Of a stretch of DNA of 64,000 bases, positions 1 through 64,000 are shown piece after piece. The stretch is taken from NCBI GenBank assembly GCA_001464585.1, contig LNFF01000044.1:1-64000 (forward strand), written 5' to 3'. The stretch comes from Gammaproteobacteria bacterium Ga0077554 (GTDB lineage Bacteria; Pseudomonadota; Gammaproteobacteria; Ga0077554; Ga007554). A program made the translations under genes and the position numbers. How positions within the stretch are numbered: the first letter of the stretch is position 1; each line of letters begins with the position of its first letter. The notes below the pieces were generated by a model, which did no database searches, had not been told where the DNA came from, and worked only from the letters and a program-made list of their open reading frames with translations.

Positions 1-100
1 CATTGCCGAAAAAGACGAGAAAATAAAAGGAGATTTAGAACTTAAAATGGCAGCATGAACGCAAGCATTCAGGCGACAACTAGCTTGACAATTTCCGCGT

Positions 101-559
101 GTGGCGCGGAGTGGTGCGAGTTGCGCATTGTTTTATATTGATCTTGATCAGTTCAAATATATCAACGACACATTAGGCCATGCGGCGGGTGACCGGCTAT
201 TAATTGAAGTTTCACGTTTGTTGCAATCCCATCTGCGTGAAGGCGATTTGTTTGCGCGCTTTGGCGGTGATGAATTTACGGTGTTGTTGTATAACGTCGA
301 CAATGATAATGCGTTACGCGTGGCGGAATATTTACGTTCGCTATTGGAAGCATATAAGTTTTTTGATGCGGGTAGCGTCTACAATGTCACCGCCAGTCTG
401 GGCATTGCCATGATCGATAACAATATACTTACGGCGGATGAATGTCTTGCCCAAGCTGATATGGCAGCGAACGTCGCAAAGTCACGTGGGCGTAATCAGG
501 CATATCTGCATGATCCTCTGGATGGCGGCAAAGCCGACATGGCAGCCGATATGGGATAG
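101..559 (+). CDS. GGDEF domain fragment, N-terminal half of a broken GGDEF-EAL protein
   Basis: The 152-residue product has the diguanylate cyclase core FYIDLDQFKYINDTLGHAAGD and an intact GGDEF signature (RFGGDEFTVLLYNV, about residues 51-64). The family normally starts about 40 residues earlier with a D(A/S)LTGLxNR-like segment. That segment is absent here, and the upstream bases 1-100 carry stops in all three frames, so the gene looks 5'-truncated. The GTG start at 101 is only the first possible start. The frame ends at an amber codon (557-559), and the same frame then continues directly into an EAL domain, so the two ORFs were one gene. A working cyclase is unlikely. Confidence 0.75.
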   Translation: MARSGASCALFYIDLDQFKYINDTLGHAAGDRLLIEVSRLLQSHLREGDLFARFGGDEFTVLLYNVDNDNALRVAEYLRSLLEAYKFFDAGSVYNVTASLGIAMIDNNILTADECLAQADMAANVAKSRGRNQAYLHDPLDGGKADMAADMG

Positions 560-568
560 GCTGCACGG

Positions 569-1330
569 GTGCGGCAAACTTTAGAGCAGGATCGTTTTCA
601 CTTCATGTATCAACCCATCATGTCGTTGGCAGATGGTCAGTCGCGTGATTATAAAGTGTTGGTGAGGATGCGCTGTGATGACGGCCATATTATTTTGCCT
701 GGAGGATTTCTGCCTGCGGCAGAGCGTTTTGGCTTGATTCACGGCGTGGACCGTTGGGTGGTATCGAAAGCTATCGTCGAGTTGGCGCGGCTGCATGAGG
801 CTGGGAATAAAGTAGGCTTCTCCATTAACCTGTCGGGCCGTGCTTTTGAAGATGCAGCGCTCTTGCCATTGATCAGGGATTTGTTGTGTGACACGGCGTT
901 GAATCCGGCACGCGTGACCTTTGAAGTTACCGAAACCGCAGCCATTGCTAATCTTTCGGCGGCGATAAATTTTATTGGTGCGTTAAAAGACCTTGGCTGC
1001 CATTTTGCGCTGGATGATTTCGGCGCGGGATTTAGTTCGTTCATTTATTTGAAGCATTTGCCCGTTGATAAACTCAAGATTGACGGCTCATTTGTGCAGG
1101 GTTTGACAAATGGGTTGGTCGATCAGGCCATGGTTCAGTCCATGAATCAGGTGGCGCATGCGCTGGGCAAGATTACGATTGCCAAGTTTGTAGAAAATCA
1201 GCAGACACTGGATTTTCTGAAACACTATGGCGTGGACTTTGTGCAGGGATATCATGTAGGCCGACCCGTGTCCGCCATCAATGCGTCGGGACATGTGGCG
1301 GGTTTGCGTGAGGGTCATGTGATCTCGTAG
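569..1330 (+). CDS. EAL domain protein, C-terminal half of the broken GGDEF-EAL gene, probably inactive
   Basis: An EAL (cyclic-di-GMP phosphodiesterase) domain of 253 residues, in the same frame as the GGDEF half and 3 codons past its amber stop. A GTG at 569 with GGGATAGG eight bases upstream could allow restart. Family motifs FEVTETAAI, LDDFGAGFSSF, DKLKIDGSF and GYHVGRP are present. However, the EAL signature itself reads YKVLVRM (usually YEVLLR), and the late AE(G/F)VE motif reads AKFVE. Both Glu-to-Lys changes and the Trp-to-amber change are explained by single G-to-A transitions. The metal-binding glutamate is therefore missing. I infer a decaying gene; a c-di-GMP-binding role without catalysis is the alternative. 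Confidence 0.8.
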   Translation: MRQTLEQDRFHFMYQPIMSLADGQSRDYKVLVRMRCDDGHIILPGGFLPAAERFGLIHGVDRWVVSKAIVELARLHEAGNKVGFSINLSGRAFEDAALLPLIRDLLCDTALNPARVTFEVTETAAIANLSAAINFIGALKDLGCHFALDDFGAGFSSFIYLKHLPVDKLKIDGSFVQGLTNGLVDQAMVQSMNQVAHALGKITIAKFVENQQTLDFLKHYGVDFVQGYHVGRPVSAINASGHVAGLREGHVIS

Positions 1331-1334
1331 ATTA

Positions 1335-1467
1335 AGGAAATTCTGATTAATTCCTCTGTGTCATTTCGACCGCAGGGAGAAATCTTATATCCTGCTGATT
1401 TTATTGATTATCGCAGTAACAGATTTCTCGCTAACGCTCGAAATGACAAATTATTCAGAGGTTCTCT
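1335..1467. repeat. Composite palindromic repeat: AGGAA-CTCTGA-type ends around a TGTCATTTCGA palindrome
   Basis: The inner part (1359-1448) starts TGTCATTTCGACCGCAGG and ends CGCTCGAAATGACA, an imperfect palindrome. It is flanked by AGGAAATTCTGATTAATT on the left and by AATTATTCAGAGGTTCTCT on the right, which are roughly inverse to each other and match the ends of the element at 31751-31902. The right arm supplies the stop codon of the rhomboid gene on the minus strand. Confidence 0.75.
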
Positions 1468-2176
1468 AATCGAGGCGATCCGAATGATGTGCCGCATTAA
1501 AAAATTGCACATTATGGTGTTTGAAAAAAGGAATCAATGCCATGCCTGTTACGAATCCGCCAATATGTGCACCCCATGCCACGCCGCCCTGACCATCTGC
1601 CGTCATCAGCGAATTGAAAATCTGCAACACAAACCAGAAACCTAATACCGCCATTGCAGGTAAATAAAGCATGCGGGTGAAGACCCCGAGGGGAATCAAT
1701 ACCAATACGCGGGCACGCGGATACAGTAATAGATAAGCGCCTAACACACCGGAAATCGCGCCACTGGCGCCGATCATGGGAATGGTGGAGCCAGCATCCG
1801 GCAAGGCTTGCGCCAATGCTGCGCCGAGTCCACAGGTGATATAAAATGCGATAAAGCGTTTATGCCCCATCACATCTTCTATGTTGTTGCCGAATATCCA
1901 CAGGTACAACATGTTTCCGATCAGATGCATCCATCCACCATGTAAAAACATCGACGTGAATAATGTTGTCCAGGTGGGTATCAATGCCAGATCAGGTGGC
2001 AAGACCTGCCCACCCAGAAGTGTGGCCGGTATTACGCCCAGGCTATACACCAGACGTTGTTGTGCATCAGGCTCAAGGAATTGTTGCCACAGGAATACCA
2101 ATACGCAGGCCACAATGAATATAATGGTAATGACGGGATTAATCCGCGTGGGATTGTCGTCGTGCAGGGGTATCAT
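1466..2176 (-). CDS. Rhomboid family intramembrane serine protease
   Basis: A 236-residue polytopic membrane protein of the rhomboid (S54) family, which cleaves substrates within the membrane. The catalytic serine motif GASGAISG lies at about residues 135-142 and the catalytic histidine in AHIGGFVTG near residue 208. The loop FLHGGWMHLIGNM (about 96-108) is the usual conserved segment after the first helix. About six hydrophobic helices can be traced. The length fits the short bacterial type without accessory domains. The final residues and stop lie in the end of a dispersed repeat. The substrate cannot be told from the sequence. It is followed by uvrD on the same strand upstream, separated by 194 bases that hold another repeat. 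Confidence 0.9.
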   Translation of the reverse strand: MIPLHDDNPTRINPVITIIFIVACVLVFLWQQFLEPDAQQRLVYSLGVIPATLLGGQVLPPDLALIPTWTTLFTSMFLHGGWMHLIGNMLYLWIFGNNIEDVMGHKRFIAFYITCGLGAALAQALPDAGSTIPMIGASGAISGVLGAYLLLYPRARVLVLIPLGVFTRMLYLPAMAVLGFWFVLQIFNSLMTADGQGGVAWGAHIGGFVTGMALIPFFKHHNVQFFNAAHHSDRLD

Positions 2177-2234
2177 GCGGTAATACCGTTCGTTTTGGAG
2201 CGGTTAATGTTATTCAAATCAATTTCACCCATGT

Positions 2235-2290
2235 TGTCATTTCGACCGAAGGGAGAAATCTTAAGATTCCTCGCTATGCTCGGAATGACA
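2235..2290. repeat. TGTCATTTCGA-type palindromic repeat
   Basis: Short form of the dispersed repeat: TGTCATTTCGACCGAAGG at the left, TATGCTCGGAATGACA at the right, with a central CTTAAGATT. It lies in the 194-base gap between the rhomboid gene and uvrD. Confidence 0.85.
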
Positions 2291-2370
2291 CGGTGTATGT
2301 GAGCCGTCCTAAGTTCATCAGGCCAACAGTATTGGATAATGAGATGCACGGTATCCCGATAAAACCTGGG

Positions 2371-4641
2371 CTACACTATCTGCAAATTGGCATAGGCCAT
2401 GACCAGCCATTTGCTGCCGCTGGTTTTGAAGTTTACTTGTACGCGGGCGCGATCACCATCGCCTTCGTAGCTTAAGATCACACCGTCGCCAAACTTGCCA
2501 TGACGTACACGCTGCCCCAAACGTGGACGAACCATGACGTCATCCCCGGTATCTTGCTGGTAGTTATCAGCAAAGTGATTATGTGCAGCCGCCATGGGGC
2601 GTATGACAGAGGCGCGCGGCCGCACTTCGCGGATCAGTTCGGCGGGGATTTCATTGATGAAGCGCGAGGGTGGCGCATAGGTTTCTGTACCATGTAGCCT
2701 GCGTCGCTCGGCGCAGGTGATGAATAACTGTTGCCGGGCGCGGGTAATGCCCACGTAGCACAAGCGCCGTTCTTCTTCGAGACGCTCTGGTTCCTGGGTG
2801 GACATCTTGTGCGGGAACAAGCCTTCTTCCATACCGCACAAAAATACCAGGGGGAATTCCAGACCTTTAGCGGTGTGCAAGGTCATGAGCTGCACGCAAT
2901 CGTCCCATTCATTACCTTGGCCTTCACCGGCTTCCAGCGCGGCATGTGAAAGAAACGCTTGCAGTGGGCTCATGCCTTCGGCCAATTCGGCGCTGGTTTC
3001 ATATTCGAATTGACGTGCGGCGCTCACCAGCTCTTCAAGGTTTTCAATGCGCGTCTGGCCTTTATCGCCTTTTTCCTTGCGGTAATGATCAAGCAGCTTG
3101 CTGTGCGTGAGCATGGTGTCCACTTGCTCGGCAAGATTAAGCTGCGCCACGTCATTGGCCAGTTTTTCGATAAGCTCAATGAATGCAGCAAGTGGGCGGT
3201 TACCAGTAATTGCGGCTGTCGCCTGCCAGAGTGATACGCTGTGTTGGCGAGCGTGGCTGCGCACTATTTCCAGGCTGCGTTCACCGATGCCGCGCGTCGG
3301 TGTATTCACCACCCGCTCAAAAGACGCATCATCGTCACGGTTTTCAATCAGGCGCAGATAGGCTAACGCATCCTTGATTTCAGCGCGTTCAAAAAAGCGC
3401 AGGCCGCCATAGATGCGGTACGGCATACTGGCATTCAGCAAGGCATCTTCCAGCACGCGTGATTGCGCGTTGGAGCGATATAATATCGCGACGTCGCGGC
3501 GCATTGGCGCACCAGCGCCATTCAGTAAACTACCTTGTTCTATCCGACCGCCATGGATGGGGAGAGCGAAGCGAGGGGGGTTGCTGGAAACGCAGGAGCG
3601 GTTTTCCAGCCATTGCTTGATACGTTCGACGATGAAGCGTGCCTCGTCGAGATCGTTAAATGCGGTGTACGCAACTATTGGCTCGCCTGACTCGCCTGCT
3701 GTCCACAAGTTTTTGCCGAGGCGTCCCTGATTGTTGGCGATTAACGCATTGGCGGCGTTCAGAATGGTGCTGGTGGAGCGGTAATTCTGTTCCATGCGCA
3801 ACACCCGCATGCCCGTAAATGCTTGCTCGATTTTACGGATATTTTCGACGCGCGCACCGCGCCAACCATAAATGGACTGATCATCATCACCGACAATAAA
3901 TAGTTTTCCCGAATCGCCCGCCAGCAGGCGCACCCAGGAGTATTGAATGGCATTGGTGTCCTGAAATTCGTCTACCAGCACATGGCCGAAGCGTTGCCGG
4001 TAATGGGCGAGTATGTCAGGATTTTTCTGCCATAGTTCCTGCGCACGTAACAGTAGCTCGGCAAAATCCACCATGCCGCTGCGCTGACAGGTCTCTTCAT
4101 ACGTTTGATAAATGCGCATCATCTGCCGCGTATAAGGATCGCTATTATCCTGCACCTGCTGTGCTCGCATGCCTTCATCTTTGCGGGCGTTGATAAAGCC
4201 TTGCGCCTGTCGCGGTGGCCAGCGTGCTTCGTCCAGTTCCAGCGCCTTGAGTATGCGGCGGATAACGCGGTATTGGTCGTCGGAATCGAGAATCTGAAAC
4301 GCTTGCGGCAACCCGGCCTCGCGCCAATGGGCGCGCAATAAACGATGCGCCAGACTGTGGAACGTGCCGACCCACATTCCACCACCGACCTTTTCACCCG
4401 TCACACTGAGAAGTTGCTCAATGCGGCCACGCATTTCAGCCGCCGCTTTGTTGGTGAATGTGACGGCCAGTATGCTGTGAGGGGATACCCCTTCCACGCC
4501 CACCAGCCAGGCGATGCGATGCACCAGCACCCGTGTTTTGCCGCTGCCAGCGCCCGCCAGTACCAGCAGGTGGCCGGGCGGGGCGCTGACAGCGTCGCGC
4601 TGGGCATCATTGAGGTCATCGAGAATGTAGGAAACGTCCAT
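2371..4641 (-). CDS. uvrD: DNA helicase II UvrD, with an inserted repeat-encoded segment
   Basis: Superfamily 1A 3'-5' helicase of nucleotide excision and mismatch repair. Walker A is AGAGSGKT (about residues 29-36). Other motifs are FTNKAAAEM (Ia), VDEFQDTN (II), VGDDDQSIYGWRGA (III), YRSTSTILNAAN (IV), TLHTAKGLEFPLVFLCG (V) and YVGITRARQQL (VI). The C-terminus GQRVRHGKFGDGVI...KWLVMAYANLQIV is the UvrD-type Tudor-like tail. At 756 residues it is about 36 longer than E. coli UvrD. Most of the excess is a segment around residues 344-366 (reading SSNPPRFALPIHGGR) just before RRDVAILYRSNAQSR. That DNA is a copy of a repeat also found in hemS and near 48.1 kb. All helicase motifs are intact, so I infer the insertion is tolerated. 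Confidence 0.95.
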   Translation of the reverse strand: MDVSYILDDLNDAQRDAVSAPPGHLLVLAGAGSGKTRVLVHRIAWLVGVEGVSPHSILAVTFTNKAAAEMRGRIEQLLSVTGEKVGGGMWVGTFHSLAHRLLRAHWREAGLPQAFQILDSDDQYRVIRRILKALELDEARWPPRQAQGFINARKDEGMRAQQVQDNSDPYTRQMMRIYQTYEETCQRSGMVDFAELLLRAQELWQKNPDILAHYRQRFGHVLVDEFQDTNAIQYSWVRLLAGDSGKLFIVGDDDQSIYGWRGARVENIRKIEQAFTGMRVLRMEQNYRSTSTILNAANALIANNQGRLGKNLWTAGESGEPIVAYTAFNDLDEARFIVERIKQWLENRSCVSSNPPRFALPIHGGRIEQGSLLNGAGAPMRRDVAILYRSNAQSRVLEDALLNASMPYRIYGGLRFFERAEIKDALAYLRLIENRDDDASFERVVNTPTRGIGERSLEIVRSHARQHSVSLWQATAAITGNRPLAAFIELIEKLANDVAQLNLAEQVDTMLTHSKLLDHYRKEKGDKGQTRIENLEELVSAARQFEYETSAELAEGMSPLQAFLSHAALEAGEGQGNEWDDCVQLMTLHTAKGLEFPLVFLCGMEEGLFPHKMSTQEPERLEEERRLCYVGITRARQQLFITCAERRRLHGTETYAPPSRFINEIPAELIREVRPRASVIRPMAAAHNHFADNYQQDTGDDVMVRPRLGQRVRHGKFGDGVILSYEGDGDRARVQVNFKTSGSKWLVMAYANLQIV
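3544..3611 (-). repeat. Intragenic palindromic repeat B inside uvrD
   Basis: About 68 bases, read on the minus strand: a hairpin with arms CTGGAAA/TTTCCAG around CGCTCCTGCG, then CCCTCGCTTCGCTCTCCCC, then CATCCATGGCGGTCGG. The hemS copy (16435-16500) shares nearly all of the last part but has different, still complementary, hairpin arms. The uvrD frame stays open through it. Exact ends are uncertain because there is no uninterrupted homologue here to compare. Confidence 0.75.
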
Positions 4642-4795
4642 GCGGGGATTTTAGCAGATTGGCGGTGGTTACGGGCACATTTATATAAGTTGAAGTGGGC
4701 CTGGTTTTGAATCTCAAATTATTGATTTTTATGTTCTATGTTATAATTTTGGAGTGGTGTAGTGACTGCTGGTTTTGAAAGTTGAGGCGAGACTG

Positions 4796-5137
4796 ATGAA
4801 AGTGAAAGATCTTGTGCAGGAATGGGAAAACGCGGGGGATAGCCGTTTGGCGGCACGCGAGTTTCATGTCAGGCTTTCCCTCCCCGATGCGGCGCGCATT
4901 GCCGCTTTAGGGGAGATGTATCCTGCCGTTACGGAAACTAAAATTATTAGTGATTTGTTGTCTGCGGCGCTGGATGAGTTGGAAGTGGCCATGCCTTACG
5001 TGCAGGGTACGCGCGTGATTGCGGAAGATGATCGCGGTGATCCCATCTATGAAGATGTGGGCAACACCGCACGCTTTCATGCGCTTATCAAGAAGCATGT
5101 GGCTGCCTTGGAGCGTGAATTGTGTGAACGTGGCTAA
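4796..5137 (+). CDS. Conserved hypothetical protein (short, soluble)
   Basis: 113 residues beginning MKVKDLVQEWENAGDSRLAAREFHVRL. I chose the ATG at 4796 because GAGG sits eight bases upstream; a TTG seven codons earlier has no such site. The sequence LSLPDAARIAALGEMYPAVTETKIISDLLSAALDELE resembles a small family seen in pseudomonads that has sometimes been labelled a type 1 pili tip component, a label I would not trust. No signal peptide or membrane helix is visible. It lies between uvrD (divergent) and a pseudouridine synthase gene, 32 bases apart. A TATAAT at 4742-4747 could be its -10 element. Function unknown. Confidence 0.7.
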   Translation: MKVKDLVQEWENAGDSRLAAREFHVRLSLPDAARIAALGEMYPAVTETKIISDLLSAALDELEVAMPYVQGTRVIAEDDRGDPIYEDVGNTARFHALIKKHVAALERELCERG

Positions 5138-5169
5138 TCGTCTGCGCCATTCGTTGTCGTTAGTCAGCC

Positions 5170-5940
5170 ATGCCACGTCATAACGCAAAACATTTGTCCG
5201 CAATGGAGGCGAACACCGCGCGCAGTGGCGTGGGTCTTGGTCTTGCCCGGGCGTTGTCCAAGATGGGCGTTGCCTCGCGTACGGCGGCCACCGTGTTGAT
5301 CGAAGCGGGGCGGGTGAGTGTGAATGGACAGGTGTTACGTAATCCTGAAGCACGTATTAACATGACGCGGGATCGCATCGCCCTGGACAATACTCCGCTC
5401 AGTGAAATTCCCAAGCGTTATATTGCAGTAAACAAGCCACGCGGCTTGGTGACGACTACCAGCGATGAACAAGGCCGCGCTACGGTGTATGTGTGTCTGA
5501 GCGAGGCTGACCACCATGCCTGGTTGGCGCCAGTGGGTCGTTTGGACAAGGCCAGCGAAGGCCTGATCTTTTTTACCAATGATACGGCGTGGGCGCAACG
5601 CATCCTTCATCCCGCCAGTCACCTTTCCAAAACCTATCATGTGCAGGTCAGCCGATTGTTCAACGAAGATGATGTGGCGCAGTTGCAACACGGTATGATG
5701 CTAGATGACGGCGTGTTTGCGCGTGCTGAGCAAGTGCGGGTGCTGCGCAGTGGGCAAAAGAATTGCTGGCTGGAAATCGTGTTGCATCAAGGCATCAATC
5801 GGCAAATTCGCCGTATGCTTGCGGTGCTGGATACTGAAGTGCTGCGCCTGATCCGCGTGGCGATTGGCTCGGTAACGCTGGGAACGCTGCCCAAGGGGCA
5901 AAGTCGGCCATTGACGGCAGATGAGTTAAAGAGCCTCTGA
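5170..5940 (+). CDS. rRNA pseudouridine synthase, RsuA family
   Basis: 256 residues. An S4 RNA-binding domain (about residues 24-70, LARALSKMGVASRTAATVLIEAGRVSVNG) is followed by the RsuA/RluB/E/F-type synthase domain. The catalytic aspartate is in PVGRLDKASEGLIFFTND (about residues 118-135), and the C-terminal RQIRRMLAVLDTEVLRLIRVAIG motif is typical. These enzymes change uridine to pseudouridine in 16S or 23S rRNA. I cannot assign RsuA, RluB, RluE or RluF with confidence; the size is closest to the shorter members. The stop codon overlaps a sequence, AGAGCCTCTGA, that resembles the end of the composite repeat that follows. Confidence 0.88.
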   Translation: MPRHNAKHLSAMEANTARSGVGLGLARALSKMGVASRTAATVLIEAGRVSVNGQVLRNPEARINMTRDRIALDNTPLSEIPKRYIAVNKPRGLVTTTSDEQGRATVYVCLSEADHHAWLAPVGRLDKASEGLIFFTNDTAWAQRILHPASHLSKTYHVQVSRLFNEDDVAQLQHGMMLDDGVFARAEQVRVLRSGQKNCWLEIVLHQGINRQIRRMLAVLDTEVLRLIRVAIGSVTLGTLPKGQSRPLTADELKSL

Positions 5941-6092
5941 GGTGTTAGCGGATTGTCATTTCGAGCGTAGCGAGAAATCCTTGTTTCGAGTCTCGAACGA
6001 ATGTGAGAGAACTTTGAGAGATCTTCCAGGATTTCTCGCTACGCTCGAAATGACATATTCCAGGCTCGAAATGACATACTCCAGAGGTTCCT
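5930..6092. repeat. Composite palindromic repeat after the pseudouridine synthase gene
   Basis: A near-perfect long palindrome: TGTCATTTCGAGCGTAGCG (from 5954) pairs with CGCTACGCTCGAAATGACA (to 6055). Between them lies the module TCGAACGAATGTGAGAGAAC. An extra half copy CTCGAAATGACA follows at 6064-6075, then CCAGAGGTTCCTT, which matches the AGGAACCTCTG ends of the composite element. This could also act as a transcription stop after the upstream gene. Confidence 0.85.
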
Positions 6093-6192
6093 TGGCTCAA
6101 GGGCATATCTAATATAACGATAGAGTTGTTTGACTCGAAATCCCTGATAAATTCGTCGCAGGTGTTGGTTTATTAATTTAGGCTGCTATTGC

Positions 6193-6240
6193 TTGACAGG
6201 GTGTTTACCTCCGTAGTAGTATTGATAATGATTCTCATTT
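6193..6240 (+). promoter_or_regulatory. Fur-regulated promoter of the first tonB-exbB-exbD operon
   Basis: TTGACA at 6193-6198 and TAGTAT at 6217-6222 (18-base spacer) form a possible promoter. GATAATGATTCTCATTT at 6224-6240 is a close match to the Fur box and would overlap the start of transcription, so iron-loaded Fur should repress it. Predicted from sequence only. Confidence 0.75.
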
Positions 6241-6278
6241 AGATCTATTTCGGTGCCGGGTCGTTGGAGGCCACACCT

Positions 6279-6316
6279 TTTAGCCAGCCAGAGGCGTCTG
6301 CCTCGTTAGCCAGCCA
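6279..6316 (+). other. Pair of AGCCAGCCA direct repeats ahead of tonB
   Basis: TTAGCCAGCCA occurs twice, 26 bases apart, in the leader region between the Fur box and the tonB start. The same 9-mer occurs as pairs ahead of the receptor gene (8423-8471) and of the small membrane gene in the haem cluster (14684-14725). Role unknown. Confidence 0.5.
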
Positions 6317-6398
6317 ATCATGTTTCGACCATCGGCCTGAAAGCCATTTTTCAGGCCGCCTGTTTCTGAATGGTCATGACTTTTGGAACAACTTGGCG

Positions 6399-7112
6399 AT
6401 GACAGCGGCAGACATTCTGGAGTCTTTTGATTCCCGGCAGCACAATCACCTTGGGCGCGGCACCAGTAGCGCTATGCGTCTGCGACTTGTGAGCGTGCTC
6501 ACTGTCGTGGGTCTGCATATCGCCGCTGGCTATGCGCTGCTACAAGTCGAAGCAGTCCGTCAGGTGGTGGAAGAAGCCGCGCCGCTCTTCGTGGAGTTCA
6601 TCCGTCCCGCCGCTACGCCACCCGCGCCGCCGGTAGTAGTGCCCAAGGTAGTTGTGCAGCCTAAACAGAAAGCTCCGCCGCTCCTTGCTGCAACCCCAAT
6701 GCCTGATGAAACGCCGGCGACTGTCGTCGAAGTGTCCCCTCCTGCGCTGATCCCTCCCGCTTTGGAAGTGCCCGCTGTCGCTGCAACCATAACTCCCCCT
6801 CCTATGCCACCGGCGCTGCCCACCCCGCAACCCAGGCTGGTCTCGGGCGTGGAATATATACGGCCACCGCAGCCCGCGTATCCATCGCTCTCACGCCGTA
6901 TGAATGAGGCGGGCAAGGTCATCGTACGTGTGTTGATCAACCCCCAGGGCAGCCCTGAACAGGCGCTGGTTCAGCTTTCGTCGGGCTCCGCGCGCCTGGA
7001 TCAGGCGGCCATCAACGCGGTGCTCGCTGCGCTCTTCAAACCCCATACCGAAAATGCCGTCGCGCTGCATGTGTATGCCCTCATCCCTATCACCTTTGAA
7101 CTAACACAGTGA
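6399..7112 (+). CDS. tonB: TonB energy transducer (first TonB system)
   Basis: About 237 residues from the ATG at 6399. A TTG at 6264 would add 45 residues, but these precede the membrane anchor and look like leader sequence. RBS support is weak for every candidate. One N-terminal membrane helix (RLVSVLTVVGLHIAAGYALLQV) is followed by a long Pro/Val-rich periplasmic spacer and a TonB C-terminal domain (VEYIRPPQPAYPSLSRRMNEAGKVIVRVLINPQG...). It would couple the proton gradient used by ExbB/ExbD to outer-membrane receptors. It begins the tonB-exbB-exbD-receptor gene set and lies behind a Fur box, so low-iron induction is expected. Confidence 0.88.
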   Translation: MTAADILESFDSRQHNHLGRGTSSAMRLRLVSVLTVVGLHIAAGYALLQVEAVRQVVEEAAPLFVEFIRPAATPPAPPVVVPKVVVQPKQKAPPLLAATPMPDETPATVVEVSPPALIPPALEVPAVAATITPPPMPPALPTPQPRLVSGVEYIRPPQPAYPSLSRRMNEAGKVIVRVLINPQGSPEQALVQLSSGSARLDQAAINAVLAALFKPHTENAVALHVYALIPITFELTQ

Positions 7113-7129
7113 CACACACAGGAGTAATT

Positions 7130-7909
7130 ATGGAAACTCAGGTTACATCCCAGACACTTGGTTTTGCCCATTTTATTACACAGGCGGACGGGGTGGCCAA
7201 GGCCGTTCTCGCCATTCTGATTTTCATGTCCATCGTGAGTTGGACCATCATTGTGATGAAAAGCCTGCGGCGCTTCATGGAGCGGCGGCACAGCGCGCGC
7301 TTCCTGCGCTTTTTCTGGGAGGCGCCCAGCCTTGCCGCGATTCAGACGCAGGTGAAAACGGCGGGTGTGCATGAGCCTTTCAGTCACATGACGCATCACG
7401 GTTTCAGGGCTATCGAGCAGTTCGCCAGAAAAGATGGCAGCCGCATGGTTGATTCCAGCAACGCCGATGAGTTTCTCACCCGCAGCCTGCGTCAGGCCTA
7501 TGAACAGGAAACCGCGCGCCGCGAAAACGGCCTCACGTTTCTGGCCTCGGTCGGTTCCGCCGCCCCCTTCATCGGCCTGTTTGGCACGGTGTGGGGTATT
7601 TATCACGCGCTGCTGGCGATCGGCATCAGTGGTCAGGGTACCCTGGACAAAGTCGCCGGTCCGGTCGGCGAAGCGCTCATCATGACGGCGTTGGGGCTGG
7701 CGGTCGCGGTGCCTGCGGTGCTTGCCTATAACGCTTTCACCCGCCAGAACCGTGTGGTGCTGGCACAGCTCGATGGCTTTGCGCACGACGTGTTCGGCTT
7801 CATGTCCACCGGCAACCGCATGGCGGCTACCCATGCCCATAGAGGTGAGATCAAACTTGTCACCGATAAAACAAAAGCGCCAGTTGCGGCGGCACAGGCA
7901 GGAGGTTGA
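7130..7909 (+). CDS. exbB: ExbB, TonB-system proton channel subunit (MotA/TolQ/ExbB family)
   Basis: 259 residues from the ATG at 7130, with a strong GGAG seven bases upstream. Three membrane helices are seen: near the N-terminus (VLAILIFMSIVSWTIIVMKS), and two close together in the second half around ASVGSAAPFIGLFGTVWGI and LIMTALGLAVAVPAVLAYN. The GLFGTVWGI and GLAVAVPAV segments are the family signature. The gene lies 17 bases after tonB and 2 bases before exbD, so one transcript is likely. With ExbD it uses the proton motive force to energise TonB in the inner membrane. Confidence 0.93.
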   Translation: METQVTSQTLGFAHFITQADGVAKAVLAILIFMSIVSWTIIVMKSLRRFMERRHSARFLRFFWEAPSLAAIQTQVKTAGVHEPFSHMTHHGFRAIEQFARKDGSRMVDSSNADEFLTRSLRQAYEQETARRENGLTFLASVGSAAPFIGLFGTVWGIYHALLAIGISGQGTLDKVAGPVGEALIMTALGLAVAVPAVLAYNAFTRQNRVVLAQLDGFAHDVFGFMSTGNRMAATHAHRGEIKLVTDKTKAPVAAAQAGG

Positions 7910-7911
7910 CT

Positions 7912-8349
7912 ATGGCTTTCGGTGGATTCAGCAAATCCGGCGGACAGCAACCGATAGCCGAAATCAACATGGTACCGCTGATCGACGTGATGTTGGTGCT
8001 GCTGGTGATCTTCATCGTGACGGCGCCGTTGCTCACACATGCGGTCAAGATTGATCTGCCCAAAGCCACATCATCAATCAGCCTGGCCAAGCCAGACAAG
8101 ATCGAACTTGCGATCGACGCTGGCGGCACGCTTTACTGGAATGGCGAGGCCGTCGACAAGGCCACTGTCATGGCGCGCTTTGCCAGCGAAGCCCGCAAAA
8201 CGCCGCAGCCGGAACTGCATCTGCGTGCAGACAGGAACACACGCTACCAGATGCTGGCCGAGGTAATGGCGGAAGCGGCCAAGGTTGGCCTCTCAAAGAT
8301 CGGGTTTGTGAGTGAGCCGGAGAAAGATCTCTCCCTGCGGTCGAGATGA
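7912..8349 (+). CDS. exbD: ExbD, TonB-system protein (ExbD/TolR family)
   Basis: 145 residues from the ATG at 7912, with GGAGG 7 bases upstream. One membrane helix near the N-terminus contains the essential aspartate (EINMVPLIDVMLVLLVIFIV, Asp at about residue 25), followed by a periplasmic domain ending RADRNTRYQMLAEVMAEAAKVGLSKIGFVSEP. The last nine residues (EKDLSLRSR) and the stop are encoded by a degenerate half copy of the dispersed TGTCATTTCGA repeat (GCGGTCGAGATGACA). The C-terminus therefore differs from a typical ExbD, though the core is complete. Confidence 0.93.
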   Translation: MAFGGFSKSGGQQPIAEINMVPLIDVMLVLLVIFIVTAPLLTHAVKIDLPKATSSISLAKPDKIELAIDAGGTLYWNGEAVDKATVMARFASEARKTPQPELHLRADRNTRYQMLAEVMAEAAKVGLSKIGFVSEPEKDLSLRSR

Positions 8350-8375
8350 CAATAGGGTCGAGATGACAGCGGGGG
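8320..8375. repeat. Degenerate half copies of the TGTCATTTCGA repeat at the end of exbD
   Basis: CTGCGGTCGAGATGACA, then GGTCGAGATGACA, then GGCGAGACGACA: three successive right-hand ends of the dispersed repeat, without left halves. The first lies within the exbD coding region. Confidence 0.6.
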
Positions 8376-8422
8376 CGAGACGACAACGGAATAGTGAAAC
8401 ACAATATTTAGTAAAGTACTCA

Positions 8423-8471
8423 CAGCCAGCCAAAGATCCATCTGACCTGATCAGGATTCTCCAGCCAGCCA
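8423..8471 (+). other. Pair of AGCCAGCCA direct repeats ahead of the receptor gene
   Basis: CAGCCAGCCA at 8423-8432 and CCAGCCAGCCA at 8461-8471, 37-39 bases ahead of the receptor start codon. Same motif pair as at 6279-6316 and 14684-14725. No function is known to me. Confidence 0.5.
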
Positions 8472-8507
8472 TTCAACATTGATAACAACAACGGAGAATA
8501 CCTGGTA

Positions 8508-10739
8508 ATGAAACACACGCGATTCGTGACACCTTCAGAAAAAAACATTTTGACAAGCAAACGCCATCCACTACAAATTGGCAGACTACTGCCGCTGGGG
8601 GCCGTCAGCGCCGGAACCCTGGCCTTGATCCTGGCCGCAAACCCGGCGCTTGCGCAGCCCGAAGCCAATATTGACCAAGCGGCAACGGCGCAACCGAAAG
8701 AGGAAAGCTTGCCCGAAGTGAAGGTCAAGGCGGAACGCGATAGCGAGGCCAAGGGATACCAGGGTGACACGACCAGCGTTGGCAAGCTGCAACAATTACC
8801 ACGCGATATTCCGCAGTCTGTCACTGTCGTCACCGAGCAGTTGATGAAGGACCGCAACGCCACTACATTTAAAGAGGCGCTACGCAATGTCGCCGGTCTC
8901 ACCTTCAACGCTGGCGAAGGCGGACGCATTGGCGACAATATCACGATACGCGGCTACTCGGCGGCAGGTGATCTGTATCTGGACGGCATGCGCGATGTCG
9001 CCCAGTACAACCGCGAAGTATTTAATCTCCAGCAGCTTGATATTCTGCGCGGCTCCGCATCAATGCTGTTTGGCCGCGGCTCGACGGGCGGCATTATCAA
9101 TCAGGTCAGCAAGCAGCCTTCCCTGGCTGATCGCAATGAAGTGGCGTTTACACTGGGTTCGTTCGACTACAAGCGCCTGACTGCTGATCTGAACAAGGTG
9201 GTGGGTCAGGACGCTGCGGTGCGTGTCAATCTCATGAAGACCGATACCGACAGTTTCCGCGATGCGGTGAATCAAGAGCGCTGGGGCGTTGCACCTTCGG
9301 TGCGTTGGGGGATAGGGACCCGCAACGAATTTGCGCTGTCTTACTACTATCTAAAGGAAGACAATATTCCGGATTACGGCGTGCCTTATTTCCAGGGTCG
9401 GCCTCTCGACGTGCCAGTCACCCGGTTTTACGGCATGGCCAATGCCGATTACGAGCGCAACCAAACTGGTATTGCTACGGCAAGTTACATCCATCGCTTT
9501 GATCCCGATACCTCGGTTCGCACTGTGCTGCGCGTGGCCGACTACGAACGTGATTTGCGGGTTGTAGCGCCACGGCTGACAGGGACAGGGTGTGTCACCG
9601 CTGCCCCAACAGTTATCACCGGGAGCACGATTGTTTGTCGTGGTCGGCAGGCGCGCGGCGGTGAAGAAGACACCATCACCAGCCAGACCGACTTCACCAC
9701 AAAGCTGAACACGGGCGGTATCAAGCATCAATTGCTGGCCGGCCTGGAGTTGATGCAGGAAAAAGCGCATCGCTGGAACTACGTCAACACCGGCATCAAT
9801 CCACCCACCACCGTCGGCAATCCCGATCCGAATCCACCGCTCGCCTCCGGATTTCTGGACAGGACGCCCACCGGTGATGTTACCTACAAGGCGCATACCA
9901 TTGGGCTCTATGCGCAAGATGTCATGGAGCTGGTGCCCATGTGGAAACTGGTGCTGGGCGCGCGCCATGATCAGCTCAAGGCGGACTATGCCCGTCCCGC
10001 CCCGGCGGGTGATCTGTCACGTACCGATAACGTGTGGAGCTATCGTGCTGGCGTGATGTACCAGCCCGATCTGACCACGTACTATGTTTCTTACGGCACC
10101 TCGTTCAACCCCTCGGCTGAGCTTTATCAGCTTGATGACCGTTCAGCCAACACGCCGCCAGAAAAAAATCGCAACATTGAGGTGGGCGCGAAATGGGATT
10201 TGATCGACGGGAATCTGTCATTGCGCACCGCCATCTTCCGCTCCGAGAAAACCAACGAGCGCAATACTGATCTGGCCAGCACCCAATATCTGCTTTCGGG
10301 TAAACGCCACACGGATGGCATCGAGTTCGAAGGTGTGGGGCGCATCACCCCCGACTGGGAAGTTTTTAGCGCGCTCGCATTGATGACGGCGGAGATTGAT
10401 GTCGCCGCCGCGCAGCAGGCCAACACGCTCGGCAACACACCGCTTAATACGCCCAAGTACACGGCTAACCTGTGGAATACGTACAAGCTGGGCGGTGGCT
10501 GGAAGATTGGCGGCGGCGTGGAAGGTGCGGGGCGGCGCTATGCCAACAACACCAATATCAACGCCGTGCCGAGTTACTGGCGATGGGATGCGATGGCCCA
10601 ATATGGTTGGGACAAGTACTCGGTGAAGCTGAACGTACTGAATCTTCTGGACAAGGATTATTACGAGGGCGTGTACTCGGGTCATTCCATACCGGGAACC
10701 AAGCGTGCTGTGCAGCTTACGTTTGGGGCGAAGTTTTAA
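8508..10739 (+). CDS. TonB-dependent siderophore receptor, catecholate (Fiu/FcuA-like) type
   Basis: 743 residues. A long N-terminal signal region (to about ALAQP, residue 48) is followed by a TonB box-like LPEVKVKAE, the plug domain (DIPQSVTVVTEQLMKDRNATTFKEALRNVAGLTF ... IRGYSAAGDLYLDGMRD), and a 22-strand barrel ending ...VQLTFGAKF with a terminal aromatic residue. The pairing with a downstream PiuC/YbiX-type dioxygenase is the same as for Fiu/PiuA-type receptors, which take up iron bound to catechol compounds. The exact ligand is inferred only. It follows exbD by 158 bases and ends before a strong terminator. Confidence 0.9.
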   Translation: MKHTRFVTPSEKNILTSKRHPLQIGRLLPLGAVSAGTLALILAANPALAQPEANIDQAATAQPKEESLPEVKVKAERDSEAKGYQGDTTSVGKLQQLPRDIPQSVTVVTEQLMKDRNATTFKEALRNVAGLTFNAGEGGRIGDNITIRGYSAAGDLYLDGMRDVAQYNREVFNLQQLDILRGSASMLFGRGSTGGIINQVSKQPSLADRNEVAFTLGSFDYKRLTADLNKVVGQDAAVRVNLMKTDTDSFRDAVNQERWGVAPSVRWGIGTRNEFALSYYYLKEDNIPDYGVPYFQGRPLDVPVTRFYGMANADYERNQTGIATASYIHRFDPDTSVRTVLRVADYERDLRVVAPRLTGTGCVTAAPTVITGSTIVCRGRQARGGEEDTITSQTDFTTKLNTGGIKHQLLAGLELMQEKAHRWNYVNTGINPPTTVGNPDPNPPLASGFLDRTPTGDVTYKAHTIGLYAQDVMELVPMWKLVLGARHDQLKADYARPAPAGDLSRTDNVWSYRAGVMYQPDLTTYYVSYGTSFNPSAELYQLDDRSANTPPEKNRNIEVGAKWDLIDGNLSLRTAIFRSEKTNERNTDLASTQYLLSGKRHTDGIEFEGVGRITPDWEVFSALALMTAEIDVAAAQQANTLGNTPLNTPKYTANLWNTYKLGGGWKIGGGVEGAGRRYANNTNINAVPSYWRWDAMAQYGWDKYSVKLNVLNLLDKDYYEGVYSGHSIPGTKRAVQLTFGAKF

Positions 10740-10883
10740 TCTCTTAGGGTTTGGGCTCCTCGCTACACTCTCCCCGCAGCTCGCCTGGAGGTACTTCTGG
10801 CGCTGCGTTTATTGTTTTTATACTGTCATCCCGAACGCAGTGAGGGATCTTTCTTAAGATTCCTCGCTATGCTCGGAATGACA
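10738..10883. repeat. Repeat C followed by a TGTCAT-type palindromic repeat
   Basis: Bases 10738-10800 (AATCTCTT, then GGCTCCTCGCTAC, then CTCTCCCCGCAGCT) recur at 42543-42590 after priA's start region. In both places a TGTCAT-type repeat follows; here it runs 10824-10883 (TGTCATCCCGAACGCAGTG ... GCTCGGAATGACA). This suggests that the two units travelled or were duplicated together. Confidence 0.65.
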
Positions 10884-10886
10884 TAG

Positions 10887-10916
10887 AAAATCCCCGCAGT
10901 AAGCTGCGGGGATTTT
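10887..10916 (+). terminator. Rho-independent terminator after the receptor gene
   Basis: Stem AAATCCCCGCAG / CTGCGGGGATTT with a TAAG loop, ending in a T-run. It would end the tonB-exbB-exbD-receptor transcript ahead of the PiuC-type gene. Confidence 0.85.
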
Positions 10917-10938
10917 TATTTTCACATCAGGAGATTTC

Positions 10939-11619
10939 ATGCTACTCCACGTTCCAGAAGTTCTGACAACCGACGAGCTTGCGCAGATACGCACCTTGCT
11001 CGTGTCGGCGGCGTGGGCCGATGGCCGCATCACCGCCGGCACCCAGTCGGCCCAGGCCAAGCACAACCTGCAATTGCCAGAGGACTGCGAAGCCACGCGC
11101 ATTGCTGGCCGCATCGTGCTGGCTGCGCTCGAACGTAGCGCCCTGTTTTTCACAGCGGCGCTGCCCAGGCAGATCTTTCCGCCGCTCTTCAACCGCTACG
11201 AGGGCGGCATGAGTTTCGGGAATCACGTCGACAATGCGATCCGCCGCATCGCCGCCAGCGGAACGCGCGTGCGCACCGATCTCTCGGCCACGCTGTTTCT
11301 GGCCGATCCCGAGTCCTATGACGGCGGCGAGTTGGTGATCGAAGACACCTTCGGCGAGCAGCGCGTTAAATTGCCTGCGGGAGATCTGATTTTGTATCCG
11401 GGCACCAGCGTGCATCGGGTCGAGCCCATCACGCACGGCACTCGTCTCGCCTCCTTCTTCTGGATTGAAAGCATGGTGCGCGAGGATGACCGGCGACGCC
11501 TGCTGTTTGACCTGGATATGTCAATTCTGCGGGTACGCGAAACCCAGGGTGATACGCAAGCGGCGGTGGATCTCACTGGCTGTTATCACAACCTGTTACG
11601 GATGTGGGCAGACGTGTGA
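10939..11619 (+). CDS. piuC: PKHD-type Fe(II)/2-oxoglutarate hydroxylase (PiuC/YbiX family)
   Basis: 226 residues. The 2-oxoglutarate/Fe(II) dioxygenase fold shows its iron ligands in [11 protein letters not shown] (His and Asp, about residues 96-98) and in the distal [11 protein letters not shown] (His about 159), with the 2-oxoglutarate-binding Arg in [11 protein letters not shown]. The family member YbiX is encoded next to Fiu in E. coli, and PiuC next to PiuA in Pseudomonas, which matches the arrangement here. Its true substrate is not settled. GGAG lies 6 bases before the start. A terminator separates it from the receptor, so it probably has its own promoter or depends on read-through. 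Confidence 0.92.
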
Positions 11620-11640
11620 CGCAACGAAAAGCGCAGGGTG

Positions 11641-12357
11641 TCAATGTCCGTGATGCGATCCTTCATTGTGGCTAATGACACTCTTCACGAAGGGATCGTT
11701 TTCCATGTCGCCGAGATCAGCATAGTCAAGGTGCTGATAGGACTGCATCCGGGCATCGGAAGTCATGGTCCACGGGGCTGACGCCAGGGGTTTGCATTCC
11801 GCCATGCGCAGGCTCACCGTAACGCCGCCCCGCGTCTTCTCGATGCGTGCCGGCAGTTTCATTTCCGGTAACCATATGACCTCGGTGCTCACGCCGTCAA
11901 CTGTGCCTGCATAACGCTCGGCGCGTTGGCCGTCGACGGTGTGTTCTCCGCTACGTTTCAGGTGTGTGCCCAGCAATTTTGGGTCGATGATGGATTTGAT
12001 CTGATTCCAGTCTGTGTTAATCGCAAGTGCGCCCAGGTCACCGGGCGTATAGTCGATGGCTTTTTCGGCAGGGTGAAAAAGTTTGGTGTAGGAAACCTGG
12101 CCGCGCGGATTCGACTCCCAGACCTCGCCAGTCTCGCCGTGTGCGCTGCGGGTTTCGACGCGGTTGTCGCTGCGCCAGAAGTACCACGGCGTGGTGTGAT
12201 GTTCCACGTCCGTACCGGCCGGCTTCTGCGCGGAAGATGTGTCGATCAGATAGACGCACGCCACGGCTTGCGATGTCTGATCGGCCTGCGCAACGCCGCA
12301 TAACAACCCGAGAGCCGGTAATGCTAATAGCCATTGTCTTTTCATTTTAATGCTCAT
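11641..12357 (-). CDS. Exported protein of unknown function next to alkaline phosphatase
   Basis: About 238 residues with a clear signal peptide (KRQWLLALPALGLLCGVAQAD). The mature part starts at about residue 26 and carries TPWYFWRSDNRVETR, VWESNPRGQVSYTKLFH and a His-rich tail (NEGSHHGH). The order of short strands and the line TYxGTVDGVxTEVIWLPEMKLPARIEK recall periplasmic LolA/DUF-type beta-sheet proteins, but I cannot place it in a family. It lies downstream of the phosphatase gene on the same strand, with a terminator hairpin in the 85-base gap. The His-rich C-terminus might bind metal; this is a guess. Confidence 0.65.
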   Translation of the reverse strand: MSIKMKRQWLLALPALGLLCGVAQADQTSQAVACVYLIDTSSAQKPAGTDVEHHTTPWYFWRSDNRVETRSAHGETGEVWESNPRGQVSYTKLFHPAEKAIDYTPGDLGALAINTDWNQIKSIIDPKLLGTHLKRSGEHTVDGQRAERYAGTVDGVSTEVIWLPEMKLPARIEKTRGGVTVSLRMAECKPLASAPWTMTSDARMQSYQHLDYADLGDMENDPFVKSVISHNEGSHHGH

Positions 12358-12390
12358 TTCAATGCCTCATAAACCCATGTGCCCAATAGA

Positions 12391-12422
12391 AAAAGGGAGC
12401 GCACTCACGCGCACTCCCTTTA
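12391..12422 (-). terminator. Hairpin between the phosphatase gene and the exported-protein gene
   Basis: AAAGGGAG...CTCCCTTT with an inner GCGC pairing, flanked by an A-run on the left and T-rich sequence on the right, so it could stop transcription in either direction. It lies just after the phosphatase stop on the minus strand. Confidence 0.7.
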
Positions 12423-12442
12423 TTTGCCGCATCAAAGAACGA

Positions 12443-14017
12443 TCAGAACCCGAAGGCTTCCTTCATGACGTGGAAGATGGTGTTCTGCTCCATGACGCCG
12501 CGGAACAGGTAGGCCTTGGGACCCTTGGCGTAGATTGCGACATCTTCGCCGGCATGGGTCTCGGACTGCATCGGCACCGTTGATTCCTGCATGTAGCTCG
12601 GGGCTGTGGTGTCGGTGGCGGTCAGGTTGGGCCGGCCCGCGGTGATTCCCGAATAGCTCGTCGGGAAATGCGGATAAGTTTTGCTTCCTTCCGGCTGTTC
12701 GTTGGAGGCGCCCGTGTATCCCGGGCCGTTGGTATAGCCCAACGTGGTGTAGGGCAAGCCAAGTGCGTCTTTGGCGTAATCGCCATCGGCTTTGCCGGTG
12801 CTGACCACCTTGCCGAGGATGTTGTTACCGCGCTTCGGATAGCCAGCGATGGTGAAGACATGGCTGTGATCCGCCGTGATGATGATCAGTGTGTCCTTGG
12901 GATCGGTATTTTCCATTGCCACCTTCACCGCTTTGGCCAGCTCAATGGTGTCGGTCAGCGCACGCGAGGCGTTGCCGGCATGGTGGGCGTGGTCAATGCG
13001 GCCGCTTTCCACATGCAGATAGAAGCCTTTGCGGTTCTGCTTCAGCATGTCGATGGCTTTGGCCGTCATCTCGGACAGGGAAGGTTCGCCGCCGGTGTCG
13101 GTGGCGCGGTCGTGCTCATATTCCATGTGCGAGCGTTCGAACAGGGCGAGCAGGTGTTTGGTATTGGCGGGATTGATGGCGTCAAACTGTGCCTTGTTCC
13201 ACGCATAAGCGGCGTTTGGATAGTTGGCCAACCATTCTGTGGTGAGGTTGCGTCCGTCCTTGCGACGGCCTTTTGCACCTGCGTCTTCATGGTCGGCTAC
13301 CGTGTTGGGGAGAAAGCGGTCGCGGCCACCGCCCATGGCCACTTCAAGCCCGTCGCCATGGGGGAATTCGATGAGCTGCCGTGCGATGTCCGGGAAGCTG
13401 GCGCACGCGGCGGAAACTTCCGCATCGCTCTCCCAGTTACGTTCGGGGGAATGGGCGTAATTGGCGGCCGGGGTCGCATGGGTGAGCCGGGCGGTGGTGA
13501 CGATGCCGGTGGCCTTGCCGTCTTTTTCGGCATGGTCGAGAATGGTCATCAGGGTGTTGCCCTGCACCTGGCTACAATTACCGCGTGTGACATTCTGATT
13601 CACCGCCAGCACACCATCATTGGTTTTCACGCCGGTAACCATGGCAGTCATGGTGGGGGCAGAATCGGGTGTCTGCTGATTGACACTATAAGTTTTCGAC
13701 AGCGCCAGATAAGGTAATTTCTCAAAGGAGAGCTGGTTTTCTTCGCCGCTCTTGCCCTGCAACTGGCCAGCCAGGATGCGGGCGGCAGTGACGGTAGAGA
13801 TGCCCATGCCGTCGCCGACGAACAGGATCACATTCTTGGCGCGGCGCACGTTAGGGTGCAGCCTCTTGGCTTCGTCAATGGCATTCGCACCAGCCTTATA
13901 CCAGTCCTGCGGCGTCATCTCCGGCGCCGGGAAGGAATCCGCCGCCAGGGCGGAGGTTGCAAAACTGGCAGCGACTACGACTGCCAGCGGTTTCAATATG
14001 TATTTCTTCATGAGCAT
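12443..14017 (-). CDS. phoA: Alkaline phosphatase, PhoA family, periplasmic
   Basis: 524 residues from the ATG at 14017 (GGGGAGA lies a few bases upstream; longer frames to 14368 have no such support). Signal peptide KPLAVVVAASFATSALAAD. The metal site and nucleophile are in VILFVGDGMGISTVTAARI and PDSAPTMTAMVTGVKTNDG (catalytic Ser after Asp). Further metal ligands are in HVESGRIDHAHHAGN, IITADHSH and THAGEDVAIYAKGP. It hydrolyses phosphate monoesters in the periplasm. I see no clear Pho box upstream. The gene is divergent from hemP, whose Fur box lies in the shared 371-base gap, so iron regulation is possible but unproven. Confidence 0.92.
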   Translation of the reverse strand: MLMKKYILKPLAVVVAASFATSALAADSFPAPEMTPQDWYKAGANAIDEAKRLHPNVRRAKNVILFVGDGMGISTVTAARILAGQLQGKSGEENQLSFEKLPYLALSKTYSVNQQTPDSAPTMTAMVTGVKTNDGVLAVNQNVTRGNCSQVQGNTLMTILDHAEKDGKATGIVTTARLTHATPAANYAHSPERNWESDAEVSAACASFPDIARQLIEFPHGDGLEVAMGGGRDRFLPNTVADHEDAGAKGRRKDGRNLTTEWLANYPNAAYAWNKAQFDAINPANTKHLLALFERSHMEYEHDRATDTGGEPSLSEMTAKAIDMLKQNRKGFYLHVESGRIDHAHHAGNASRALTDTIELAKAVKVAMENTDPKDTLIIITADHSHVFTIAGYPKRGNNILGKVVSTGKADGDYAKDALGLPYTTLGYTNGPGYTGASNEQPEGSKTYPHFPTSYSGITAGRPNLTATDTTAPSYMQESTVPMQSETHAGEDVAIYAKGPKAYLFRGVMEQNTIFHVMKEAFGF

Positions 14018-14350
14018 GGATCTCCCCGAGTTTGTTGAAATGACACAACCGCCCCAATCTGGATTTGGGTCTGAAGGGTAATCTAAGCGAAGTCTGTTAC
14101 AGGATGATGAAGCAAAGGTTGCATTTTCATGAATATAGAGGTGATCCATTTCTCGTGGAATATTCTTGAGGGTCGGTATCTGGCGCAGCGCGATTCCGGC
14201 GCGCCTGAACAAGCCCTTGAGCGCGGCAGCGCGATCCGCATTGCTTTTGCATACCGGGAGCGAAGGGGTTGCGCAAGGAACCGCCGTGTCTCGTAGCGAA
14301 CAATACAAATACCTCCGCTTAAAAATTCGCTTGACAAAATTAAATATGTA
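14018..14350. other. Divergent intergenic region between phoA and hemP
   Basis: No convincing gene. The minus-strand RBS of phoA is at 14022-14026. I looked for a Pho box (two CTGTCAT-like repeats) and did not find one. Codon-like stretches here have no RBS and no family resemblance. Confidence 0.4.
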
Positions 14351-14367
14351 AATGATAATCATTATCA
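14351..14367 (+). promoter_or_regulatory. Fur box ahead of hemP
   Basis: AATGATAATCATTATCA is an almost perfect 19-bp-type Fur inverted repeat, 22 bases before the hemP start. It should repress the hemP cluster when iron is plentiful. Confidence 0.88.
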
Positions 14368-14388
14368 ATCAGGCGACGGATATATTTC

Positions 14389-14634
14389 ATGGCTAAACAT
14401 ACACAGGCTCCCGGCATAGGAATACATACGCCAGACAGGATGCCCAAGTGCGATGAACAGGAACGAAGAGTTCCGCAAAACTCCTCGGCTCCTGAAATCA
14501 CTCGTGTACCTGTTGCGCAGCGCATCCTCAGCATCGCGTTGCTCAATGGGGCGCGTGAGCTGGTTATCGAACATGCCGGTGAGGAATACCGCCTGCGCCT
14601 GACCAGTAAAGGAAAATTGATTCTCACAAAGTAA
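14389..14634 (+). CDS. hemP: HemP-family small haem-uptake protein
   Basis: 81 residues. The C-terminal half carries the HemP hallmark: VPVAQRILSIALLNGARELVIEHAGEEYRLRLTSKGKLILTK. The N-terminal 35 residues are longer than in most members (about 60 residues). In several proteobacteria HemP lies just after a Fur box at the head of haem-uptake genes and has been described as a regulator of them. Here it also sits behind a strong Fur box and ahead of hemS. Confidence 0.87.
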   Translation: MAKHTQAPGIGIHTPDRMPKCDEQERRVPQNSSAPEITRVPVAQRILSIALLNGARELVIEHAGEEYRLRLTSKGKLILTK

Positions 14635-14683
14635 ACCGGTCCCTTGAGAAATCCGGAGAAAGCCGGAGATCTAAAATACCTCA

Positions 14684-14725
14684 ACAGCCAGCCATCCCCG
14701 CCCTCCGGCGCAAGGTAGCCAGCCA
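14684..14725 (+). other. Pair of AGCCAGCCA direct repeats in the hemP leader region
   Basis: ACAGCCAGCCA at 14684-14694 and TAGCCAGCCA at 14716-14725, ahead of the small membrane gene. Third occurrence of this motif pair in the iron region. Confidence 0.5.
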
Positions 14726-14767
14726 ACAGATTTTTGGTTGCCACCAGCCTTGTTAAGGAGAAATACC

Positions 14768-14959
14768 ATGAATAACCCTCACAAACACACTGCCCCAGGT
14801 TTTCTACAGAAAGGGGATTGGACCAGGAAAGATTTCCTGGCATGGGGAATTATACTGGCCGCCGCCCTGGCCGGCCTCCTGGTCTTGTGGGCGCCCCTCA
14901 TGCTGGCCCCGTTGTCGGAGATGACTGGGGCGTTCATGCGGCTGCATCAGGAACAATAA
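14768..14959 (+). CDS. Small single-helix membrane protein in the haem cluster, unknown
   Basis: 63 residues from the ATG at 14768, with AAGGAG ten bases upstream. A basic, polar N-terminus (HKHTAPGFLQKGDWTRKDF) leads to one membrane helix (AWGIILAAALAGLLVLWAPLMLA) and a short tail. I do not recognise the family. The strong RBS and its place between hemP and hemS make it a real gene. A role in holding or anchoring a haem-uptake factor is only a guess. Confidence 0.7.
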   Translation: MNNPHKHTAPGFLQKGDWTRKDFLAWGIILAAALAGLLVLWAPLMLAPLSEMTGAFMRLHQEQ

Positions 14960-14995
14960 TTGAGAGGACTCGAAAATATATAAGGAGATTCCGTT

Positions 14996-15298
14996 ATGCC
15001 ACACAACCACCTGTTACCTGAAAAAATACCAACGTTGCAAACATTGCAAGCGGCACTGCTTTACATGATGAGCCACTACAGCGCGCATACCCCTGCCTGT
15101 CCGTGCCTCGCCAAAGCGATAGCCGGGCATCTGCGCCTGTTCAGGGAGCATCCCGACAACGCCCACTGTCCCATGTTGCAGGATACGTGCTCGAAACTTG
15201 CCGTCTATTGGCAAGACGTGGCCTGCGGCGCGGGGTCACGGTCCGTGCCACGGCAGCCATCATCTAATGCATCGCCACATCCGGAGAGTACCCACTAA
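14996..15298 (+). CDS. Small Cys/His-rich protein in the haem cluster, unknown
   Basis: 100 residues with AAGGAG upstream of the ATG at 14996. It contains HYSAHTPACPCLAKAIAGHLRLF, then HPDNAHCPMLQDTC and CGAGS, so six cysteines and many histidines, and no signal peptide. The first 80 residues look helical. A metal- or haem-binding adaptor is possible, but no family match is known to me. It is the third gene of the hemP-led series, 36 bases after the membrane protein. Confidence 0.65.
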   Translation: MPHNHLLPEKIPTLQTLQAALLYMMSHYSAHTPACPCLAKAIAGHLRLFREHPDNAHCPMLQDTCSKLAVYWQDVACGAGSRSVPRQPSSNASPHPESTH

Positions 15299-15324
15299 TT
15301 CCAATTCCCGGTAAAAACAACATC

Positions 15325-15427
15325 TGTCATTCCGAGTCTCGAACGAAGGTGAGAGAACTTTGAGGAACCTTAAGATCACTGCGCCCGAAGTAACAGGGCG
15401 ATGACAGTAAATTGATTCGAAATGACA
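15325..15427. repeat. TGTCATTCCGAG-type repeat, partly degenerate
   Basis: Left end TGTCATTCCGAGTCTCGAACG, internal module GGTGAGAGAACTTTGAGG, right ends GGGCGATGACA (15396-15407) and GATTCGAAATGACA (to 15427). It fills most of the 218-base gap before the peroxiredoxin gene. Confidence 0.75.
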
Positions 15428-15516
15428 GGCAGACAGCATCCATGAAAGATAGGGACATTTTTAGCGGGAATTGGCATACGCCACTGCACAACACCGCACA
15501 CAAGAGGAGATTTACC

Positions 15517-16044
15517 ATGCTGAGCATCGGACAAGCTATTCCTGCCATTGAAGTCGAGGCCCTGACACCGCAGGGCGAATACCGCGCCATTAACTTCAGC
15601 GATCATCGCTACCGATGGAAAGTGCTGTTTTTCTGGCAATGGAATTTCACCATCACTTGTCTTGCGCATATCCACGCCTACCATGCGCTGACCAGACAAT
15701 TCGCCGAAACCGGCGCAATTGTGCTCGGCGCGAGCGTGGACAGCGTGTATGCGCACCGTGCCTGGACCACCAACGGATTGGGCAAAGTTGGTTTCCCCCT
15801 GATTGGCGATGCTACGCGCCAACTCGCTAGCCGTTGTGGTGTGCTCTCGCAGGAAGAAGGTATGGCCAAATACGCCACCTTTATCATCGAACCCGGCGGA
15901 CATGTCGCGGGCGTTGTCACACATTCCATTAATGCGGCCGCGGAACGCAGTGCACAAGACGCACTGCGTATGTTGTGGAGACTTCAGGCCGACCGGGCCG
16001 GATACGATCAGTGCCCCACTTTATCCTATGACCAGGTGGCCTGA
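15517..16044 (+). CDS. Peroxiredoxin (AhpC/TSA family)
   Basis: 175 residues from the ATG at 15517, with AGAGGAG nine bases upstream. The thioredoxin-like fold with the peroxidatic cysteine is in LFFWQWNFTITCLAHIHAY (the usual PxDFTFVCPTEI); the normal Pro/Asp and Pro residues around this Cys are replaced. A second Cys near the end (YDQCPTLSY) corresponds to the resolving Cys of 2-Cys AhpC proteins. VLGASVDSVYAHRAW is the family segment. It would reduce peroxides, useful beside haem and iron release. The odd active-site surroundings make the substrate uncertain. Confidence 0.85.
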   Translation: MLSIGQAIPAIEVEALTPQGEYRAINFSDHRYRWKVLFFWQWNFTITCLAHIHAYHALTRQFAETGAIVLGASVDSVYAHRAWTTNGLGKVGFPLIGDATRQLASRCGVLSQEEGMAKYATFIIEPGGHVAGVVTHSINAAAERSAQDALRMLWRLQADRAGYDQCPTLSYDQVA

Positions 16045-16081
16045 CTTGCTTCATCACCAACATCCATATAAGGAGAACACC

Positions 16082-17311
16082 ATGTCCATGCAAAGTGCTG
16101 CGCCAGTATCTCCGGCATCTCAATCACCACGTCCATCCATGCGCAATCTTCGGCGCCAGTTTCCGCATAACATTTCACAGGCAGAATCCACCTCGCGCCT
16201 CTATGGCATCGCCGAACACTTTGAGGTTTCCGAGGCCGAACTGCTGGCAACCCGCTGCGGCGACACCGTGACGCGCCTGCATGCCCGCTGCTGGAGTGAA
16301 CTTGTCAGGGAGCTGCCAAAACTGGGTTGCGTCACGGCGCTGACCCGCAACCGTCACGCCGTGCATAAAAAAACCGGCACCTACCGGAATCGGAATACGC
16401 CGTGCATGGATGCACAAGTGCCGCCAGAGGCAGGTCGAAAAAATGCTCCTGCATTTTCGACAAACCCCCTCGCTTCGCTCTCCCCATCCATGGCGGTCGG
16501 ATGCCGGAAGCGGCCCCGGAATACAGCAAACGCCGCTGGGGAAATCGCACCACAACTGTTTTTGCATCATTGGCAGAGTGGTTTCGGCGTTGTTGAAGAA
16601 ATAAACGTCGGCCAACATCTCACCCTGCGCCGCAGCCTGCAATTTTTTGACCCTGCTGGCACCGTAGTGCATAAAGTATTTTTGATGGAAGATAGCAACC
16701 ACGATGCCTATGAAACTCTGGTAAAACACTTCACCAGCGCCGACCAGTCTCCTGAGCAACGGGTCTCACTCGTTCCCAAACCCCTCCGGCAGCAGCGTGA
16801 CAGTGACATTGACATCAAGGGATTGCGCGCTTACTGGCACGCGCTACGCGATGCCCGTGATTTTGCCAGTGGTTTTAATGGCATGCTCGAACGGTTTGGT
16901 GTGATACCCATACAAGCCCTGCGCCTGGTGGGCAACGATCTTGCTTATCGCGTGGCGCCGACAGGTTTCCGTCAACTTATGGAAGTCATCGTCGAACTGG
17001 GGCTGCCCATCACCGTCTCTGTAGGTAGTTCCGGTGTAACACAAACCCACACCGGGCTAATCCACGATCTGCACACCGTCGGATCATGGCTGAGCGTAAG
17101 GGAACCCGGATTTGTGTTGTACCTGCGTGAAGACCGTATCCATACCGCGTGGGTGGTGAAAAAACCCAGCGCCGACGGCATGGTCGCCGCGCTGGAACTG
17201 TATGACGCGAAGGGAGAAAATATCGCCGTGCTGACTGGCGCCGGGCAGGCGTGGGCAGAAGTCTGGCGCGATGCGGTGTCTACCCTGCGTCCATTGGATC
17301 CCGCCTCATGA
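16082..17311 (+). CDS. hemS: HemS/HmuS-type haem-degrading or haem-carrier protein, with a nested repeat insertion
   Basis: 409 residues from the ATG at 16082 (AAGGAG 9 bases upstream). It is a two-lobed HemS/HmuS/ChuS protein, which binds haem taken up from outside and carries or cleaves it in the cytoplasm. Lobe 1: YGIAEHFEVSEAELLATRCGDTVTRL ... TRNRHAVHKKTGTY; lobe 2: DIKGLRAYWHALRDARDFASGFNGMLERFGV ... VGSSGVTQTHTGLIHDL. Residues 106-145 are not HemS-like: they are encoded by a palindromic repeat (16399-16516) that itself contains another repeat (16435-16500). Lobe 1 normally continues here through a segment like HVGLVLG that is missing or altered, so lobe 1 may be damaged while lobe 2 looks whole. 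Confidence 0.88.
   Translation: MSMQSAAPVSPASQSPRPSMRNLRRQFPHNISQAESTSRLYGIAEHFEVSEAELLATRCGDTVTRLHARCWSELVRELPKLGCVTALTRNRHAVHKKTGTYRNRNTPCMDAQVPPEAGRKNAPAFSTNPLASLSPSMAVGCRKRPRNTANAAGEIAPQLFLHHWQSGFGVVEEINVGQHLTLRRSLQFFDPAGTVVHKVFLMEDSNHDAYETLVKHFTSADQSPEQRVSLVPKPLRQQRDSDIDIKGLRAYWHALRDARDFASGFNGMLERFGVIPIQALRLVGNDLAYRVAPTGFRQLMEVIVELGLPITVSVGSSGVTQTHTGLIHDLHTVGSWLSVREPGFVLYLREDRIHTAWVVKKPSADGMVAALELYDAKGENIAVLTGAGQAWAEVWRDAVSTLRPLDPAS
16399..16516 (+). repeat. Nested palindromic repeats inside hemS: repeat A split by repeat B
   Basis: Repeat A left part 16399-16434 contains the hairpin GTGCATGGATGCAC and ends GAGGCAGG. Repeat B occupies 16435-16500: hairpin TCGAAAA/TTTTCGA around TGCTCCTGCA, then CATCCATGGCGGTCGG. 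Repeat A resumes at 16501 as ATGCCGGAAGCGGCC. Removing B restores GAGGCAGGATGCCGGAAGC exactly as found in sbnC and sbnH. The 66-base B keeps the hemS frame. Confidence 0.85.
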
Positions 17312-17384
17312 TTCCTTCTGATTGTGTGTTGAATCTCTTTAAACCTGTTCACGATCTCGCTGAAGGGCGCATTGCGGCGGTTAC

Positions 17385-17454
17385 TGTCATCCCGACCCTC
17401 GCGAAAGCGGGGGAGGGCGCTTGCTTAAGATTCCTCGCTACGCTCGGAATGACA
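17385..17454. repeat. TGTCATCCCGA-type palindromic repeat ahead of the cupredoxin gene
   Basis: Left end TGTCATCCCGACCCTCGCG with the GAAAGCGGGGGAGGG variant, right end CGCTACGCTCGGAATGACA. It ends 14 bases before the cupredoxin start codon. Confidence 0.85.
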
Positions 17455-17468
17455 TACCGGAAGAGAAA

Positions 17469-17960
17469 ATGAAAGCACGTCAGTCGTTGAAAGTGATTGC
17501 GCTGGTAGCCCCGTTAGTCTTGGGTGTCCTCGGCGGTGGCTGTTCCCGCACCGGTCAGAACAACGAGACGCCTGACACAGGGGGCACGAATGCTGGCAAC
17601 CCTCCTCCCGCAGTGCCTTCCGCAGTGGTGGTTAACGTCACCCTGAAGGAATGGACGATCACAGCGGACAAGACGGCTGTTCCCGCCGGCCCAGTGCAGT
17701 TCGTGGTGGCGAATCACGGCACGGTGGTTCACGAGATGGTGGTCGTCAAGACGGATATCCCCGCCAGCGCGCTGCGGGTGGTGAACGGCACAGTGGACGA
17801 AGCCGCAGCGGGCCAGGTCATCGGCGAGGTCGAGGAGTTTTCTCCCGGCAGCGCAACCCGTAGCGCTGCCTTCAATCTGCAACCTGGCAGTTACGTGTTG
17901 CTGTGCAACGTCATCGGGCATTACGGACACGGGATGCGGTTAGCGTTCACGGTTCGCTAG
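17469..17960 (+). CDS. Cupredoxin-like exported protein (probable lipoprotein)
   Basis: 163 residues from the ATG at 17469. N-terminus KARQSLKVIALVAPLVLGVLGGGCSRT looks like a lipoprotein signal with a poor lipobox (GGGC). After a Gly/Pro/Thr linker comes a small beta-barrel copper fold. Its type 1 copper ligands are His in TVVHEMVV, Cys in YVLLCNVIGHYGHGM, and His and Met in the same stretch. It resembles plastocyanin-like or sulfocyanin-like electron carriers. It follows hemS in the same direction and precedes the siderophore operon's Fur box. It might donate electrons or handle copper when iron is scarce; this is inferred from position only. Confidence 0.8.
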   Translation: MKARQSLKVIALVAPLVLGVLGGGCSRTGQNNETPDTGGTNAGNPPPAVPSAVVVNVTLKEWTITADKTAVPAGPVQFVVANHGTVVHEMVVVKTDIPASALRVVNGTVDEAAAGQVIGEVEEFSPGSATRSAAFNLQPGSYVLLCNVIGHYGHGMRLAFTVR

Positions 17961-18122
17961 GTTCCTGGAAAGGCGCGTCAATCCAGGTCTGACCAATCCA
18001 GGTTTATCCGGGTTAGCCATGGCGGCTTTCCGGACAGGCGTGGGTAGGTTGACCCAGATAGAAGTGGTGACCTGGAAATTTTTCAACGATCGAGCCAACC
18101 GGCTATTGATCTTATAAAAAAG

Positions 18123-18141
18123 AATCATTATCATTCGTATT
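18123..18141 (+). promoter_or_regulatory. Fur box ahead of the sbn-type siderophore operon
   Basis: AATCATTATCATTCGTATT, a good Fur-box match, 22 bases before the sbnA-like start codon. The 200-base gap upstream also has a short direct repeat AATCCAGGT (17979 and 17994) but no gene. Confidence 0.82.
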
Positions 18142-18163
18142 AGCATTATTATAGGGTGACGCA

Positions 18164-19168
18164 ATGATCATTCACAGTATTCTTGACAGCGTAGGGGCAA
18201 CACCTATCGTTCGCCTGTCACGCTTGTTCCGGGATTCGCGGTGCGAGGTACTCGCCAAGCTGGAAATGTTCAATCCCGGTGGCAGCGTCAAGGACAGGCC
18301 GGCGCGCTACATTGTCGAGCGAGGGCTGGCCGAGGGATCCATCCGACCGGACTCGCATATCGTCGAAAGCTCCTCCGGCAACCTCGCCATCGCGCTGGCC
18401 ATGGTCTGCAGAATCTATGGGCTGCGGTTCACGGCGGTCGTCGACCCGAAGATCTCGCCGATTAACCTGCAGATCATTCGTTGCTATGGCGGCAATATTG
18501 AACTCGTCACCGAGAAGGATCGCCAGGGAGGCTATCTCGAAACCCGTATCGAACGTGTCAAGCGCGTGCTGCGTGAGCAGCCGGATGCCGTGTGGATCAA
18601 CCAGTATGGCAACGATCGTAACTGGCAAAGCCACTACCACGGGGAAGGGGAGGAAATTCTGCGCCATCTGGATCATCCGGTGGACTATCTGGTGCTGGGG
18701 GTCAGCACCTCCGGCACCTTGCACGGCATCGCCCGGCGGTTGCGCGAGGCGTGGCCAAACTTGAAGGTCGTGGCCGTGGATGCGGTCGGTTCGGTGCTGT
18801 TCGGCACGCCGCCGTACCCCCGCGACCTGCCTGGAATCGGCGCCAGCCGCGTGCCGGAGTTGTTGAAGCGTGACGAGATCGGTCAGGTCATCCATATCGA
18901 CGATTATGAATCGGCTGTCGCTTGCCGGGAACTGGTGAAACACGAAGGCATTTTCGCCGGTGGCTCGTCCGGTTCAGTGGTCGCTGCCATCCAGCGCCTC
19001 TCCACACGCATGCAACGCGCCACTCGCATTCTGACCATCCTCCCGGATCGGGGCGAACGCTATCTGGATACAGTTTATGACGACGACTGGCTGGCGCGCA
19101 TGAAGAGCCGCCACCTGGCCCGCAAAAGCGGTTGTTCCATTGACGCACGCCTGGGGCAAACAGCATGA
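18164..19168 (+). CDS. sbnA: SbnA-like PLP synthase for 2,3-diaminopropionate formation
   Basis: 334 residues of the cysteine synthase/fold-II PLP family. The PLP lysine is in EMFNPGGSVKDRPARY (about residue 43), with SSSGNLAIALA and GVSTSGTLHGIA as substrate and phosphate loops. In staphyloferrin B synthesis, SbnA joins O-phosphoserine and glutamate into N-(1-amino-1-carboxyl-2-ethyl)-glutamate. The assignment rests on fold plus the full sbnA-H order that follows. An ordinary cysteine synthase is unlikely given the overlapping sbnB-like gene. It is the first gene behind the Fur box. Confidence 0.87.
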   Translation: MIIHSILDSVGATPIVRLSRLFRDSRCEVLAKLEMFNPGGSVKDRPARYIVERGLAEGSIRPDSHIVESSSGNLAIALAMVCRIYGLRFTAVVDPKISPINLQIIRCYGGNIELVTEKDRQGGYLETRIERVKRVLREQPDAVWINQYGNDRNWQSHYHGEGEEILRHLDHPVDYLVLGVSTSGTLHGIARRLREAWPNLKVVAVDAVGSVLFGTPPYPRDLPGIGASRVPELLKRDEIGQVIHIDDYESAVACRELVKHEGIFAGGSSGSVVAAIQRLSTRMQRATRILTILPDRGERYLDTVYDDDWLARMKSRHLARKSGCSIDARLGQTA

Positions 19169-20190
19169 CTATGTCATCGAAATCGCCGGATGTTCTCTAT
19201 CTCAACCGCAGCGACATCGTCACATTGGGCGGCGAACACTCGCACATCTATGTTGATGCGGTAGGCGACGCACTGGCCGCGCACGCCTGCGGCGACTATG
19301 TGCAGCCGCTCAAGCCCTATCTGCGCCGGCCCGGCGCGGATCACATCGCCGACCGCATCATTGCCATGCCCGCTTATCTTGGCGGAGAGCCGGCGATCGC
19401 CGGCGTGAAGTGGATCGGCAGCAGGCATGACAACCCGTTGCAACGCGGGCTGGAGCGCGCCAGTGGTCTGATCATCCTGAACGATCCCCAGACCAATTAC
19501 CCCATCGCCATCATGGAGGCCGGCCTGATCAGCGGCATGCGCACGGCGGCTGTCACGGCCGTCGCGGCCCGCCATCTGGCCAAAAAGGGGTTCGCGCACC
19601 TTGTTTGCATCGGCTGCGGCCCCATTGCCCGCATGCAGTTGACAACGATGCTCGAACAATTCCCGTCCATCGACAGGATCCACGTCTTTGACCGCAACCC
19701 GGATGCCGCCGAGTATTTGATCGAAGACGTCGCGGCGCATTTTCCCAAGATCAACTATCGGATTGAAACCGACGCCGAAAGCGCAATCGGCATGGCCGAG
19801 GTATTGGTGACATGCACGGTCGCCGATCAACCCTACATTTCATTTGACTGGTTACCTAAAGGCGCGTTCATCAGCAATGTCTCCATCATGGATCTGCACA
19901 AGGAAGTCTTCCTGAAAGCGGACAAGGTCGTGGTGGATGATTGGGAGCAGTGCAACCGCGAGAAAAAGATCATCCACCAACTGGTCACCGAGGGATCGTT
20001 CTCCCGCGCACGGCTGTACGCCGAACTGGGTGAGATCGTCATCGGAGCAAAGCCGGGGCGGGAGTCGGATGACGAAATCATCCTGCTGAACCCCATGGGG
20101 ATGGCGATCGAGGATATCGCCTGCGCGCGTCATTTTTATCATCTGGCGCAGGCACGCGGCGTTGGCACGCAACTGCCGCTGTACGGTTGA
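19165..20190 (+). CDS. sbnB: SbnB-like dehydrogenase (ornithine cyclodeaminase family)
   Basis: 341 residues, overlapping sbnA by four bases (ATGA). Ornithine cyclodeaminase/mu-crystallin fold with a Rossmann segment (FAHLVCIGCGPIARMQL ... RIHVFDRNPDAAEYLI). In the staphyloferrin B pathway SbnB oxidises the SbnA product to L-2,3-diaminopropionate and 2-oxoglutarate, and both products are used later. The pairing with sbnA is the established hallmark of diaminopropionate synthesis. Confidence 0.87.
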   Translation: MTMSSKSPDVLYLNRSDIVTLGGEHSHIYVDAVGDALAAHACGDYVQPLKPYLRRPGADHIADRIIAMPAYLGGEPAIAGVKWIGSRHDNPLQRGLERASGLIILNDPQTNYPIAIMEAGLISGMRTAAVTAVAARHLAKKGFAHLVCIGCGPIARMQLTTMLEQFPSIDRIHVFDRNPDAAEYLIEDVAAHFPKINYRIETDAESAIGMAEVLVTCTVADQPYISFDWLPKGAFISNVSIMDLHKEVFLKADKVVVDDWEQCNREKKIIHQLVTEGSFSRARLYAELGEIVIGAKPGRESDDEIILLNPMGMAIEDIACARHFYHLAQARGVGTQLPLYG

Positions 20191-20195
20191 GCCGC

Positions 20196-22011
20196 ATGCA
20201 AACCCTACCCTCTCATCCGTACGCGCGCCGACTGACCCAAGACCTGTTCGATGCGCTCTGGCTGGAAGATCTCTACGGCTTTCGCAAGTACTGTATTTTT
20301 TCATCGATGGCTGACGGCGAAGGGGTTCTGGAAGTCACGCTGGACCGTGTACGGTCGCTGCACTGGCACGGACGCCGCGCCACCGGTCTGCGCCCATTCA
20401 GGGTTTCGAGCCGACCTGTGGTGTTGCATAGTGCTACGCAGGTGGCGGACTTGGAGGTGGTCGAGGTTGTCGAGACATTGCAAACAGCGGACTGGTGGAA
20501 TGACCGGACAGACCGCTTTGCCCGGTTCTTCCGACTCGCCTGTGATCAGGCCGCGTTCGCGGCAGAGCGTGAATCCAATGTCGTGGCGCGACTCGGTGCC
20601 GCACCGGAGGATTTGCTGTCCTGGGAAGCCTTAAGCTGCCTGAAAGACCGGCCATTTCACCCGCTGGCGCGCACCAAGGACTGGGAAGAGGGCGACAGCA
20701 CCCTCTACGCGGCCGAAACTATGACGCCCTTCCCGTTGCATTGGGTGGCTCTACCGCGAGACCGGGTACGAAGCGCCGCCCCCATCGCCGGGCAACCCCT
20801 TGCGGAGACCCTGCTCGACGGCACACAACGGGATAGGCTGAGCGCAACCGCCCGCACCTGCGGCGCCGGCGGCGATGACTGCGTGTGGCTGCCGGTCCAT
20901 CCGTGGCAATGGGCGCGGCTCAACCGGCTGGCGCCGCCGGAACTGGTCGGCTGCATCGACCTGGGGACGGGGCCGGGAGCGGCGATCCCGACCGCTTCGC
21001 TGCGCACGCTCGCTGTCGTCGGGCGTTCCGGCGCCGCACATGGATGTGCAAGTGTCGCCAGAGGCAGGATGCCGGAAGCGACCACACATCTCAAGCTGGC
21101 ACTCTCCGTTAACACCTTGGGCGTAGTTGAGAACCCTGCCGCCGCGCTACCTGCATAACGCCATGCTCGCCAGCGTTTGTCTGGAAAGCCTACATGAGCG
21201 GGACAACTGGCTGGCAGCGCACCTGCTGCTGTGTGACGAAAATCACTGGTGGGCACTGCGGCAGAGTGATTTGCTGGAAGACGATCCGGGTGAACTGGCC
21301 TGCCTGATCCGCCATTATCCGGCGCTGCCCAGTGCAACGCTGATCCCGATGGCGGCGCTCCCGGTGATAACCGCTGACGGCACGCTGCCAGCATTCGACC
21401 ATCTGCTGGGTCGCACTGCGCGCGAAGACGAGGCTTGGACGTTGTTCGCCGACATGACTCGCGCTTTACTGGAGTTGGGTCTGCGCTGTTTCGCGCAAGG
21501 GGTGATGCCGGAACTGCACGGACAGAACGTGTTGCTGGCCTTTCAGGGGCGGCGGATCGTCGCGCTGGTTCTGCGCGACCACGACACATTGCGCATCTGC
21601 CCACCGCTGATGCAGGCCCAAGGTGTGGCAGTGCCGGACTACATGTTTGACCGTAGTGCGCCCAACACGCTGGAGCTGGACACGCCGCGCGAACTGCTGG
21701 CTTATCTGCAAACCTTGGCCATCGAGGTCAACCTGTACGCCATTCTCGCCGCGCTGGCCGAGCGCTATGGCCGGGAAGAGGCGCACGGCTGGCATATTGT
21801 CCGCACGGCGCTGGAAGCCTGTCTGGTGCGCGTGCCGCTGCCGGATGAAATCGCCGGTCAGACGAAGAGCCTGCTGCTGGATGAACCCATTTGGCCATTC
21901 AAACAGCTATTGGCACCCCTGCTCGCCCGCCCGATCCTCGGTACCGGCATGCCCAGCGCCATGGGGCAACTGGTCAATCCCTTGCTCTGCCCATCGAGCC
22001 ATAACGGATGA
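20196..22011 (+). pseudogene. sbnC: SbnC-like IucA/IucC siderophore synthetase, frameshifted and carrying repeat A
   Basis: Two reading frames together cover a NIS synthetase of about 605 residues. The first (to 21158) holds the N-terminal half with DCVWLPVHPWQWARL and the ATP-site region. The second (from 21127) holds MRTLPPRYLHNAMLASVCLES ... FAQGVMPELHGQNVLLAFQGRRIVALVLRDHDTLR, the catalytic half. They are joined by one extra base near 21129. A 50-base palindromic repeat lies just before (21034-21083), reading AHGCASVARGRMPEAT, in frame. In the known pathway SbnC attaches 2-oxoglutarate in the last step. Either the gene is dead, or the frameshift is an assembly error; neighbouring genes are intact. 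Confidence 0.82.
21034..21083 (+). repeat. Palindromic repeat A inside sbnC
   Basis: Fifty bases with the hairpin GCACATGGATGTGC, then AAGTGTCGCCAGAGGCAGG and ATGCCGGAAGCGACC. The sbnH and hemS copies have arms GTGC/GCAC in place of GCAC/GTGC around the same ATGGAT centre. Confidence 0.85.
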
Positions 22012-23219
22012 GCGCTGTGCCATCGGGTTCGCGAAATCTTGCGCTGCTGCTGGCCTGTCAGGCCGTGACCACGCTGGGACTGATGGTGATGGTGCCCATT
22101 ATGCCGCTGTACGTGGCGCTGCTGACGGATGTCGATGCGATCGGCGCGGCGCGCTGGAGCAGCCTTGCGCTGGCGGCGCCGGCGTTGAGCGCGCTGTGCG
22201 TCGCTCCCTATGCCGGCAAGTGGTGCGACCGCTTCGGTTATCGCCGCATGCTGCTGGTATCGCTGGCGGTGTTCATCGGCAGCATGCTGCTGATGGCGCT
22301 AAGCCCAAGCGTTTACGGTTTCATGCTGGGCCGCCTGCTGCAGGGCATGAGCACCCTTGGCGTGGTGCTCACCGCCTTCATAGCGTGTGCCAGCGACGAT
22401 GCCTCGCGCGGGCGTTCGCTGGGCTTGCAGGGCAGCGCGGTCGCTTTCGGCGCATTTGCCGGCCCGGTACTGGGCGGCATAATGCTGGACTATTGGTCGC
22501 TCAAGCCGCTGCTGACGGTAAGCGCGCTGTTCACCGGCGTCACCGGCGGGCTCCTGTGGTGCTATCTCAGTGAGCCGCCTAAACCGGCGCCAGACCCGGA
22601 TGTTCCCCCGTTTGCCGGCTTGCGCGCCCTGCTCGCCCATGCCGACCTGCGCAAGTGGATGCTCGCCGCCGTCTTGATACAGGCAGCAGCGTTCGCGCTC
22701 GTCAATGTCTTCGTGCTCTACCTGGCGGCGCGCTTCCCTGCGGCCGATGCCATCGCCAGCAAGGCCGGGTTTCTGCACGCCCTGAGCTGGTTCGCCGCCA
22801 TGGTGGCCAGTCCGTTGTGGGGCCATCTCAACGACTGCGGCGAACCGCGACGCTATTTCACGCTGGCCGCCATCGGCTGCGCACTGTCCATCGGATTACT
22901 GATGGTTGTCGATCAGATCTGGCTGGTCGCCCTGCTGCGGGTAATCCAGGGGGCGTGCTATGCGGCCTTGGCGCAATCGATACTGCTGGCCTGCAGCCGT
23001 CAACTGCCCGCCTCAGCCTATGGTCATATGACGGGTTTGAGCAGCAGTTTCATGGTCGTCGGCCAACTGCTGGGGCCGCTGCTCATTATGGTCCTGACGC
23101 CGATCCTCGATCCCGTCAACCTGGTTTGGCCAGTGGTAGCGCTATTCCTGGCCGCCGGGCTGCTGGTCCGCAACGGCCAACATGCCACTTTAGTCTCCTC
23201 TTTTCAAAAGCATAACTAG
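22008..23219 (+). CDS. sbnD: SbnD-like MFS exporter
   Basis: 403 residues with 12 predicted membrane helices. MFS signature KWCDRFGYRRMLLVSLAVF follows helix 2 (loop 2-3 motif), and GRLLQGMSTLGVVLTAF resembles motif B in helix 4. It overlaps sbnC's stop by four bases. SbnD is the exporter of staphyloferrin B in its known locus, so efflux of the finished siderophore is the expected role. Confidence 0.87.
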   Translation: MSAVPSGSRNLALLLACQAVTTLGLMVMVPIMPLYVALLTDVDAIGAARWSSLALAAPALSALCVAPYAGKWCDRFGYRRMLLVSLAVFIGSMLLMALSPSVYGFMLGRLLQGMSTLGVVLTAFIACASDDASRGRSLGLQGSAVAFGAFAGPVLGGIMLDYWSLKPLLTVSALFTGVTGGLLWCYLSEPPKPAPDPDVPPFAGLRALLAHADLRKWMLAAVLIQAAAFALVNVFVLYLAARFPAADAIASKAGFLHALSWFAAMVASPLWGHLNDCGEPRRYFTLAAIGCALSIGLLMVVDQIWLVALLRVIQGACYAALAQSILLACSRQLPASAYGHMTGLSSSFMVVGQLLGPLLIMVLTPILDPVNLVWPVVALFLAAGLLVRNGQHATLVSSFQKHN

Positions 23220-23230
23220 AGAGGATCTCG

Positions 23231-25063
23231 ATGTCCCTACACTCACCGGAACTTGCGCCAATAGAACGACGCTTGGTGGAGCAGTACCTCAACACCTATT
23301 GCCGGGAAACCGGTTGTTTCGACCCACGCCTTGCATCTAGCGAACCGGGATCCATCGAATTGCGCGCGCAGATTGAAATCTGGCGGGCTGCCGGACTGAT
23401 GCCGTATCGGGTGTCGTTTGCCGGGACCGGGTATCAGTTGGCCGGCGCGCTGAGCTACTTCTCGCCGATCGGCTACCACCGCGTGGCGCCGTTCGCGTGG
23501 ATCGGGCGGCACGGCGACTGGCGGCCCCTGATCGACGACGTGATGCCACTCGTCGATCTGATCGCCGACGCGCTCGCCGCGGCCAGCAAGCTTCCTGCCG
23601 ATATGGCGAACCACCGTCGCGACCGCCTGAAGACACAGATGCGCAACAGCGTGGACAAGGTGCGTCGCTTCCACCGGCACCCGCCTACTGGGGCGCGTTC
23701 GCCTTTCCTGACAGCCGAGCAGGGCCTGCGCTTCGGCCACATTTTCCATGTCACCTCCAAGGCTTCGGAAGGCTTTAGCGAGGAAGACATGCAGCGCTAC
23801 GCCCCCGAGTTGGGGGCGTCATTCCGCCTGCATTACTTCGCGGTGGCCACCAGCCTGCTGGACGCGCGCGTCCTGGACGGAGAACCCCTGCTGATCGATC
23901 CGGAAGCGACCCGCTTTGCCGCGGATTTGCTGGCCGGTGGCGATTATCGGCTATTGCCTTGCCACCCCTGGCAGGCCAATTATCTGTTGGGCCTGCCTGA
24001 AATTAATGCGCTGGTAAAAAGCGGCTCGCTGATCTCGCTGGGCCCGTTGGGTGAAGTGGCCTGGCCCACATCCTCGGTACGCACGGTGTGGTTGCCTGGT
24101 CAAAGCCTGTTCCTCAAGCTGTCGCTCGATATCCGCATCACCAATTTCATACGTAACAACCCGCCCGAGCAGGTCGAGCGGGCGCTGGATGCCAGCCTCG
24201 CACTGTCCTTGCTGCCATGGCACGTGCTCGAACAATCCGTGTTCCGCATCCTTCCGGAGTTGGGCAGCCAGACTTTAAAGCTGTCGAGTGAAGCGCTGCG
24301 CGCCGCTTGCGCGGTGGTGTACCGGCAAGCGATGCTACCTGAGGAGGCCGGGCACGTTCAGGTGGTCGCGTCGGTGCTGGAGGAACCGGCCGATGGAGAG
24401 ATCCCCTTGATGGCCTTGCTGCGGCAAGCCGCCGGGGGGCAAACGCCCGACGAGGCGCTGGTTCGGATGTGGTGGACGCGTTACCTCGACGTCATGCTGC
24501 TGCCGTTGCTGCGCCTGTTCTCGGATTACGGTATCAGCCTGGAAGCACATCTGCAAAACGCCATGGTGGCTTTCCGCGACGGCTGGCCGGTGCGCGGCTA
24601 CGCGCGGGATATGGAGGGCACCAGCATCAGCCGCGCGCGCTTCCCGTTCCTTGATCGGCTGAAGCCCGACAGTCCTGCGCTTTATGGGGAAGAACAGGCA
24701 TGGTATCGCTTCCAGTATTACGTGCTGGTCAATCATGTGGGCCATGTGATCGCCTGCCTGGCCCGCACCGGACTGACCACCGAGGCCGTGCTGTGGCAGG
24801 ACACGGCAGAGCGGCTCGATGCGACCGGCAACCCGCTGGCGCAGCAGTTACTCAACCAGCCTACGCTGCCGGCTAAAGCCAACATGCTCAGCAGTTTCCA
24901 TCAACACGGCGAACGTCCAGTCTGGGTCGAAATTCCAAACCCCATGCTGGTTCGCAGTTCTTGCGCATCCCTGCGACGTGCAGGGATGCGCAAGTGTCGC
25001 GGGAGGCAGGATGCCGGGAGCGACCGCTCACTGCACTTGGGCATCCTGCCCGGCGAAAGGTAA
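23231..25063 (+). CDS. sbnE: SbnE-like IucA/IucC siderophore synthetase with a repeat-derived C-terminus
   Basis: 610 residues of the NIS synthetase family (ATP-dependent amide formation to citrate). The family motifs include RFGHIFHVTSKASEGFSEEDMQRYAPEL, LPCHPWQANYLLG, TSSVRTVWLPGQSLFLKLSLDIRITNFIR and GISLEAHLQNAMVAFRDGWPVRGYARDMEG. In the known pathway SbnE couples citrate to the first diaminopropionate. The normal protein seems to end near IPNPM; residues 577 onward come from a repeat (24961-25060), and the stop follows directly. The catalytic core is complete. Confidence 0.9.
   Translation: MSLHSPELAPIERRLVEQYLNTYCRETGCFDPRLASSEPGSIELRAQIEIWRAAGLMPYRVSFAGTGYQLAGALSYFSPIGYHRVAPFAWIGRHGDWRPLIDDVMPLVDLIADALAAASKLPADMANHRRDRLKTQMRNSVDKVRRFHRHPPTGARSPFLTAEQGLRFGHIFHVTSKASEGFSEEDMQRYAPELGASFRLHYFAVATSLLDARVLDGEPLLIDPEATRFAADLLAGGDYRLLPCHPWQANYLLGLPEINALVKSGSLISLGPLGEVAWPTSSVRTVWLPGQSLFLKLSLDIRITNFIRNNPPEQVERALDASLALSLLPWHVLEQSVFRILPELGSQTLKLSSEALRAACAVVYRQAMLPEEAGHVQVVASVLEEPADGEIPLMALLRQAAGGQTPDEALVRMWWTRYLDVMLLPLLRLFSDYGISLEAHLQNAMVAFRDGWPVRGYARDMEGTSISRARFPFLDRLKPDSPALYGEEQAWYRFQYYVLVNHVGHVIACLARTGLTTEAVLWQDTAERLDATGNPLAQQLLNQPTLPAKANMLSSFHQHGERPVWVEIPNPMLVRSSCASLRRAGMRKCRGRQDAGSDRSLHLGILPGER
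24961..25060 (+). repeat. Extended palindromic repeat A at the sbnE-sbnF junction
   Basis: Two hairpins. The first pairs TGCGCATCCCTGC with GCAGGGATGCGCA. The second pairs GGCAGGATGCC with GGGCATCCTGCC. The common core AAGTGTCGC.GGAGGCAGGATGCC is shared with the copies in sbnC, sbnH and hemS. The end of the repeat (GAAAGG) lies 7 bases before the sbnF start and may serve as its ribosome site. Confidence 0.85.
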
Positions 25064-25067
25064 ACCC

Positions 25068-26840
25068 ATGCAACCCTGCGATTATCAAAACCTGATCGGC
25101 AGTCCGGCCTATCGGCAGGCCAGCCGTCGCGTGCTGCGCCAACTGCTGGAGGCGCTATTGTTCGAAGACGCTGTGCCGCACTGCGAGTGGCAGGGCGAAA
25201 CGCTTACCGTTCCCGGCCGCCGCGCCGACGATGTATCCGTCAGCTACCAATGCCAGGCGCGGTGTACCTTCAGCTTTGGTCGGATGCGCATCACCACGCC
25301 TTTGCTGCGCAACGACAACGGCGTCACCGAAGAAGCTGGCGATCCCGCGCTGTTCCTGGCGGAAATCGCCCCCTGGCTGGCCGCTGACGAGAGTCGGCTC
25401 AGCCAGTTTGCGGCGGAACTGCTATCCACCCAGATCAAGGATGCGCAAACCCTGCATGCCCGGGGCGATAAGGTGTTGCGGGGCTCCGATTACGATACGG
25501 TGGAATCACGGCTGACCGATGGCCACCCCTACCATCCGAGCTACAAATCGCGGCTGGGTTTTACGCTGGATGACAATGGTGCCTATGCGCCGGAATTCGC
25601 GCCTGCCGTGACGCCGTTGTTGTTGGCGGTGCGTCGTGATCGCAGCCACTGGGCCGTCAGCGCCACGCTGAACGAAGACGTTGCGGTGCGCGCGCTGCTG
25701 GGCGAAGCCGACGGGCGGCATTTTCGCAACGAACTGACCCGGCGCGGGTTGCGGCCCGAAGACTACCTGCCGCTGCCAGTGCACCCCTGGCAGTGGGATG
25801 AAGTGATCCTGCCCGGTTATCACCCGGCGCTGGCGCGTGGCGAGTTATTGCCGATCGGGCCGCTGACGGACCGCTACTTGCCACAACAATCGATCCGCAC
25901 CCTGAGCAACCTGAGCGACCGCAGCCGCCTGTCACTCAAGCTGGCGATGAACCTCGTCAACACTTCCGCCTCGCGGATGCTGGCACCCCACATGGTGCAG
26001 AATGCACCGGTCATCGGCGACTGGTTGCTGGCGCTCGTGGAACGTACCGGCTGGCCCGAACCTCTGCCGCGTCCGGTGCTGCTGCGCGAAGTGGCGGGCG
26101 TGAGCTTCACGCCGCCGGTATCGGCGCACGGCCAATACGGGGCGCTGTCGTGCATCTGGCGCGAGAGCGTGCATAACCACCTGCGGCCGGGTGAAGCTGC
26201 GGTGCCAATGACCGCCGTGATGCATGTGGACGCCGACGGACGGCCCTTCGTCGACCAGTGGGTAAAATGCCACGGCGCCGAACATTGGCTGGGACGGCTG
26301 ATCGAGCGGGCCTGTCTGCCGGTGCTGCACCTGTTGTGGGCACACGCCACGGCGCTGGAGTCGCACGCGCAAAACATGGTACTGCTGCATGAAGACGGGC
26401 TACCGGCGCGCGTGGCGCTCAAGGATTTCGACGGCGGCGTGCTGTTTTGCAAAGCGCCGCTGCCCGGTTCCGCGCCGGTGCTCACCGCGCTGCCCGCCGA
26501 GTATCTCCGGGTCAACCCAGACTCCTTCCTGGAGACCGACGACGCCAACGAGTTGCGCGATTTCACCTTCGACGCGCTGTTCTTCGTCAACCTGGCGGAA
26601 TTGGCTTGGCTGTTCGAGTGCTTCTACGGCATGGCGGAAACGCGGTTCTGGCAGATCACTGGCGAGGTGCTGCGAGCACACCAGGAGCGACATCCACAAT
26701 GGGCGGCGGGTTACGCGCGCTTCGACTGCTTTGCCGAGCAGGTCGGCATCGAACTGCTCGCGAGCCGGCGCTTTCAGCCGGAGATTCGTCTGCGCACCCG
26801 GCTCACGCCCAATCCGCTGGCGCACGCGGAGCGTCAGTGA
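25068..26840 (+). CDS. sbnF: SbnF-like IucA/IucC siderophore synthetase
   Basis: 590 residues from the ATG at 25068. A NIS synthetase with SDYDTVESRLTDGHPYHPSYKSRLGF, LPVHPWQWDEVILPGYHP, QQSIRTLSNLSDRSRLSLKLAMNL and LESHAQNMVLLHEDGLPARVALKDFDGG. In the pathway SbnF adds the second diaminopropionate after decarboxylation by SbnH. No repeat interrupts this gene. Its ribosome site appears to be provided by the preceding repeat. It overlaps sbnG by one base. Confidence 0.9.
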   Translation: MQPCDYQNLIGSPAYRQASRRVLRQLLEALLFEDAVPHCEWQGETLTVPGRRADDVSVSYQCQARCTFSFGRMRITTPLLRNDNGVTEEAGDPALFLAEIAPWLAADESRLSQFAAELLSTQIKDAQTLHARGDKVLRGSDYDTVESRLTDGHPYHPSYKSRLGFTLDDNGAYAPEFAPAVTPLLLAVRRDRSHWAVSATLNEDVAVRALLGEADGRHFRNELTRRGLRPEDYLPLPVHPWQWDEVILPGYHPALARGELLPIGPLTDRYLPQQSIRTLSNLSDRSRLSLKLAMNLVNTSASRMLAPHMVQNAPVIGDWLLALVERTGWPEPLPRPVLLREVAGVSFTPPVSAHGQYGALSCIWRESVHNHLRPGEAAVPMTAVMHVDADGRPFVDQWVKCHGAEHWLGRLIERACLPVLHLLWAHATALESHAQNMVLLHEDGLPARVALKDFDGGVLFCKAPLPGSAPVLTALPAEYLRVNPDSFLETDDANELRDFTFDALFFVNLAELAWLFECFYGMAETRFWQITGEVLRAHQERHPQWAAGYARFDCFAEQVGIELLASRRFQPEIRLRTRLTPNPLAHAERQ

Positions 26841-27601
26841 TGAGTTTAAAGGCGCGCCTGCTGCGAAATGACGCCGTATACGGATTGTTTTGCTCTATTC
26901 CCGCCGCACTGAGCGTAGAACTGATCGCGGCTGCCGGTTACGACTTCGCGGTGATCGATCTGGAGCACACCTTGACCGGCAACGAGCAACTCGCTGCGAT
27001 GCTGCTGGCCGCTCGCGCCAGCAGCATCGCAGCGCTGGTGCGGGTGGCCGCCCCGTATCAAGCGCTGCAGGCGCTGGACGCCGGCGCAGAAGGTATCGTG
27101 TTTCCGCGCGTCCGTTCAGTGGAGGCCGCGCGCGAGGCAGTGCGCCTTTGCCATTTCGCGCCGCGCGGCGAGCGTGGCCTGAACGCCACGTGGCACAGCC
27201 GCTACGGTCGTGACGACCTGCCGGTCGCAATGGACGCCGCGCGTGAGCACACGTTGGTGATCGCCATGATCGAAGACACAGAAGGTCTCGCTCACGCCGA
27301 CGCCATCGCGGCGGTGGACGGGGTGGACGTCCTGCTGGAGGGCGCGGTCGACCTCTCGCAGTCGCTCGGTTTGCCCTGGCAGACACGCCATCCAGACGTA
27401 CGCGCGGCGGTGTCGCGCATTCGCGAGGCTGCGCGGCGCCACGGCAAGACGTTCTGCGCGCTGCCGCGCGCGCCCGAGGATTTTCAGGTCTGGTACCGGG
27501 ATCAGGTCCGCATGTTCATCCTGGGCGATGATCGCGGCATCGCCCGCCGCGCCATGGCGGCTCATCTGGCCCAGCATCAATTAAGGGACATCAAACAATG
27601 A
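26840..27601 (+). CDS. sbnG: SbnG-like citrate synthase (HpcH/HpaI aldolase fold)
   Basis: 253 residues from the ATG at 26840 (TGATG junction with sbnF). The HpcH/HpaI class II aldolase fold is shown by GYDFAVIDLEHTL, ALVRVAAPYQALQALDAGAEGIVFPRVRS and IAMIEDTEGLAHADAIAAVDGVDVLLEG. SbnG is a citrate synthase unrelated to the Krebs-cycle enzyme and supplies citrate for the siderophore when the cycle is limited by low iron. A generic aldolase would be the alternative, but the position is the same as in the sbn locus. Confidence 0.87.
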   Translation: MSLKARLLRNDAVYGLFCSIPAALSVELIAAAGYDFAVIDLEHTLTGNEQLAAMLLAARASSIAALVRVAAPYQALQALDAGAEGIVFPRVRSVEAAREAVRLCHFAPRGERGLNATWHSRYGRDDLPVAMDAAREHTLVIAMIEDTEGLAHADAIAAVDGVDVLLEGAVDLSQSLGLPWQTRHPDVRAAVSRIREAARRHGKTFCALPRAPEDFQVWYRDQVRMFILGDDRGIARRAMAAHLAQHQLRDIKQ

Positions 27602-28845
27602 ACCTGCAACACTTGCGCAATTATCTGGAGAGCCGCACGGAACCCGTGTGCGCCTACCTGTATGATCTGGCGCACTTGCGCCAGCGCGTCGACATGCTGC
27701 GCCGCTCGCTCCCCCTACAGTGCAAGCTGTTCTACGCCATCAAAGCGAACAACGACGCGCTGATCCTGCAGGCGTTACTCAACCGTACCGACGGCTTCGA
27801 AGTGGCATCGCTGGGCGAAATCCAGCGCGTGCGCGCCATCGACGGCGACGTGCCGATCGTGTTCGGCGGTCCCGGCAAGACCGATGCCGAACTGGAAGGC
27901 GCTCTGGAGCAACGGGTCATGTTGATCCACGTGGAAAGCGAACACCAGTTGCGGCGACTCGACTGGATCGCGCGCCGCCGCAATCTGGTGGCGGACATCC
28001 TGTTGCGCGTCAACCCGGCACACGTGCCGCCGTGCATGGATGCACAAGTGTCGCCCGAGGCAGGATGCCGGAAGCGACCGCAGCAGGCCACGCTGCGCAT
28101 GGGTGGGCAAGCCACCCAGTTCGGCATTGAAGAGGCGCAGATCCCCACTCTCATCGAATTGGCCCAGACCCTGCCGGGTGTCCGCCTTAAGGGGCTACAC
28201 ATTCATGCGATCTCAAATAACCTGAACGCGCAGGCCCATCTCGCTCTGGTGGAACACTACTTCGATCTGGCAGAAGCATGGCAGCGCCGCTACCGTCTGG
28301 TGTTTGAGTGTCTCAATGTCGGTGGCGGAATCGGCGTGAACTATGCCGACCCGCACGTGCCGTTCCACTGGGAAGGTTTCTGCGCCGGACTATCGGCGCT
28401 TATCGCGGCGCGGCGCCCCGGCTTCCAGATCGTCTTCGAGTGCGGGCGGTTTATCGCTGCCGACTGCGGCTATTACCTCGCCGAAGTCACCGACGTGAAA
28501 ACCAACCACGGCAAACACTTCGCGATTCTGCGCGGCGGGTCGCACCATTTCCGGCTACCAGTGTCCTGGCGGCACAACCATCCGTTCATGGTACTGGCGC
28601 GCGACGCGTGGCCTTACCCATTTTCGCGTCCAGCCGTGCACGATGCCCCGGTCACATTGTGTGGCGAGCTCTGCACACCCAAGGACATCCTGGCGCGCGA
28701 CGCCCATGTCGAGCGCCTACGCACGGGCGATTGTGTGGCCTTCCTGCTGGCCGGCGCCTATGGCTGGCACATTTCCCATCACGACTTCTTGAGCCATCCC
28801 CATCCCGAACGGGTGTACCTGGACAACGGTATGGAAAGGGTCTGA
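27598..28845 (+). CDS. sbnH: SbnH-like PLP-dependent decarboxylase with in-frame repeat A
   Basis: 415 residues of the fold-III diaminopimelate/ornithine decarboxylase family. The PLP lysine is in CKLFYAIKANNDA (about residue 47), and phosphate- and substrate-binding segments FECLNVGGGIGVNY and LCGELCTPKDIL follow. SbnH decarboxylates the citryl-diaminopropionate intermediate. Residues 145-161 (PCMDAQVSPEAGCRKRP) derive from a repeat and sit between RVNPAHVPP and ATLRMGGQATQFG, a loop of the barrel just before the substrate region. The frame is open to the end, so a working enzyme is likely if the loop tolerates it. Confidence 0.88.
   Translation: MNLQHLRNYLESRTEPVCAYLYDLAHLRQRVDMLRRSLPLQCKLFYAIKANNDALILQALLNRTDGFEVASLGEIQRVRAIDGDVPIVFGGPGKTDAELEGALEQRVMLIHVESEHQLRRLDWIARRRNLVADILLRVNPAHVPPCMDAQVSPEAGCRKRPQQATLRMGGQATQFGIEEAQIPTLIELAQTLPGVRLKGLHIHAISNNLNAQAHLALVEHYFDLAEAWQRRYRLVFECLNVGGGIGVNYADPHVPFHWEGFCAGLSALIAARRPGFQIVFECGRFIAADCGYYLAEVTDVKTNHGKHFAILRGGSHHFRLPVSWRHNHPFMVLARDAWPYPFSRPAVHDAPVTLCGELCTPKDILARDAHVERLRTGDCVAFLLAGAYGWHISHHDFLSHPHPERVYLDNGMERV
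28030..28079 (+). repeat. Palindromic repeat A inside sbnH
   Basis: Fifty bases: hairpin GTGCATGGATGCAC, then AAGTGTCGCCCGAGGCAGG and ATGCCGGAAGCGACC. It is almost identical to the sbnC copy apart from the swapped hairpin arms. Confidence 0.87.
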
Positions 28846-28974
28846 CGATGCGCCACTGGCTTCCCATTCACTTTGTGTTGCTCACCCGGTGGAGGAAACC
28901 TCCTTGGCCGCCTCCCTGTACGCGTTCTTCACTTTCATGATCGATCGACTCATCAATATAACAAAGAGGCCTCT

Positions 28975-31077
28975 ATGAAAATTCGTTTATCCGTATTGAC
29001 CAGCGCGGTCGCGCTGGCGTTTTCGGTTCCCCAGGCAAACGCGGAGACGCCGGATCAGGCCGCACCGGCCACAAAGCTTCCCGCCGTGAACGTGACCGCC
29101 GAGCGCAGCGGCAGTTTCAAGTCCGATGTCGTTCAGGTCGGCACATTCCGCGACATGGCGCCGCTCGATGTCCCGCAGGCCAGCAACGTGGTCACGCGTG
29201 AAGTACTCGACGCGCAAGCGGCAACGACGCTGTTTGGTGCCCTGCGCAACACGCCCGGCGTGTCGCGCACCGCGTTGAACGGTTCAACCTACGATAACCT
29301 TGCGGTTCGCGGCATTCTGATCGATAACCGCAGCAGCTACCGCCTCAACGGTGCGCTGACCATCGTCAATCTGGTGGACGTGCCGCTGGAGAACAAGGAG
29401 CGTGTCGAGGTTCTCAAGGGCGTGTCCTCGCTGTACTACGGCTTCGTGCCGCCGTCCGGCATCGCCAATCTGGTGACCAAGCGCGCTGGCAAGGAACCGC
29501 TGTCCAACCTCGCGCTTTCGGCCAACCAGTACGGCGGCGTGAACGCCCACGTCGACCTGGGCCGCCGTTTCGGCAGCCAGCAGCAATTCGGCGCGCGCGT
29601 CAACCTGGTCGGCGGGCGCGAAGAGATCGGCATCGACAATTTCTCCGGCGACCGCTCGCTTGCCGCGGCTGCATTCGACTGGCGCGCAACCGCCGCGCTC
29701 AGTTTCAAGCTCGATCTGGAACACTATCGCAAGGAGTCCACGGAACAGGCGGCGATCGAGGTGCCTGCAGCCATCGGCGGTATCATCACGCTGCCCGCCG
29801 TGCCGGACAATCGCATCAATCTGGGCGGCGAATGGGGGAAATACTCTGCCAGGGCGACGAATCTGCTGTTCCGTGCCGACTACGCGCTGAACGACCAGTG
29901 GGGCATGTTCCTGGAGGCTGGCAAGTCACGCACCAGCCGCGACCGCAATTACTCCGAGTTCCGCAATTACAACCTCGCCACCGGCCAGGGCGACATGGCA
30001 GTTTTTTTCAGCCGTGGTCAGGAATGGAACGTCGAAAACTACCGCGCCGAGATCTATGGCCGCGTGCCGGGCCAGTGGTTCACACACGAGATCTCATTCG
30101 GCTATACGATGCACAAACGCAACCAGGATGCGTTCAGCTTTCCCCCCGCCACCGTTCTGGTGGGCTCCCAGAATCTGTATAACCCGGTCAGCATTCCTGC
30201 ACAATTCCCCACCGTCGCATTCACCTCGAATCCGTCCTCGCTCGATGATCGCGGCTGGTATTTGTCCGATCGTCTATTGATCGGTGAGAAATGGCAAGCC
30301 ATGGTGGGTGTGCGCGGCAGTGATTACGAGAGTGTCACGAAAACCACCCGCTACCAGGCGGACAAGGTCAATCCGGCGCTGGCGCTGCTGTACAAGCCGG
30401 TGACCAATGTGTCCCTCTACGCGAGCTATCTGGAAGGTCTTGAGGAAAGCGGCCAGGCGCCGGCCGGTCGCCTCAATGCCGGGGAAGTGCTGCCGCCCGC
30501 GTTGTCGAAGCAAAAGGAAATCGGCGTGAAGGCGCAAGTTGCGCAGGGCGTGCTGTTGCAGGTGGCGTATTTCGACATCAAGCGTCCATCGACCACGACG
30601 ACCAATAACGTGTTCGCTCTGAACGGACTTGCGCAGTTCAAGGGGCTGGAAATGGCAGCCTCCGGTGAAGTGACGAAGCAACTGTCGCTGATCGCGTCGG
30701 CGCTGTTGCTGGATGCCAGGCAGTTGAACGCGACCAACCCCGCAACCTACGGCAAGGTGCCTGATAACACGCCGGAGCGGATCGGCAGCCTGTTCGGCGA
30801 ATACCGCCTGCCTGGTGTACCAGGACTGGCGCTCAGCGGCGGGGCGTATTACATGGGCCAGCGTCCGGTCAATAACGAGAACCAGGCGTTCATCGACAGC
30901 TACACGACATTGTCCCTGGGGGCGCGTTACACGACCCGCATCGCCGACAAGCGCACCACATTCCAGGCGGTGCTCGACAACGCGACCGACAAGAACTACT
31001 GGAACACCGCCGGCAGCGGCATACTGGGCGTCGGCGCGCCGCGCACGCTGAAAGTCGTGGCAAAGGTCGAATTCTGA
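28975..31077 (+). CDS. TonB-dependent siderophore receptor, probably for the sbn-type siderophore
   Basis: 700 residues from the ATG at 28975 (AGAGG upstream). Signal peptide KIRLSVLTSAVALAFSVPQANA, plug (PQASNVVTREVLDAQAATTLFGALRNTPGVSR ... GVSSLYYGFVPPSGIANLVTKR) and a barrel ending PRTLKVVAKVEF. The gene follows sbnH by 129 bases in the same direction, as for the AleB-type receptor next to the staphyloferrin-B-like genes of Cupriavidus. I infer it takes up the siderophore made here. No Fur box is seen directly before it, so it is probably part of the sbn transcript. Confidence 0.88.
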   Translation: MKIRLSVLTSAVALAFSVPQANAETPDQAAPATKLPAVNVTAERSGSFKSDVVQVGTFRDMAPLDVPQASNVVTREVLDAQAATTLFGALRNTPGVSRTALNGSTYDNLAVRGILIDNRSSYRLNGALTIVNLVDVPLENKERVEVLKGVSSLYYGFVPPSGIANLVTKRAGKEPLSNLALSANQYGGVNAHVDLGRRFGSQQQFGARVNLVGGREEIGIDNFSGDRSLAAAAFDWRATAALSFKLDLEHYRKESTEQAAIEVPAAIGGIITLPAVPDNRINLGGEWGKYSARATNLLFRADYALNDQWGMFLEAGKSRTSRDRNYSEFRNYNLATGQGDMAVFFSRGQEWNVENYRAEIYGRVPGQWFTHEISFGYTMHKRNQDAFSFPPATVLVGSQNLYNPVSIPAQFPTVAFTSNPSSLDDRGWYLSDRLLIGEKWQAMVGVRGSDYESVTKTTRYQADKVNPALALLYKPVTNVSLYASYLEGLEESGQAPAGRLNAGEVLPPALSKQKEIGVKAQVAQGVLLQVAYFDIKRPSTTTTNNVFALNGLAQFKGLEMAASGEVTKQLSLIASALLLDARQLNATNPATYGKVPDNTPERIGSLFGEYRLPGVPGLALSGGAYYMGQRPVNNENQAFIDSYTTLSLGARYTTRIADKRTTFQAVLDNATDKNYWNTAGSGILGVGAPRTLKVVAKVEF

Positions 31078-31096
31078 TCGCCGCTGTTGTCCTGCC

Positions 31097-31239
31097 TGTC
31101 ATTTCGAGTGGCCTTTAGCGCCCGCGAAAGCGGGGGGAGAAATCCTTGTCTCGAGTCTCGAGTCTCGAACGAATGTGAGAGAACTTTGAGAGATCTTTGA
31201 GGGATCTTTTAAGATTCCTCACATTCGTTCGGAATGACA
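31097..31239. repeat. Long TGTCATTTCGAG-type repeat after the receptor gene
   Basis: Left end TGTCATTTCGAGTGGCC with the GAAAGCGGGGGGAG variant; middle holds TCTCGAGTCTCGAGTCTCG and TGTGAGAGAACTTTGAGAG; right end CATTCGTTCGGAATGACA. The rest of the 313-base gap to 31390 has no clear gene. A 25-codon frame at 31313-31389 with GAGG ahead of it could be a leader peptide, but support is weak. Confidence 0.8.
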
Positions 31240-31390
31240 GGTGTTGTTTTTAGAATCAGGCAGCTACCTGCAACAGATCTATCTGCTGCTGCCACAACAA
31301 ACGAGGCACGAATGAAATCATCACGCCGAAAAAGCTGTTCCAAAATTTACTCTGGAATCTATTCTGGGAGCGAAGCAGCGTCTTCGTGAC

Positions 31391-31747
31391 ATGGTAACGC
31401 GATTGCTGAATCACGGCGCAGCAAGGATGGCCCGCATCAGCCTGCGTGTGCTGGGCGCGGTGTTCGGCGGCTACGCACTGAGCGCGCTGCTGGTCGCGGC
31501 GGCGGGCGCCGTCATGGCCCGTCTTGGCATGGCGCGATCCGAAGCCGTGGTCCTGGCGGCGATGCTGGGCTTCGTCGCGTATTTGTGTTTGCTGCTGTGG
31601 GGCTTCAGCGTCAAGAGCGTGGCGCGGCTTTGGCTGGTGTTGGCGGGCGCGGCGGCGATGATGGCCGCCTTGTTGTGTTTATTTGTCATCCCGAACGATA
31701 GTGAGGGATCTTGCTTAAGATTCCTCGCTGTGCTCGGAATGACATAG
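31391..31747 (+). CDS. DUF3649-like small membrane protein with a repeat-encoded C-terminus
   Basis: 118 residues with three membrane helices (LRVLGAVFGGYALSALLVAA, VVLAAMLGFVAYLCLLLWGF, RLWLVLAGAAAMMAALLCLF). It resembles DUF3649 proteins, which occur with PepSY-type membrane proteins and DUF3325 proteins in iron-siderophore loci, as here. The last 20 residues (VIPNDSEGSCLRFLAVLGMT) and the stop are entirely encoded by a dispersed repeat (31684-31744). Function unknown; probably helps inner-membrane iron or siderophore handling. Confidence 0.75.
   Translation: MVTRLLNHGAARMARISLRVLGAVFGGYALSALLVAAAGAVMARLGMARSEAVVLAAMLGFVAYLCLLLWGFSVKSVARLWLVLAGAAAMMAALLCLFVIPNDSEGSCLRFLAVLGMT
31684..31744. 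repeat. TGTCATCCCGA-type repeat forming the end of the DUF3649-like gene
   Basis: Left end TGTCATCCCGAACGATAGTG, central CTTAAGATT, right end TGTGCTCGGAATGACA followed by TAG, the gene's stop codon. It is followed after six bases by the next repeat element. Confidence 0.85.
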
Positions 31748-31750
31748 CAA

Positions 31751-31902
31751 AGGAACCTCTGATTAAGTCAGAGGTTCCTGCGGCACATGGATGTGCCGCC
31801 ATTTTTCAAACACGAAGTGTTTGAAAAATGAAGAAAAGCAAAAACCACGTTTTTGCTTTTCTTGCTCTGAGAAGTCCAGGATGGACTTATTCAGAGCTTC
31901 CT
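31751..31902. mobile_element. 152-bp MITE-like element made of consecutive hairpins
   Basis: Terminal inverted repeats: left AGGAACCTCTGATTAAGTC; right end, read on the other strand, AGGAAGCTCTGAATAAGTC (two differences in 19). Inside are four further perfect or near-perfect hairpins: GCGGCACATGGATGTGCCGC, ATTTTTCAAACAC/GTGTTTGAAAAAT, GAAAAGCAAAAAC/GTTTTTGCTTTTC, and AAGTCCAGGATGGACTT. It has no coding capacity. The ends match those of the composite repeats at 1335-1467 and 5930-6092. It lies 23 bases ahead of the PepSY gene and could also affect its expression. Confidence 0.8.
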
Positions 31903-31925
31903 AAAGGGAAGTAGAGGGCACAACG

Positions 31926-33524
31926 ATGGAATCGACCTTCCGCAAATCCATGGCCTGGCTGCACACCTGGGCGGGTGTTGTCATTGGCAGCGTGCTGTTT
32001 GCGATTTTCTGGATGGGGACGCTCAGTGTGTTCGACAAAGAGATCGACCGCTGGATGATGCCGGGGACGCGGCTGGCGCCGAGTATGCACAGCGTTTCCC
32101 TCGACCGCGTGGCGCATGCCGTCACCGCGACGCTTCCTGCGGACGCGAGCCAATGGCGGATCAATCTGCCAACCGAACGCGTGCCGGTGCTGCGTCTTTC
32201 GTATCAAGACGGCGCCGGGAACGCCATCGTCCGACAGATCGACCCGGCGAGTTATCAGCTCATCCCGGACCAGGGAACCAGGGCTGGCACCGGTTTCATC
32301 TTCCCCTTCCACTACGGCCTGCATCTCAAGTGGATGGATCTGGGCGAATGGCTGGTCGGTCTCGCCGCCATGACGATGCTGGTGCTGTTGGTTTCGGGCG
32401 TGATCATCCACAAGAAGATCTTCGCCGAGTTCTTCACCTTCCGGCCTGCGAGGCGCCTGCAACGCAGCAGCCTGGATCTGCACAACCTCACCGGCGTGCT
32501 CTGGTTGCCGTTCCATTTCGTGATCACGCTCTCCGGGCTGATCATTTTCATCGGCGTTTACTTTCCGCAGGCGCACCTGGGCGCCTACGGTAGCGGCAAC
32601 GAGGCCAAGGCGGCTTACACAGCCGAGGCCTATGGCAGTTATACACGCCCCAAAGCCAACCAGCCTGGCACGCTGGCTTCATTGGACGCCATGGCGAGCC
32701 ATGCCGAGCGCGAATGGGCCGGAGGACGGCCGTTCTTGGTGCGCGTGTGGCATCCGCAGGATGCCAACAGCTACGTCGAGGTACGCCGTTCCTATGCCCA
32801 GGATATCACGATGAACCGGGACCAGATCTACTTCGACGCAAGCACGGGAGCCGTGCTGCATCGCTTCGAAGCGGCACCGGTGATGACGGTGCAGCGCTTC
32901 ATCTCGGGTCTGCATTTCATCCAGTTCGAGCACTGGACGCTGCGCTGGCTGTACTTCCTGGCAGGTCTGTCCGGCTGCGTAATGATCGCGACCGGCTTCC
33001 TGTTCTGGCTGGAAGCGCGGCGCGCGCAGCATGCTAAAAAGGGCCTGGCCGGGGTGCGCATGGTCGAGGCGCTCACCCTCGGCAGCGTCACCGGCATCAT
33101 CATCGCCACGCTCGCCTTCTTCATCGCTAACCGGCTGTTGCCGCCTTCCCCTCTATTGGGCGCGAGCTTCGCCGGGACCGGCCGCGCTGAGCTGGAGATG
33201 TGGGTCTTCTACCTGGTGTGGATACTGACCTTCGCGCATGCCGCCTGGCGCGTGCGCGCCGACCCGGCGACCCAGCCCGCGCGCCGCGCGTGGCGGGAGC
33301 AAAGCGGAGCCATCGCGGCCCTGGCGGTGCTGGCCGTGGCCTTGAACTGGATCACCACCGGCGATCATCTGTGGCGCGCCCTGGGTGCCGGCCTGTATGG
33401 CGTGGCGGGCATGGATGTCCTGCTGCTGCTGGGCGCTGCCGTGGCCGGGTGGACGGCGCGCAGGCTGCGGTCACGAACCGTGGCGTCAACCACCGTAGCC
33501 CCGCGCGAGGCCGACCATGCATGA
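31926..33524 (+). CDS. PepSY-associated inner-membrane protein (PepSY_TM family)
   Basis: 532 residues. It starts ESTFRKSMAWLHTWAGVVIGSVLFAIFWMGTLSVFDKEIDRW, the classic first helix and extension of PepSY_TM proteins. Further helices are at about residues 139-160, 190-220, 340-360, 380-400, 420-440 and 455-510. Such proteins lie beside TonB receptor genes; some are thought to reduce ferric siderophores using haem-like or flavin electrons, from conserved histidines (LHTWAG, FPFHYGLHLKW, HNLTGVLWLPFHF). It is followed by an overlapping DUF3325 gene. Likely role: release of iron from the siderophore at the inner membrane. Confidence 0.87.
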   Translation: MESTFRKSMAWLHTWAGVVIGSVLFAIFWMGTLSVFDKEIDRWMMPGTRLAPSMHSVSLDRVAHAVTATLPADASQWRINLPTERVPVLRLSYQDGAGNAIVRQIDPASYQLIPDQGTRAGTGFIFPFHYGLHLKWMDLGEWLVGLAAMTMLVLLVSGVIIHKKIFAEFFTFRPARRLQRSSLDLHNLTGVLWLPFHFVITLSGLIIFIGVYFPQAHLGAYGSGNEAKAAYTAEAYGSYTRPKANQPGTLASLDAMASHAEREWAGGRPFLVRVWHPQDANSYVEVRRSYAQDITMNRDQIYFDASTGAVLHRFEAAPVMTVQRFISGLHFIQFEHWTLRWLYFLAGLSGCVMIATGFLFWLEARRAQHAKKGLAGVRMVEALTLGSVTGIIIATLAFFIANRLLPPSPLLGASFAGTGRAELEMWVFYLVWILTFAHAAWRVRADPATQPARRAWREQSGAIAALAVLAVALNWITTGDHLWRALGAGLYGVAGMDVLLLLGAAVAGWTARRLRSRTVASTTVAPREADHA

Positions 33525-34011
33525 GGCGCTTGATCTCGCCCTGGCCCTGACCGCGAGCTACCTCGGCTTCGCCTGCCTGGCCTTATCAATGCCCAGGCAT
33601 TGGCGGGACGTGACCAGTGATCTGGCGCTGCCTGCGGGACGCGTCACCGCCTTGCATGCGATCGGCTACTCGGCGTTGGCCGTGAGCCTGGTGCTTACGC
33701 TGCTGCGCGATGGAGCGAGCTTTGGCAGCGTGCTGTGGGTGCTGGTGCTGACGGCCGGCGCCGCCACAGTTGCCTTCACCCTGACGTGGCGGCCCGCCTG
33801 GCTGCGGCTGGCGGTGCGAGTAGCGCGAGTAGCTCAGCGGCGGTTCTTGCGCATCCCTGCGCTCACCGCACTTGGGCATCCGCCGTGCAGGGATGCACAA
33901 GTGCCGCCAGAGGCAGGATGCCGAAAGCGGCCTGCCCGGCGTAAGCCGCGTGCCCGCCAGCGTGAAGAACGAGGCACGCGCAGCAGCGACGACAAGGATC
34001 CGAAGTATTGA
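33517..34011 (+). CDS. DUF3325-like membrane protein with a repeat-derived tail
   Basis: 164 residues, overlapping the PepSY gene by eight bases. Three membrane helices in the first 105 residues (LDLALALTASYLGFACLALSM, ALHAIGYSALAVSLVLTLL, VLWVLVLTAGAATVAFTLTW) fit DUF3325, a companion of PepSY proteins in iron loci. Residues from about 111 onward (RIPALTALGHPPCRDAQVPPEAGC...) come from repeat A and then run on as an Arg/Lys-rich tail that should lie in the cytoplasm. The normal protein would stop soon after the third helix. Confidence 0.75.
   Translation: MHEALDLALALTASYLGFACLALSMPRHWRDVTSDLALPAGRVTALHAIGYSALAVSLVLTLLRDGASFGSVLWVLVLTAGAATVAFTLTWRPAWLRLAVRVARVAQRRFLRIPALTALGHPPCRDAQVPPEAGCRKRPARRKPRARQREERGTRSSDDKDPKY
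33848..33942 (+). repeat. Extended palindromic repeat A at the end of the DUF3325-like gene
   Basis: TTGCGCATCCCTGC pairs with GCAGGGATGCACAA; between them lies GCACTTGGGCATCCGCCGT. The core AAGTGCCGCCAGAGGCAGG and ATGCCGAAAGCGGCC follows, then TGCCCGGCGT as in the pilX copy. Confidence 0.85.
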
Positions 34012-34029
34012 GGTGTGTTTATTTTTTTT

Positions 34030-34080
34030 GATGCGCAGACGGCAACGACTCTGCTTGGGGCTTTGCGCAACACTCCAGCG
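34030..34080 (+). pseudogene. Remnant of a TonB receptor plug domain
   Basis: Bases 34030-34080 translate to DAQTATTLLGALRNTPA, matching 14 of 17 residues of the plug segment DAQAATTLFGALRNTPG in the receptor at 28975-31077. Nothing of the receptor remains before it, and a half repeat begins 20 bases after it. I infer a deleted duplicate of the receptor. Confidence 0.7.
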
Positions 34081-34099
34081 GCACCCAATGACAGAGGGT

Positions 34100-34140
34100 T
34101 GTCATCCCGACCCTCGCGAAAGTGGGGAGAGGGATCCTGG
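34100..34140. repeat. Left half of a TGTCATCCCGA-type repeat
   Basis: TGTCATCCCGACCCTCGCG with GAAAGTGGGGAGAGGGATCC and no right half. The next 300 bases hold no gene that I can support, only a short GCTATT triplet-of-hexamers near 34270. Confidence 0.65.
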
Positions 34141-34444
34141 TTTTGGTGCAGCCGCACACAAGCACGTAAGGCGCAATAACCGAACGGCATTGCATCAAAT
34201 GCAAATGGTCACGAGATTGACGTTAGCCGAAAAGCTTGGTGTCAGGGCTTGCATTAACGCATAGTCCCTGCTATTGCTATTGCTATTGTTCATTTCATAA
34301 AGGGTGTTGCATTGCAAGACTTGACACCAAATCTGAGACTTCGTTGACCGCCTCGGCAATTCGATACGCTGAGCTCACGGATGCCGCAGTCGCTGTTATT
34401 ATCAGTACCAGATTTTTAAACAAACGATAAATCAGTAATTTATG

Positions 34445-34509
34445 GATTCCCGCCGCAACCTGCCCTCGAGTGCTGTAATCGGGGGCGGGAATGACGAATT
34501 ATTTAGAGA
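34445..34509. repeat. GATTCCCGCC...GGCGGGAATGACG repeat
   Basis: Inverted ends GATTCCCGCC (34445-34454) and GGCGGGAATGACG (34484-34496), followed by AATTATTTAGAG, which matches the outer end of the composite repeat at 1449-1459. It covers the stop codon of the small minus-strand gene. Confidence 0.6.
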
Positions 34510-34699
34510 TGCCCTTAACCCGTTTATATTCGCTGGCGCGAATCAAAAGTTCAATAGTCGTTTCCAGTTTTATCAGGCGTTCGGTCAGGTTCTCGAGCCT
34601 GGCCTGCTGTGCCTTAATGACCTCACCTTGGCGAACAACTTTGTCCTCCAGCTTGATCATGGATGTCAAGGCGCCCCATACACGCTCTGTAATACTCAT
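34499..34699 (-). CDS. Small coiled-coil protein, unknown
   Basis: 66 residues: MSITERVWGALTSMIKLEDKVVRQGEVIKAQQ, then a heptad-rich helix (ARLENLTERLIKLETTIELLIRASEYKRV). No membrane helix. The ATG follows immediately on the stop of the gene upstream (TAA ATG), so the two are translationally coupled. It may be the partner of that ribbon-helix-helix-like protein. Function unknown; a plasmid-type or toxin-antitoxin-type accessory pair is one possibility. Confidence 0.6.
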   Translation of the reverse strand: MSITERVWGALTSMIKLEDKVVRQGEVIKAQQARLENLTERLIKLETTIELLIRASEYKRVKGISK

Positions 34700-34996
34700 T
34701 TATGCTGTCTTCCTGGCTTTGGCCGCTTTTTCTTCCATTGCGGCTATTCGCTTGTCACTTTCTTCAACAAAGGATAGTACCTCATCAATCGAATTGGCAG
34801 CGCGATTGGCCGCTGCCATTGCGGCATCGGCTAACGCGCCCAACTCCTCCTCTGCCTCTGCCGAATTGTACGCTACAGCACCCCGGCGCATCAGCTCAGC
34901 AACAGGTAAACCGAGTTTTTTGGCTTTCGCACTAATAGCTTTTTTTTCTTGCGGTGTAGCTTGTATTACGATTCGCTCGATTGCTGTTGCGGCCAT
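34700..34996 (-). CDS. Small ribbon-helix-helix-like protein, possible DNA binder
   Basis: 98 residues from the ATG at 34996, with GGGGAGAAG just upstream; a longer frame to 35077 lacks an RBS. ATAIERIVIQATPQEKKAISAKAKKLGLPVAELMRRGAVAY has the strand-helix-helix pattern of MobC/Arc-type proteins, followed by an Ala-rich long helix (AALADAAMAAANRAANSIDEV...EESDKRIAAMEEKAAKARKTA). It would bind DNA as a dimer. Such proteins occur in mobilisation regions and as antitoxins; there is no toxin or relaxase here to decide. Confidence 0.65.
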   Translation of the reverse strand: MAATAIERIVIQATPQEKKAISAKAKKLGLPVAELMRRGAVAYNSAEAEEELGALADAAMAAANRAANSIDEVLSFVEESDKRIAAMEEKAAKARKTA

Positions 34997-35088
34997 ACTT
35001 CTCCCCGTAGATAGTTTTGATGTACATGGACTGTGTATGTACATAGTACACGATATAGAGGGTGGCTTGTCAAGCACGCTACGCTCGC

Positions 35089-35553
35089 TTACATATGAGA
35101 TTGTAAATAGTTGTGGATGCCGACTTTCTGGATCAACTCCAGTTGGGTCTCTATCCAGTCAATGTGCTCCTCGGTATCTTCAAGCAGTTTCTGGAAAAGC
35201 GCTTTGGAAACATCATCACCCTGGTTGCGGCAGTATTGCAGGGCCTCGCGCAACGGTGGCGCGGCCTGCATTTCCAGCGCCAGATCCAGCTTAAGTTGCT
35301 CTTCGACGTTTTCGCCGATATTGAGTTTATTCAAATCCTGCAGATTGGGGATGCCTTCGAGAAACAGGATACGATCCATCAGATGTTCAGCGTGCTTCAT
35401 TTCCTCAATGCTTTCCGCGCGGATTTTCTCCGCGAGTTTCTTGAAGCCCCAGTTTTGCTGCATCTTGGCATGCATGAAATACTGGTTGATGGCGGTGAGT
35501 TCGTAGGTAAGCTGCTGATTGAGATATTCGATAACTTTCTTGTCGCCTTTCAT
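35089..35553 (-). CDS. bfr: Bacterioferritin
   Basis: 154 residues, full family length. Ferroxidase ligands are in YELTAINQYFMHAKM (Glu18), AESIEEMKHAEHLMDRILFLEG (Glu51, His54, haem-binding Met52) and LLEDTEEHIDWIETQLELI (Glu127, His130). It forms a 24-subunit iron store with haem between subunits. The gene bfd for its release partner lies just upstream on the same strand, 69 bases away, so the two may share regulation. Confidence 0.95.
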   Translation of the reverse strand: MKGDKKVIEYLNQQLTYELTAINQYFMHAKMQQNWGFKKLAEKIRAESIEEMKHAEHLMDRILFLEGIPNLQDLNKLNIGENVEEQLKLDLALEMQAAPPLREALQYCRNQGDDVSKALFQKLLEDTEEHIDWIETQLELIQKVGIHNYLQSHM

Positions 35554-35622
35554 AGCCAGACCCTCTAATTTAAAGTGTCATCTAGCATAACAGCAAGCAG
35601 GCAAGACAAACAAGAAAGAGCG

Positions 35623-35829
35623 CTAAGCGGCGATTCCCTGGTCTTCAGCGCTGGCTCTTGAACTGGCGGCGAGAGCCCGATTGAGACATGTTTTGGCGCA
35701 CGTAGCGCAGCGGCCACATTGGGTAGCCACTTTCAGTTCGTTACGCAGGTCACGCAGGCTACAGGCTCCCCGCAATACGGCGTGGTGGATGTTGCTTTCA
35801 GTTACGGCATGGCAAAGGCAGACATACAT
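35623..35829 (-). CDS. bfd: Bacterioferritin-associated ferredoxin Bfd
   Basis: 68 residues from the ATG at 35829. Four cysteines bind a [2Fe-2S] cluster: MYVCLCHAVTE (CxC) and ATQCGRCATCAK (CxxC), with the usual helix-turn-helix-like fold. Bfd gives electrons to bacterioferritin so that Fe(II) is released. A Fur box lies about 45 bases upstream, consistent with induction at low iron. The C-terminal tail past residue 58 is poorly conserved. Confidence 0.93.
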   Translation of the reverse strand: MYVCLCHAVTESNIHHAVLRGACSLRDLRNELKVATQCGRCATCAKTCLNRALAASSRASAEDQGIAA

Positions 35830-35872
35830 GATCAATCACCCAAGTTGATAACCTGAGGCTTACTATAAATCT

Positions 35873-35892
35873 AAATGAGAATGATTGTCAAT
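35873..35892 (-). promoter_or_regulatory. Fur box ahead of bfd
   Basis: AAATGAGAATGATTGTCAAT matches the Fur consensus (GATAATGATAATCATTATC) at most positions. It lies in the divergent gap between bfd and exbB2. Confidence 0.78.
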
Positions 35893-35990
35893 ACATTTTA
35901 GATTCGCGTGTGGGTCGAGTGTATCGACTATTATGAATCCAGCGTTATCAGCCCCACGGAGTAAATTAGGCTCGATTTGTAGCATAAGGC

Positions 35991-36026
35991 TTGACAAGCG
36001 TAGCGCAAATGATAATAATTCTCATT
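35991..36026 (+). promoter_or_regulatory. Fur-regulated promoter of the second exbB-exbD-tonB operon
   Basis: TTGACA at 35991-35996, AATAAT at 36014-36019 after 17 bases, and Fur box AAATGATAATAATTCTCATT at 36007-36026 covering the -10 region. Confidence 0.82.
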
Positions 36027-36049
36027 GTTGATTGTGAGATGGGAAGTTC

Positions 36050-36475
36050 ATGTCTATATTGTCTGGCGTGGTTGATTACGGTGTCATAGGTTTTTTGCTG
36101 TTGCTCAGTATATGGGCGGTGGCAGTAGCGGTAGAGCGCTGGTCGTTGTACCGGCGGATTGATGTCGCCCCATTCCCCAGCGCCCAGGCCCTGGAGACCG
36201 AGTTGACGCGCCGTCTTACCATCATCGGCACCATCGCCGCCAATGCGCCCTATATTGGCTTGCTGGGCACGGTGTTTGGCATCATGCTTACCTTTCATAC
36301 CCTGGGCACCGAGGGCACCATGGACGTGCGTTCCATTATGGTAGGACTGAGCTTGGCTCTCAAAGCCACGGCCATGGGATTGATAGTAGCTATCCCCTGC
36401 GTAGCCATGAATAATGTTCTGCGCCGTCAGGTGAAAGAGTTGATCACCCGTTACGAGGTGCAGCGTGGAGCGTGA
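36050..36475 (+). CDS. exbB: ExbB of the second TonB system, short type
   Basis: 141 residues, about half of a classical ExbB and close to the short ExbB2/TonB2-type proteins. The first helix is VIGFLLLLSIWAVAVAVERWSLY; then ANAPYIGLLGTVFGIMLTFHTLG and ALKATAMGLIVAIPCVAMNNVLRR carry the family signature. The gene starts 24 bases after the Fur box and overlaps exbD2 by eleven bases. Confidence 0.9.
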   Translation: MSILSGVVDYGVIGFLLLLSIWAVAVAVERWSLYRRIDVAPFPSAQALETELTRRLTIIGTIAANAPYIGLLGTVFGIMLTFHTLGTEGTMDVRSIMVGLSLALKATAMGLIVAIPCVAMNNVLRRQVKELITRYEVQRGA

Positions 36476-36839
36476 GATTGATCAGATCAATGTCATCCCG
36501 CTGGTGGATGTGATGCTGGTGTTGCTGGTAATTGTGTTGACCACAGCCACCTTTATCTCCACAGGACAGATTCCGATTGATCTGGCCAAGGCCAAACACG
36601 CCGCCGCAGCCGTCGAAAAGCCCTTGGTGATTACCTTGAAGCCTGACGGCAGTGTGTATGTGAATCAACAGACGGTTGCCATGGATGGGTTGGCAGGCGC
36701 GCTGGACACCTATGCCAGACAGACGCCGGTGGTGGTGCGGGCAGACCGTGCGACCGTGCTGGAGCGTTTTGTCGAGTTGATGGATGCCGTGAAGGGGTTA
36801 GGATTTACACAGGTTAGCCTGGAGGTAGAGCGCGTATGA
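36465..36839 (+). CDS. exbD: ExbD of the second TonB system
   Basis: 124 residues with a GTG start inside exbB2, with GAGG seven bases upstream. The essential aspartate is in EIDQINVIPLVDVMLVLLVIVL (about residue 15). The periplasmic part ends VVVRADRATVLERFVELMDAVKGLGFTQVSLEVERV. It overlaps tonB2 by four bases. Confidence 0.92.
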   Translation: MEREIDQINVIPLVDVMLVLLVIVLTTATFISTGQIPIDLAKAKHAAAAVEKPLVITLKPDGSVYVNQQTVAMDGLAGALDTYARQTPVVVRADRATVLERFVELMDAVKGLGFTQVSLEVERV

Positions 36840-37648
36840 GCGTGGCGATGCTGGATGGCTGGATGGCTGGATGGCGGCACAGATACGCAGCAGGGAGCTG
36901 GGCGACATCGTTGATCCTGCATGGTCTGCTGGGTGGCATGATAGTCTGGTTCATCACACCCACGGCGCTCCCTGAAATAGAAGCACCCTTCCGCTGGGAT
37001 GTGGCGCTGGTGTCGGCGCCCGTATCTGCATCGGCGCCGTTGACAACCCCAGCTTCGGTAGCAAAATCATCAGCGGCGCAGCCTGTGCAAGCGCCACGTG
37101 CGCGCCCTGTGCCAACACCTGCTGAATCCGCCGCTGCTGTGCCCAGTCCTATGCCAGAAGCGGCACCATTATCTGCACCCCGAGCCAATACAGTGGCCAG
37201 TACAGTGACAAGTGAGCTCGTGGCGCAGCCGTCAGTGGTTTCCTCTCCATCTACCACTGAGCACCAAATGCCCGGCGCGGCAGACGTGTTGGCGCCTCCA
37301 TCCATTGTGGCGCCAGTTGTGGCGAGTGCCCCATTGAACCCGCCACCGAGCGCCGTCAACACGGCCGAACTTGCCGATCAGTTATGGCGTCGTATGGAGG
37401 CGCTGAAGCGTTACCCATATCTCGCCCGACGGAATGGTTGGGAGGGCAAGGTATTTATCAAGGTCGTGCTCGGTGGCGATGGCCGCCTGCTGCACGCCGA
37501 GATTCAGGAGAGTTCGGGGCATGAGGTGCTGGATCAGGATGCCCTGCAGGTGTTGCGCGCGGCCGCCGCGCTGAAAGTCGATTCAAACTCGTCCTGGCAA
37601 CAACAGGCTACGTTTACCCTTCCCGTGGCGTATCGCTTGCAAAGATAG
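36836..37648 (+). CDS. tonB: TonB of the second system
   Basis: 270 residues. One N-terminal helix (SWATSLILHGLLGGMIVWFI) is followed by an Ala/Pro-rich spacer (about residues 50-175) and a TonB C-terminal domain (LWRRMEALKRYPYLARRNGWEGKVFIKVVLGGDGRLLHAEIQESSGHEVLDQDALQVLRAAA). It is the third gene of the operon and lies 117 bases before a receptor gene with its own Fur box. The start region contains a short tandem repeat (GGATGGCT). Confidence 0.9.
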   Translation: MSVAMLDGWMAGWRHRYAAGSWATSLILHGLLGGMIVWFITPTALPEIEAPFRWDVALVSAPVSASAPLTTPASVAKSSAAQPVQAPRARPVPTPAESAAAVPSPMPEAAPLSAPRANTVASTVTSELVAQPSVVSSPSTTEHQMPGAADVLAPPSIVAPVVASAPLNPPPSAVNTAELADQLWRRMEALKRYPYLARRNGWEGKVFIKVVLGGDGRLLHAEIQESSGHEVLDQDALQVLRAAAALKVDSNSSWQQQATFTLPVAYRLQR

Positions 37649-37712
37649 CAAAGATAAAGGAGGGGGTGGATGCACACACATTACGAGTGATTTTTATGGA
37701 ATTTATCAGAAA

Positions 37713-37737
37713 TAGTTATCATTTGCATTCTCATTAT
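37713..37737 (+). promoter_or_regulatory. Fur box ahead of the FecA-like receptor
   Basis: TATCATTTGCATTCTCATTAT (split: TAGTTATCATTTGCATT at 37713 and CTCATTAT to 37737), a degenerate Fur box with overlapping half sites, about 30 bases ahead of the receptor start. Confidence 0.68.
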
Positions 37738-37765
37738 TATTTATATTAACATAGGGGATAAAAGC

Positions 37766-39886
37766 ATGACACAACACGCACACCTTTTAAGAATCTCAGT
37801 ATTAATGGCCTTGGCTTGCCCAACGGCGGTCGTCATGGCGCAAGAGGCGCGCACGGTGGAGATCATCGGCACGCCGGAAGCGTTGGAGCGCATTCCGGGT
37901 TCGGCTGAAATTATTGATAAAAAGACGCTGGAAAACAGCCGCGTTTTCACCATCAATGAAGCCCTGCGCAAAGTGCCGGGCGTGATAACGCGCGACGAAG
38001 AAGGCTTTGGCCTGCGGCCCAACATTGGCATTCGCGGTTTAAACCCTACGCGTTCTACCAAGTTGTTATTGCTGGAAGACGGCATTCCCCTGGCGTACGC
38101 TCCTTATGGCGCAAATGAAACCTATTATCATCCGCCGGTGGATCGCTTCGAGCGCATTGAAGTGCTCAAGGGTTCGGGGCAGATTATCTATGGCCCACAG
38201 ACCATCGGTGGCGTGATCAATTACATTACTCCTGTGCCGCCTGCCCAGCCAGGTGGCGCGATCACCCTGAGCGGGGGGAATCGCGATTATTTCAATGGCC
38301 GCGTTAATTATGGTGGCACCTGGGGAAACAAGGGCTTGTTGTTTGACTATGTGCGCAAGCAGGGCGATGGTGCGCGTGATAACACCCATGCGCAGATCGA
38401 CGATTTCAATATCAAGGCGGTATTGGCTCTAAGTGCGCAGCAGGCGCTGACGCTGCGTGCCAACTACTTCACCGAAGAATCGAACGTCACTTATTCCGGC
38501 TTGACCGAAGCAGAATATGCAGTGAATCCCCGCCAGAATCCCTTCAAAAACGACTTCATGTACGCCGACCGCTACGGCGTTTCCGCCACGCATGAGTTTG
38601 TGTTCAGTGACGATGTGGTATTGACCACCAATCTCTATGGTTCAATTTTTCAGCGCGATTGGTGGCGGCAGTCGAGCAATTCCGGGCAACGACCGAACGA
38701 CAGCAGCGATCCGGCCTGCGGCGGCATGGCCAATCTAAATAGCACCTGTGGCAACGAAGGCCGGTTGCGTGAGTATTACACGTGGGGCGTGGAACCACGC
38801 CTGCGCGTTAACCATGCTTTATTAGGGATAAAGAGCGAGGCTGACATGGGCGTGCGTGCCCATTATGAGACACAGGACCGCATCCAGCGGAACGGTGCCA
38901 CGCCCATGGCGCGCACGGGTACCGTGACGGAAGACAACGAACGCAAGAATCAGGCCTACGCGCTGTTTGTGCAAAACCGTTTCCTTTTTGACAATTGGAC
39001 GTTGACGCCGGGTGTGCGTGTGGAGTCCATCAAGTTTGAACGCACCAATCAACTTGCTAATAGTGGTGCGGGTGTGAGCGGCAAGACTGATCTCGCCGAG
39101 GTTATTCCGGGCATCGGCGCCACCTATAATCCAGCCAGGAACCTCACGGTTTTTGCCGGTGTGCATCGCGGTTTTGCGCCGCCGCGTACCGAAGACATCA
39201 TCAGTAATACCGGGGGCACGGTGGATATTGATGCAGAAAAAAGTGTGAACTTTGAGCTGGGTGTGCGCAGTCAGCCACATGCCGGCGTCAATGTGGACGC
39301 CACTGTGTTCCGCATGGATTTTGAGAATCAGGTGGTTCCGGCGAGCGTGGCAGGTGGCACGGGCGCCAGCCTCACCAATGGCGGTGAGACGCTGCACCAG
39401 GGCGCGGAACTGGCGTTGCGGTTAAACGGCAGTGAGTTAATGAGTATGCCGCACAACGTCTATCTACAAGCGGCCTACACTTATTTGCCGACCGCCAAGT
39501 TCACTGGCACGCGCACCAGCAACATCACGGCGGGTGTAAATGTCAGCGGTAACCGACTGCCCTATGCGCCGGAAAACCTGCTGACTGCCACGCTAGGCTA
39601 TGCCCATTCCGCAGGATTCGATGCGCGCCTTGAGGCAGTCTATGTGGGCGAGCAGTTTAGTGACGACTTGAACACCGTCACGCCCACCGCTAACGGACAG
39701 CGTGGCTTGATCTCCGGCTACACTCTCTGGAACGCGGTGCTGAATTACCATGTGAAACCTGTCAACAGCACAGTGTTCCTGACATTGAAAAATCTGACTG
39801 ATAAGGAATACATTGCGGATCGTTCGCGCGGTATTTTGCCGGGCAGCCCGCAGTTAGTGCAGGCAGGGATTAAGTATTCATTTTAA
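37766..39886 (+). CDS. TonB-dependent receptor, ferric-citrate-like (FecA-like) without signalling domain
   Basis: 706 residues. Signal peptide ends near PTAVVMAQ. The plug (IPGSAEIIDKKTLENSRVFTINEALRKVPGVITRDEEGFGLRPNIGIRGLNPTRSTKLLLLEDGIPL) has the wording of FecA-type and related receptors. There is no N-terminal extension for an anti-sigma partner and no fecI/fecR genes nearby. The barrel ends LVQAGIKYSF. It lies with its own Fur box after exbB2-exbD2-tonB2, which probably serve it. The ligand may be ferric citrate, which SbnG could also make, but other ferric hydroxycarboxylates are equally possible. Confidence 0.87.
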   Translation: MTQHAHLLRISVLMALACPTAVVMAQEARTVEIIGTPEALERIPGSAEIIDKKTLENSRVFTINEALRKVPGVITRDEEGFGLRPNIGIRGLNPTRSTKLLLLEDGIPLAYAPYGANETYYHPPVDRFERIEVLKGSGQIIYGPQTIGGVINYITPVPPAQPGGAITLSGGNRDYFNGRVNYGGTWGNKGLLFDYVRKQGDGARDNTHAQIDDFNIKAVLALSAQQALTLRANYFTEESNVTYSGLTEAEYAVNPRQNPFKNDFMYADRYGVSATHEFVFSDDVVLTTNLYGSIFQRDWWRQSSNSGQRPNDSSDPACGGMANLNSTCGNEGRLREYYTWGVEPRLRVNHALLGIKSEADMGVRAHYETQDRIQRNGATPMARTGTVTEDNERKNQAYALFVQNRFLFDNWTLTPGVRVESIKFERTNQLANSGAGVSGKTDLAEVIPGIGATYNPARNLTVFAGVHRGFAPPRTEDIISNTGGTVDIDAEKSVNFELGVRSQPHAGVNVDATVFRMDFENQVVPASVAGGTGASLTNGGETLHQGAELALRLNGSELMSMPHNVYLQAAYTYLPTAKFTGTRTSNITAGVNVSGNRLPYAPENLLTATLGYAHSAGFDARLEAVYVGEQFSDDLNTVTPTANGQRGLISGYTLWNAVLNYHVKPVNSTVFLTLKNLTDKEYIADRSRGILPGSPQLVQAGIKYSF

Positions 39887-39949
39887 GAATGCCTGATGTA
39901 TTGCCATTGGCAATACGTTAAGGTGTGCGGTTATATATACTCCCCCCCT

Positions 39950-39973
39950 GGGGCGCTGTTGCGCCCCTTTTTT
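39950..39973 (+). terminator. Terminator after the FecA-like receptor
   Basis: Stem GGGGCGC/GCGCCCC with a TGTTG-like loop followed by seven T residues. A weaker second GC-rich stem with a T-run follows at about 39977-40003 and looks like a partial duplication. Confidence 0.85.
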
Positions 39974-40150
39974 TATGGCGCGCCCTTGTGCGCCCCTTTT
40001 TTATTGCCGTTGAATTGATTAAAACCACAAATGAAATTTGCGCAACGAATGTATGGCGTGTCACGGCAAAAATACACTCGGATTTATTGCCTTGCCGATG
40101 CCGGCATCAAGCCCGGTGTTGAATATGGAATAAAATAAAAAACTCTGGAA

Positions 40151-40244
40151 TGTCATTTCGAGCGTAGCGAGAAATCTTGGGACTCAAGTCGAGTATTGAA
40201 GCAGCGCTACAATGTCAGGATTTCTCGCTACGCTCGAAATGACA
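40151..40244. repeat. TGTCATTTCGAGC-type long palindrome between the receptor gene and priA
   Basis: TGTCATTTCGAGCGTAGCG pairs with CGCTACGCTCGAAATGACA. The middle differs from other copies. The rest of the 408-base gap (39887-40294) has no gene. Confidence 0.87.
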
Positions 40245-40294
40245 TGCTTCATAGCTTGATATGGGTTGGCACGTTTTTTGTCACCACGCGGAAA

Positions 40295-42505
40295 TTACAC
40301 CATTTCGGTAGGATCCACATCCAGCGCCCACCGTACCTTGCGTTGCCCCGGTATTTTTTTCAGGCCAGGGAGCCAGGCATCGAGAAGTTGATGTAAATCG
40401 CTGCGGCGTGTGGCTTGTATGAGCAAGTGCGCGCGATAATGTCCGGCGCGTTTTTCCATCGGTGCTGGCACCGGCCCCAATAATTCTACGCCTGCCATGT
40501 TGAGCACTTGTGCAGCTTCACGCGCCTGGTTGAGAAATTGTTGCGGGTAATCTCGGTGACTGGCCTCGGCGCGCAACAGCGCCAGGGTGCTGTAAGGAGG
40601 CAGCCCCACGTCACGACGTTCTTCCAGCGCCGCTTCTGCAAAGCGGTGGTATCCCTGTGTCAGTAAAAGTTGTAACAAAGGATGGTCAGGGTGGTGGGTT
40701 TGCAGGACTACTTGCCCGGTTTTTTCTGCGCGCCCGGCGCGCCCCGCCACTTGCAGGATTAATTGCGCCATGCGCTCGCTGGCACGGAAATCGGCGCTGA
40801 ACAGACCCTGGTCAGTGTCAAGAATACCGACCAGCGTGACATCAGGAAAGTGGTGCCCTTTAGCGAGCATTTGAGTGCCGAGCAAAATCTGGCTCGCACC
40901 GCTATGCACGCCTTCCAGCAAGGTCTTCAATGTGCCTTTGCGGCGCGTGCTGTCGCGGTCAATACGTGTAATCAGCGTTTCAGGAAATTTGTTTTTCAGC
41001 GCGTGTTCAATACGTTCGGTGCCGTACCCCAACGCACGCAGATCAGTGCTCTTGCAGGCGGGGCAATGTTTATCGAGCGGACGCTGTGTGCCACAGTGAT
41101 GGCATTGCAACAGGCGCGATCCTTGATGCAGTGTCAGGTGCGCATCGCAACGTCGGCATTCAGCCACCCAACCGCAGTCATGGCACAGCAACGTCGGCGC
41201 ATAACCACGTCGATTGAGAAACAACAGGACTTGATTATCCTGTGCCAGATGCCGCGCTATGAGTGTGAGCAAAGGTTGCGAGAGATTATCATCCATCGGT
41301 TGATGACGCACATCCAGCGTCTCAATCGAAGGATGCAGGGCGCTACCGGCACGCTCGGGAAGTTTCAATGAATGATAACGGCCACTGTTTACATTATGCA
41401 GGCTTTCGAGAGAAGGTGTTGCCGAGCCTAATATCACCGGTATATTGGCTTGATGCGCACGCATCACCGCCACATCGCGTGCCGAATAGCGGAACCCATC
41501 TTGCTGTTTGAATGATGTATCGTGTTCTTCATCAATAATGATCACGCCAGGATTTTTCAGGGGCGTGAACACCGCCGAACGCGTGCCGATGATGATAGAC
41601 GCTTGGCCGCCGCGCGCTATCACCCAGGCGGACAGCCGCTCCCGGTCCGACATCCCCGAATGCAGCACCGCCAGCGGCAGGTTAAAACGGCGCTGAAAGC
41701 GTTCGATGAGCTGCGGTGTAAGACCAATTTCTGGCACCAATACCAAGGCCTGCAAACCACGCGCGAGTGTTTGTTCAATGATCTGTAAATAGACTTCAGT
41801 TTTGCCGCTGCCCGTTACGCCATCCAGCAAAAAAGCCTGAAAATTTCCCAACGCATCGCACGCAGCAGTGACAGCTTCCTGCTGCGGTGGATTAAGCATC
41901 AGGGGTTGTTCGCGTGATTGAGGGATATGTCCCGCATCTCCTGTTTCATCAATTTCCACCCAACCCTTTTTTATGAGCGCGCGCAATGTCTCTTGCCAGT
42001 CTCCAGGGTGTTCCAGAAATTGTGCGCTGCTTAATCCTTCAGGATGAGCGTGCAGCAGGCGCATCAGGGCCGCTTGACGCGGCGCGCGCGTCAAGCTATC
42101 GGGCGCGATGGTTGCGCCTTGGGGGGTGATGCGCCAGCGGCGCAGACTTTTGGTCTCTGGTGCTTTCCCGCTGCGCAGCAATGCAGGCAACATGCTGGCA
42201 AACACCTCGCCCAAGGGGTAGTGATAATAACCACTGGCCCACTGCGCCAGTTGCAGGAGATCGGCAGATAACAGTGGTTGTTCGTCCAGCACTTCCAGCG
42301 CGGTTTTGAGTCGGCCGCTTTCCACGGCGCTGTGTGCAACTACTTCCACTAATATCCCAATGGTTTTGGTTTTACCAAAAGGCACGCGTACACGCATCCC
42401 CGGTGCAAGTGCCGCAGGGTTACATTCGGCAGGAGCCAGATAATCAAACAGGCGATGCAGGGGCGATGGCACGGCAACGCGCAGGAAGAGGGCGGGGATT
42501 GGCAT
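40295..42505 (-). CDS. priA: Primosomal protein N' (PriA helicase)
   Basis: 736 residues. The N-terminal DNA-binding domain (VAVPSPLHRLFDYLAP ... GMRVRVPFGKTKTIGILVE) is followed by helicase motifs: DGVTGSGKTEVYL (Walker A, about residue 230) and IIDEEHDTSFKQQDG (DEEH). The zinc-binding block has CHDCGWVAECRRCDAHLTLH and CHHCGTQ...HCPACKSTDL. It loads the replication machinery at stalled forks. Length is normal and no repeat interrupts it. Confidence 0.95.
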   Translation of the reverse strand: MPIPALFLRVAVPSPLHRLFDYLAPAECNPAALAPGMRVRVPFGKTKTIGILVEVVAHSAVESGRLKTALEVLDEQPLLSADLLQLAQWASGYYHYPLGEVFASMLPALLRSGKAPETKSLRRWRITPQGATIAPDSLTRAPRQAALMRLLHAHPEGLSSAQFLEHPGDWQETLRALIKKGWVEIDETGDAGHIPQSREQPLMLNPPQQEAVTAACDALGNFQAFLLDGVTGSGKTEVYLQIIEQTLARGLQALVLVPEIGLTPQLIERFQRRFNLPLAVLHSGMSDRERLSAWVIARGGQASIIIGTRSAVFTPLKNPGVIIIDEEHDTSFKQQDGFRYSARDVAVMRAHQANIPVILGSATPSLESLHNVNSGRYHSLKLPERAGSALHPSIETLDVRHQPMDDNLSQPLLTLIARHLAQDNQVLLFLNRRGYAPTLLCHDCGWVAECRRCDAHLTLHQGSRLLQCHHCGTQRPLDKHCPACKSTDLRALGYGTERIEHALKNKFPETLITRIDRDSTRRKGTLKTLLEGVHSGASQILLGTQMLAKGHHFPDVTLVGILDTDQGLFSADFRASERMAQLILQVAGRAGRAEKTGQVVLQTHHPDHPLLQLLLTQGYHRFAEAALEERRDVGLPPYSTLALLRAEASHRDYPQQFLNQAREAAQVLNMAGVELLGPVPAPMEKRAGHYRAHLLIQATRRSDLHQLLDAWLPGLKKIPGQRKVRWALDVDPTEMV

Positions 42506-42539
42506 GGTCTAAATTAATGCCTGGTTTGACCCGCGTATT

Positions 42540-42695
42540 TTTTAATCTCTTCGGGTCTAGGCTCCTCGCTACGCTCTCCCCGCAGCTTGCTGCGTTTACT
42601 GTCATCGCCATTATCATTGCAGGCGAAGTGAGGGATCTTGCAAGATCCCTCACATTCGTTCGAGGCAAGGATTCCTCGCGATGCTCGGAATGACA
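42540..42695. repeat. Repeat C followed by a TGTCAT-type repeat upstream of priA
   Basis: AATCTCTTCGGGTCTAGGC and CTACGCTCTCCCCGCAGCT match the unit at 10738-10800. A TGTCAT-type repeat (42600-42695) follows, with the inner palindrome GGATCTTGCAAGATCC and right end GATGCTCGGAATGACA. Confidence 0.7.
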
Positions 42696-42700
42696 AAGAA

Positions 42701-42726
42701 CAACTCCGCCCCTTGGGGCGGAGTTG
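42701..42726. terminator. Perfect 12-bp hairpin between repeats and the HDOD gene
   Basis: CAACTCCGCCCC pairs with GGGGCGGAGTTG through a TT loop. It resembles a terminator hairpin but has only a short T-run (TTTA) after it on the plus strand. Beyond it, to 42871, the DNA is AT-rich with no gene. Confidence 0.55.
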
Positions 42727-42871
42727 TTTAATTAAGCAGGCATGGTTTTTGCTCATACTGATTACCCACTTGTCAATGATAAAAAAATGACGCCAGCATC
42801 ATCGGCGCGCATCATTTAATAGAAAACAAAGCATTGATTATTTTAATTATATATAGCAACAGGACGCTTTT

Positions 42872-43732
42872 ATGTTAAACCCAAATGATATAGTAAAAGG
42901 CGTGTCTACGCTGGTGTCACTGCCCGAAATATGCGTTCGCGTCAATGAAATGGCTGAGAATCCGCGTTATTCTGCGATGGATATCGGCAAGATTATTAGT
43001 CATGATACGGGTTTGGCGGCTCGTTTGCTGAAAATCGTTAACAGTGCATTTTATAATAATGTGTCGCGCATTGACACCATCTCACGCGCTATTACTGTGG
43101 TTGGCGTGCGTGATTTGCGCGATCTGGTGTTGGCAACATCGGCGATACGCACCTTCACCAACGTGCCCAGCACCTTGATGGATATGGACAGTTTTTGGCG
43201 CCATAGCATTGCAACGGCGGCGGTTGCGAAGCTTCTTGCGTCCCACTGCCGGATCCTGCATGTGGAACGCCTGTTTGTGGCAGGATTGCTACACGATGTG
43301 GGTCAGTTGGTGTTATGTATAAAAATTCCGGAATTAATGCGCGTGGCATTGTTTCGGGCGCGCGATGCGAGCCTGTCCCCGTATCATGCCGAACATGAAG
43401 TATTTGGTTTTGACCATGGTAAAGTAGGTTGCGAATTAATGCGTTTATGGCGGTTGCCAGACAGCATGCAGGAGATAGCGGAGTTTCATCATACGCCGGG
43501 CGCCGCGCAAAATTTTTCTCTCGAAACAGCGATTGTCCACCTGGCGGGTATTATCGCCAATCAAGTCGAGCCGGATGGTTCGCGCAAAAAACTGTTCGAG
43601 AGTATTGATCCGGTGGCGTGGGAAATTACCGGTCTGACTGAAGAAATAATCCCAGAGATTCTGCCGGAAGCACGTTCCAAATTCGTTGACGCACAGTTGA
43701 TGTTACTGCCGGGTATGCGCATCGCGCATTAG
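42872..43732 (+). CDS. HDOD-domain signal protein
   Basis: 286 residues of the HDOD family (HD-related output domain). LVSLPEICVRVNEMAENPRYSAMDIGKIISHDTGLAARLLKIVNSAFYN is the typical start, and HSIATAAVAKLLAS, FVAGLLHDVGQLVL and DHGKVGCELMRLW recall the HD-domain arrangement, with HD retained at LLHDVG. Many HDOD proteins regulate motility, biofilm or stress response, though their biochemical action is often unknown. It stands alone, with no receiver or GGDEF domain attached. Confidence 0.87.
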   Translation: MLNPNDIVKGVSTLVSLPEICVRVNEMAENPRYSAMDIGKIISHDTGLAARLLKIVNSAFYNNVSRIDTISRAITVVGVRDLRDLVLATSAIRTFTNVPSTLMDMDSFWRHSIATAAVAKLLASHCRILHVERLFVAGLLHDVGQLVLCIKIPELMRVALFRARDASLSPYHAEHEVFGFDHGKVGCELMRLWRLPDSMQEIAEFHHTPGAAQNFSLETAIVHLAGIIANQVEPDGSRKKLFESIDPVAWEITGLTEEIIPEILPEARSKFVDAQLMLLPGMRIAH

Positions 43733-43852
43733 CGCGTGATGTAAAGGCGCATTAATGCGTCGCCGCGCGCAAACACCTTATAGGGTTGCATGGAACTCCA
43801 CATCCCCACCGTGCAGATGCCGCGCGCGGCGGCGAAAATCCCAAAGAATGGT

Positions 43853-44194
43853 TTATTTTACCGTTGCTTCACAATGCCATTTGCCTTCTTCCTTGACGCC
43901 ACCAATCGCCGTTGCCATTTGCGCTGGGGTAACTTTGCCGTCTTCATATTTTACGATTACAAATTTGCGTCGTTCTACCGCATCTACAGATTTTACGCCA
44001 GGCAGTTTCTTCAGTGCAGCAGTGATATCTTCAGGATAAAATTCGCAGAACTTTCCTCCCAGATTGAGCGTTACCTCCTTGTCACCTGCCGCCAGGGCCG
44101 TTGAGCTTGTAACGGCGATCAGGACGATGATGATAGTAACAGCGGCCAGGACAGTGAGAACGGGGATCACAAATAATTTTGTTACATTGTTCAT
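43853..44194 (-). CDS. Exported heavy-metal-associated-like (HMA-fold) protein with a single metal-site cysteine
   Basis: 113 residues. One N-terminal helix (VIPVLTVLAAVTIIIVLIAV) anchors or exports the protein. The rest has the beta-alpha-beta-beta-alpha-beta pattern of HMA/MerP domains (KEVTLNLGGKFCEFYPEDITAALKKLPGVKSVDAVERRKFVIVKYEDGKVTPAQMATAI). The usual CxxC metal site is replaced by a single Cys in KFCEFYPED, with another Cys at the end (KWHCEATVK). Metal binding would thus differ from copper chaperones. Role unknown. Confidence 0.72.
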   Translation of the reverse strand: MNNVTKLFVIPVLTVLAAVTIIIVLIAVTSSTALAAGDKEVTLNLGGKFCEFYPEDITAALKKLPGVKSVDAVERRKFVIVKYEDGKVTPAQMATAIGGVKEEGKWHCEATVK

Positions 44195-44283
44195 TGCGTG
44201 CCTCCTTTGGTACGTGTTTGCCGACAGCCATAGTGATTGTTCAAGCTACGGCTTTATATCAATACTCCTAAAGGGATGCAGAG

Positions 44284-45934
44284 TCAATAATCGACTTTTG
44301 GCGCATCATCGTTTAATGGCCGAATTCCGGCCACATTGAGCGCGCCTGCCAAATCGGCATGAATGTTTTCCACGCCTAATTGACTGGCAATACCTGCCTG
44401 AGCCAATTTTCTGGCCACCAGCGGGTTCGCCTCGCAAATCATGATCCGTGTATGGCGCTTTTGCAGGCGCATAATCATTTCTTCCAAGGCATTCATTGCG
44501 GTGGCGTCAATGAACGGCACCCGCCCCAGGCGGATGATGAGCACGCGTACATCTTCATGCAGTGCCGCCAAGGTGCGCTCAAAGGTTTCTGCCGCGCCAA
44601 AGAAAAAAGGGCCATCAATAGAATAGATTTTCACATCTTTTGGTAATTGGGCCTGATCGTAAGCGGGCAGCGCAACGCCTATCTCTTCATCGCTCATGCC
44701 CACTATTTGCACTGATTCCGACATTTTCTTCATAAACAGCAGCGCGGCAAGTATCACGCCGATGTTCACGGCAATGACTAAATCGGCGAACACCGTAAGA
44801 GAGAAAGTGATGAGCAGTACAACCACGTCATTACGGGGCGCGCCGCGTATCAGTTGAATAAAGTGTTTGGCTTCGCTCATATTGTAGGCTACCACAAACA
44901 AAATGGCCGCCAGTACAGCCAGTGGGATATGCACAGCATACGGCGCCAGCAATAACAGGATCAGCAATAACGTGACCGCATGGGTGATGCCCGCCAGTGG
45001 GCTGTTACCACCATTTTTGATGTTGGTGGAGGTGCGCGCAATCGCGCCAGTCGCGGCAAAACCCGATATTCGCTACGCCCTGACCAATCAATTCCTGATT
45101 GGAATTATGTTTGGTGCCCGTCATGCCATCCGCCACCACCGCAGACAGCAGCGACTCTATTGCACCCAGCATGGCAATGGTCAGCGCTGGCCCCAGCAGC
45201 TCCAGGATGCGTGCGAAGCTTACCTCTGGCACGGTGAACTGCGGTAACCCCTGCGGAATACCACCAAAAGCACTGCCAATGGTTGCGATGTCTTCAAATT
45301 GAAAAATTGCTTGTGCTGCGGTGATCGCCACCATCGCAACTAAAGGTCCGGGGACGCGTTTGGTAATGCGCGGTGTGAGAATGATTAAAAGCAGCCCGGT
45401 GAGTGCAAGACCGGTAGTGGCGATATGTAAATGCGGCAAGGCTTGCAGTAAATGCCAGACTTTTTCGTGGAAATGATCGCCTGGTGTTGGATGCAAACCG
45501 AAAAAATCCCGCCACTGCCCCACCCAGATAATCACCGCGATACCGGCGGTAAATCCCACGATCACAGGATTGGGGATGTACTTGATAATGCCACCGAGTT
45601 TGGCAAGACCCATGATCACCAGAATAATGCCCGCCATACAGGTGGCGATTTGCAGGCCGTCTATACCGTATTTTTGGCTGATGCCGAACAGAATGACGAT
45701 AAAAGCCCCGGTAGGCCCGCCAATTTGCACGCGACTACCGCCCAATATTGAAATGAGCAGGCCGGCGATAATGGCGGTGTAGATGCCCTGTTCGGGCTTG
45801 GCGCCCGAGGCGATGGCAAACGCCATGGCCAGCGGCAGCGCCACGACGCCTACGACCAGGCCAGACAACAGGTTGGGCAAGATATGTTGGCGTTGAAATA
45901 AACCGGCGCGGTGGGCTTCAATAAAGGCGATCAT
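44284..45934 (-). pseudogene. SulP-family anion transporter, frameshifted by a small deletion
   Basis: Two frames together encode a SulP transporter with a C-terminal STAS domain. The first (45934-45005) covers the N-terminal helices (LLSGLVVGVVALPLAMAFAIASG) to GQGVANI. The second (to 44284) continues from NSPLAGITHAVTLLLILLLL to the STAS domain (PFIDATAMNALEEMI). SulP proteins here read GVANIaSPLFGGfAATGAIART; in this gene about 17 bases for ASPLFG are missing near 45066, which shifts the frame. The downstream frame still reads GFAATGAIARTSTNIKNGG. It is therefore a recent break of a sulfate or bicarbonate transporter; an assembly error is less likely with a 17-base loss. Confidence 0.85.
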
Positions 45935-46022
45935 AAGTTCTCATATTAACCTGAATTCCCACGATTAAGCCATTTTGGTATACTATTTAATTCTCTATAT
46001 TAATATTTTTCAGTCACGGCCA

Positions 46023-46352
46023 ATGCAAGATCCCAGCCAAAACAAAGTATGTGCGTATGTAGAAGTCTACGCCACGTCGATTTGCCCCTATTGTATGCGT
46101 GCCAAGTCGCTGCTGAAGCATAAAGGTGCAACCTATGCGGAATATAACGTCGGTTTTGATTGGACTGCCCGTGAACGCATGGTCGAGCGCGCTGATGGGC
46201 AGCGCAGTGTGCCGCAGATTTTTATCAACGATCGGCATATCGGTGGTTTTGATGATCTCAATGAATTAAACCGGCGCGGTGAACTTGATGCGTTGCTGGC
46301 CGAGCCGCCCCCTGCATCGTCCGGATCATCTTCCGGCAAGGCAACCCCATGA
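46023..46352 (+). CDS. grxC: Glutaredoxin (GrxC-like)
   Basis: 109 residues from the ATG at 46023. The active site is [20 protein letters not shown] (CPYC at about residues 21-24). [19 protein letters not shown] is the glutathione-binding cis-Pro region. It reduces protein disulfides with glutathione. A flexible Ser/Pro tail extends past the normal end ([15 protein letters not shown]). It overlaps purT by four bases. Confidence 0.93.
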
Positions 46353-47548
46353 GAATAGGCACTCCGTTAAGCCCCAGCGCCACGCGCGTGATGTTGCTGG
46401 GCAGTGGTGAGCTGGGCAGGGAAGTGATCATTGCCTTGCAGCGCCTGGGCGTAGAAGTGATCGCGGTGGATCGCTACCCCAACGCCCCCGGACATCAGGT
46501 CGCGCATCGCGCGCATGTCATTAACATGGCCGACGGCGCGGCATTGCTTGCCCTGGTGCAGCAGGAGCGGCCGCACATTATCGTGCCGGAAATCGAAGCG
46601 ATTGCCACCGATATGTTGTTGCGCATCGAGCAGGAAGGCCTGGCCGAAGTCATCCCCACTGCGCGGGCCGCGCAACTCACCATGAACCGCGAAGGTATCC
46701 GGCGCCTTGCCGCCGAAACCCTGGAATTACCGACCTCGCGTTATGCCTTTGCCGACAATCTCAATGTGCTGAAGATGGCCATTGATGGAGGCATCGGCTA
46801 TCCCTGCATCATCAAGCCCGTGATGTCGTCATCGGGCAAAGGCCAGTCCACCGTACACGAACCGGAAGATGTGGAAAAAGCCTGGGATTACGCCATGAGC
46901 GGCGGGCGTGTGCAGCATGGCCGTGTGATTGTTGAAGAGATGATCCAGTTTGATTTTGAGATCACCCTGCTCACTGTGCGTGCGCGGGGCGAGGCGGGCA
47001 ATATTGAAACGAGTTTTTGCGAACCCATCGGCCATGTGCAGGTGAAAGGTGATTATGTCGAAAGCTGGCAGCCGCAAGTAATGAGCGCGTCGGCGTTGAA
47101 GCGTGCCCAACAGATTGCCAAAGCGGTGACGGATAATCTCGGTGGACGTGGTATATTTGGCGTCGAATTATTTGTCAAAGGCGACCACGTGTGGTTCAGC
47201 GAAATCAGCCCACGTCCTCATGACACTGGCATGGTGACGATGATCAGCCAGGTGCAAAACGAATTTGAACTACATGCCCGTGCGATTTTGGGCTTGCCGG
47301 TAACTGTGCAGATGCACGCGCCAGGCGCCAGCGCAGTGATTTACGGCGAACTTGAGGCGGCGGGCATCGCCTTTGAAGGCGTGGATGAAGCCCTGCGCGT
47401 GCCGCAGACCGATCTGCGCCTGTTCGGCAAGCCCGAATCGTTTGCGCGACGGCGTATGGGCGTAGCGCTGGCTAATGGAGTAACCACCGACGAAGCGCGC
47501 AGCCGCGCCAAACTCGCCGCTAGCAAAGTGCGGCCTGTGCCGGGTTAG
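46349..47548 (+). CDS. purT: Formate-dependent phosphoribosylglycinamide formyltransferase (PurT)
   Basis: 399 residues, ATP-grasp family. The N-terminal pre-ATP-grasp fold ([31 protein letters not shown]) is followed by the ATP-grasp domain ([72 protein letters not shown]). It forms formyl-GAR from GAR, formate and ATP in purine synthesis. Length matches E. coli PurT (392). Confidence 0.95.
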
Positions 47549-47602
47549 GAATATAGGGGTTGTAATCGTGTTGTTTGGAACTTTAACTGAAAAGGAATCA
47601 TC

Positions 47603-48028
47603 ATGAACGCACTATCAAAATCACTTGTTGCCGTAATGTTTGTCGTATTGCCGCTCGCGGCCAATGCCGCAGACAGAAGCCCTTCTCCGGATGGTGCCGA
47701 GGTGTTTATTATCGCGCCCAAAGACGGTGAAGAACTCACTAATCCGGTAGTCGTGAAGTTTGGTATCAAGGGCATGGATGTGGCAAAAGCCGGTGCGCAA
47801 ATACCCAATACGGGCCATCATCACTTATTGATTGATGCCGAGCTGCCCGCGCTGGATCAACCGATCGCCAAAGATGCCAATCACATGCACTTTGGCGGCG
47901 GACAGACCGAAGCTACCCTCACACTTACACCGGGCAAACACACTCTGCAATTACTGTTGGGTGATGGCAACCATGTTCCGCATCATCCGGCGGTGGTTTC
48001 AAAGGTGATTACCATTACCGTTAAATAA
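47603..48028 (+). CDS. Exported DUF4399 protein
   Basis: 141 residues. Signal peptide ALSKSLVAVMFVVLPLAANAAD, then EVFIIAPKDGEELTNPVVVKFGIKGMDVAKAG, the DUF4399 hallmark, with NTGHHHLLIDAELP, DANHMHFGGGQTEA and DGNHVPHHPAVVSK. The many histidines look like a metal site. The domain is found in periplasmic proteins of unknown role. It lies alone between purT and proB. Confidence 0.85.
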   Translation: MNALSKSLVAVMFVVLPLAANAADRSPSPDGAEVFIIAPKDGEELTNPVVVKFGIKGMDVAKAGAQIPNTGHHHLLIDAELPALDQPIAKDANHMHFGGGQTEATLTLTPGKHTLQLLLGDGNHVPHHPAVVSKVITITVK

Positions 48029-48048
48029 CTCCGCCGGTGGTTTCTTTC

Positions 48049-48124
48049 TGTCATTTCGACCGCAGGCGACCGCCATGGATGGCGGAAGGTAGAGCAACGC
48101 AGGAGCAGTTGCCGGGAGAAATCT
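48049..48124. repeat. TGTCATTTCGA repeat interrupted by repeat B
   Basis: TGTCATTTCGACCGCAGG is followed by 48 bases of repeat B (48067-48114) in reverse orientation to the hemS copy, then by GGAGAAATCT. Removing the 48 bases gives CGCAGGGAGAAATCT as in the copy at 1359. Repeat B here has the complete palindrome CCGCCATGGATGGCGG and a hairpin with arms GCAAC/GTTGC. This proves B can insert in other repeats. Confidence 0.85.
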
Positions 48125-48145
48125 AGCCGTTCTCAGGTTGAATTG

Positions 48146-49273
48146 ATGCCCATGAATAATCAACAACACACCGCCAAGCGCTGGGTCATCAAAGTGGGCA
48201 GCTCGCTGCTCACCAATAATGGCCGTGGTCTTGATGAAACCCTGATTGGCGCGTGGGCGGCACAAATCGCCGCGTTGCGTCAATCCGGTATCGAAGTTGT
48301 GCTAGTGTCTTCCGGCGCCGTCGCTGAAGGCATGAAACGCCTCGGCTGGGAACGCCGTCCGCACGCTTTGCATGAACTACAAGCGGCTGCCGCAGTCGGG
48401 CAGATGGGGTTGGTTCAAACCTATGAAACCTGTTTTCAGAAACACAGCATACGCACCGCGCAAATCCTGCTGACCCACGATGACCTCGCGGATCGGCAGC
48501 GTTATCTCAATGCGCGTAGCACGGTGCGCACCTTGCTGGCGCTGGGCGTCGTGCCGGTGATTAACGAAAACGATACTGTCGCCGTCGAAGAAATCCGCTT
48601 TGGCGACAACGACACGCTGGCGGCGCTGGTCACCAACCTGATCGAGGCCGACTTGCTGGTGTTGCTCACCGACCAGCCCGGCATGTACGACCAGGATCCA
48701 CGCCAGAATCCTGATGCGCATTTGATTCACGAGGCGCAGGCGGGCGACCCGGCATTGGAGCGCATGGCGGGTGCCGGGGGCGTGGGCAGTCTGGGGCGCG
48801 GTGGCATGCTCACCAAAGTGCGCGCCGCTGCCCGTGCAGCGGCGTCCGGCGCCGCCACGTTGATCGCCTATGGCCGTGAAGACTCTATATTGCAACGTAT
48901 TTTAGCCGGTGAGCGCGTAGGTACGACACTGCTGCCGGGTCAGGAAACCATGGCGGCACGCAAGCAATGGCTGGCGGGTCAGTTGCAGGTGCGTGGACGC
49001 TTAACGCTGGACGCCGGCGCCGTGCGCGTACTGCGCGAAGCCGGGCGCAGCCTGTTGCCAGTGGGTGTGATCGCGGTCGAAGGCGAGTTTGGTCGCGGCG
49101 AACTGGTGGCGTGTATCAGCGAAGACGGCAAGGAAATCGCACGCGGACTGGTGAATTACAGCGCCGCCGAGTCGCGTAAAATCATGCGCCAGCCTAGCGA
49201 CAAAATCGAAGAGTTACTGGGCTATGTGGATGAGCCGGAACTGATGCACCGCGATAATCTGGTGTTGAGTTGA
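48146..49273 (+). CDS. proB: Glutamate 5-kinase
   Basis: 375 residues from the ATG at 48146 (a TTG just before and an ATG at 48152 are alternatives; AGG lies about 8 bases ahead). The amino-acid kinase domain has [55 protein letters not shown] and [12 protein letters not shown]-terminal PUA domain follows ([14 protein letters not shown] ... [18 protein letters not shown]). It makes glutamyl-5-phosphate for proline synthesis. Its stop abuts a MITE-like element. Confidence 0.95.
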
Positions 49274-49413
49274 GGGCACCTTTATAAATTCGCTGAAGCC
49301 ACGATGGCGGCGTTGGAAATGGGCTCAAAATGCTCATGTACTCCGTGTACGCTCCGCTTTTTCGCCCATTTCCGCCTTGCCCTCGCGTCTTAATCGAATT
49401 TATAGAGGCACCC
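49274..49413. mobile_element. 140-bp MITE-like element between proB and a small gene
   Basis: Terminal inverted repeats GGGCACCTTTATAAATTCG (left) and, read on the other strand, GGGTGCCTCTATAAATTCG (right), two differences in 19. It starts directly after the proB stop codon. The interior has GTACTCCGTGTACG-like dyads and no ORF. The right end supplies GAGG, ten bases before the next gene's start codon. Confidence 0.82.
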
Positions 49414-49418
49414 TTGAT

Positions 49419-49676
49419 ATGAGCCACGAGATCGACGAATATCTTAAAAACTGCCCCGAATTGACCAGGCTATGCAGTCAAAATGGCTGGATCGACAACA
49501 GCAGCTTACGCAGCGAAATTCTTGGCGAAAGCCAGCATGAGACATTGCTTGCGGTCTATTTTGACGAAGTGGTGATGGAAGGTTCTGGTTGTGTCGCGGC
49601 AATCAAGTCCTGCTATGGCCGGGTGCGCGTGCAGACCGACAGTAGCGGCAAGGTGTTGGGCATTCAGATCGACTAA
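49419..49676 (+). CDS. Small conserved protein of unknown function
   Basis: 85 residues from the ATG at 49419, six bases after the mobile element. It reads MSHEIDEYLKNCPELTRLC, then GWIDNSSLRSEILGESQHETLLAVYFDEVVMEGSGCVAAIKSCYGRVRVQTDSSGKVLGIQID. There is no signal peptide. Pseudomonads also have a small gene between proB and rpsT, so a conserved neighbourhood gene is likely. The GAGG ribosome site is part of the MITE end, so its expression may depend on the element. Confidence 0.65.
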   Translation: MSHEIDEYLKNCPELTRLCSQNGWIDNSSLRSEILGESQHETLLAVYFDEVVMEGSGCVAAIKSCYGRVRVQTDSSGKVLGIQID

Positions 49677-49698
49677 TCTGCCAGATTTTGGCTTAAAC

Positions 49699-49724
49699 CA
49701 AGCCACCCGCAACCGGGTGGCTTG
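49699..49724. terminator. Bidirectional terminator between the small gene and rpsT
   Basis: CAAGCCACCCG pairs with CGGGTGGCTTG through CAAC. It is placed between two convergent genes. Confidence 0.78.
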
Positions 49725-49731
49725 CCGGTTT

Positions 49732-49998
49732 TCAGGCCTGCAAAGCTTTGATATGCTGGTTCAAGCGGCTTTTGTGGCGGGCAGCTTTATTCTTGTCAAT
49801 CAATCCTTTGCGCGCCATTTTGTCAATAACAGGTACGGCGTTGGCATAGGCGGTTTGCGCCGCAGTCTTGTCACCCGCTTCAATGGTAGCGACTACCTTT
49901 TTGATCGCGGTGCGAACAGAAGAGCGCATGCCGGTGTTGTGTTCACGGTGCGCGTCTGCCTGACGGGCGCGTTTTTTAGCTTGTGCAGTGTTGGCCAA
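49732..49998 (-). CDS. rpsT: Ribosomal protein S20
   Basis: 88 residues: ANTAQAKKRARQADAHREHNTGMRSSVRTAIKKVVATIEAG ... GLIDKNKAARHKSRLNQHIKAL. I chose the TTG at 49998 as start, with GGAG eight bases upstream. E. coli rpsT also starts with UUG, which takes part in its translational control, and homologues begin MANxxxAKKR. The longer frame to 50076 has no support. It binds 16S rRNA early in 30S assembly. Confidence 0.95.
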   Translation of the reverse strand: MANTAQAKKRARQADAHREHNTGMRSSVRTAIKKVVATIEAGDKTAAQTAYANAVPVIDKMARKGLIDKNKAARHKSRLNQHIKALQA

Positions 49999-50225
49999 CG
50001 TTGTAACTCCTGAAAATCTGGGATTATTGCGCCCATAGGGCTGGGTAAACCCCATATTATCCATATTTGTTGCCAATTGGTCAATATGGCGTTTTATTAA
50101 AAAGCGTATGTTATTGATTATGCCCCTGTTATATCAGGCTCGGGCGTTATTTTCTGCTGTCCGGCAGGTGGCGCACAAGGTATGATGCGCGTTGTGCTAT
50201 TGCAGCGAGTAATAAGTAAGATGCT

Positions 50226-51761
50226 ATGGGTCTTTTAAGGTCCACCGCCACAGTCAGTGGCATGACCATGATTTCGCGCGTACTGGGTTTTGTGCGCGAT
50301 ATGGTGATTGCGCGCGTATTCGGCGCGGGTGCGGGCACAGACGCCTTTTTTGTGGCCTTCCGCATTCCCAATTTCCTGCGCCGCCTGTTTGCCGAAGGTT
50401 CGTTTTCGCAAGCCTTTGTACCGGTGCTCACTGAATACAAGACCCAGCGCGAGCATGATGAGGTAAAAAAACTCGCCGATGATGTGGCGGGTACGCTGGG
50501 CGGTCTGCTGTTTCTGGTTACGTTGGTGGGGATCATCGCCGCGCCGTTGTTGATCATGGTGTTTGCGCCCGGGTTTCTCGATGAGCCACATAAATATGAT
50601 CTGACAGTGGAAATGCTGCGCATCACCTTTCCCTACATATTTTTTATTTCGCTCACCGCGTTTGCAGGAGGCATTCTCAACACCTACGGGCGCTTCGGCG
50701 TACCGGCGCTGACGCCGGTGTTTCTGAATTTGTCGATGATCGCTGCGGCATTGTGGCTGGCGCCGCGCATGGATGATCCGGTGGTGGCGCTGGCGTGGGG
50801 CGTGTTTGTTGCCGGGATAGTGCAGTTGCTGTTTCAGGTGCCGTTTTTATACCGCCTGCGCCTGCTGCCGCGTCCGCGCTGGGGATGGGCGCAGACGGGC
50901 GTGCAGCGCATTCTCAAGTTGATGCTGCCGAGTTTGTTTGGTTCGTCGGTGGCGCAGGTGAGCTTGCTGATTGATACTTTGATTGCCTCGTTTCTGGTGA
51001 CGGGCAGTGTGTCATGGCTGTATTACTCGGACCGTCTGGTGGAGTTTCCGCTGGGGGTATTTGGTGTGGCGCTGGCGACGGTGATCTTGCCTAGCCTGTC
51101 ACAAAAACATGCGCAAGCCTCGCCGCTGGCGTTTTCGCATACCCTGGACTGGGGGCTACGCTGGGTGATGTTGGTGGGCATGCCGGCCACGGTGGCGTTG
51201 CTGATATTGGCGGGGCCGTTGCTGGTCACGATGTTCCAATATGGAAAATTTAGCGCGCACGATGTGGAGATGTCGTCACGCAGCCTGATGGCTTATGGTT
51301 TGGGTCTGCTTGCGTTCATGTTGATCAAGGTGCTGGCGCCAGGATTTTTTGCGCGCCAGGACACGCGCACGCCGGTGCGGATTGGCTTGATCGCACTGGG
51401 TATTGGCCTGATTGCCAAGCTCGTGCTGGTGTTTCCGCTGGCGCATGTCGGTCTGGCGCTATCATCATCACTGGTGGCGTTTTTGAACGCCGCGCTGTTG
51501 TATCGCGCCTTGCGCCGCGCGGGTGTCTACGCGCCTGAACCCGGTTGGCTGCGTTTGATGGTGCAAATAGCATTCGCTAACACGGTGATGGGCGCGCTGT
51601 TGTGGTGGGGTGTGGGTGATTGGGTGAGCTGGGCGCAGTGGCATGCTACCGAGCGCGTCATGCATTTGATGTTATGGGTAGTGGCTGGTGCGGCGAGTTA
51701 TTTTGCCTGCCTGTGGATCACCGGGGTGCGCTACCACCATTTTCGGTCCAAGGCCAAATGA
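50226..51761 (+). CDS. murJ: Lipid II flippase MurJ
   Basis: 511 residues with 14 predicted membrane helices, MATE/MOP superfamily. GLLRSTATVSGMTMISRVLGFVRDMVIARVFGAGAGTDAFFVAFRIPNFLRRLFAEGSFSQAFVPVL is the strongly conserved start, with the Arg residues used for lipid II. It moves the peptidoglycan precursor lipid II across the inner membrane. It is 227 bases from the divergent rpsT and precedes ribF. Confidence 0.96.
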   Translation: MGLLRSTATVSGMTMISRVLGFVRDMVIARVFGAGAGTDAFFVAFRIPNFLRRLFAEGSFSQAFVPVLTEYKTQREHDEVKKLADDVAGTLGGLLFLVTLVGIIAAPLLIMVFAPGFLDEPHKYDLTVEMLRITFPYIFFISLTAFAGGILNTYGRFGVPALTPVFLNLSMIAAALWLAPRMDDPVVALAWGVFVAGIVQLLFQVPFLYRLRLLPRPRWGWAQTGVQRILKLMLPSLFGSSVAQVSLLIDTLIASFLVTGSVSWLYYSDRLVEFPLGVFGVALATVILPSLSQKHAQASPLAFSHTLDWGLRWVMLVGMPATVALLILAGPLLVTMFQYGKFSAHDVEMSSRSLMAYGLGLLAFMLIKVLAPGFFARQDTRTPVRIGLIALGIGLIAKLVLVFPLAHVGLALSSSLVAFLNAALLYRALRRAGVYAPEPGWLRLMVQIAFANTVMGALLWWGVGDWVSWAQWHATERVMHLMLWVVAGAASYFACLWITGVRYHHFRSKAK

Positions 51762-51792
51762 GTGTTATAATTCAACTTTTGTATATGAATTT

Positions 51793-52764
51793 ATGGAATT
51801 GATACGCGGCTTGATAAATCTGCGCCAGTCTGCCAATGGGCAGCAGCGTGGTTGCGTGGCGACGATTGGTAATTTTGATGGCGTGCATCTTGGGCATCAG
51901 GCGGTATTGGGGCAGTTGGCAGAAAAAGCTGCTGAGTTGAATCTGCCTGCGGTGGTGATTACCTTTGAACCTTATCCCCAGGAATATTTTGCGCGTGCCA
52001 TCAATGCTAAAGGTGTGCCGCCACGCTTGACTCGCTTCCGGGAAAAAGTCTATGCGTTGCGGCGTTATTCGATTGATAAGGTGTTGTGCCTGCACTTTAA
52101 CGCGGCACTGGCGGGCACTACCGCGCAAGAGTTTATTCGCGCTGTGCTGGTCGATGGGTTGGATGTGCGCTACCTGGTGGTGGGCGATGACTTCCGTTTT
52201 GGCAAGCAGCGCCAGGGCGATTTTGCCATGCTCAAAGCAGCGGGCGCAGCGCATGGTTTTCAGGTGGTGAACCGGCACACCTTCAGCATTGATGGCGCGC
52301 GCGTCAGCAGCACCCGCATCCGCGCAGCATTGGCGCAGGGTGACCTTGGCACAGCAGAAAAATTACTGGGACGGCCTTACCGCATGTGCGGCCGCGTGGC
52401 GCGTGGTGCGCAGCGTGGCCGCACCATTGGTTTTCCTACCGCAAATATTTATGTGCATCGCCGCGCCACGCCAGTGCAAGGTGTGTTTGCAATAGAAATG
52501 TTTGGGTTGGAAGGTGAGCCGCTGGCAGGTGTTGCGAATGTCGGTACGCGACCCACCGTAGACGGCGCTGCCGTGGTGCTTGAAGTACACTTGTTCGATT
52601 TTGCGCAGGATATTTATGGCCGCTATGTGCAAGTGGATTTTTTAAAGCGACTGCGTGACGAACAGCGTTTTGCATCGCTGGACGAATTGAAAAAACAGAT
52701 ACATATTGATGCGCAGCAGGCACGCGATTTTTTTGAGAAAAGAGATCCACTAACCTCTAATTAA
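51793..52764 (+). CDS. ribF: Bifunctional riboflavin kinase/FAD synthetase
   Basis: 323 residues from the ATG at 51793; the frame extends upstream without RBS. The N-terminal FAD synthetase (nucleotidyl transferase) has ATIGNFDGVHLGHQAVL, and the C-terminal flavokinase has YRMCGRVARGAQRGRTIGFPTANIY. It turns riboflavin into FMN and FAD. I see no FMN riboswitch ahead. The last codons (LTSN) lie beside the outer end (AACCTCTAATTAAT) of a composite repeat. Confidence 0.95.
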   Translation: MELIRGLINLRQSANGQQRGCVATIGNFDGVHLGHQAVLGQLAEKAAELNLPAVVITFEPYPQEYFARAINAKGVPPRLTRFREKVYALRRYSIDKVLCLHFNAALAGTTAQEFIRAVLVDGLDVRYLVVGDDFRFGKQRQGDFAMLKAAGAAHGFQVVNRHTFSIDGARVSSTRIRAALAQGDLGTAEKLLGRPYRMCGRVARGAQRGRTIGFPTANIYVHRRATPVQGVFAIEMFGLEGEPLAGVANVGTRPTVDGAAVVLEVHLFDFAQDIYGRYVQVDFLKRLRDEQRFASLDELKKQIHIDAQQARDFFEKRDPLTSN

Positions 52765-52766
52765 TA

Positions 52767-52868
52767 TGTCATTTCGACCGAAGGGAGAAATCCTGGAAGA
52801 TCTCTCCCAGATCTCCCATCTTTGTTCGAGACTCGAGACAAGGATTTCTCCCTTCGGTCGAAATGACA
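52767..52868. repeat. Composite TGTCATTTCGA repeat between ribF and ileS
   Basis: TGTCATTTCGACCGAAGGG pairs with CCCTTCGGTCGAAATGACA. The middle holds TTCGAGACTCGAG and AGATCTCTCCCAGATC. Outer end AACCTCTAATTAAT lies to the left (52751-52764). It fills the 132-base gap within an otherwise tight operon. Confidence 0.87.
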
Positions 52869-52896
52869 TGTCCTGGCTAGGGTTATACAAAGCGAG

Positions 52897-55764
52897 ATGA
52901 CAGTGATTGATTACAAGAGCACCTTAAATCTGCCGCAGACAGATTTTCCCATGAAGGCCAATCTGGCGGCCCGTGAGGCTGAGCAACTCCAGCGCTGGCA
53001 GGATATGGATTTATACGGCAAGCTGCGTGCGACGCGCGCTGGCCAAAAGAAATTTGTGCTGCATGATGGCCCGCCCTATGCCAATGGTGATATTCATATT
53101 GGCCATGCAGTCAATAAAGTGTTGAAAGACATCATCGTCAAATCACGTTCCATGAACGGCTGGGATGCGCCCTATGTGCCGGGCTGGGATTGCCACGGCC
53201 TGCCGATTGAGTTAATGGTGGAAAAAAAGATCGGCAAAGTGGGCATCAAGGTTGATGCCAAAACCTTTCGCACGGCCTGCCGTGATTACGCGCATACCCA
53301 GGTTGACCGTCAGCGTCAGGATTTCAAGCGCCTCGGCATTATCGGTGATTGGGAACGTCCTTATCTCACCATGGATTTCAAGACCGAGGCGGACATCATC
53401 CGCGCTTTGGGCCGCATCATTGCCAAGGGACACTTGCATAAAGGTTCCAAACCAGTGCATTGGTGTACCGATTGCGGCTCCGCGCTTGCCGAGGCTGAAG
53501 TAGAGTATGAAGACAAAACTTCGCCTGCGATTGATGTGCGCTTTGCGGTGCTGGATGAGCCGGCGCTGACAGCGCGCATGCAGCACGTGACGGGACATGA
53601 AGGCCGTGGGCCAATCTCAGTGGTGATCTGGACGACTACGCCGTGGACGTTGCCCGCCAATCAGGCTGTCGCATTAAATGCTGAGTTTGATTATGTGCTG
53701 GTGCAATGCGACGGGCCGCACGGTGCGGAGCGTTTATTGATAGCGGAAGGATTGCTGAAAAATGCCATGGCGCGCTACGGCATCGAAAATTATCATGTCA
53801 TCGCCGATGGTCATGGCAGTGATCTGGAAGGTTTGAAGTTGGGCCATCCGTTTTATGATCGTGAAGTGCCGGTGATTGTCGGTGAGCATGTGACGCTGGA
53901 AGCCGGTACTGGCGCAGTCCACACCGCGCCTGCGCATGGTCAGGAAGATTATGTGGTGGGAGCGCGTTATAATCTGGCGGTTAATAATCCGGTGGGTGCT
54001 GATGGCAAGTTTCTGCCCGGCACGGAACTGTTTGCCGGTGAGCATGTGCTGAAAGCCAATGATCGCGTTATCGAAGTGCTCAAGGCCAGGGGCGCGCTAC
54101 TGCATATTGAGGCGATACGCCACAGCTACCCGCACTGCTGGCGCCACAAAACCCCGATCATTTTCCGCGCAACGCCGCAGTGGTTTATCAGCATGGATCA
54201 AAAAGGGTTGCGCGAACAAGCACTGGCAGCGATTCGCAATGTGCAATGGATTCCTGGCTGGGGCCAGGCGCGTATTGAAGGCATGGTGAACAACCGTCCT
54301 GACTGGTGCATCTCGCGGCAGCGCACTTGGGGCGTGCCGATGGCGTTGTTCGCGCATAAAGAACACGGCACACTGCATCCCCGAACCGCTGAACTGCTCG
54401 AAGTCGTCGCGCAGCGCGTTGAAAAAAATGGCATAGACGCCTGGTTTGATCTGGATGCAGCGGAGTTGTTAGGAGATGATACGGAACATTACACTAAAGT
54501 CAGTGATACGCTGGATGTGTGGTTTGATTCCGGCGTGACGCACGCTGCCGTATTGGAACAGCGCAGCGAGCTGCAATTCCCTGCCGATTTTTATCTGGAA
54601 GGCTCGGATCAGCATCGCGGCTGGTTTCAATCGTCATTGCTTACCTCAGTTGCCATGCACGGCGTCGCGCCTTATAAATCCGTGCTTACGCACGGTTTTG
54701 CGGTGGATGCGCAGGGCATGAAAATGTCTAAGTCCAAAGGCAATGTCGTGGCGCCGCAGCAGGTGGTAAGTACGCTGGGCGCGGATATTTTGCGTTTGTG
54801 GGTGGCGGGTACGGATTATAGTGCCGAGATGGCGGTGTCGGATGAGATTCTGAAACGCACCGCCGATGCTTATCGGCGCATGCGTAATACCGCACGCTTT
54901 TTGCTGGCAAATCTGCATGGTTTCGACCCCGCATTGCATTGCGTTGCGCCTGAAAAACTGCTGGCGCTGGACGCATGGGCAGTGGAGCGCGCACGGCAGT
55001 TGCAGGACGAAGTGCGCGCCGCGTATGAAAGCTGTGAGTTTCATTTAATCTATCACAAGGTGCATAATTTTTGCAGCGTTGATCTGGGCGGCTTCTATCT
55101 CGATATTATCAAAGACCGCCAATACACCACACAAACCAACAGCGTAGCGCGCCGTTCTGCGCAGACCGCCATGTATCACATCATCGAAGCCATGGTGCGC
55201 TGGCTGGCGCCGATTTTGAGTTTTACCGCCGAAGAACTCTGGCAGCATATCCCGGGGCAACGCGGTGCGTCGGTGTTATTGGCAAGCTGGTATGAATTAC
55301 CACGGACTAGTACATCTGTCCCAGATTTTGACTCGGCGGATTTTGACCCTGATTGGAGCAAGGATTGGAACCTGGATTGGAAGGCCGTGATTCCAGTGCG
55401 CGATGAGGTCAAAAAAGAACTGGAAAAATTACGCGTCACCGGTGGCATCGGTTCATCTCTGGATGCGGAAGTGGATGTTTATTGCGACAACGCGTTGAGC
55501 GGTAGCTTGAGCAAACTCGAAGATGAATTACGTTTCGTATTTATTACTTCCTATGCGCGCGTTCATCCGTTGCAACAACGTCCAGCCGATGCTGTGGCAA
55601 TCCGCGAAGGGCTGTGGGTCAAGGTTGCGCCATCCGCACACAAAAAATGCATCCGCTGCTGGCATCACCGCGCAGATGTCGGCACGCATAAGGCGCATCC
55701 CGAAATCTGTGGCCGCTGCGTGGATAATGTGAGTGGCGCCGGTGAACAGAGGCGTTACGCCTGA
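52897..55764 (+). CDS. ileS: Isoleucyl-tRNA synthetase
   Basis: 955 residues, class I. HIGH motif [18 protein letters not shown] (about residues 57-74); editing domain with [19 protein letters not shown] loop [13 protein letters not shown]-terminal zinc site [24 protein letters not shown]. Length is about 17 above E. coli IleS, partly from an Asp/Trp-rich stretch ([19 protein letters not shown]) near residue 815. The stop overlaps the lspA start. Confidence 0.96.
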
Positions 55765-56249
55765 TGAATAAAAATAAATGGTTTAGCCTGTCTGCACTGA
55801 TTATTATCGTTGATCAGATTACAAAATACGCGGCGAGTAGCATGCTCCTCATGCACGAGCCGGTGGCGGTGTTGCCATTTTTCAACTTTACCCTGATGCA
55901 TAATACTGGCGCTGCATTCAGTTTTCTGGCAGATCAGGGTGGCTGGCAACGCTGGTTTTTTGCTGTGCTGGCGTTGGTGGTGAGCATTGTGCTGGCCGTG
56001 TGGTTGTATCGCCTGAAGACGCATGAGAAATGGCTGGCGATGGCTTTGTCGCTGGTGCTGGGCGGCGCGATAGGCAATTTGATTGATCGTGTTTATTATG
56101 GGTACGTAATTGATTTCATCGACGTATATTATAATGCCTGGCATTGGCCAGCGTTTAATATTGCGGACTCCGCCATTAGCGTAGGGGCAGTCATGCTGGT
56201 GATAGATGCGTTTCGTAATAAGGAAAAATCTGGTAATACAGACGCCTAG
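55764..56249 (+). CDS. lspA: Prolipoprotein signal peptidase (signal peptidase II)
   Basis: 161 residues, four membrane helices. The catalytic aspartates are in GGAIGNLIDRVYYGYVIDFIDVYYNAWHWPAFNIADSAI (Asp in NLIDR and in NIADS). It removes signal peptides from lipoproteins, such as the nearby cupredoxin candidate. It overlaps ileS by one base (A of TGATG), as in most proteobacteria. Confidence 0.96.
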   Translation: MNKNKWFSLSALIIIVDQITKYAASSMLLMHEPVAVLPFFNFTLMHNTGAAFSFLADQGGWQRWFFAVLALVVSIVLAVWLYRLKTHEKWLAMALSLVLGGAIGNLIDRVYYGYVIDFIDVYYNAWHWPAFNIADSAISVGAVMLVIDAFRNKEKSGNTDA

Positions 56250-56258
56250 CTCCAATAT

Positions 56259-56314
56259 TGTCATTTCGACCGTAGGGAGAAATCTTAAGATTCCTCGCTG
56301 TGCTCGGAATGACA
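56259..56314. repeat. TGTCATTTCGA-type short repeat between lspA and ispH
   Basis: TGTCATTTCGACCGTAGGG at the left, central CTTAAGATT, and TGTGCTCGGAATGACA at the right, followed by TAG. Same short form as at 2235-2290 and 31684-31744. It occupies the position where fkpB is found in Pseudomonas. Confidence 0.87.
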
Positions 56315-56395
56315 TAGCTCGCGTAGTTATTTTTCTGTTTGAGTGTTTTGCTGTAAAATCATCCCCTTTTAGATAACAGAGTAGTTTATCCCACT

Positions 56396-57349
56396 ATGGA
56401 AATTATTCTCGCTAATCCGCGTGGTTTTTGTGCCGGTGTTGACCGTGCCATTGATATTGTTGAGCGTGCGCTTGATGTATTTGGCGCGCCTATTTATGTG
56501 CGTCATGAAGTGGTACACAATAAATTTGTCGTGGATGAACTGCGCAATAAAGGCGCGATATTTGTTGATGAACTGGAGCAGGTGCCCGATGACGCCACGG
56601 TGATTTTCAGTGCCCACGGTGTTTCCAAAGCCGTGCGTGCCGAAGCCGCGCAGCGGGGGTTGAAGGTGTTTGATGCCACCTGTCCACTGGTGACCAAAGT
56701 GCATGTGGAGGTCGTGCGGCATTTGCGTGCGGGCTGCGAAATTATCATGATTGGCCATGCCGGGCATCCTGAAGTGGAAGGTACCCTGGGTCAAGTAGAA
56801 GGGGGACAATCAGAAGGCGCAGGCCGCATGTATCTGGTGGAAACACCGGACGATGTGTTCAAGCTCACAGTGAATAATCCCGATGCTCTGGCATTCGTTA
56901 CCCAAACCACTTTGTCAGTTGACGATGCCGCGCAGGTGATCAATGCTTTGCGCGAACGCTTCCCGGCTATCATCGGGCCGCGCAAGGATGACATCTGCTA
57001 CGCCACGCAAAACCGTCAGGATGCTGTTAAAGATCTCGCTGCACAATGTGATCTGGTGCTGGTGGTAGGCTCGCCGACTAGCTCTAATTCAAATCGCTTA
57101 CAGGAGCTTGCCGAGCGCATGGGTGTGGCGTCTTATTTGATTGATAATGCCGATGAGATACGTGTGGAATGGCTGCAAGGCAAGACCAGTATCGGTGTCA
57201 CCGCGGGCGCTTCCGCGCCTGAGGTGCTGGTGAAACGTGTGATCGAACGCCTACGATCGCTTGGCGCGCAAAGCGTGCGCGAAAGCCAGGGCAATCCGGA
57301 AAACGTGGTGTTTTCTTTGCCACGTGAGTTACAGCCGCGTGAGTTGTGA
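56396..57349 (+). CDS. ispH: 4-hydroxy-3-methylbut-2-enyl diphosphate reductase
   Basis: 317 residues. A [4Fe-4S] enzyme of the non-mevalonate isoprenoid pathway. The three cluster cysteines are in [14 protein letters not shown] (about Cys12), [12 protein letters not shown] (about Cys96) and [11 protein letters not shown] (about Cys198); the active-site [27 protein letters not shown] and [11 protein letters not shown] motifs follow. It ends convergent with pilE. The name lytB is older. Confidence 0.96.
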
Positions 57350-57380
57350 GGCGTAGCCCTGAAAAATAAAGAGTCCTCAC

Positions 57381-57518
57381 TGTCATTCCGACCCTCGCGA
57401 AAGCGGGGGGAGGAATCCTGAAGATCCCTCACTGCGTTCGGGATGACAGTTGTTTTTACGTTCGGGATGACAGTGAAAATAAACTCGAAATGACATACAG
57501 TTCTGGTTGGGGATGACA
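57381..57518. repeat. TGTCATTCCGA-type repeat with extra right-hand halves
   Basis: The unit 57381-57448 (TGTCATTCCGACCCTCGCG ... GCGTTCGGGATGACA) is followed by three half copies: TTCGGGATGACA (to 57472), CTCGAAATGACA (to 57495) and GGGGATGACA (to 57518). It fills most of the convergent gap between ispH and pilE. Confidence 0.8.
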
Positions 57519-57567
57519 GTAACTGCGCCAGCAGAAGGAATACCCATCTCGAAGAGATCCAGAGTTT

Positions 57568-58005
57568 TTATTGCTTCCAGCTATTCAATGCGCCCCAACG
57601 CTTTGCCCCGGTGTGATCCAGCTCAAGGTTGCCGTCAGCGGCCTGCGCTGTGCCAGCAATGGGTGTGGCGCGCAGGGTGAAGGTGTTGGCGGCGATATTG
57701 GGAATTGATAAGGTGTAAAATTTGGTGGTGCCATCCAGCGGCGTCTGGTTGGCGAATATGTGAGGCGGTGTGGCCGCACCCGTACCCAGTGTGGGCGCCA
57801 CCCCGCCAGGCATATAAGTATTATTCTGCGTAAACACCCGTTCCATGGCATTGTTTAGCTGCATCAACGCCCCTTGCGCGTCAGCCCGCCGCGACTGCGT
57901 TACGCTATTCTGGTAAGCCGGGTAGGCAATTGCGGCCAGTATGCCGATGATCACCACGGTAATCATCAGTTCTATGAGTGTAAATCCTTTCGCGGTGTTA
58001 CGCAT
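57568..58005 (-). CDS. pilE: Type IV minor pilin PilE
   Basis: 145 residues. Leader KGF followed by [25 protein letters not shown]: cleavage after Gly8 and Glu5 of the mature protein are present. A single helix precedes a short globular domain ending [15 protein letters not shown]. Two conserved cysteines of major pilins are absent, which fits a minor pilin. The last gene of the pilVWXY1Y2E series in Pseudomonas, as here. Confidence 0.9.
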
Positions 58006-58032
58006 GACAGTACTCCAATAATAATCGTTAAA

Positions 58033-58371
58033 TCAGCGGGAAATAGCAGGCTTGTAGTCTTTGGGTAGTACCCAGATTCCCGTGATGGTTTTTCCGGATA
58101 AACTTATTCCTACAGTCATGCCCGGGCGCAACACATCCAGGCTGGAAAACTGGCTGCTCTGGGTGTGCACCTTGATGTTGGGGTCGAGACGTTTGCTGCG
58201 ATCATCAATCGTGAGGGATCTGGAGCTGATGTCCAGGCCGTCGAGTGTGCCAATGGTGTCAAATGTCTTGGGATAATAGTCGGGCAGCGCGCCCGCCTGA
58301 CTGGTAGTGGCGACCAGCAGCAGACTTACGGCAAGTAGTGGTGCTACGAGTGTCAGTTGTAGAGCTTTCAT
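58033..58371 (-). CDS. Small exported protein in the PilY2 position
   Basis: 112 residues: signal peptide KALQLTLVAPLLAVSLLLVATTSQAGA, then YYPKTFDTIGTLDGLDISSRSLTIDDRSKRLDPNIKVHT ... LRPGMTVGISLSGKTITGIWVLPKD. It resembles the small PilY2-type proteins between pilY1 and pilE in Pseudomonas in size, position and general fold (an OB- or beta-barrel-like DUF5666-type). The role of PilY2 is not well defined; it affects pilus assembly. Confidence 0.72.
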   Translation of the reverse strand: MKALQLTLVAPLLAVSLLLVATTSQAGALPDYYPKTFDTIGTLDGLDISSRSLTIDDRSKRLDPNIKVHTQSSQFSSLDVLRPGMTVGISLSGKTITGIWVLPKDYKPAISR

Positions 58372-58437
58372 GTGTATTCTCCTGTGTAAAAAGTGTTATT
58401 TTAAAAACCCCTGTGGTAATGAATGTGGCGGTACAGG

Positions 58438-58465
58438 GCTGTCAGCACTTCCTGGTGCTGACAGC
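58438..58465 (-). terminator. Hairpin between pilY1 and the pilY2-like gene
   Basis: GCTGTCAGCAC pairs perfectly with GTGCTGACAGC around TTCCTG. A TTTTTAAAA stretch follows only 40 bases further on the minus strand, so it may weaken rather than stop transcription into the last two genes. Confidence 0.55.
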
Positions 58466-58481
58466 TTTGTCCTGAATAGCG

Positions 58482-61400
58482 CTATTGAATCAGTTCTATC
58501 CATGATTGACGTCCCAGGGGGGTGGGCTTGGGTGGTCGTGCCTTGCTCGGCGTAATCTTACCGTCACTGGTGGAGGTGTAGACGACATCCCCCAGTATCT
58601 TCGACTCAGTCATAATGCCGTCCGTCACCAGTTCGCCGCCGGTTTTGCTGTCGCTGTTATTAACAACGCCATTTCCATCGGTGTCGAACACGGGCGCGTT
58701 AGGAAGGCCTCCATTGTCGCGGTTAACACGCATTGCCCAGCCTGAGCCACCAAAGCTGCAGGGTGCGGTCAGCGGAATCATGGTATTGAAATAAATCTCG
58801 TTATCACGAATCAATGAATCAACCGCTACCCGTTCTCCGGTGCTGGCAGCGCTACTGTCAAGGTCAATATACCAGCCGAATTTTGTAGCATAATCGACAG
58901 CAGTGTTGCTGAGTGTACGTTTTGCGCCTGTGGTCGTGATGGTTTGTGGTACCAGATGGGCACGCAGCCGTTCCTGGGCGCCATTGTCCCACACGCCATA
59001 GAAGGTTTGGGTGGCAGTGGAACTGGTATCACCGGATACGATGTATTGCCCGGTACCCACATACACCATCAGATTAGGTAAGTTAGTGCCTGTGTTTGGC
59101 ATACTAGCGTGTTTGCCAACCGATGGTTTGGAGGTGATGGGTTGCGCTGCACCCGCGGCACTTTTCGCGGTGAACAGGGGCCTGGGGACACCCGCCGTGT
59201 TGTGGGCCATGCCCCAACTGCCGGATGAGGTGCTGCTGACATTGAATACCCACATGTTGCCTAACAAGTCACCGGCATAAATGCGGTCTACCATCTTGTC
59301 ATCATCCGTATCTACCAGGGTGGGTGAGGCCAGTCCATTGCGGGCGGCGGGGGTGCCCACGCCAGTGGCGATGGTCATGTAATCAGTACCTGCGGTCCAT
59401 ACACCATCCAGACCACCGTCCAGATACAGGATGAATAGCTTGGCTTCACCGCTGCCAATGTCCTCATAGCCATTACCAAAGATGGCTGCCCAGCGACCAT
59501 TGTTCATCAATGCAATCGAGGGTTTACTGTAGGTGTAGCCTAGGTCGGCATGGGTGAATTCCCACATCACGACATCATTAGGTGCAGAACCGCTCTGTGA
59601 GAATACCGGATTGGTAACATCCAGGGCAAATACGCCACGGCCACCACCACGCTCACTGCCCACCAGCACGGTTTTCCAGGCGGCTGTGCCACCGGGCACG
59701 GTCGCGACAAACGCATCCGCCACGGCAGCGCCCGCGTCTACGTAGTAACGGTGTACATAGGTTTTTTCGGTGAGATAATGCAGGCCTGCGCCGGCGGCGG
59801 CTGAAAATAAATTATGTGGGGCGTAGGCCATAACTTCATTGCCGGTGTTGGCGTCGAAGCCATGTAAAAAGCCGTCATTCGCGCCCACATAGACAACCCC
59901 CGGGCGTGATGCCTGACTGGTTTTGAATGTCGAGTACGCGTTACTACCCGTGGGGAAAGGGGCAGTATCAGGATAGGGCAGATTTGGTGCTCCGACATAC
60001 ACCGGGTTGGAGTGCGCGATATCACCCAGCACGGTATTGGAGCTGCGTTTGCGGAAATCAGTGGTGCCACTGCCTTCGTGGGTTCGGTCGCCGCGCAGAT
60101 AGGCGACGCGATCTGCACCCCGCGTATCTGCTGCGGATACCCCCATGTTCAGATCATTCTGTTGCGTGACGGACAGTTTTGTGGTGTCCCAGGTGAAGGG
60201 AATGCCGGTATTGGTGGTCGGGTTATATGTCAACATCACGCGGCTGGCAGGTGATTGAAGATTCACTTGTGTGGCGGCATTCCAGAGCGGTGTGGAGGAG
60301 ATGGCGCCAGTGACGGGATCCAGCGCAAAGGCTGACAGCTCACCGCTCCATTTGGCAGTATTGAACTGCGCCTGATAGATAACGCTGTTGGCGCTCAGAC
60401 TGGTGGAGTTAAAGGCCACCGCCGCCGCGCTGCTTGATCTTTCTTCGATGTTGGTGAGGGCGGCGCCCAGTGAGGCGCTGAGGGTGGCAGGATCGCGGGC
60501 GCTGAGGAACAGCCCACGGCCGTTATAGGCAGCATGCCAAGTATCATCAATGGTGGTGAAGTCATTGGCGACGGGGTTGGGCCAGAGGAACCCGACCGCC
60601 TTGGGATTCGCCGTGGCGGGATTCAGCGTGCCAGTGACGCCAAAGGCTAATGTGTAAGTGACCAGATGTTGATGCTTGGCGTCATCAACGCCGGGTGTGG
60701 TGGGCACTTTGTCGGCCAGGCTGGTTTTCAGGTCGCGCTCGTAATAATGCATGGCAACGTCAGCAAGGGTATTGGAGTAGGTGTCTGCATACGGCGCACC
60801 GTCAAACGATCCAGCGCCATCGATATCTGTATTGCCAATACCGCTGGGCGCGCTGCCGTTCCAGTAGCCATCCGTCATGACCACGGCGAAGTTTTGCTGA
60901 CAGGTGCCGCCTAGCGCGGCACTGAGTATGGGTGAACTGGTGGTGCTACCCTCAAACAGGTTGCCCAGAGACTGCAGTGCAGTGCGTGCGGGCGTGCCGT
61001 TCCCGGCAGTGACGCCATAGAGGCTTTGCAGCAGTGCCAGTTTGTCTGCGGCGGTGTTCATGGACTTGGCGCCGTTGAGCAGCGTATTGTTATAGAGGTC
61101 CAGCCCCATGCGCGTGCCGCTGGCCTTGTCGACCAGGGTGCCAATGGCTTTTTTGGCGACATACATACGTTTTCTGTAATAGGTATACCAGTTGGCGAAG
61201 TTCTGTATTTCTTCGGCATAGGTGCAGGTAGCGCCCACGCAGTCAGTACGTGTGCTTGCTTTGGTGAAAGGGGCATTAGCAGATTTTATTTCCACCAGCG
61301 TTTTGTTGTCCGTAGCATCCACGATGCCGTTGCCGCTCAATGCTGCTGTGGCGTTGGTGTCGGACCACGTGTAGTAATGTGCAGGATAAAATGTTGAACC

Positions 61401-61910
61401 CCCACCCGAGCCGACAGTTACGTTGGCAGTTAAATTCAGTGTGGGCGTGGCAGTATTCGGATTGCCCCGCGCCGCAGTAAGGCTGGCATTGGTATACAGT
61501 GGCGCGCCGGAGGCATTGACGCCGTCCCAGGGTTCGTAGGTGATGGCCGGGTTGTAATACAGGCCATTGTATGTGGAGTTACGGGCGCGCCAGGATCCTG
61601 CGTTCTGGCCAACAGTGGGGACTATGTCGCAGCCGCTGGAGCCGCAGGTGCCGCCGGGCAATATATATTCGTAATCAGTGCTGCCTATATAAAACAGGCC
61701 GTCAGCAGCTCCCTGTATCATGAATTCCCAGTCCATGCTGCCCGAATCATCCAGCAGAAACATGATATTAGGCTCAACGGCGGTGCCCAGATACAGCGGC
61801 GCACTCGCGAGTGTCCCGGGTGCGGCTTGTGCGGCGGGCAGGCTAAATGCCGTTATATGCGTGAGTATAATAACGCAGACGGTGGATTTTTTCAGTGTTT
61901 GCATGTTCAT
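58482..61910 (-). CDS. pilY1: Type IV pilus tip/assembly protein PilY1
   Basis: 1142 residues from the ATG at 61910 (GGAGT six bases ahead; the frame runs on upstream without RBS). Signal peptide to about Ala31. A von Willebrand A-like region begins at EPNIMFLLDDSGSMDWEF, with the metal site DDSGS at residues 54-58. The C-terminal beta-propeller carries the calcium loop TDDDKMVDRIYAGD, whose Asp residues match the PilY1 site needed for pilus retraction. Tip adhesin and surface-sensing roles are known for PilY1. Length fits Pseudomonas PilY1 (about 1160). Confidence 0.93.
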   Translation of the reverse strand: MNMQTLKKSTVCVIILTHITAFSLPAAQAAPGTLASAPLYLGTAVEPNIMFLLDDSGSMDWEFMIQGAADGLFYIGSTDYEYILPGGTCGSSGCDIVPTVGQNAGSWRARNSTYNGLYYNPAITYEPWDGVNASGAPLYTNASLTAARGNPNTATPTLNLTANVTVGSGGGSTFYPAHYYTWSDTNATAALSGNGIVDATDNKTLVEIKSANAPFTKASTRTDCVGATCTYAEEIQNFANWYTYYRKRMYVAKKAIGTLVDKASGTRMGLDLYNNTLLNGAKSMNTAADKLALLQSLYGVTAGNGTPARTALQSLGNLFEGSTTSSPILSAALGGTCQQNFAVVMTDGYWNGSAPSGIGNTDIDGAGSFDGAPYADTYSNTLADVAMHYYERDLKTSLADKVPTTPGVDDAKHQHLVTYTLAFGVTGTLNPATANPKAVGFLWPNPVANDFTTIDDTWHAAYNGRGLFLSARDPATLSASLGAALTNIEERSSSAAAVAFNSTSLSANSVIYQAQFNTAKWSGELSAFALDPVTGAISSTPLWNAATQVNLQSPASRVMLTYNPTTNTGIPFTWDTTKLSVTQQNDLNMGVSAADTRGADRVAYLRGDRTHEGSGTTDFRKRSSNTVLGDIAHSNPVYVGAPNLPYPDTAPFPTGSNAYSTFKTSQASRPGVVYVGANDGFLHGFDANTGNEVMAYAPHNLFSAAAGAGLHYLTEKTYVHRYYVDAGAAVADAFVATVPGGTAAWKTVLVGSERGGGRGVFALDVTNPVFSQSGSAPNDVVMWEFTHADLGYTYSKPSIALMNNGRWAAIFGNGYEDIGSGEAKLFILYLDGGLDGVWTAGTDYMTIATGVGTPAARNGLASPTLVDTDDDKMVDRIYAGDLLGNMWVFNVSSTSSGSWGMAHNTAGVPRPLFTAKSAAGAAQPITSKPSVGKHASMPNTGTNLPNLMVYVGTGQYIVSGDTSSTATQTFYGVWDNGAQERLRAHLVPQTITTTGAKRTLSNTAVDYATKFGWYIDLDSSAASTGERVAVDSLIRDNEIYFNTMIPLTAPCSFGGSGWAMRVNRDNGGLPNAPVFDTDGNGVVNNSDSKTGGELVTDGIMTESKILGDVVYTSTSDGKITPSKARPPKPTPLGRQSWIELIQ

Positions 61911-61983
61911 AGGGTACTCCTGATATACCAAGTATATGCACAACGTAAATTGTGGTTTCGTACAGAATAGGGTGCGTGAAGTT

Positions 61984-62604
61984 TCATAGAATCCTTGCGT
62001 AATCGCTTTGTAGCATGACCACCGCATTGTCGCTGCCACCGGTGGCGCGTACCGTGATGCGGAAAAAGGTGATTGGTGGTGGAGGCTGACAGCTGTAGCA
62101 GGTGGCAAGCGCTACGTTAGCACTAGCCTGCGGTACGATTTGTCCCAATTCTATGATATAGCGCGGTTGGGTGGTGATGCCTGGCAGCGTACCGGAATAG
62201 GCTCTGGAGTTGGTGGAGTTCCAGGTGCTGGCAAGGGTTATGTCGGGCCCACCGCCCATCGCGTAAAGCCCGTTAGTATTGTTAAATCCTCCCGTTCCTA
62301 CCATGCCAGTCATCAATGCTTCAGCGTCGCGCAGTGTGCTTTCTGCTGCCTGAAACGCCTGGTTCTGGTCACTGCTGTTCCCCGCCATTTTTTCTTCCAG
62401 AGCAGACGTGCCCATAGCGGTGACGCCGATCAGCGTCAGCACTAGCAGGATCAGCATGCTGACGATCAATACGGAGCCTTGCTGTTTCTGCGCATCCCTG
62501 CGCCCACAGCACTTGGGCATCCGCCGTGCAGTGAGGCACAAGTGCTGCCAGAGGCAGGATGCCAAACGCAGCCCGCCCGGCGTTGGAGTGCTAATAAAGT
62601 TCAT
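61984..62604 (-). CDS. pilX: Type IV minor pilin PilX with a repeat inserted in its leader
   Basis: 206 residues from the ATG at 62604. The mature pilin start GSVLIVSMLILLVLTLIGVTAMGTSALEEKMAGNSSDQNQAFQAAESTLRDAE is typical of PilX, which lacks Glu5. The leader before the cleavage Gly is normally about 6-15 residues; here it is 43 residues (to Gly43). Residues 7-39 (PTPGGLRLASCLWQHLC...) are encoded by repeat A at 62489-62586. They are rich in Cys and Arg. Whether prepilin peptidase still processes it is uncertain; an internal start downstream of the repeat would be the alternative, but none with RBS is seen. Confidence 0.88.
   Translation of the reverse strand: MNFISTPTPGGLRLASCLWQHLCLTARRMPKCCGRRDAQKQQGSVLIVSMLILLVLTLIGVTAMGTSALEEKMAGNSSDQNQAFQAAESTLRDAEALMTGMVGTGGFNNTNGLYAMGGGPDITLASTWNSTNSRAYSGTLPGITTQPRYIIELGQIVPQASANVALATCYSCQPPPPITFFRITVRATGGSDNAVVMLQSDYARIL
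62489..62586 (-). repeat. Extended palindromic repeat A inside the pilX leader
   Basis: On the plus strand TGCGCATCCCTGCG, GCACTTGGGCATCCGCCGT, GAGGCACAAGTGCTGCCAG and AGGCAGGATGCC, then GCCCGCCCGGCGTTGG, in the same order as the copy at 33848-33942. It is 98-99 bases, and the pilX frame is kept. Confidence 0.85.
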
Positions 62605-62605
62605 A

Positions 62606-63700
62606 TCATTCCCCTCTGTTACGTAAGCTGACGGTCGTGGAGAATACACGGCGCAGGCGGAGGTCTGTGGATGGAGGTGTGATGAGCGCTCCATTGATGG
62701 TATAGGGTTGCGGGGCAGTGGCCAGATTGTTTTCCTGGGTGCGCATGACTACGCTGACGCGCACGCTGACTACCTCCGCCCAATTACCCACAAGATTGGC
62801 AGGGATATAACGGTCCGCCGAAAAGTTCGCGTCGGTAGGGATTGCGGGGGGGATGGGGGCGGCGGTGGTGTTTTCACCATACAGAATCTGCATGTTTTCC
62901 ACGCCTTCTACCAGGACCACGGCCGCCCCGCCATTGATGGATTGAAATAGCGAGGGTGTGTTATTATTGGCAGGATCAGCCTGAATTGAGTAGGTGATGG
63001 TTTGGATCGAGAAAAATCGGGCGGTGTTATCATAAGCCACTGACAATGCCGCGTTGATATTACCGGGGCCAGCGGGCGGGGCGGGTACGGGAACTCCCAG
63101 TGCATGAATGACGGAACCCGCTACGCCAGGCGGCCCCACGGCACCTCCCGGGTTGCCACTCTGTATCTGAAACATGTCTGCATTCCGGCAATTGGCGACA
63201 ATCACAATATCGCCCACGTTGAGACCGTTAGGAGTCGATACCTGGATGGGTGCGGTGAGCGGGACGGCAGCGTCCCGCATCCAGGGCGCTGTAATATTGA
63301 GGCCGGGCGCGGACGTGCCCGCAACGAGGGTGATCGTATCTGAGCCATTTAATCCGGTATTCTCGGTGCCGGTAATGCCGCCCGCCGCGTTAAATGCGAC
63401 AAATCCTATTCCGGCCGGATTGAGATTATTTTGCAGGACGCTGGGGTCTCTCAGGCAGCCCCAAAAATCACTGGAACGAATCCCCCGTGTCAAGAAGCTC
63501 ATGGCAAATCGCCCATTTTCCTGCAGGCGCGCCATATTGTCCTGCACGCGGTAGGTTTGACGGCTGCCGGTAAAAATCTGCATCACTCCCGCCAGCAGAA
63601 CCAAGCTGATGGTGATGGCAATCATCACTTCTACCAGCGTCAGACCGCGCTGATATGTGTGGGGCTGAATGATGTTGCTACTAACCGGTAGTGGTTTCAT
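62606..63700 (-). CDS. pilW: Type IV minor pilin PilW
   Basis: 364 residues. The prepilin site is YQRGLTLVEVMIAITISLVLLAGVMQIF, with Gly19 before cleavage and Glu5 after it. ARLQENGRFAMSFLTRGIRSSDFWGCL is the usual PilW segment. It ends one base before the pilX start and overlaps pilV by four bases. PilW is a minor pilin that primes pilus assembly with PilV, PilX and PilE. Confidence 0.93.
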   Translation of the reverse strand: MKPLPVSSNIIQPHTYQRGLTLVEVMIAITISLVLLAGVMQIFTGSRQTYRVQDNMARLQENGRFAMSFLTRGIRSSDFWGCLRDPSVLQNNLNPAGIGFVAFNAAGGITGTENTGLNGSDTITLVAGTSAPGLNITAPWMRDAAVPLTAPIQVSTPNGLNVGDIVIVANCRNADMFQIQSGNPGGAVGPPGVAGSVIHALGVPVPAPPAGPGNINAALSVAYDNTARFFSIQTITYSIQADPANNNTPSLFQSINGGAAVVLVEGVENMQILYGENTTAAPIPPAIPTDANFSADRYIPANLVGNWAEVVSVRVSVVMRTQENNLATAPQPYTINGALITPPSTDLRLRRVFSTTVSLRNRGE

Positions 63701-64000
63701 GGTGTGAATTCCATGGTGAAACAGGTGAGATCCACGGTGAGATTGCTGCCGCAGCCCGTGCCGGTGGCACCGGTGCGTGTTTCATCCCACCTCACGGTAA
63801 TAATGAACCGGCCAGCGACACCTGATGCTGCAATAGTTCCCTTGCCAGACGGTAGTATGTTCGCGTTTACAGCGTTCCACTCAAATATATCGTGTGCTGC
63901 CAGGGCTGTGGCCGAACAGCCTGTAGAGGTAAGACATGCCGGGGTCGCTGTTCCGGCTGCGCCAGCGTACGCGCCCGTGCCCACCGCCTCCGGGTTGGCG
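63697..64000 (-). CDS. pilV: Type IV pilus protein PilV, C-terminal part (cut by the window edge)
   Basis: The frame stays open to the end of the window on the minus strand; about 101 residues are seen, beginning ANPEAVGTGAYAGAAG and ending GSNLTVDLTCFTMEFTP. NPEA...GxY and ITVRWDETR...LTCFTMEFTP match the C-terminal part of PilV (type IV pilus modification protein), where residues like TVxW and a paired Cys occur. The start and leader lie outside the window. Confidence 0.82.
   Translation of the reverse strand, partial: ANPEAVGTGAYAGAAGTATPACLTSTGCSATALAAHDIFEWNAVNANILPSGKGTIAASGVAGRFIITVRWDETRTGATGTGCGSNLTVDLTCFTMEFTP

Follow-up and report, generated by a model that had tools for sequence, protein, structure and literature searches.

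The hemS gene in the window, by which we mean the whole 64,000-nt stretch of DNA analyzed, carries one repeat nested within another: an element B of 66 nt lies in the apical loop of a hairpin of a 51-nt element A. We consider it probable that A and B are related mobile hairpin elements, that B enters the loop of A hairpin 2, and that the insert in hemS is a nest of this kind. G000, a genome of 2.91 Mb in 44 contigs, contains the window as its contig 44, and most of the genomes compared with it appear to be MAGs.

The hemS insert and its two elements

The regions of homology to HemS, query residues 42-104 and 154-403, lie on either side of the insert. The features in the window are as follows.

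16082..17311, forward strand: hemS, the host gene, encoding a haemin-degrading protein of the HemS/ChuS family (409 aa; frame open across the insert)
16398..16514, forward strand: the whole composite A::B, 117 nt = 39 codons, HemS residues ~106-145
16398..16434, forward strand: left part of A, with the CGCC lead, hairpin 1 (GTGCA TGGA TGCAC), the AAGTG linker and the 5' arm of hairpin 2 up to GAGGCAGG
16435..16500, forward strand: the long, 66-nt form of element B, lodged in the apical loop of hairpin 2 of A
16435..16460, forward strand: hairpin of B (TCGAAAAAATGCTCCTGCATTTTCGA; z = -7.6 for short B)
16501..16514, forward strand: right part of A, the 3' arm of hairpin 2 (ATGCCGGAAGCGGC)
21032..21082, forward strand: A copy inside sbnC, a gene frame-shifted shortly downstream in this assembly
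24974..25024, forward strand: A copy at the sbnE C-terminal tail / sbnF overlap
28028..28078, forward strand: A copy in sbnH (decarboxylase), in frame
33881..33931, forward strand: A copy in the C-terminal tail of a DUF3325 protein
62522..62572, forward strand: A copy near the N-terminus of a PilX-like ORF (ORF on the opposite strand)
3544..3609, reverse strand: B alone, long form (66 nt net), within uvrD; ends uncertain by 1-2 nt

The hemS insert reads CGCCGTGCATGGATGCACAAGTGCCGCCAGAGGCAGG, then 66 nt, then ATGCCGGAAGCGGC, with the last base of GAGGCAGG at 16434 and the first base of ATGCCGGAAGC at 16501. Without B it is the 51-mer CGCCGTGCATGGATGCACAAGTGCCGCCAGAGGCAGGATGCCGGAAGCGGC, one base off A-only copies elsewhere in the genome. 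The initial annotation had described B inside A inside hemS, with matching A copies in sbnC and sbnH, and we confirmed each of these along with three more A sites in the window. It had placed the insert at 16399-16516; the composite is real, and its outer ends, which we fixed from the 51-nt unit and from exact empty sites at other genes, are shifted from that span by 1-2 bases. Its statement that both A and B have lengths that keep the hemS frame open was correct. In a phmmer alignment, an Arg at HemS residue ~259 stands opposite His196 of Yersinia HemS, which we take to be the axial haem ligand of that protein.

We gathered A sites by pattern, BLAST and covariance model. The 19-mer pattern of the A core gave 94 matches in the genome versus 4 for a reversed control, far more than chance would give; 85 sites were catalogued in G000, and the covariance model found 136. 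The unit is 51 nt long: tandem copies recur every 51 nt, and comparisons with empty sites give +51. It folds into two hairpins, with standard pairs in 96.7% of pair cells across 42 distinct copies from many genomes. Seven pairs have changed on both sides. None of 500 shuffles matched these figures and slid controls came nowhere near them, and the apical motif GAGGCAGGATGCC is nearly invariant. Copies free of stops in all six frames made up 39 of 70 in this genome and 77 of 96 in others, compared with 17% of dinucleotide shuffles, the copies not being independent of one another. Some variants of A (L103, L086, L087 and others, and model matches of 69 and 66 nt in G000) have a hairpin 1 that is longer by 15-18 nt (AGAGCGNNAGCGAAGGGTTC), and this enlarged sequence resembles the 15-nt extra piece of long B.

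Element B occurs as 51-nt and 66-nt forms; the copy in hemS is of the long form, and the other five composites of G000 have the short one. When B was aligned with reverse-complemented A the score was 12, as against -6.6 ± 3.5 for shuffles (0 of 5000 as good) and -11 for the forward orientation. B and reverse-complemented A are equal in length and share, in unchanged order, the blocks TCCTGC, CGACACTT and CATCCATG, with differing stems. These likenesses suggest that B is a diverged subfamily of A's superfamily, oriented opposite to its host A, an apparent kinship that the initial annotation overlooked.

Occupied and empty sites in genes

A mechanical count placed 57 of the 85 A sites in open frames that are 120 codons or longer and extend 25 codons or more to either side of the site; some copies are intergenic. 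Many G000 genes carry A in frame, for example pheT, gpsA, glk and smc, and hosts confirmed by Pfam are PheT, GpsA, CoaX, alanine racemase, KdtA, glucokinase, 6-phosphogluconolactonase, SMC and SbnH. Comparison with relatives showed exact insertions of 51 nt in G000 only at pheT and pgl, and likewise an exact +51 at alr, the relatives being empty at all three, while at gpsA A accounts for 51 of an additional 57 nt. At glk, G000 has +51, the sister species G002 retains a 27-nt remnant from which 24 nt have gone with the frame preserved, and other relatives are empty. The glk remnant shows A persisting by vertical descent, with trimming. In-frame inserts were +51 in pheT, pgl, glk, alr and etfB, +102 in sat/cysC and +117 in hemS. 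No target duplication was visible at pheT, glk or etfB, where the net insert equals the 51-nt unit; pgl is ambiguous in this respect because its target resembles the element end.

Several minor observations concern individual sites. The alr gene of G002 (L246) has a different 69-nt element close to the position of A in G000. The sbnC gene (window 20187-22011) is split across two frames, matching the IucA_IucC profile at 3-145 and then at 160-237 plus FhuF; the frame changes ~40-60 nt downstream of the A copy, by pseudogene formation or sequencing error. Three MAGs (L117, L171 and L191) have A at apparently the same place of the same gene (...ENYERMKSAVMEE-like), which suggests old common insertions outside this family.

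B also occurs by itself. At one site in uvrD it adds exactly 66 nt in G000 and exactly 51 nt in G002, and five other relatives are empty; B therefore inserts by itself, and the two forms replace each other at a single site. The proposal that B is or was mobile is borne out by this lone copy, whose site is exactly empty in relatives, and by repeated entry of B into different A copies. Just upstream of B, uvrD of both G000 and G002 has a separate 24-nt hairpin insert (~TGGCGCACCAGCGCCA) that is not present in the other relatives.

Recurrence of the nest, its order and its mechanism

Six composites occur in G000, hemS and five others, all with the junction GGCAGG-B-ATGCC. We found at least four more in the sister species G002, including one whose host A has a slightly divergent core, and another in one genome of a different family, where the stem of B is compensated. 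Among composites, the B parts are 0-3 bases apart and the A parts, compared in register, up to 18 of 51. Every composite A part is nearest, or tied nearest, to some A-only copy, and a label permutation showed no greater clustering among composites than among A copies drawn at random (P 0.45). A single clade of composites was rejected (AU p 0.0002 for six composites and 0.037 for five, the five-composite tree requiring five changes), and a clade of hemS, L003 and L004 was not (p 0.25); these trees rest on 51-nt alignments with a small phylogenetic signal. Compounds of repeats around A likewise exist with B (L003, L004 and L006) and without it (L065, L067 and L072). Since B hardly varies, and the A parts are diverse and do not form one clade, the simplest account is that B entered the same loop, that of A hairpin 2, repeatedly.

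Nesting also runs the other way. At six sites, including one in another MAG, a 51-nt A lies inside a B-type element, a reverse arrangement that the initial annotation also missed. At L005 (G000:C31:89561), one A seemingly holds two guests, a B in hairpin 2 and another B-type element in the hairpin 1 loop.

The stages of this Russian-doll insertion system, tolerated inside essential proteins, are seen as empty, single and nested sites at other genes of close relatives, and on that ground the system is real. At etfB the outgroups G001, G003, G004 and G005 are empty, G000 carries only A (+51), and the A of G002 has B in its loop, a nest that is incomplete at one end because the contig stops inside A. 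At yhdP a host element is common to G000 and G002 and missing from G001; the occupant of its loop is a reversed A in one of the two species and, in the other, a long B. At sat/cysC a full 102-nt composite is present in G002, with G000 and G004 empty, so composites might also move as wholes.

This last possibility could be extended to every nest: B would have entered A once, long ago, and the composite, itself mobile, would have been copied to all of the ~10 sites, hemS included. The identical junction in all six G000 copies, the near-constancy of B and the sat/cysC composite fit such a history. It is nevertheless improbable as a general account, given A parts that are far more diverged than their B parts and closest to A-only copies, the absence of clustering, the rejection of one clade, and the alternation of A and A::B at the orthologous etfB site and in paralogous compounds. 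The etfB series counts against it in its pure form; hemS alone may still fit it.

We judge equally improbable that replication switched templates at hairpin tips, without transposition, B being a tip copied from another locus. The position of guests in loops, the interchange of short and long B at one uvrD site, the reversed A and long B in nearly the same yhdP host loop, and the failure to find a transposase would all suit it. Against this, A and B also stand alone in genes for which exact empty sites are seen and no earlier hairpin is evident, and for these an ordinary insertion is needed.

The initial annotation had proposed that A came first and B second. This order is directly visible at etfB, whereas hemS taken alone gives none: we found no hemS relative in a search of the genome contigs, hemS was not found in either of the two same-genus genomes searched, and a composite that may move whole leaves the order at the locus itself unprovable. 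With composites at at least ten sites, and one present at sat/cysC where a sister is empty, hemS, for which no close orthologue was found, may have gained its composite in one step. We nevertheless regard A first and B second as the likely order at hemS. The converse, in which every nest began with B and precise excision of B left the A-only copies, is very unlikely. Precise excision in G000 would produce an identical etfB pattern, and both etfB and the paralogous compounds show just two occupied states, a picture that excision would give too. A-only copies, however, are far commoner and class-wide, found in 55 of 274 gammaproteobacterial genomes in a sample drawn across the class; the exact composite pattern occurred in only 2 of 369 genomes scanned, plus G002, and compounds without B are present in other genera (L014 and L026). 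Finally, ordinary intergenic REP or MITE debris with chance readthrough, or an artefact of MAG assembly, is scarcely credible, for although the data are of MAG type and several contigs end in repeats, the same elements occur in named isolates (Gilvimarinus, Lysobacter, Arenimonas and others) and as exact in-frame inserts inside Pfam domains of essential genes.

Under the reading that we prefer, mobile hairpins with repeated entry of B into A, the two would be related, non-autonomous elements, each made of two stem-loops and basically 51 nt long, with a further 66-nt form in B, that insert without visible target duplication. Because their lengths are multiples of three and their consensus is stop-free in six frames, they could land in genes in either orientation, an insertion adding 17, 34 or 39 residues with the reading frame unbroken. 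Survival in frame probably reflects selection against stops and frameshifts, not frame sensing. The preferred landing site of B would be the apical loop of A hairpin 2 (GGCAGG^ATGCC), and the hemS insert one such nest. Insertion may target a folded single strand, and the mover may be an enzyme acting in trans, perhaps a single-strand transposase of the HUH/Y1 type; we offer such a single-strand mechanism for A and B tentatively. A Y1 transposase as mobilizer was not supported by a search of ten Y1 gene regions (from G000 and four relatives) with A and B patterns, in which the only A- or B-like sequence was one A-like copy within ~1.7 kb in G002, with no flanking pair. No mobilizer was found for A or B in G000 and its relatives. 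It is rather doubtful, though conceivable, that A and B belong to a class-wide superfamily of two-hairpin, coding-compatible mobile elements whose members target each other's loops site-specifically (B entering hairpin 2 of A, and A settling beside hairpin 2 of B) and nest in essential proteins by means of an unrecognized enzyme acting on folded single strands.

Relation to known repeats and distribution

Rickettsia palindromic elements (RPEs; Ogata et al. 2000, 2002) are short palindromic repeats of several families, found in frame in many unrelated genes, ~150 bp long and with a CGTC tag at one end (PMC10969869, PMC3733652). Like them, A lies in frame inside many unrelated protein-coding genes, and its mobilizer was likewise not found. 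Compared by description with RPEs, A differs in its 51-nt length, its two stem-loops, its occurrence across the Gammaproteobacteria and its site-wise nesting. CGTC forms the first four bases in 3 of 70 A copies from this genome and 5 of 96 from others, most having CGCC, CGAC or CGAT, and since the end tag is missing from most copies we did not assign A to the RPEs. A works like RPEs yet is none.

GTAG and CGTC REPs are small stem-loop repeats, sometimes intragenic or inside other palindromes, and the CGTC types have no known transposase (PMC3733652). They are mostly intergenic and consist of a single stem-loop of 20-40 bp, whereas A and B are 51-nt units of two hairpins with no defining tag, and A, unlike these REPs, has a GAGGCAGGATGCC core that hardly varies. 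Only 1 of 70 own and 2 of 96 other A copies contain GTAG or its complement at any position. Bacterial MITEs resemble A and B in being non-autonomous, interspersed and occasionally in frame (PMC10969869), but A and B apparently lack long terminal inverted repeats and, at the sites checked, show no target duplication; the inverted repeats of A lie within its two separate hairpins rather than at its ends (an IS parent was sought among Y1 types). RAYT/TIRYT systems, with their Y1 tyrosine transposases, would suit hairpin substrates and duplication-free insertion, and Y1 genes are present here, but those inspected are not flanked by A or B. For GTAG REPs, CGTC REPs and MITEs alike, at least one of the features tested is missing here. 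We found no description of the A/B repeat in the literature searched, and the family is apparently unnamed, of a known general kind, with loop-targeted nesting as its unusual feature. The window had no Rfam match at the gathering score, with a single chance match at E 0.33.

The exact A core was present in 89 stretches of the GTDB genome set, almost all from Gammaproteobacteria, and the isolates with it include Gilvimarinus, Lacimicrobium, Lysobacter, Arenimonas, Stenotrophomonas and Methylomonas. Phage and plasmid collections yielded one 28-base phage match and one Lonsdalea plasmid match, and an E. coli collection none; A being nearly absent from these collections, no vector was found.

In-frame palindromic elements in genes have so far been seen chiefly as a peculiarity of Rickettsia, with scattered REP cases elsewhere. 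The A family has entered genes for a tRNA synthetase, glycerol-3-phosphate dehydrogenase, glucokinase, electron-transfer flavoprotein and others. The stages preserved in sister species make it testable how selfish hairpins without a transposase move, and the system likewise makes testable how proteins accept ready-made inserts of 17 to 39 residues. The encoded peptides, which take forms such as PCMDAQVSPEAGCRKRP or VASGILPLATLVHPCTA, will distort gene models and domain alignments in many MAGs.

Two further kinds of repeat were noted in the window. Between 1355 and 57450, other interspersed repeats (families D1-D11) of the TGTCATTTCGA.../TCCTCGCTACGCTCGGAATGACA type lie in intergenic regions and resemble TGTC-tagged REPs. 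At 6219-6248 and 35865-35894, an inverted pair, GTATTGATAATGATTCTCATTT, is Fur-box-like and stands beside iron genes.
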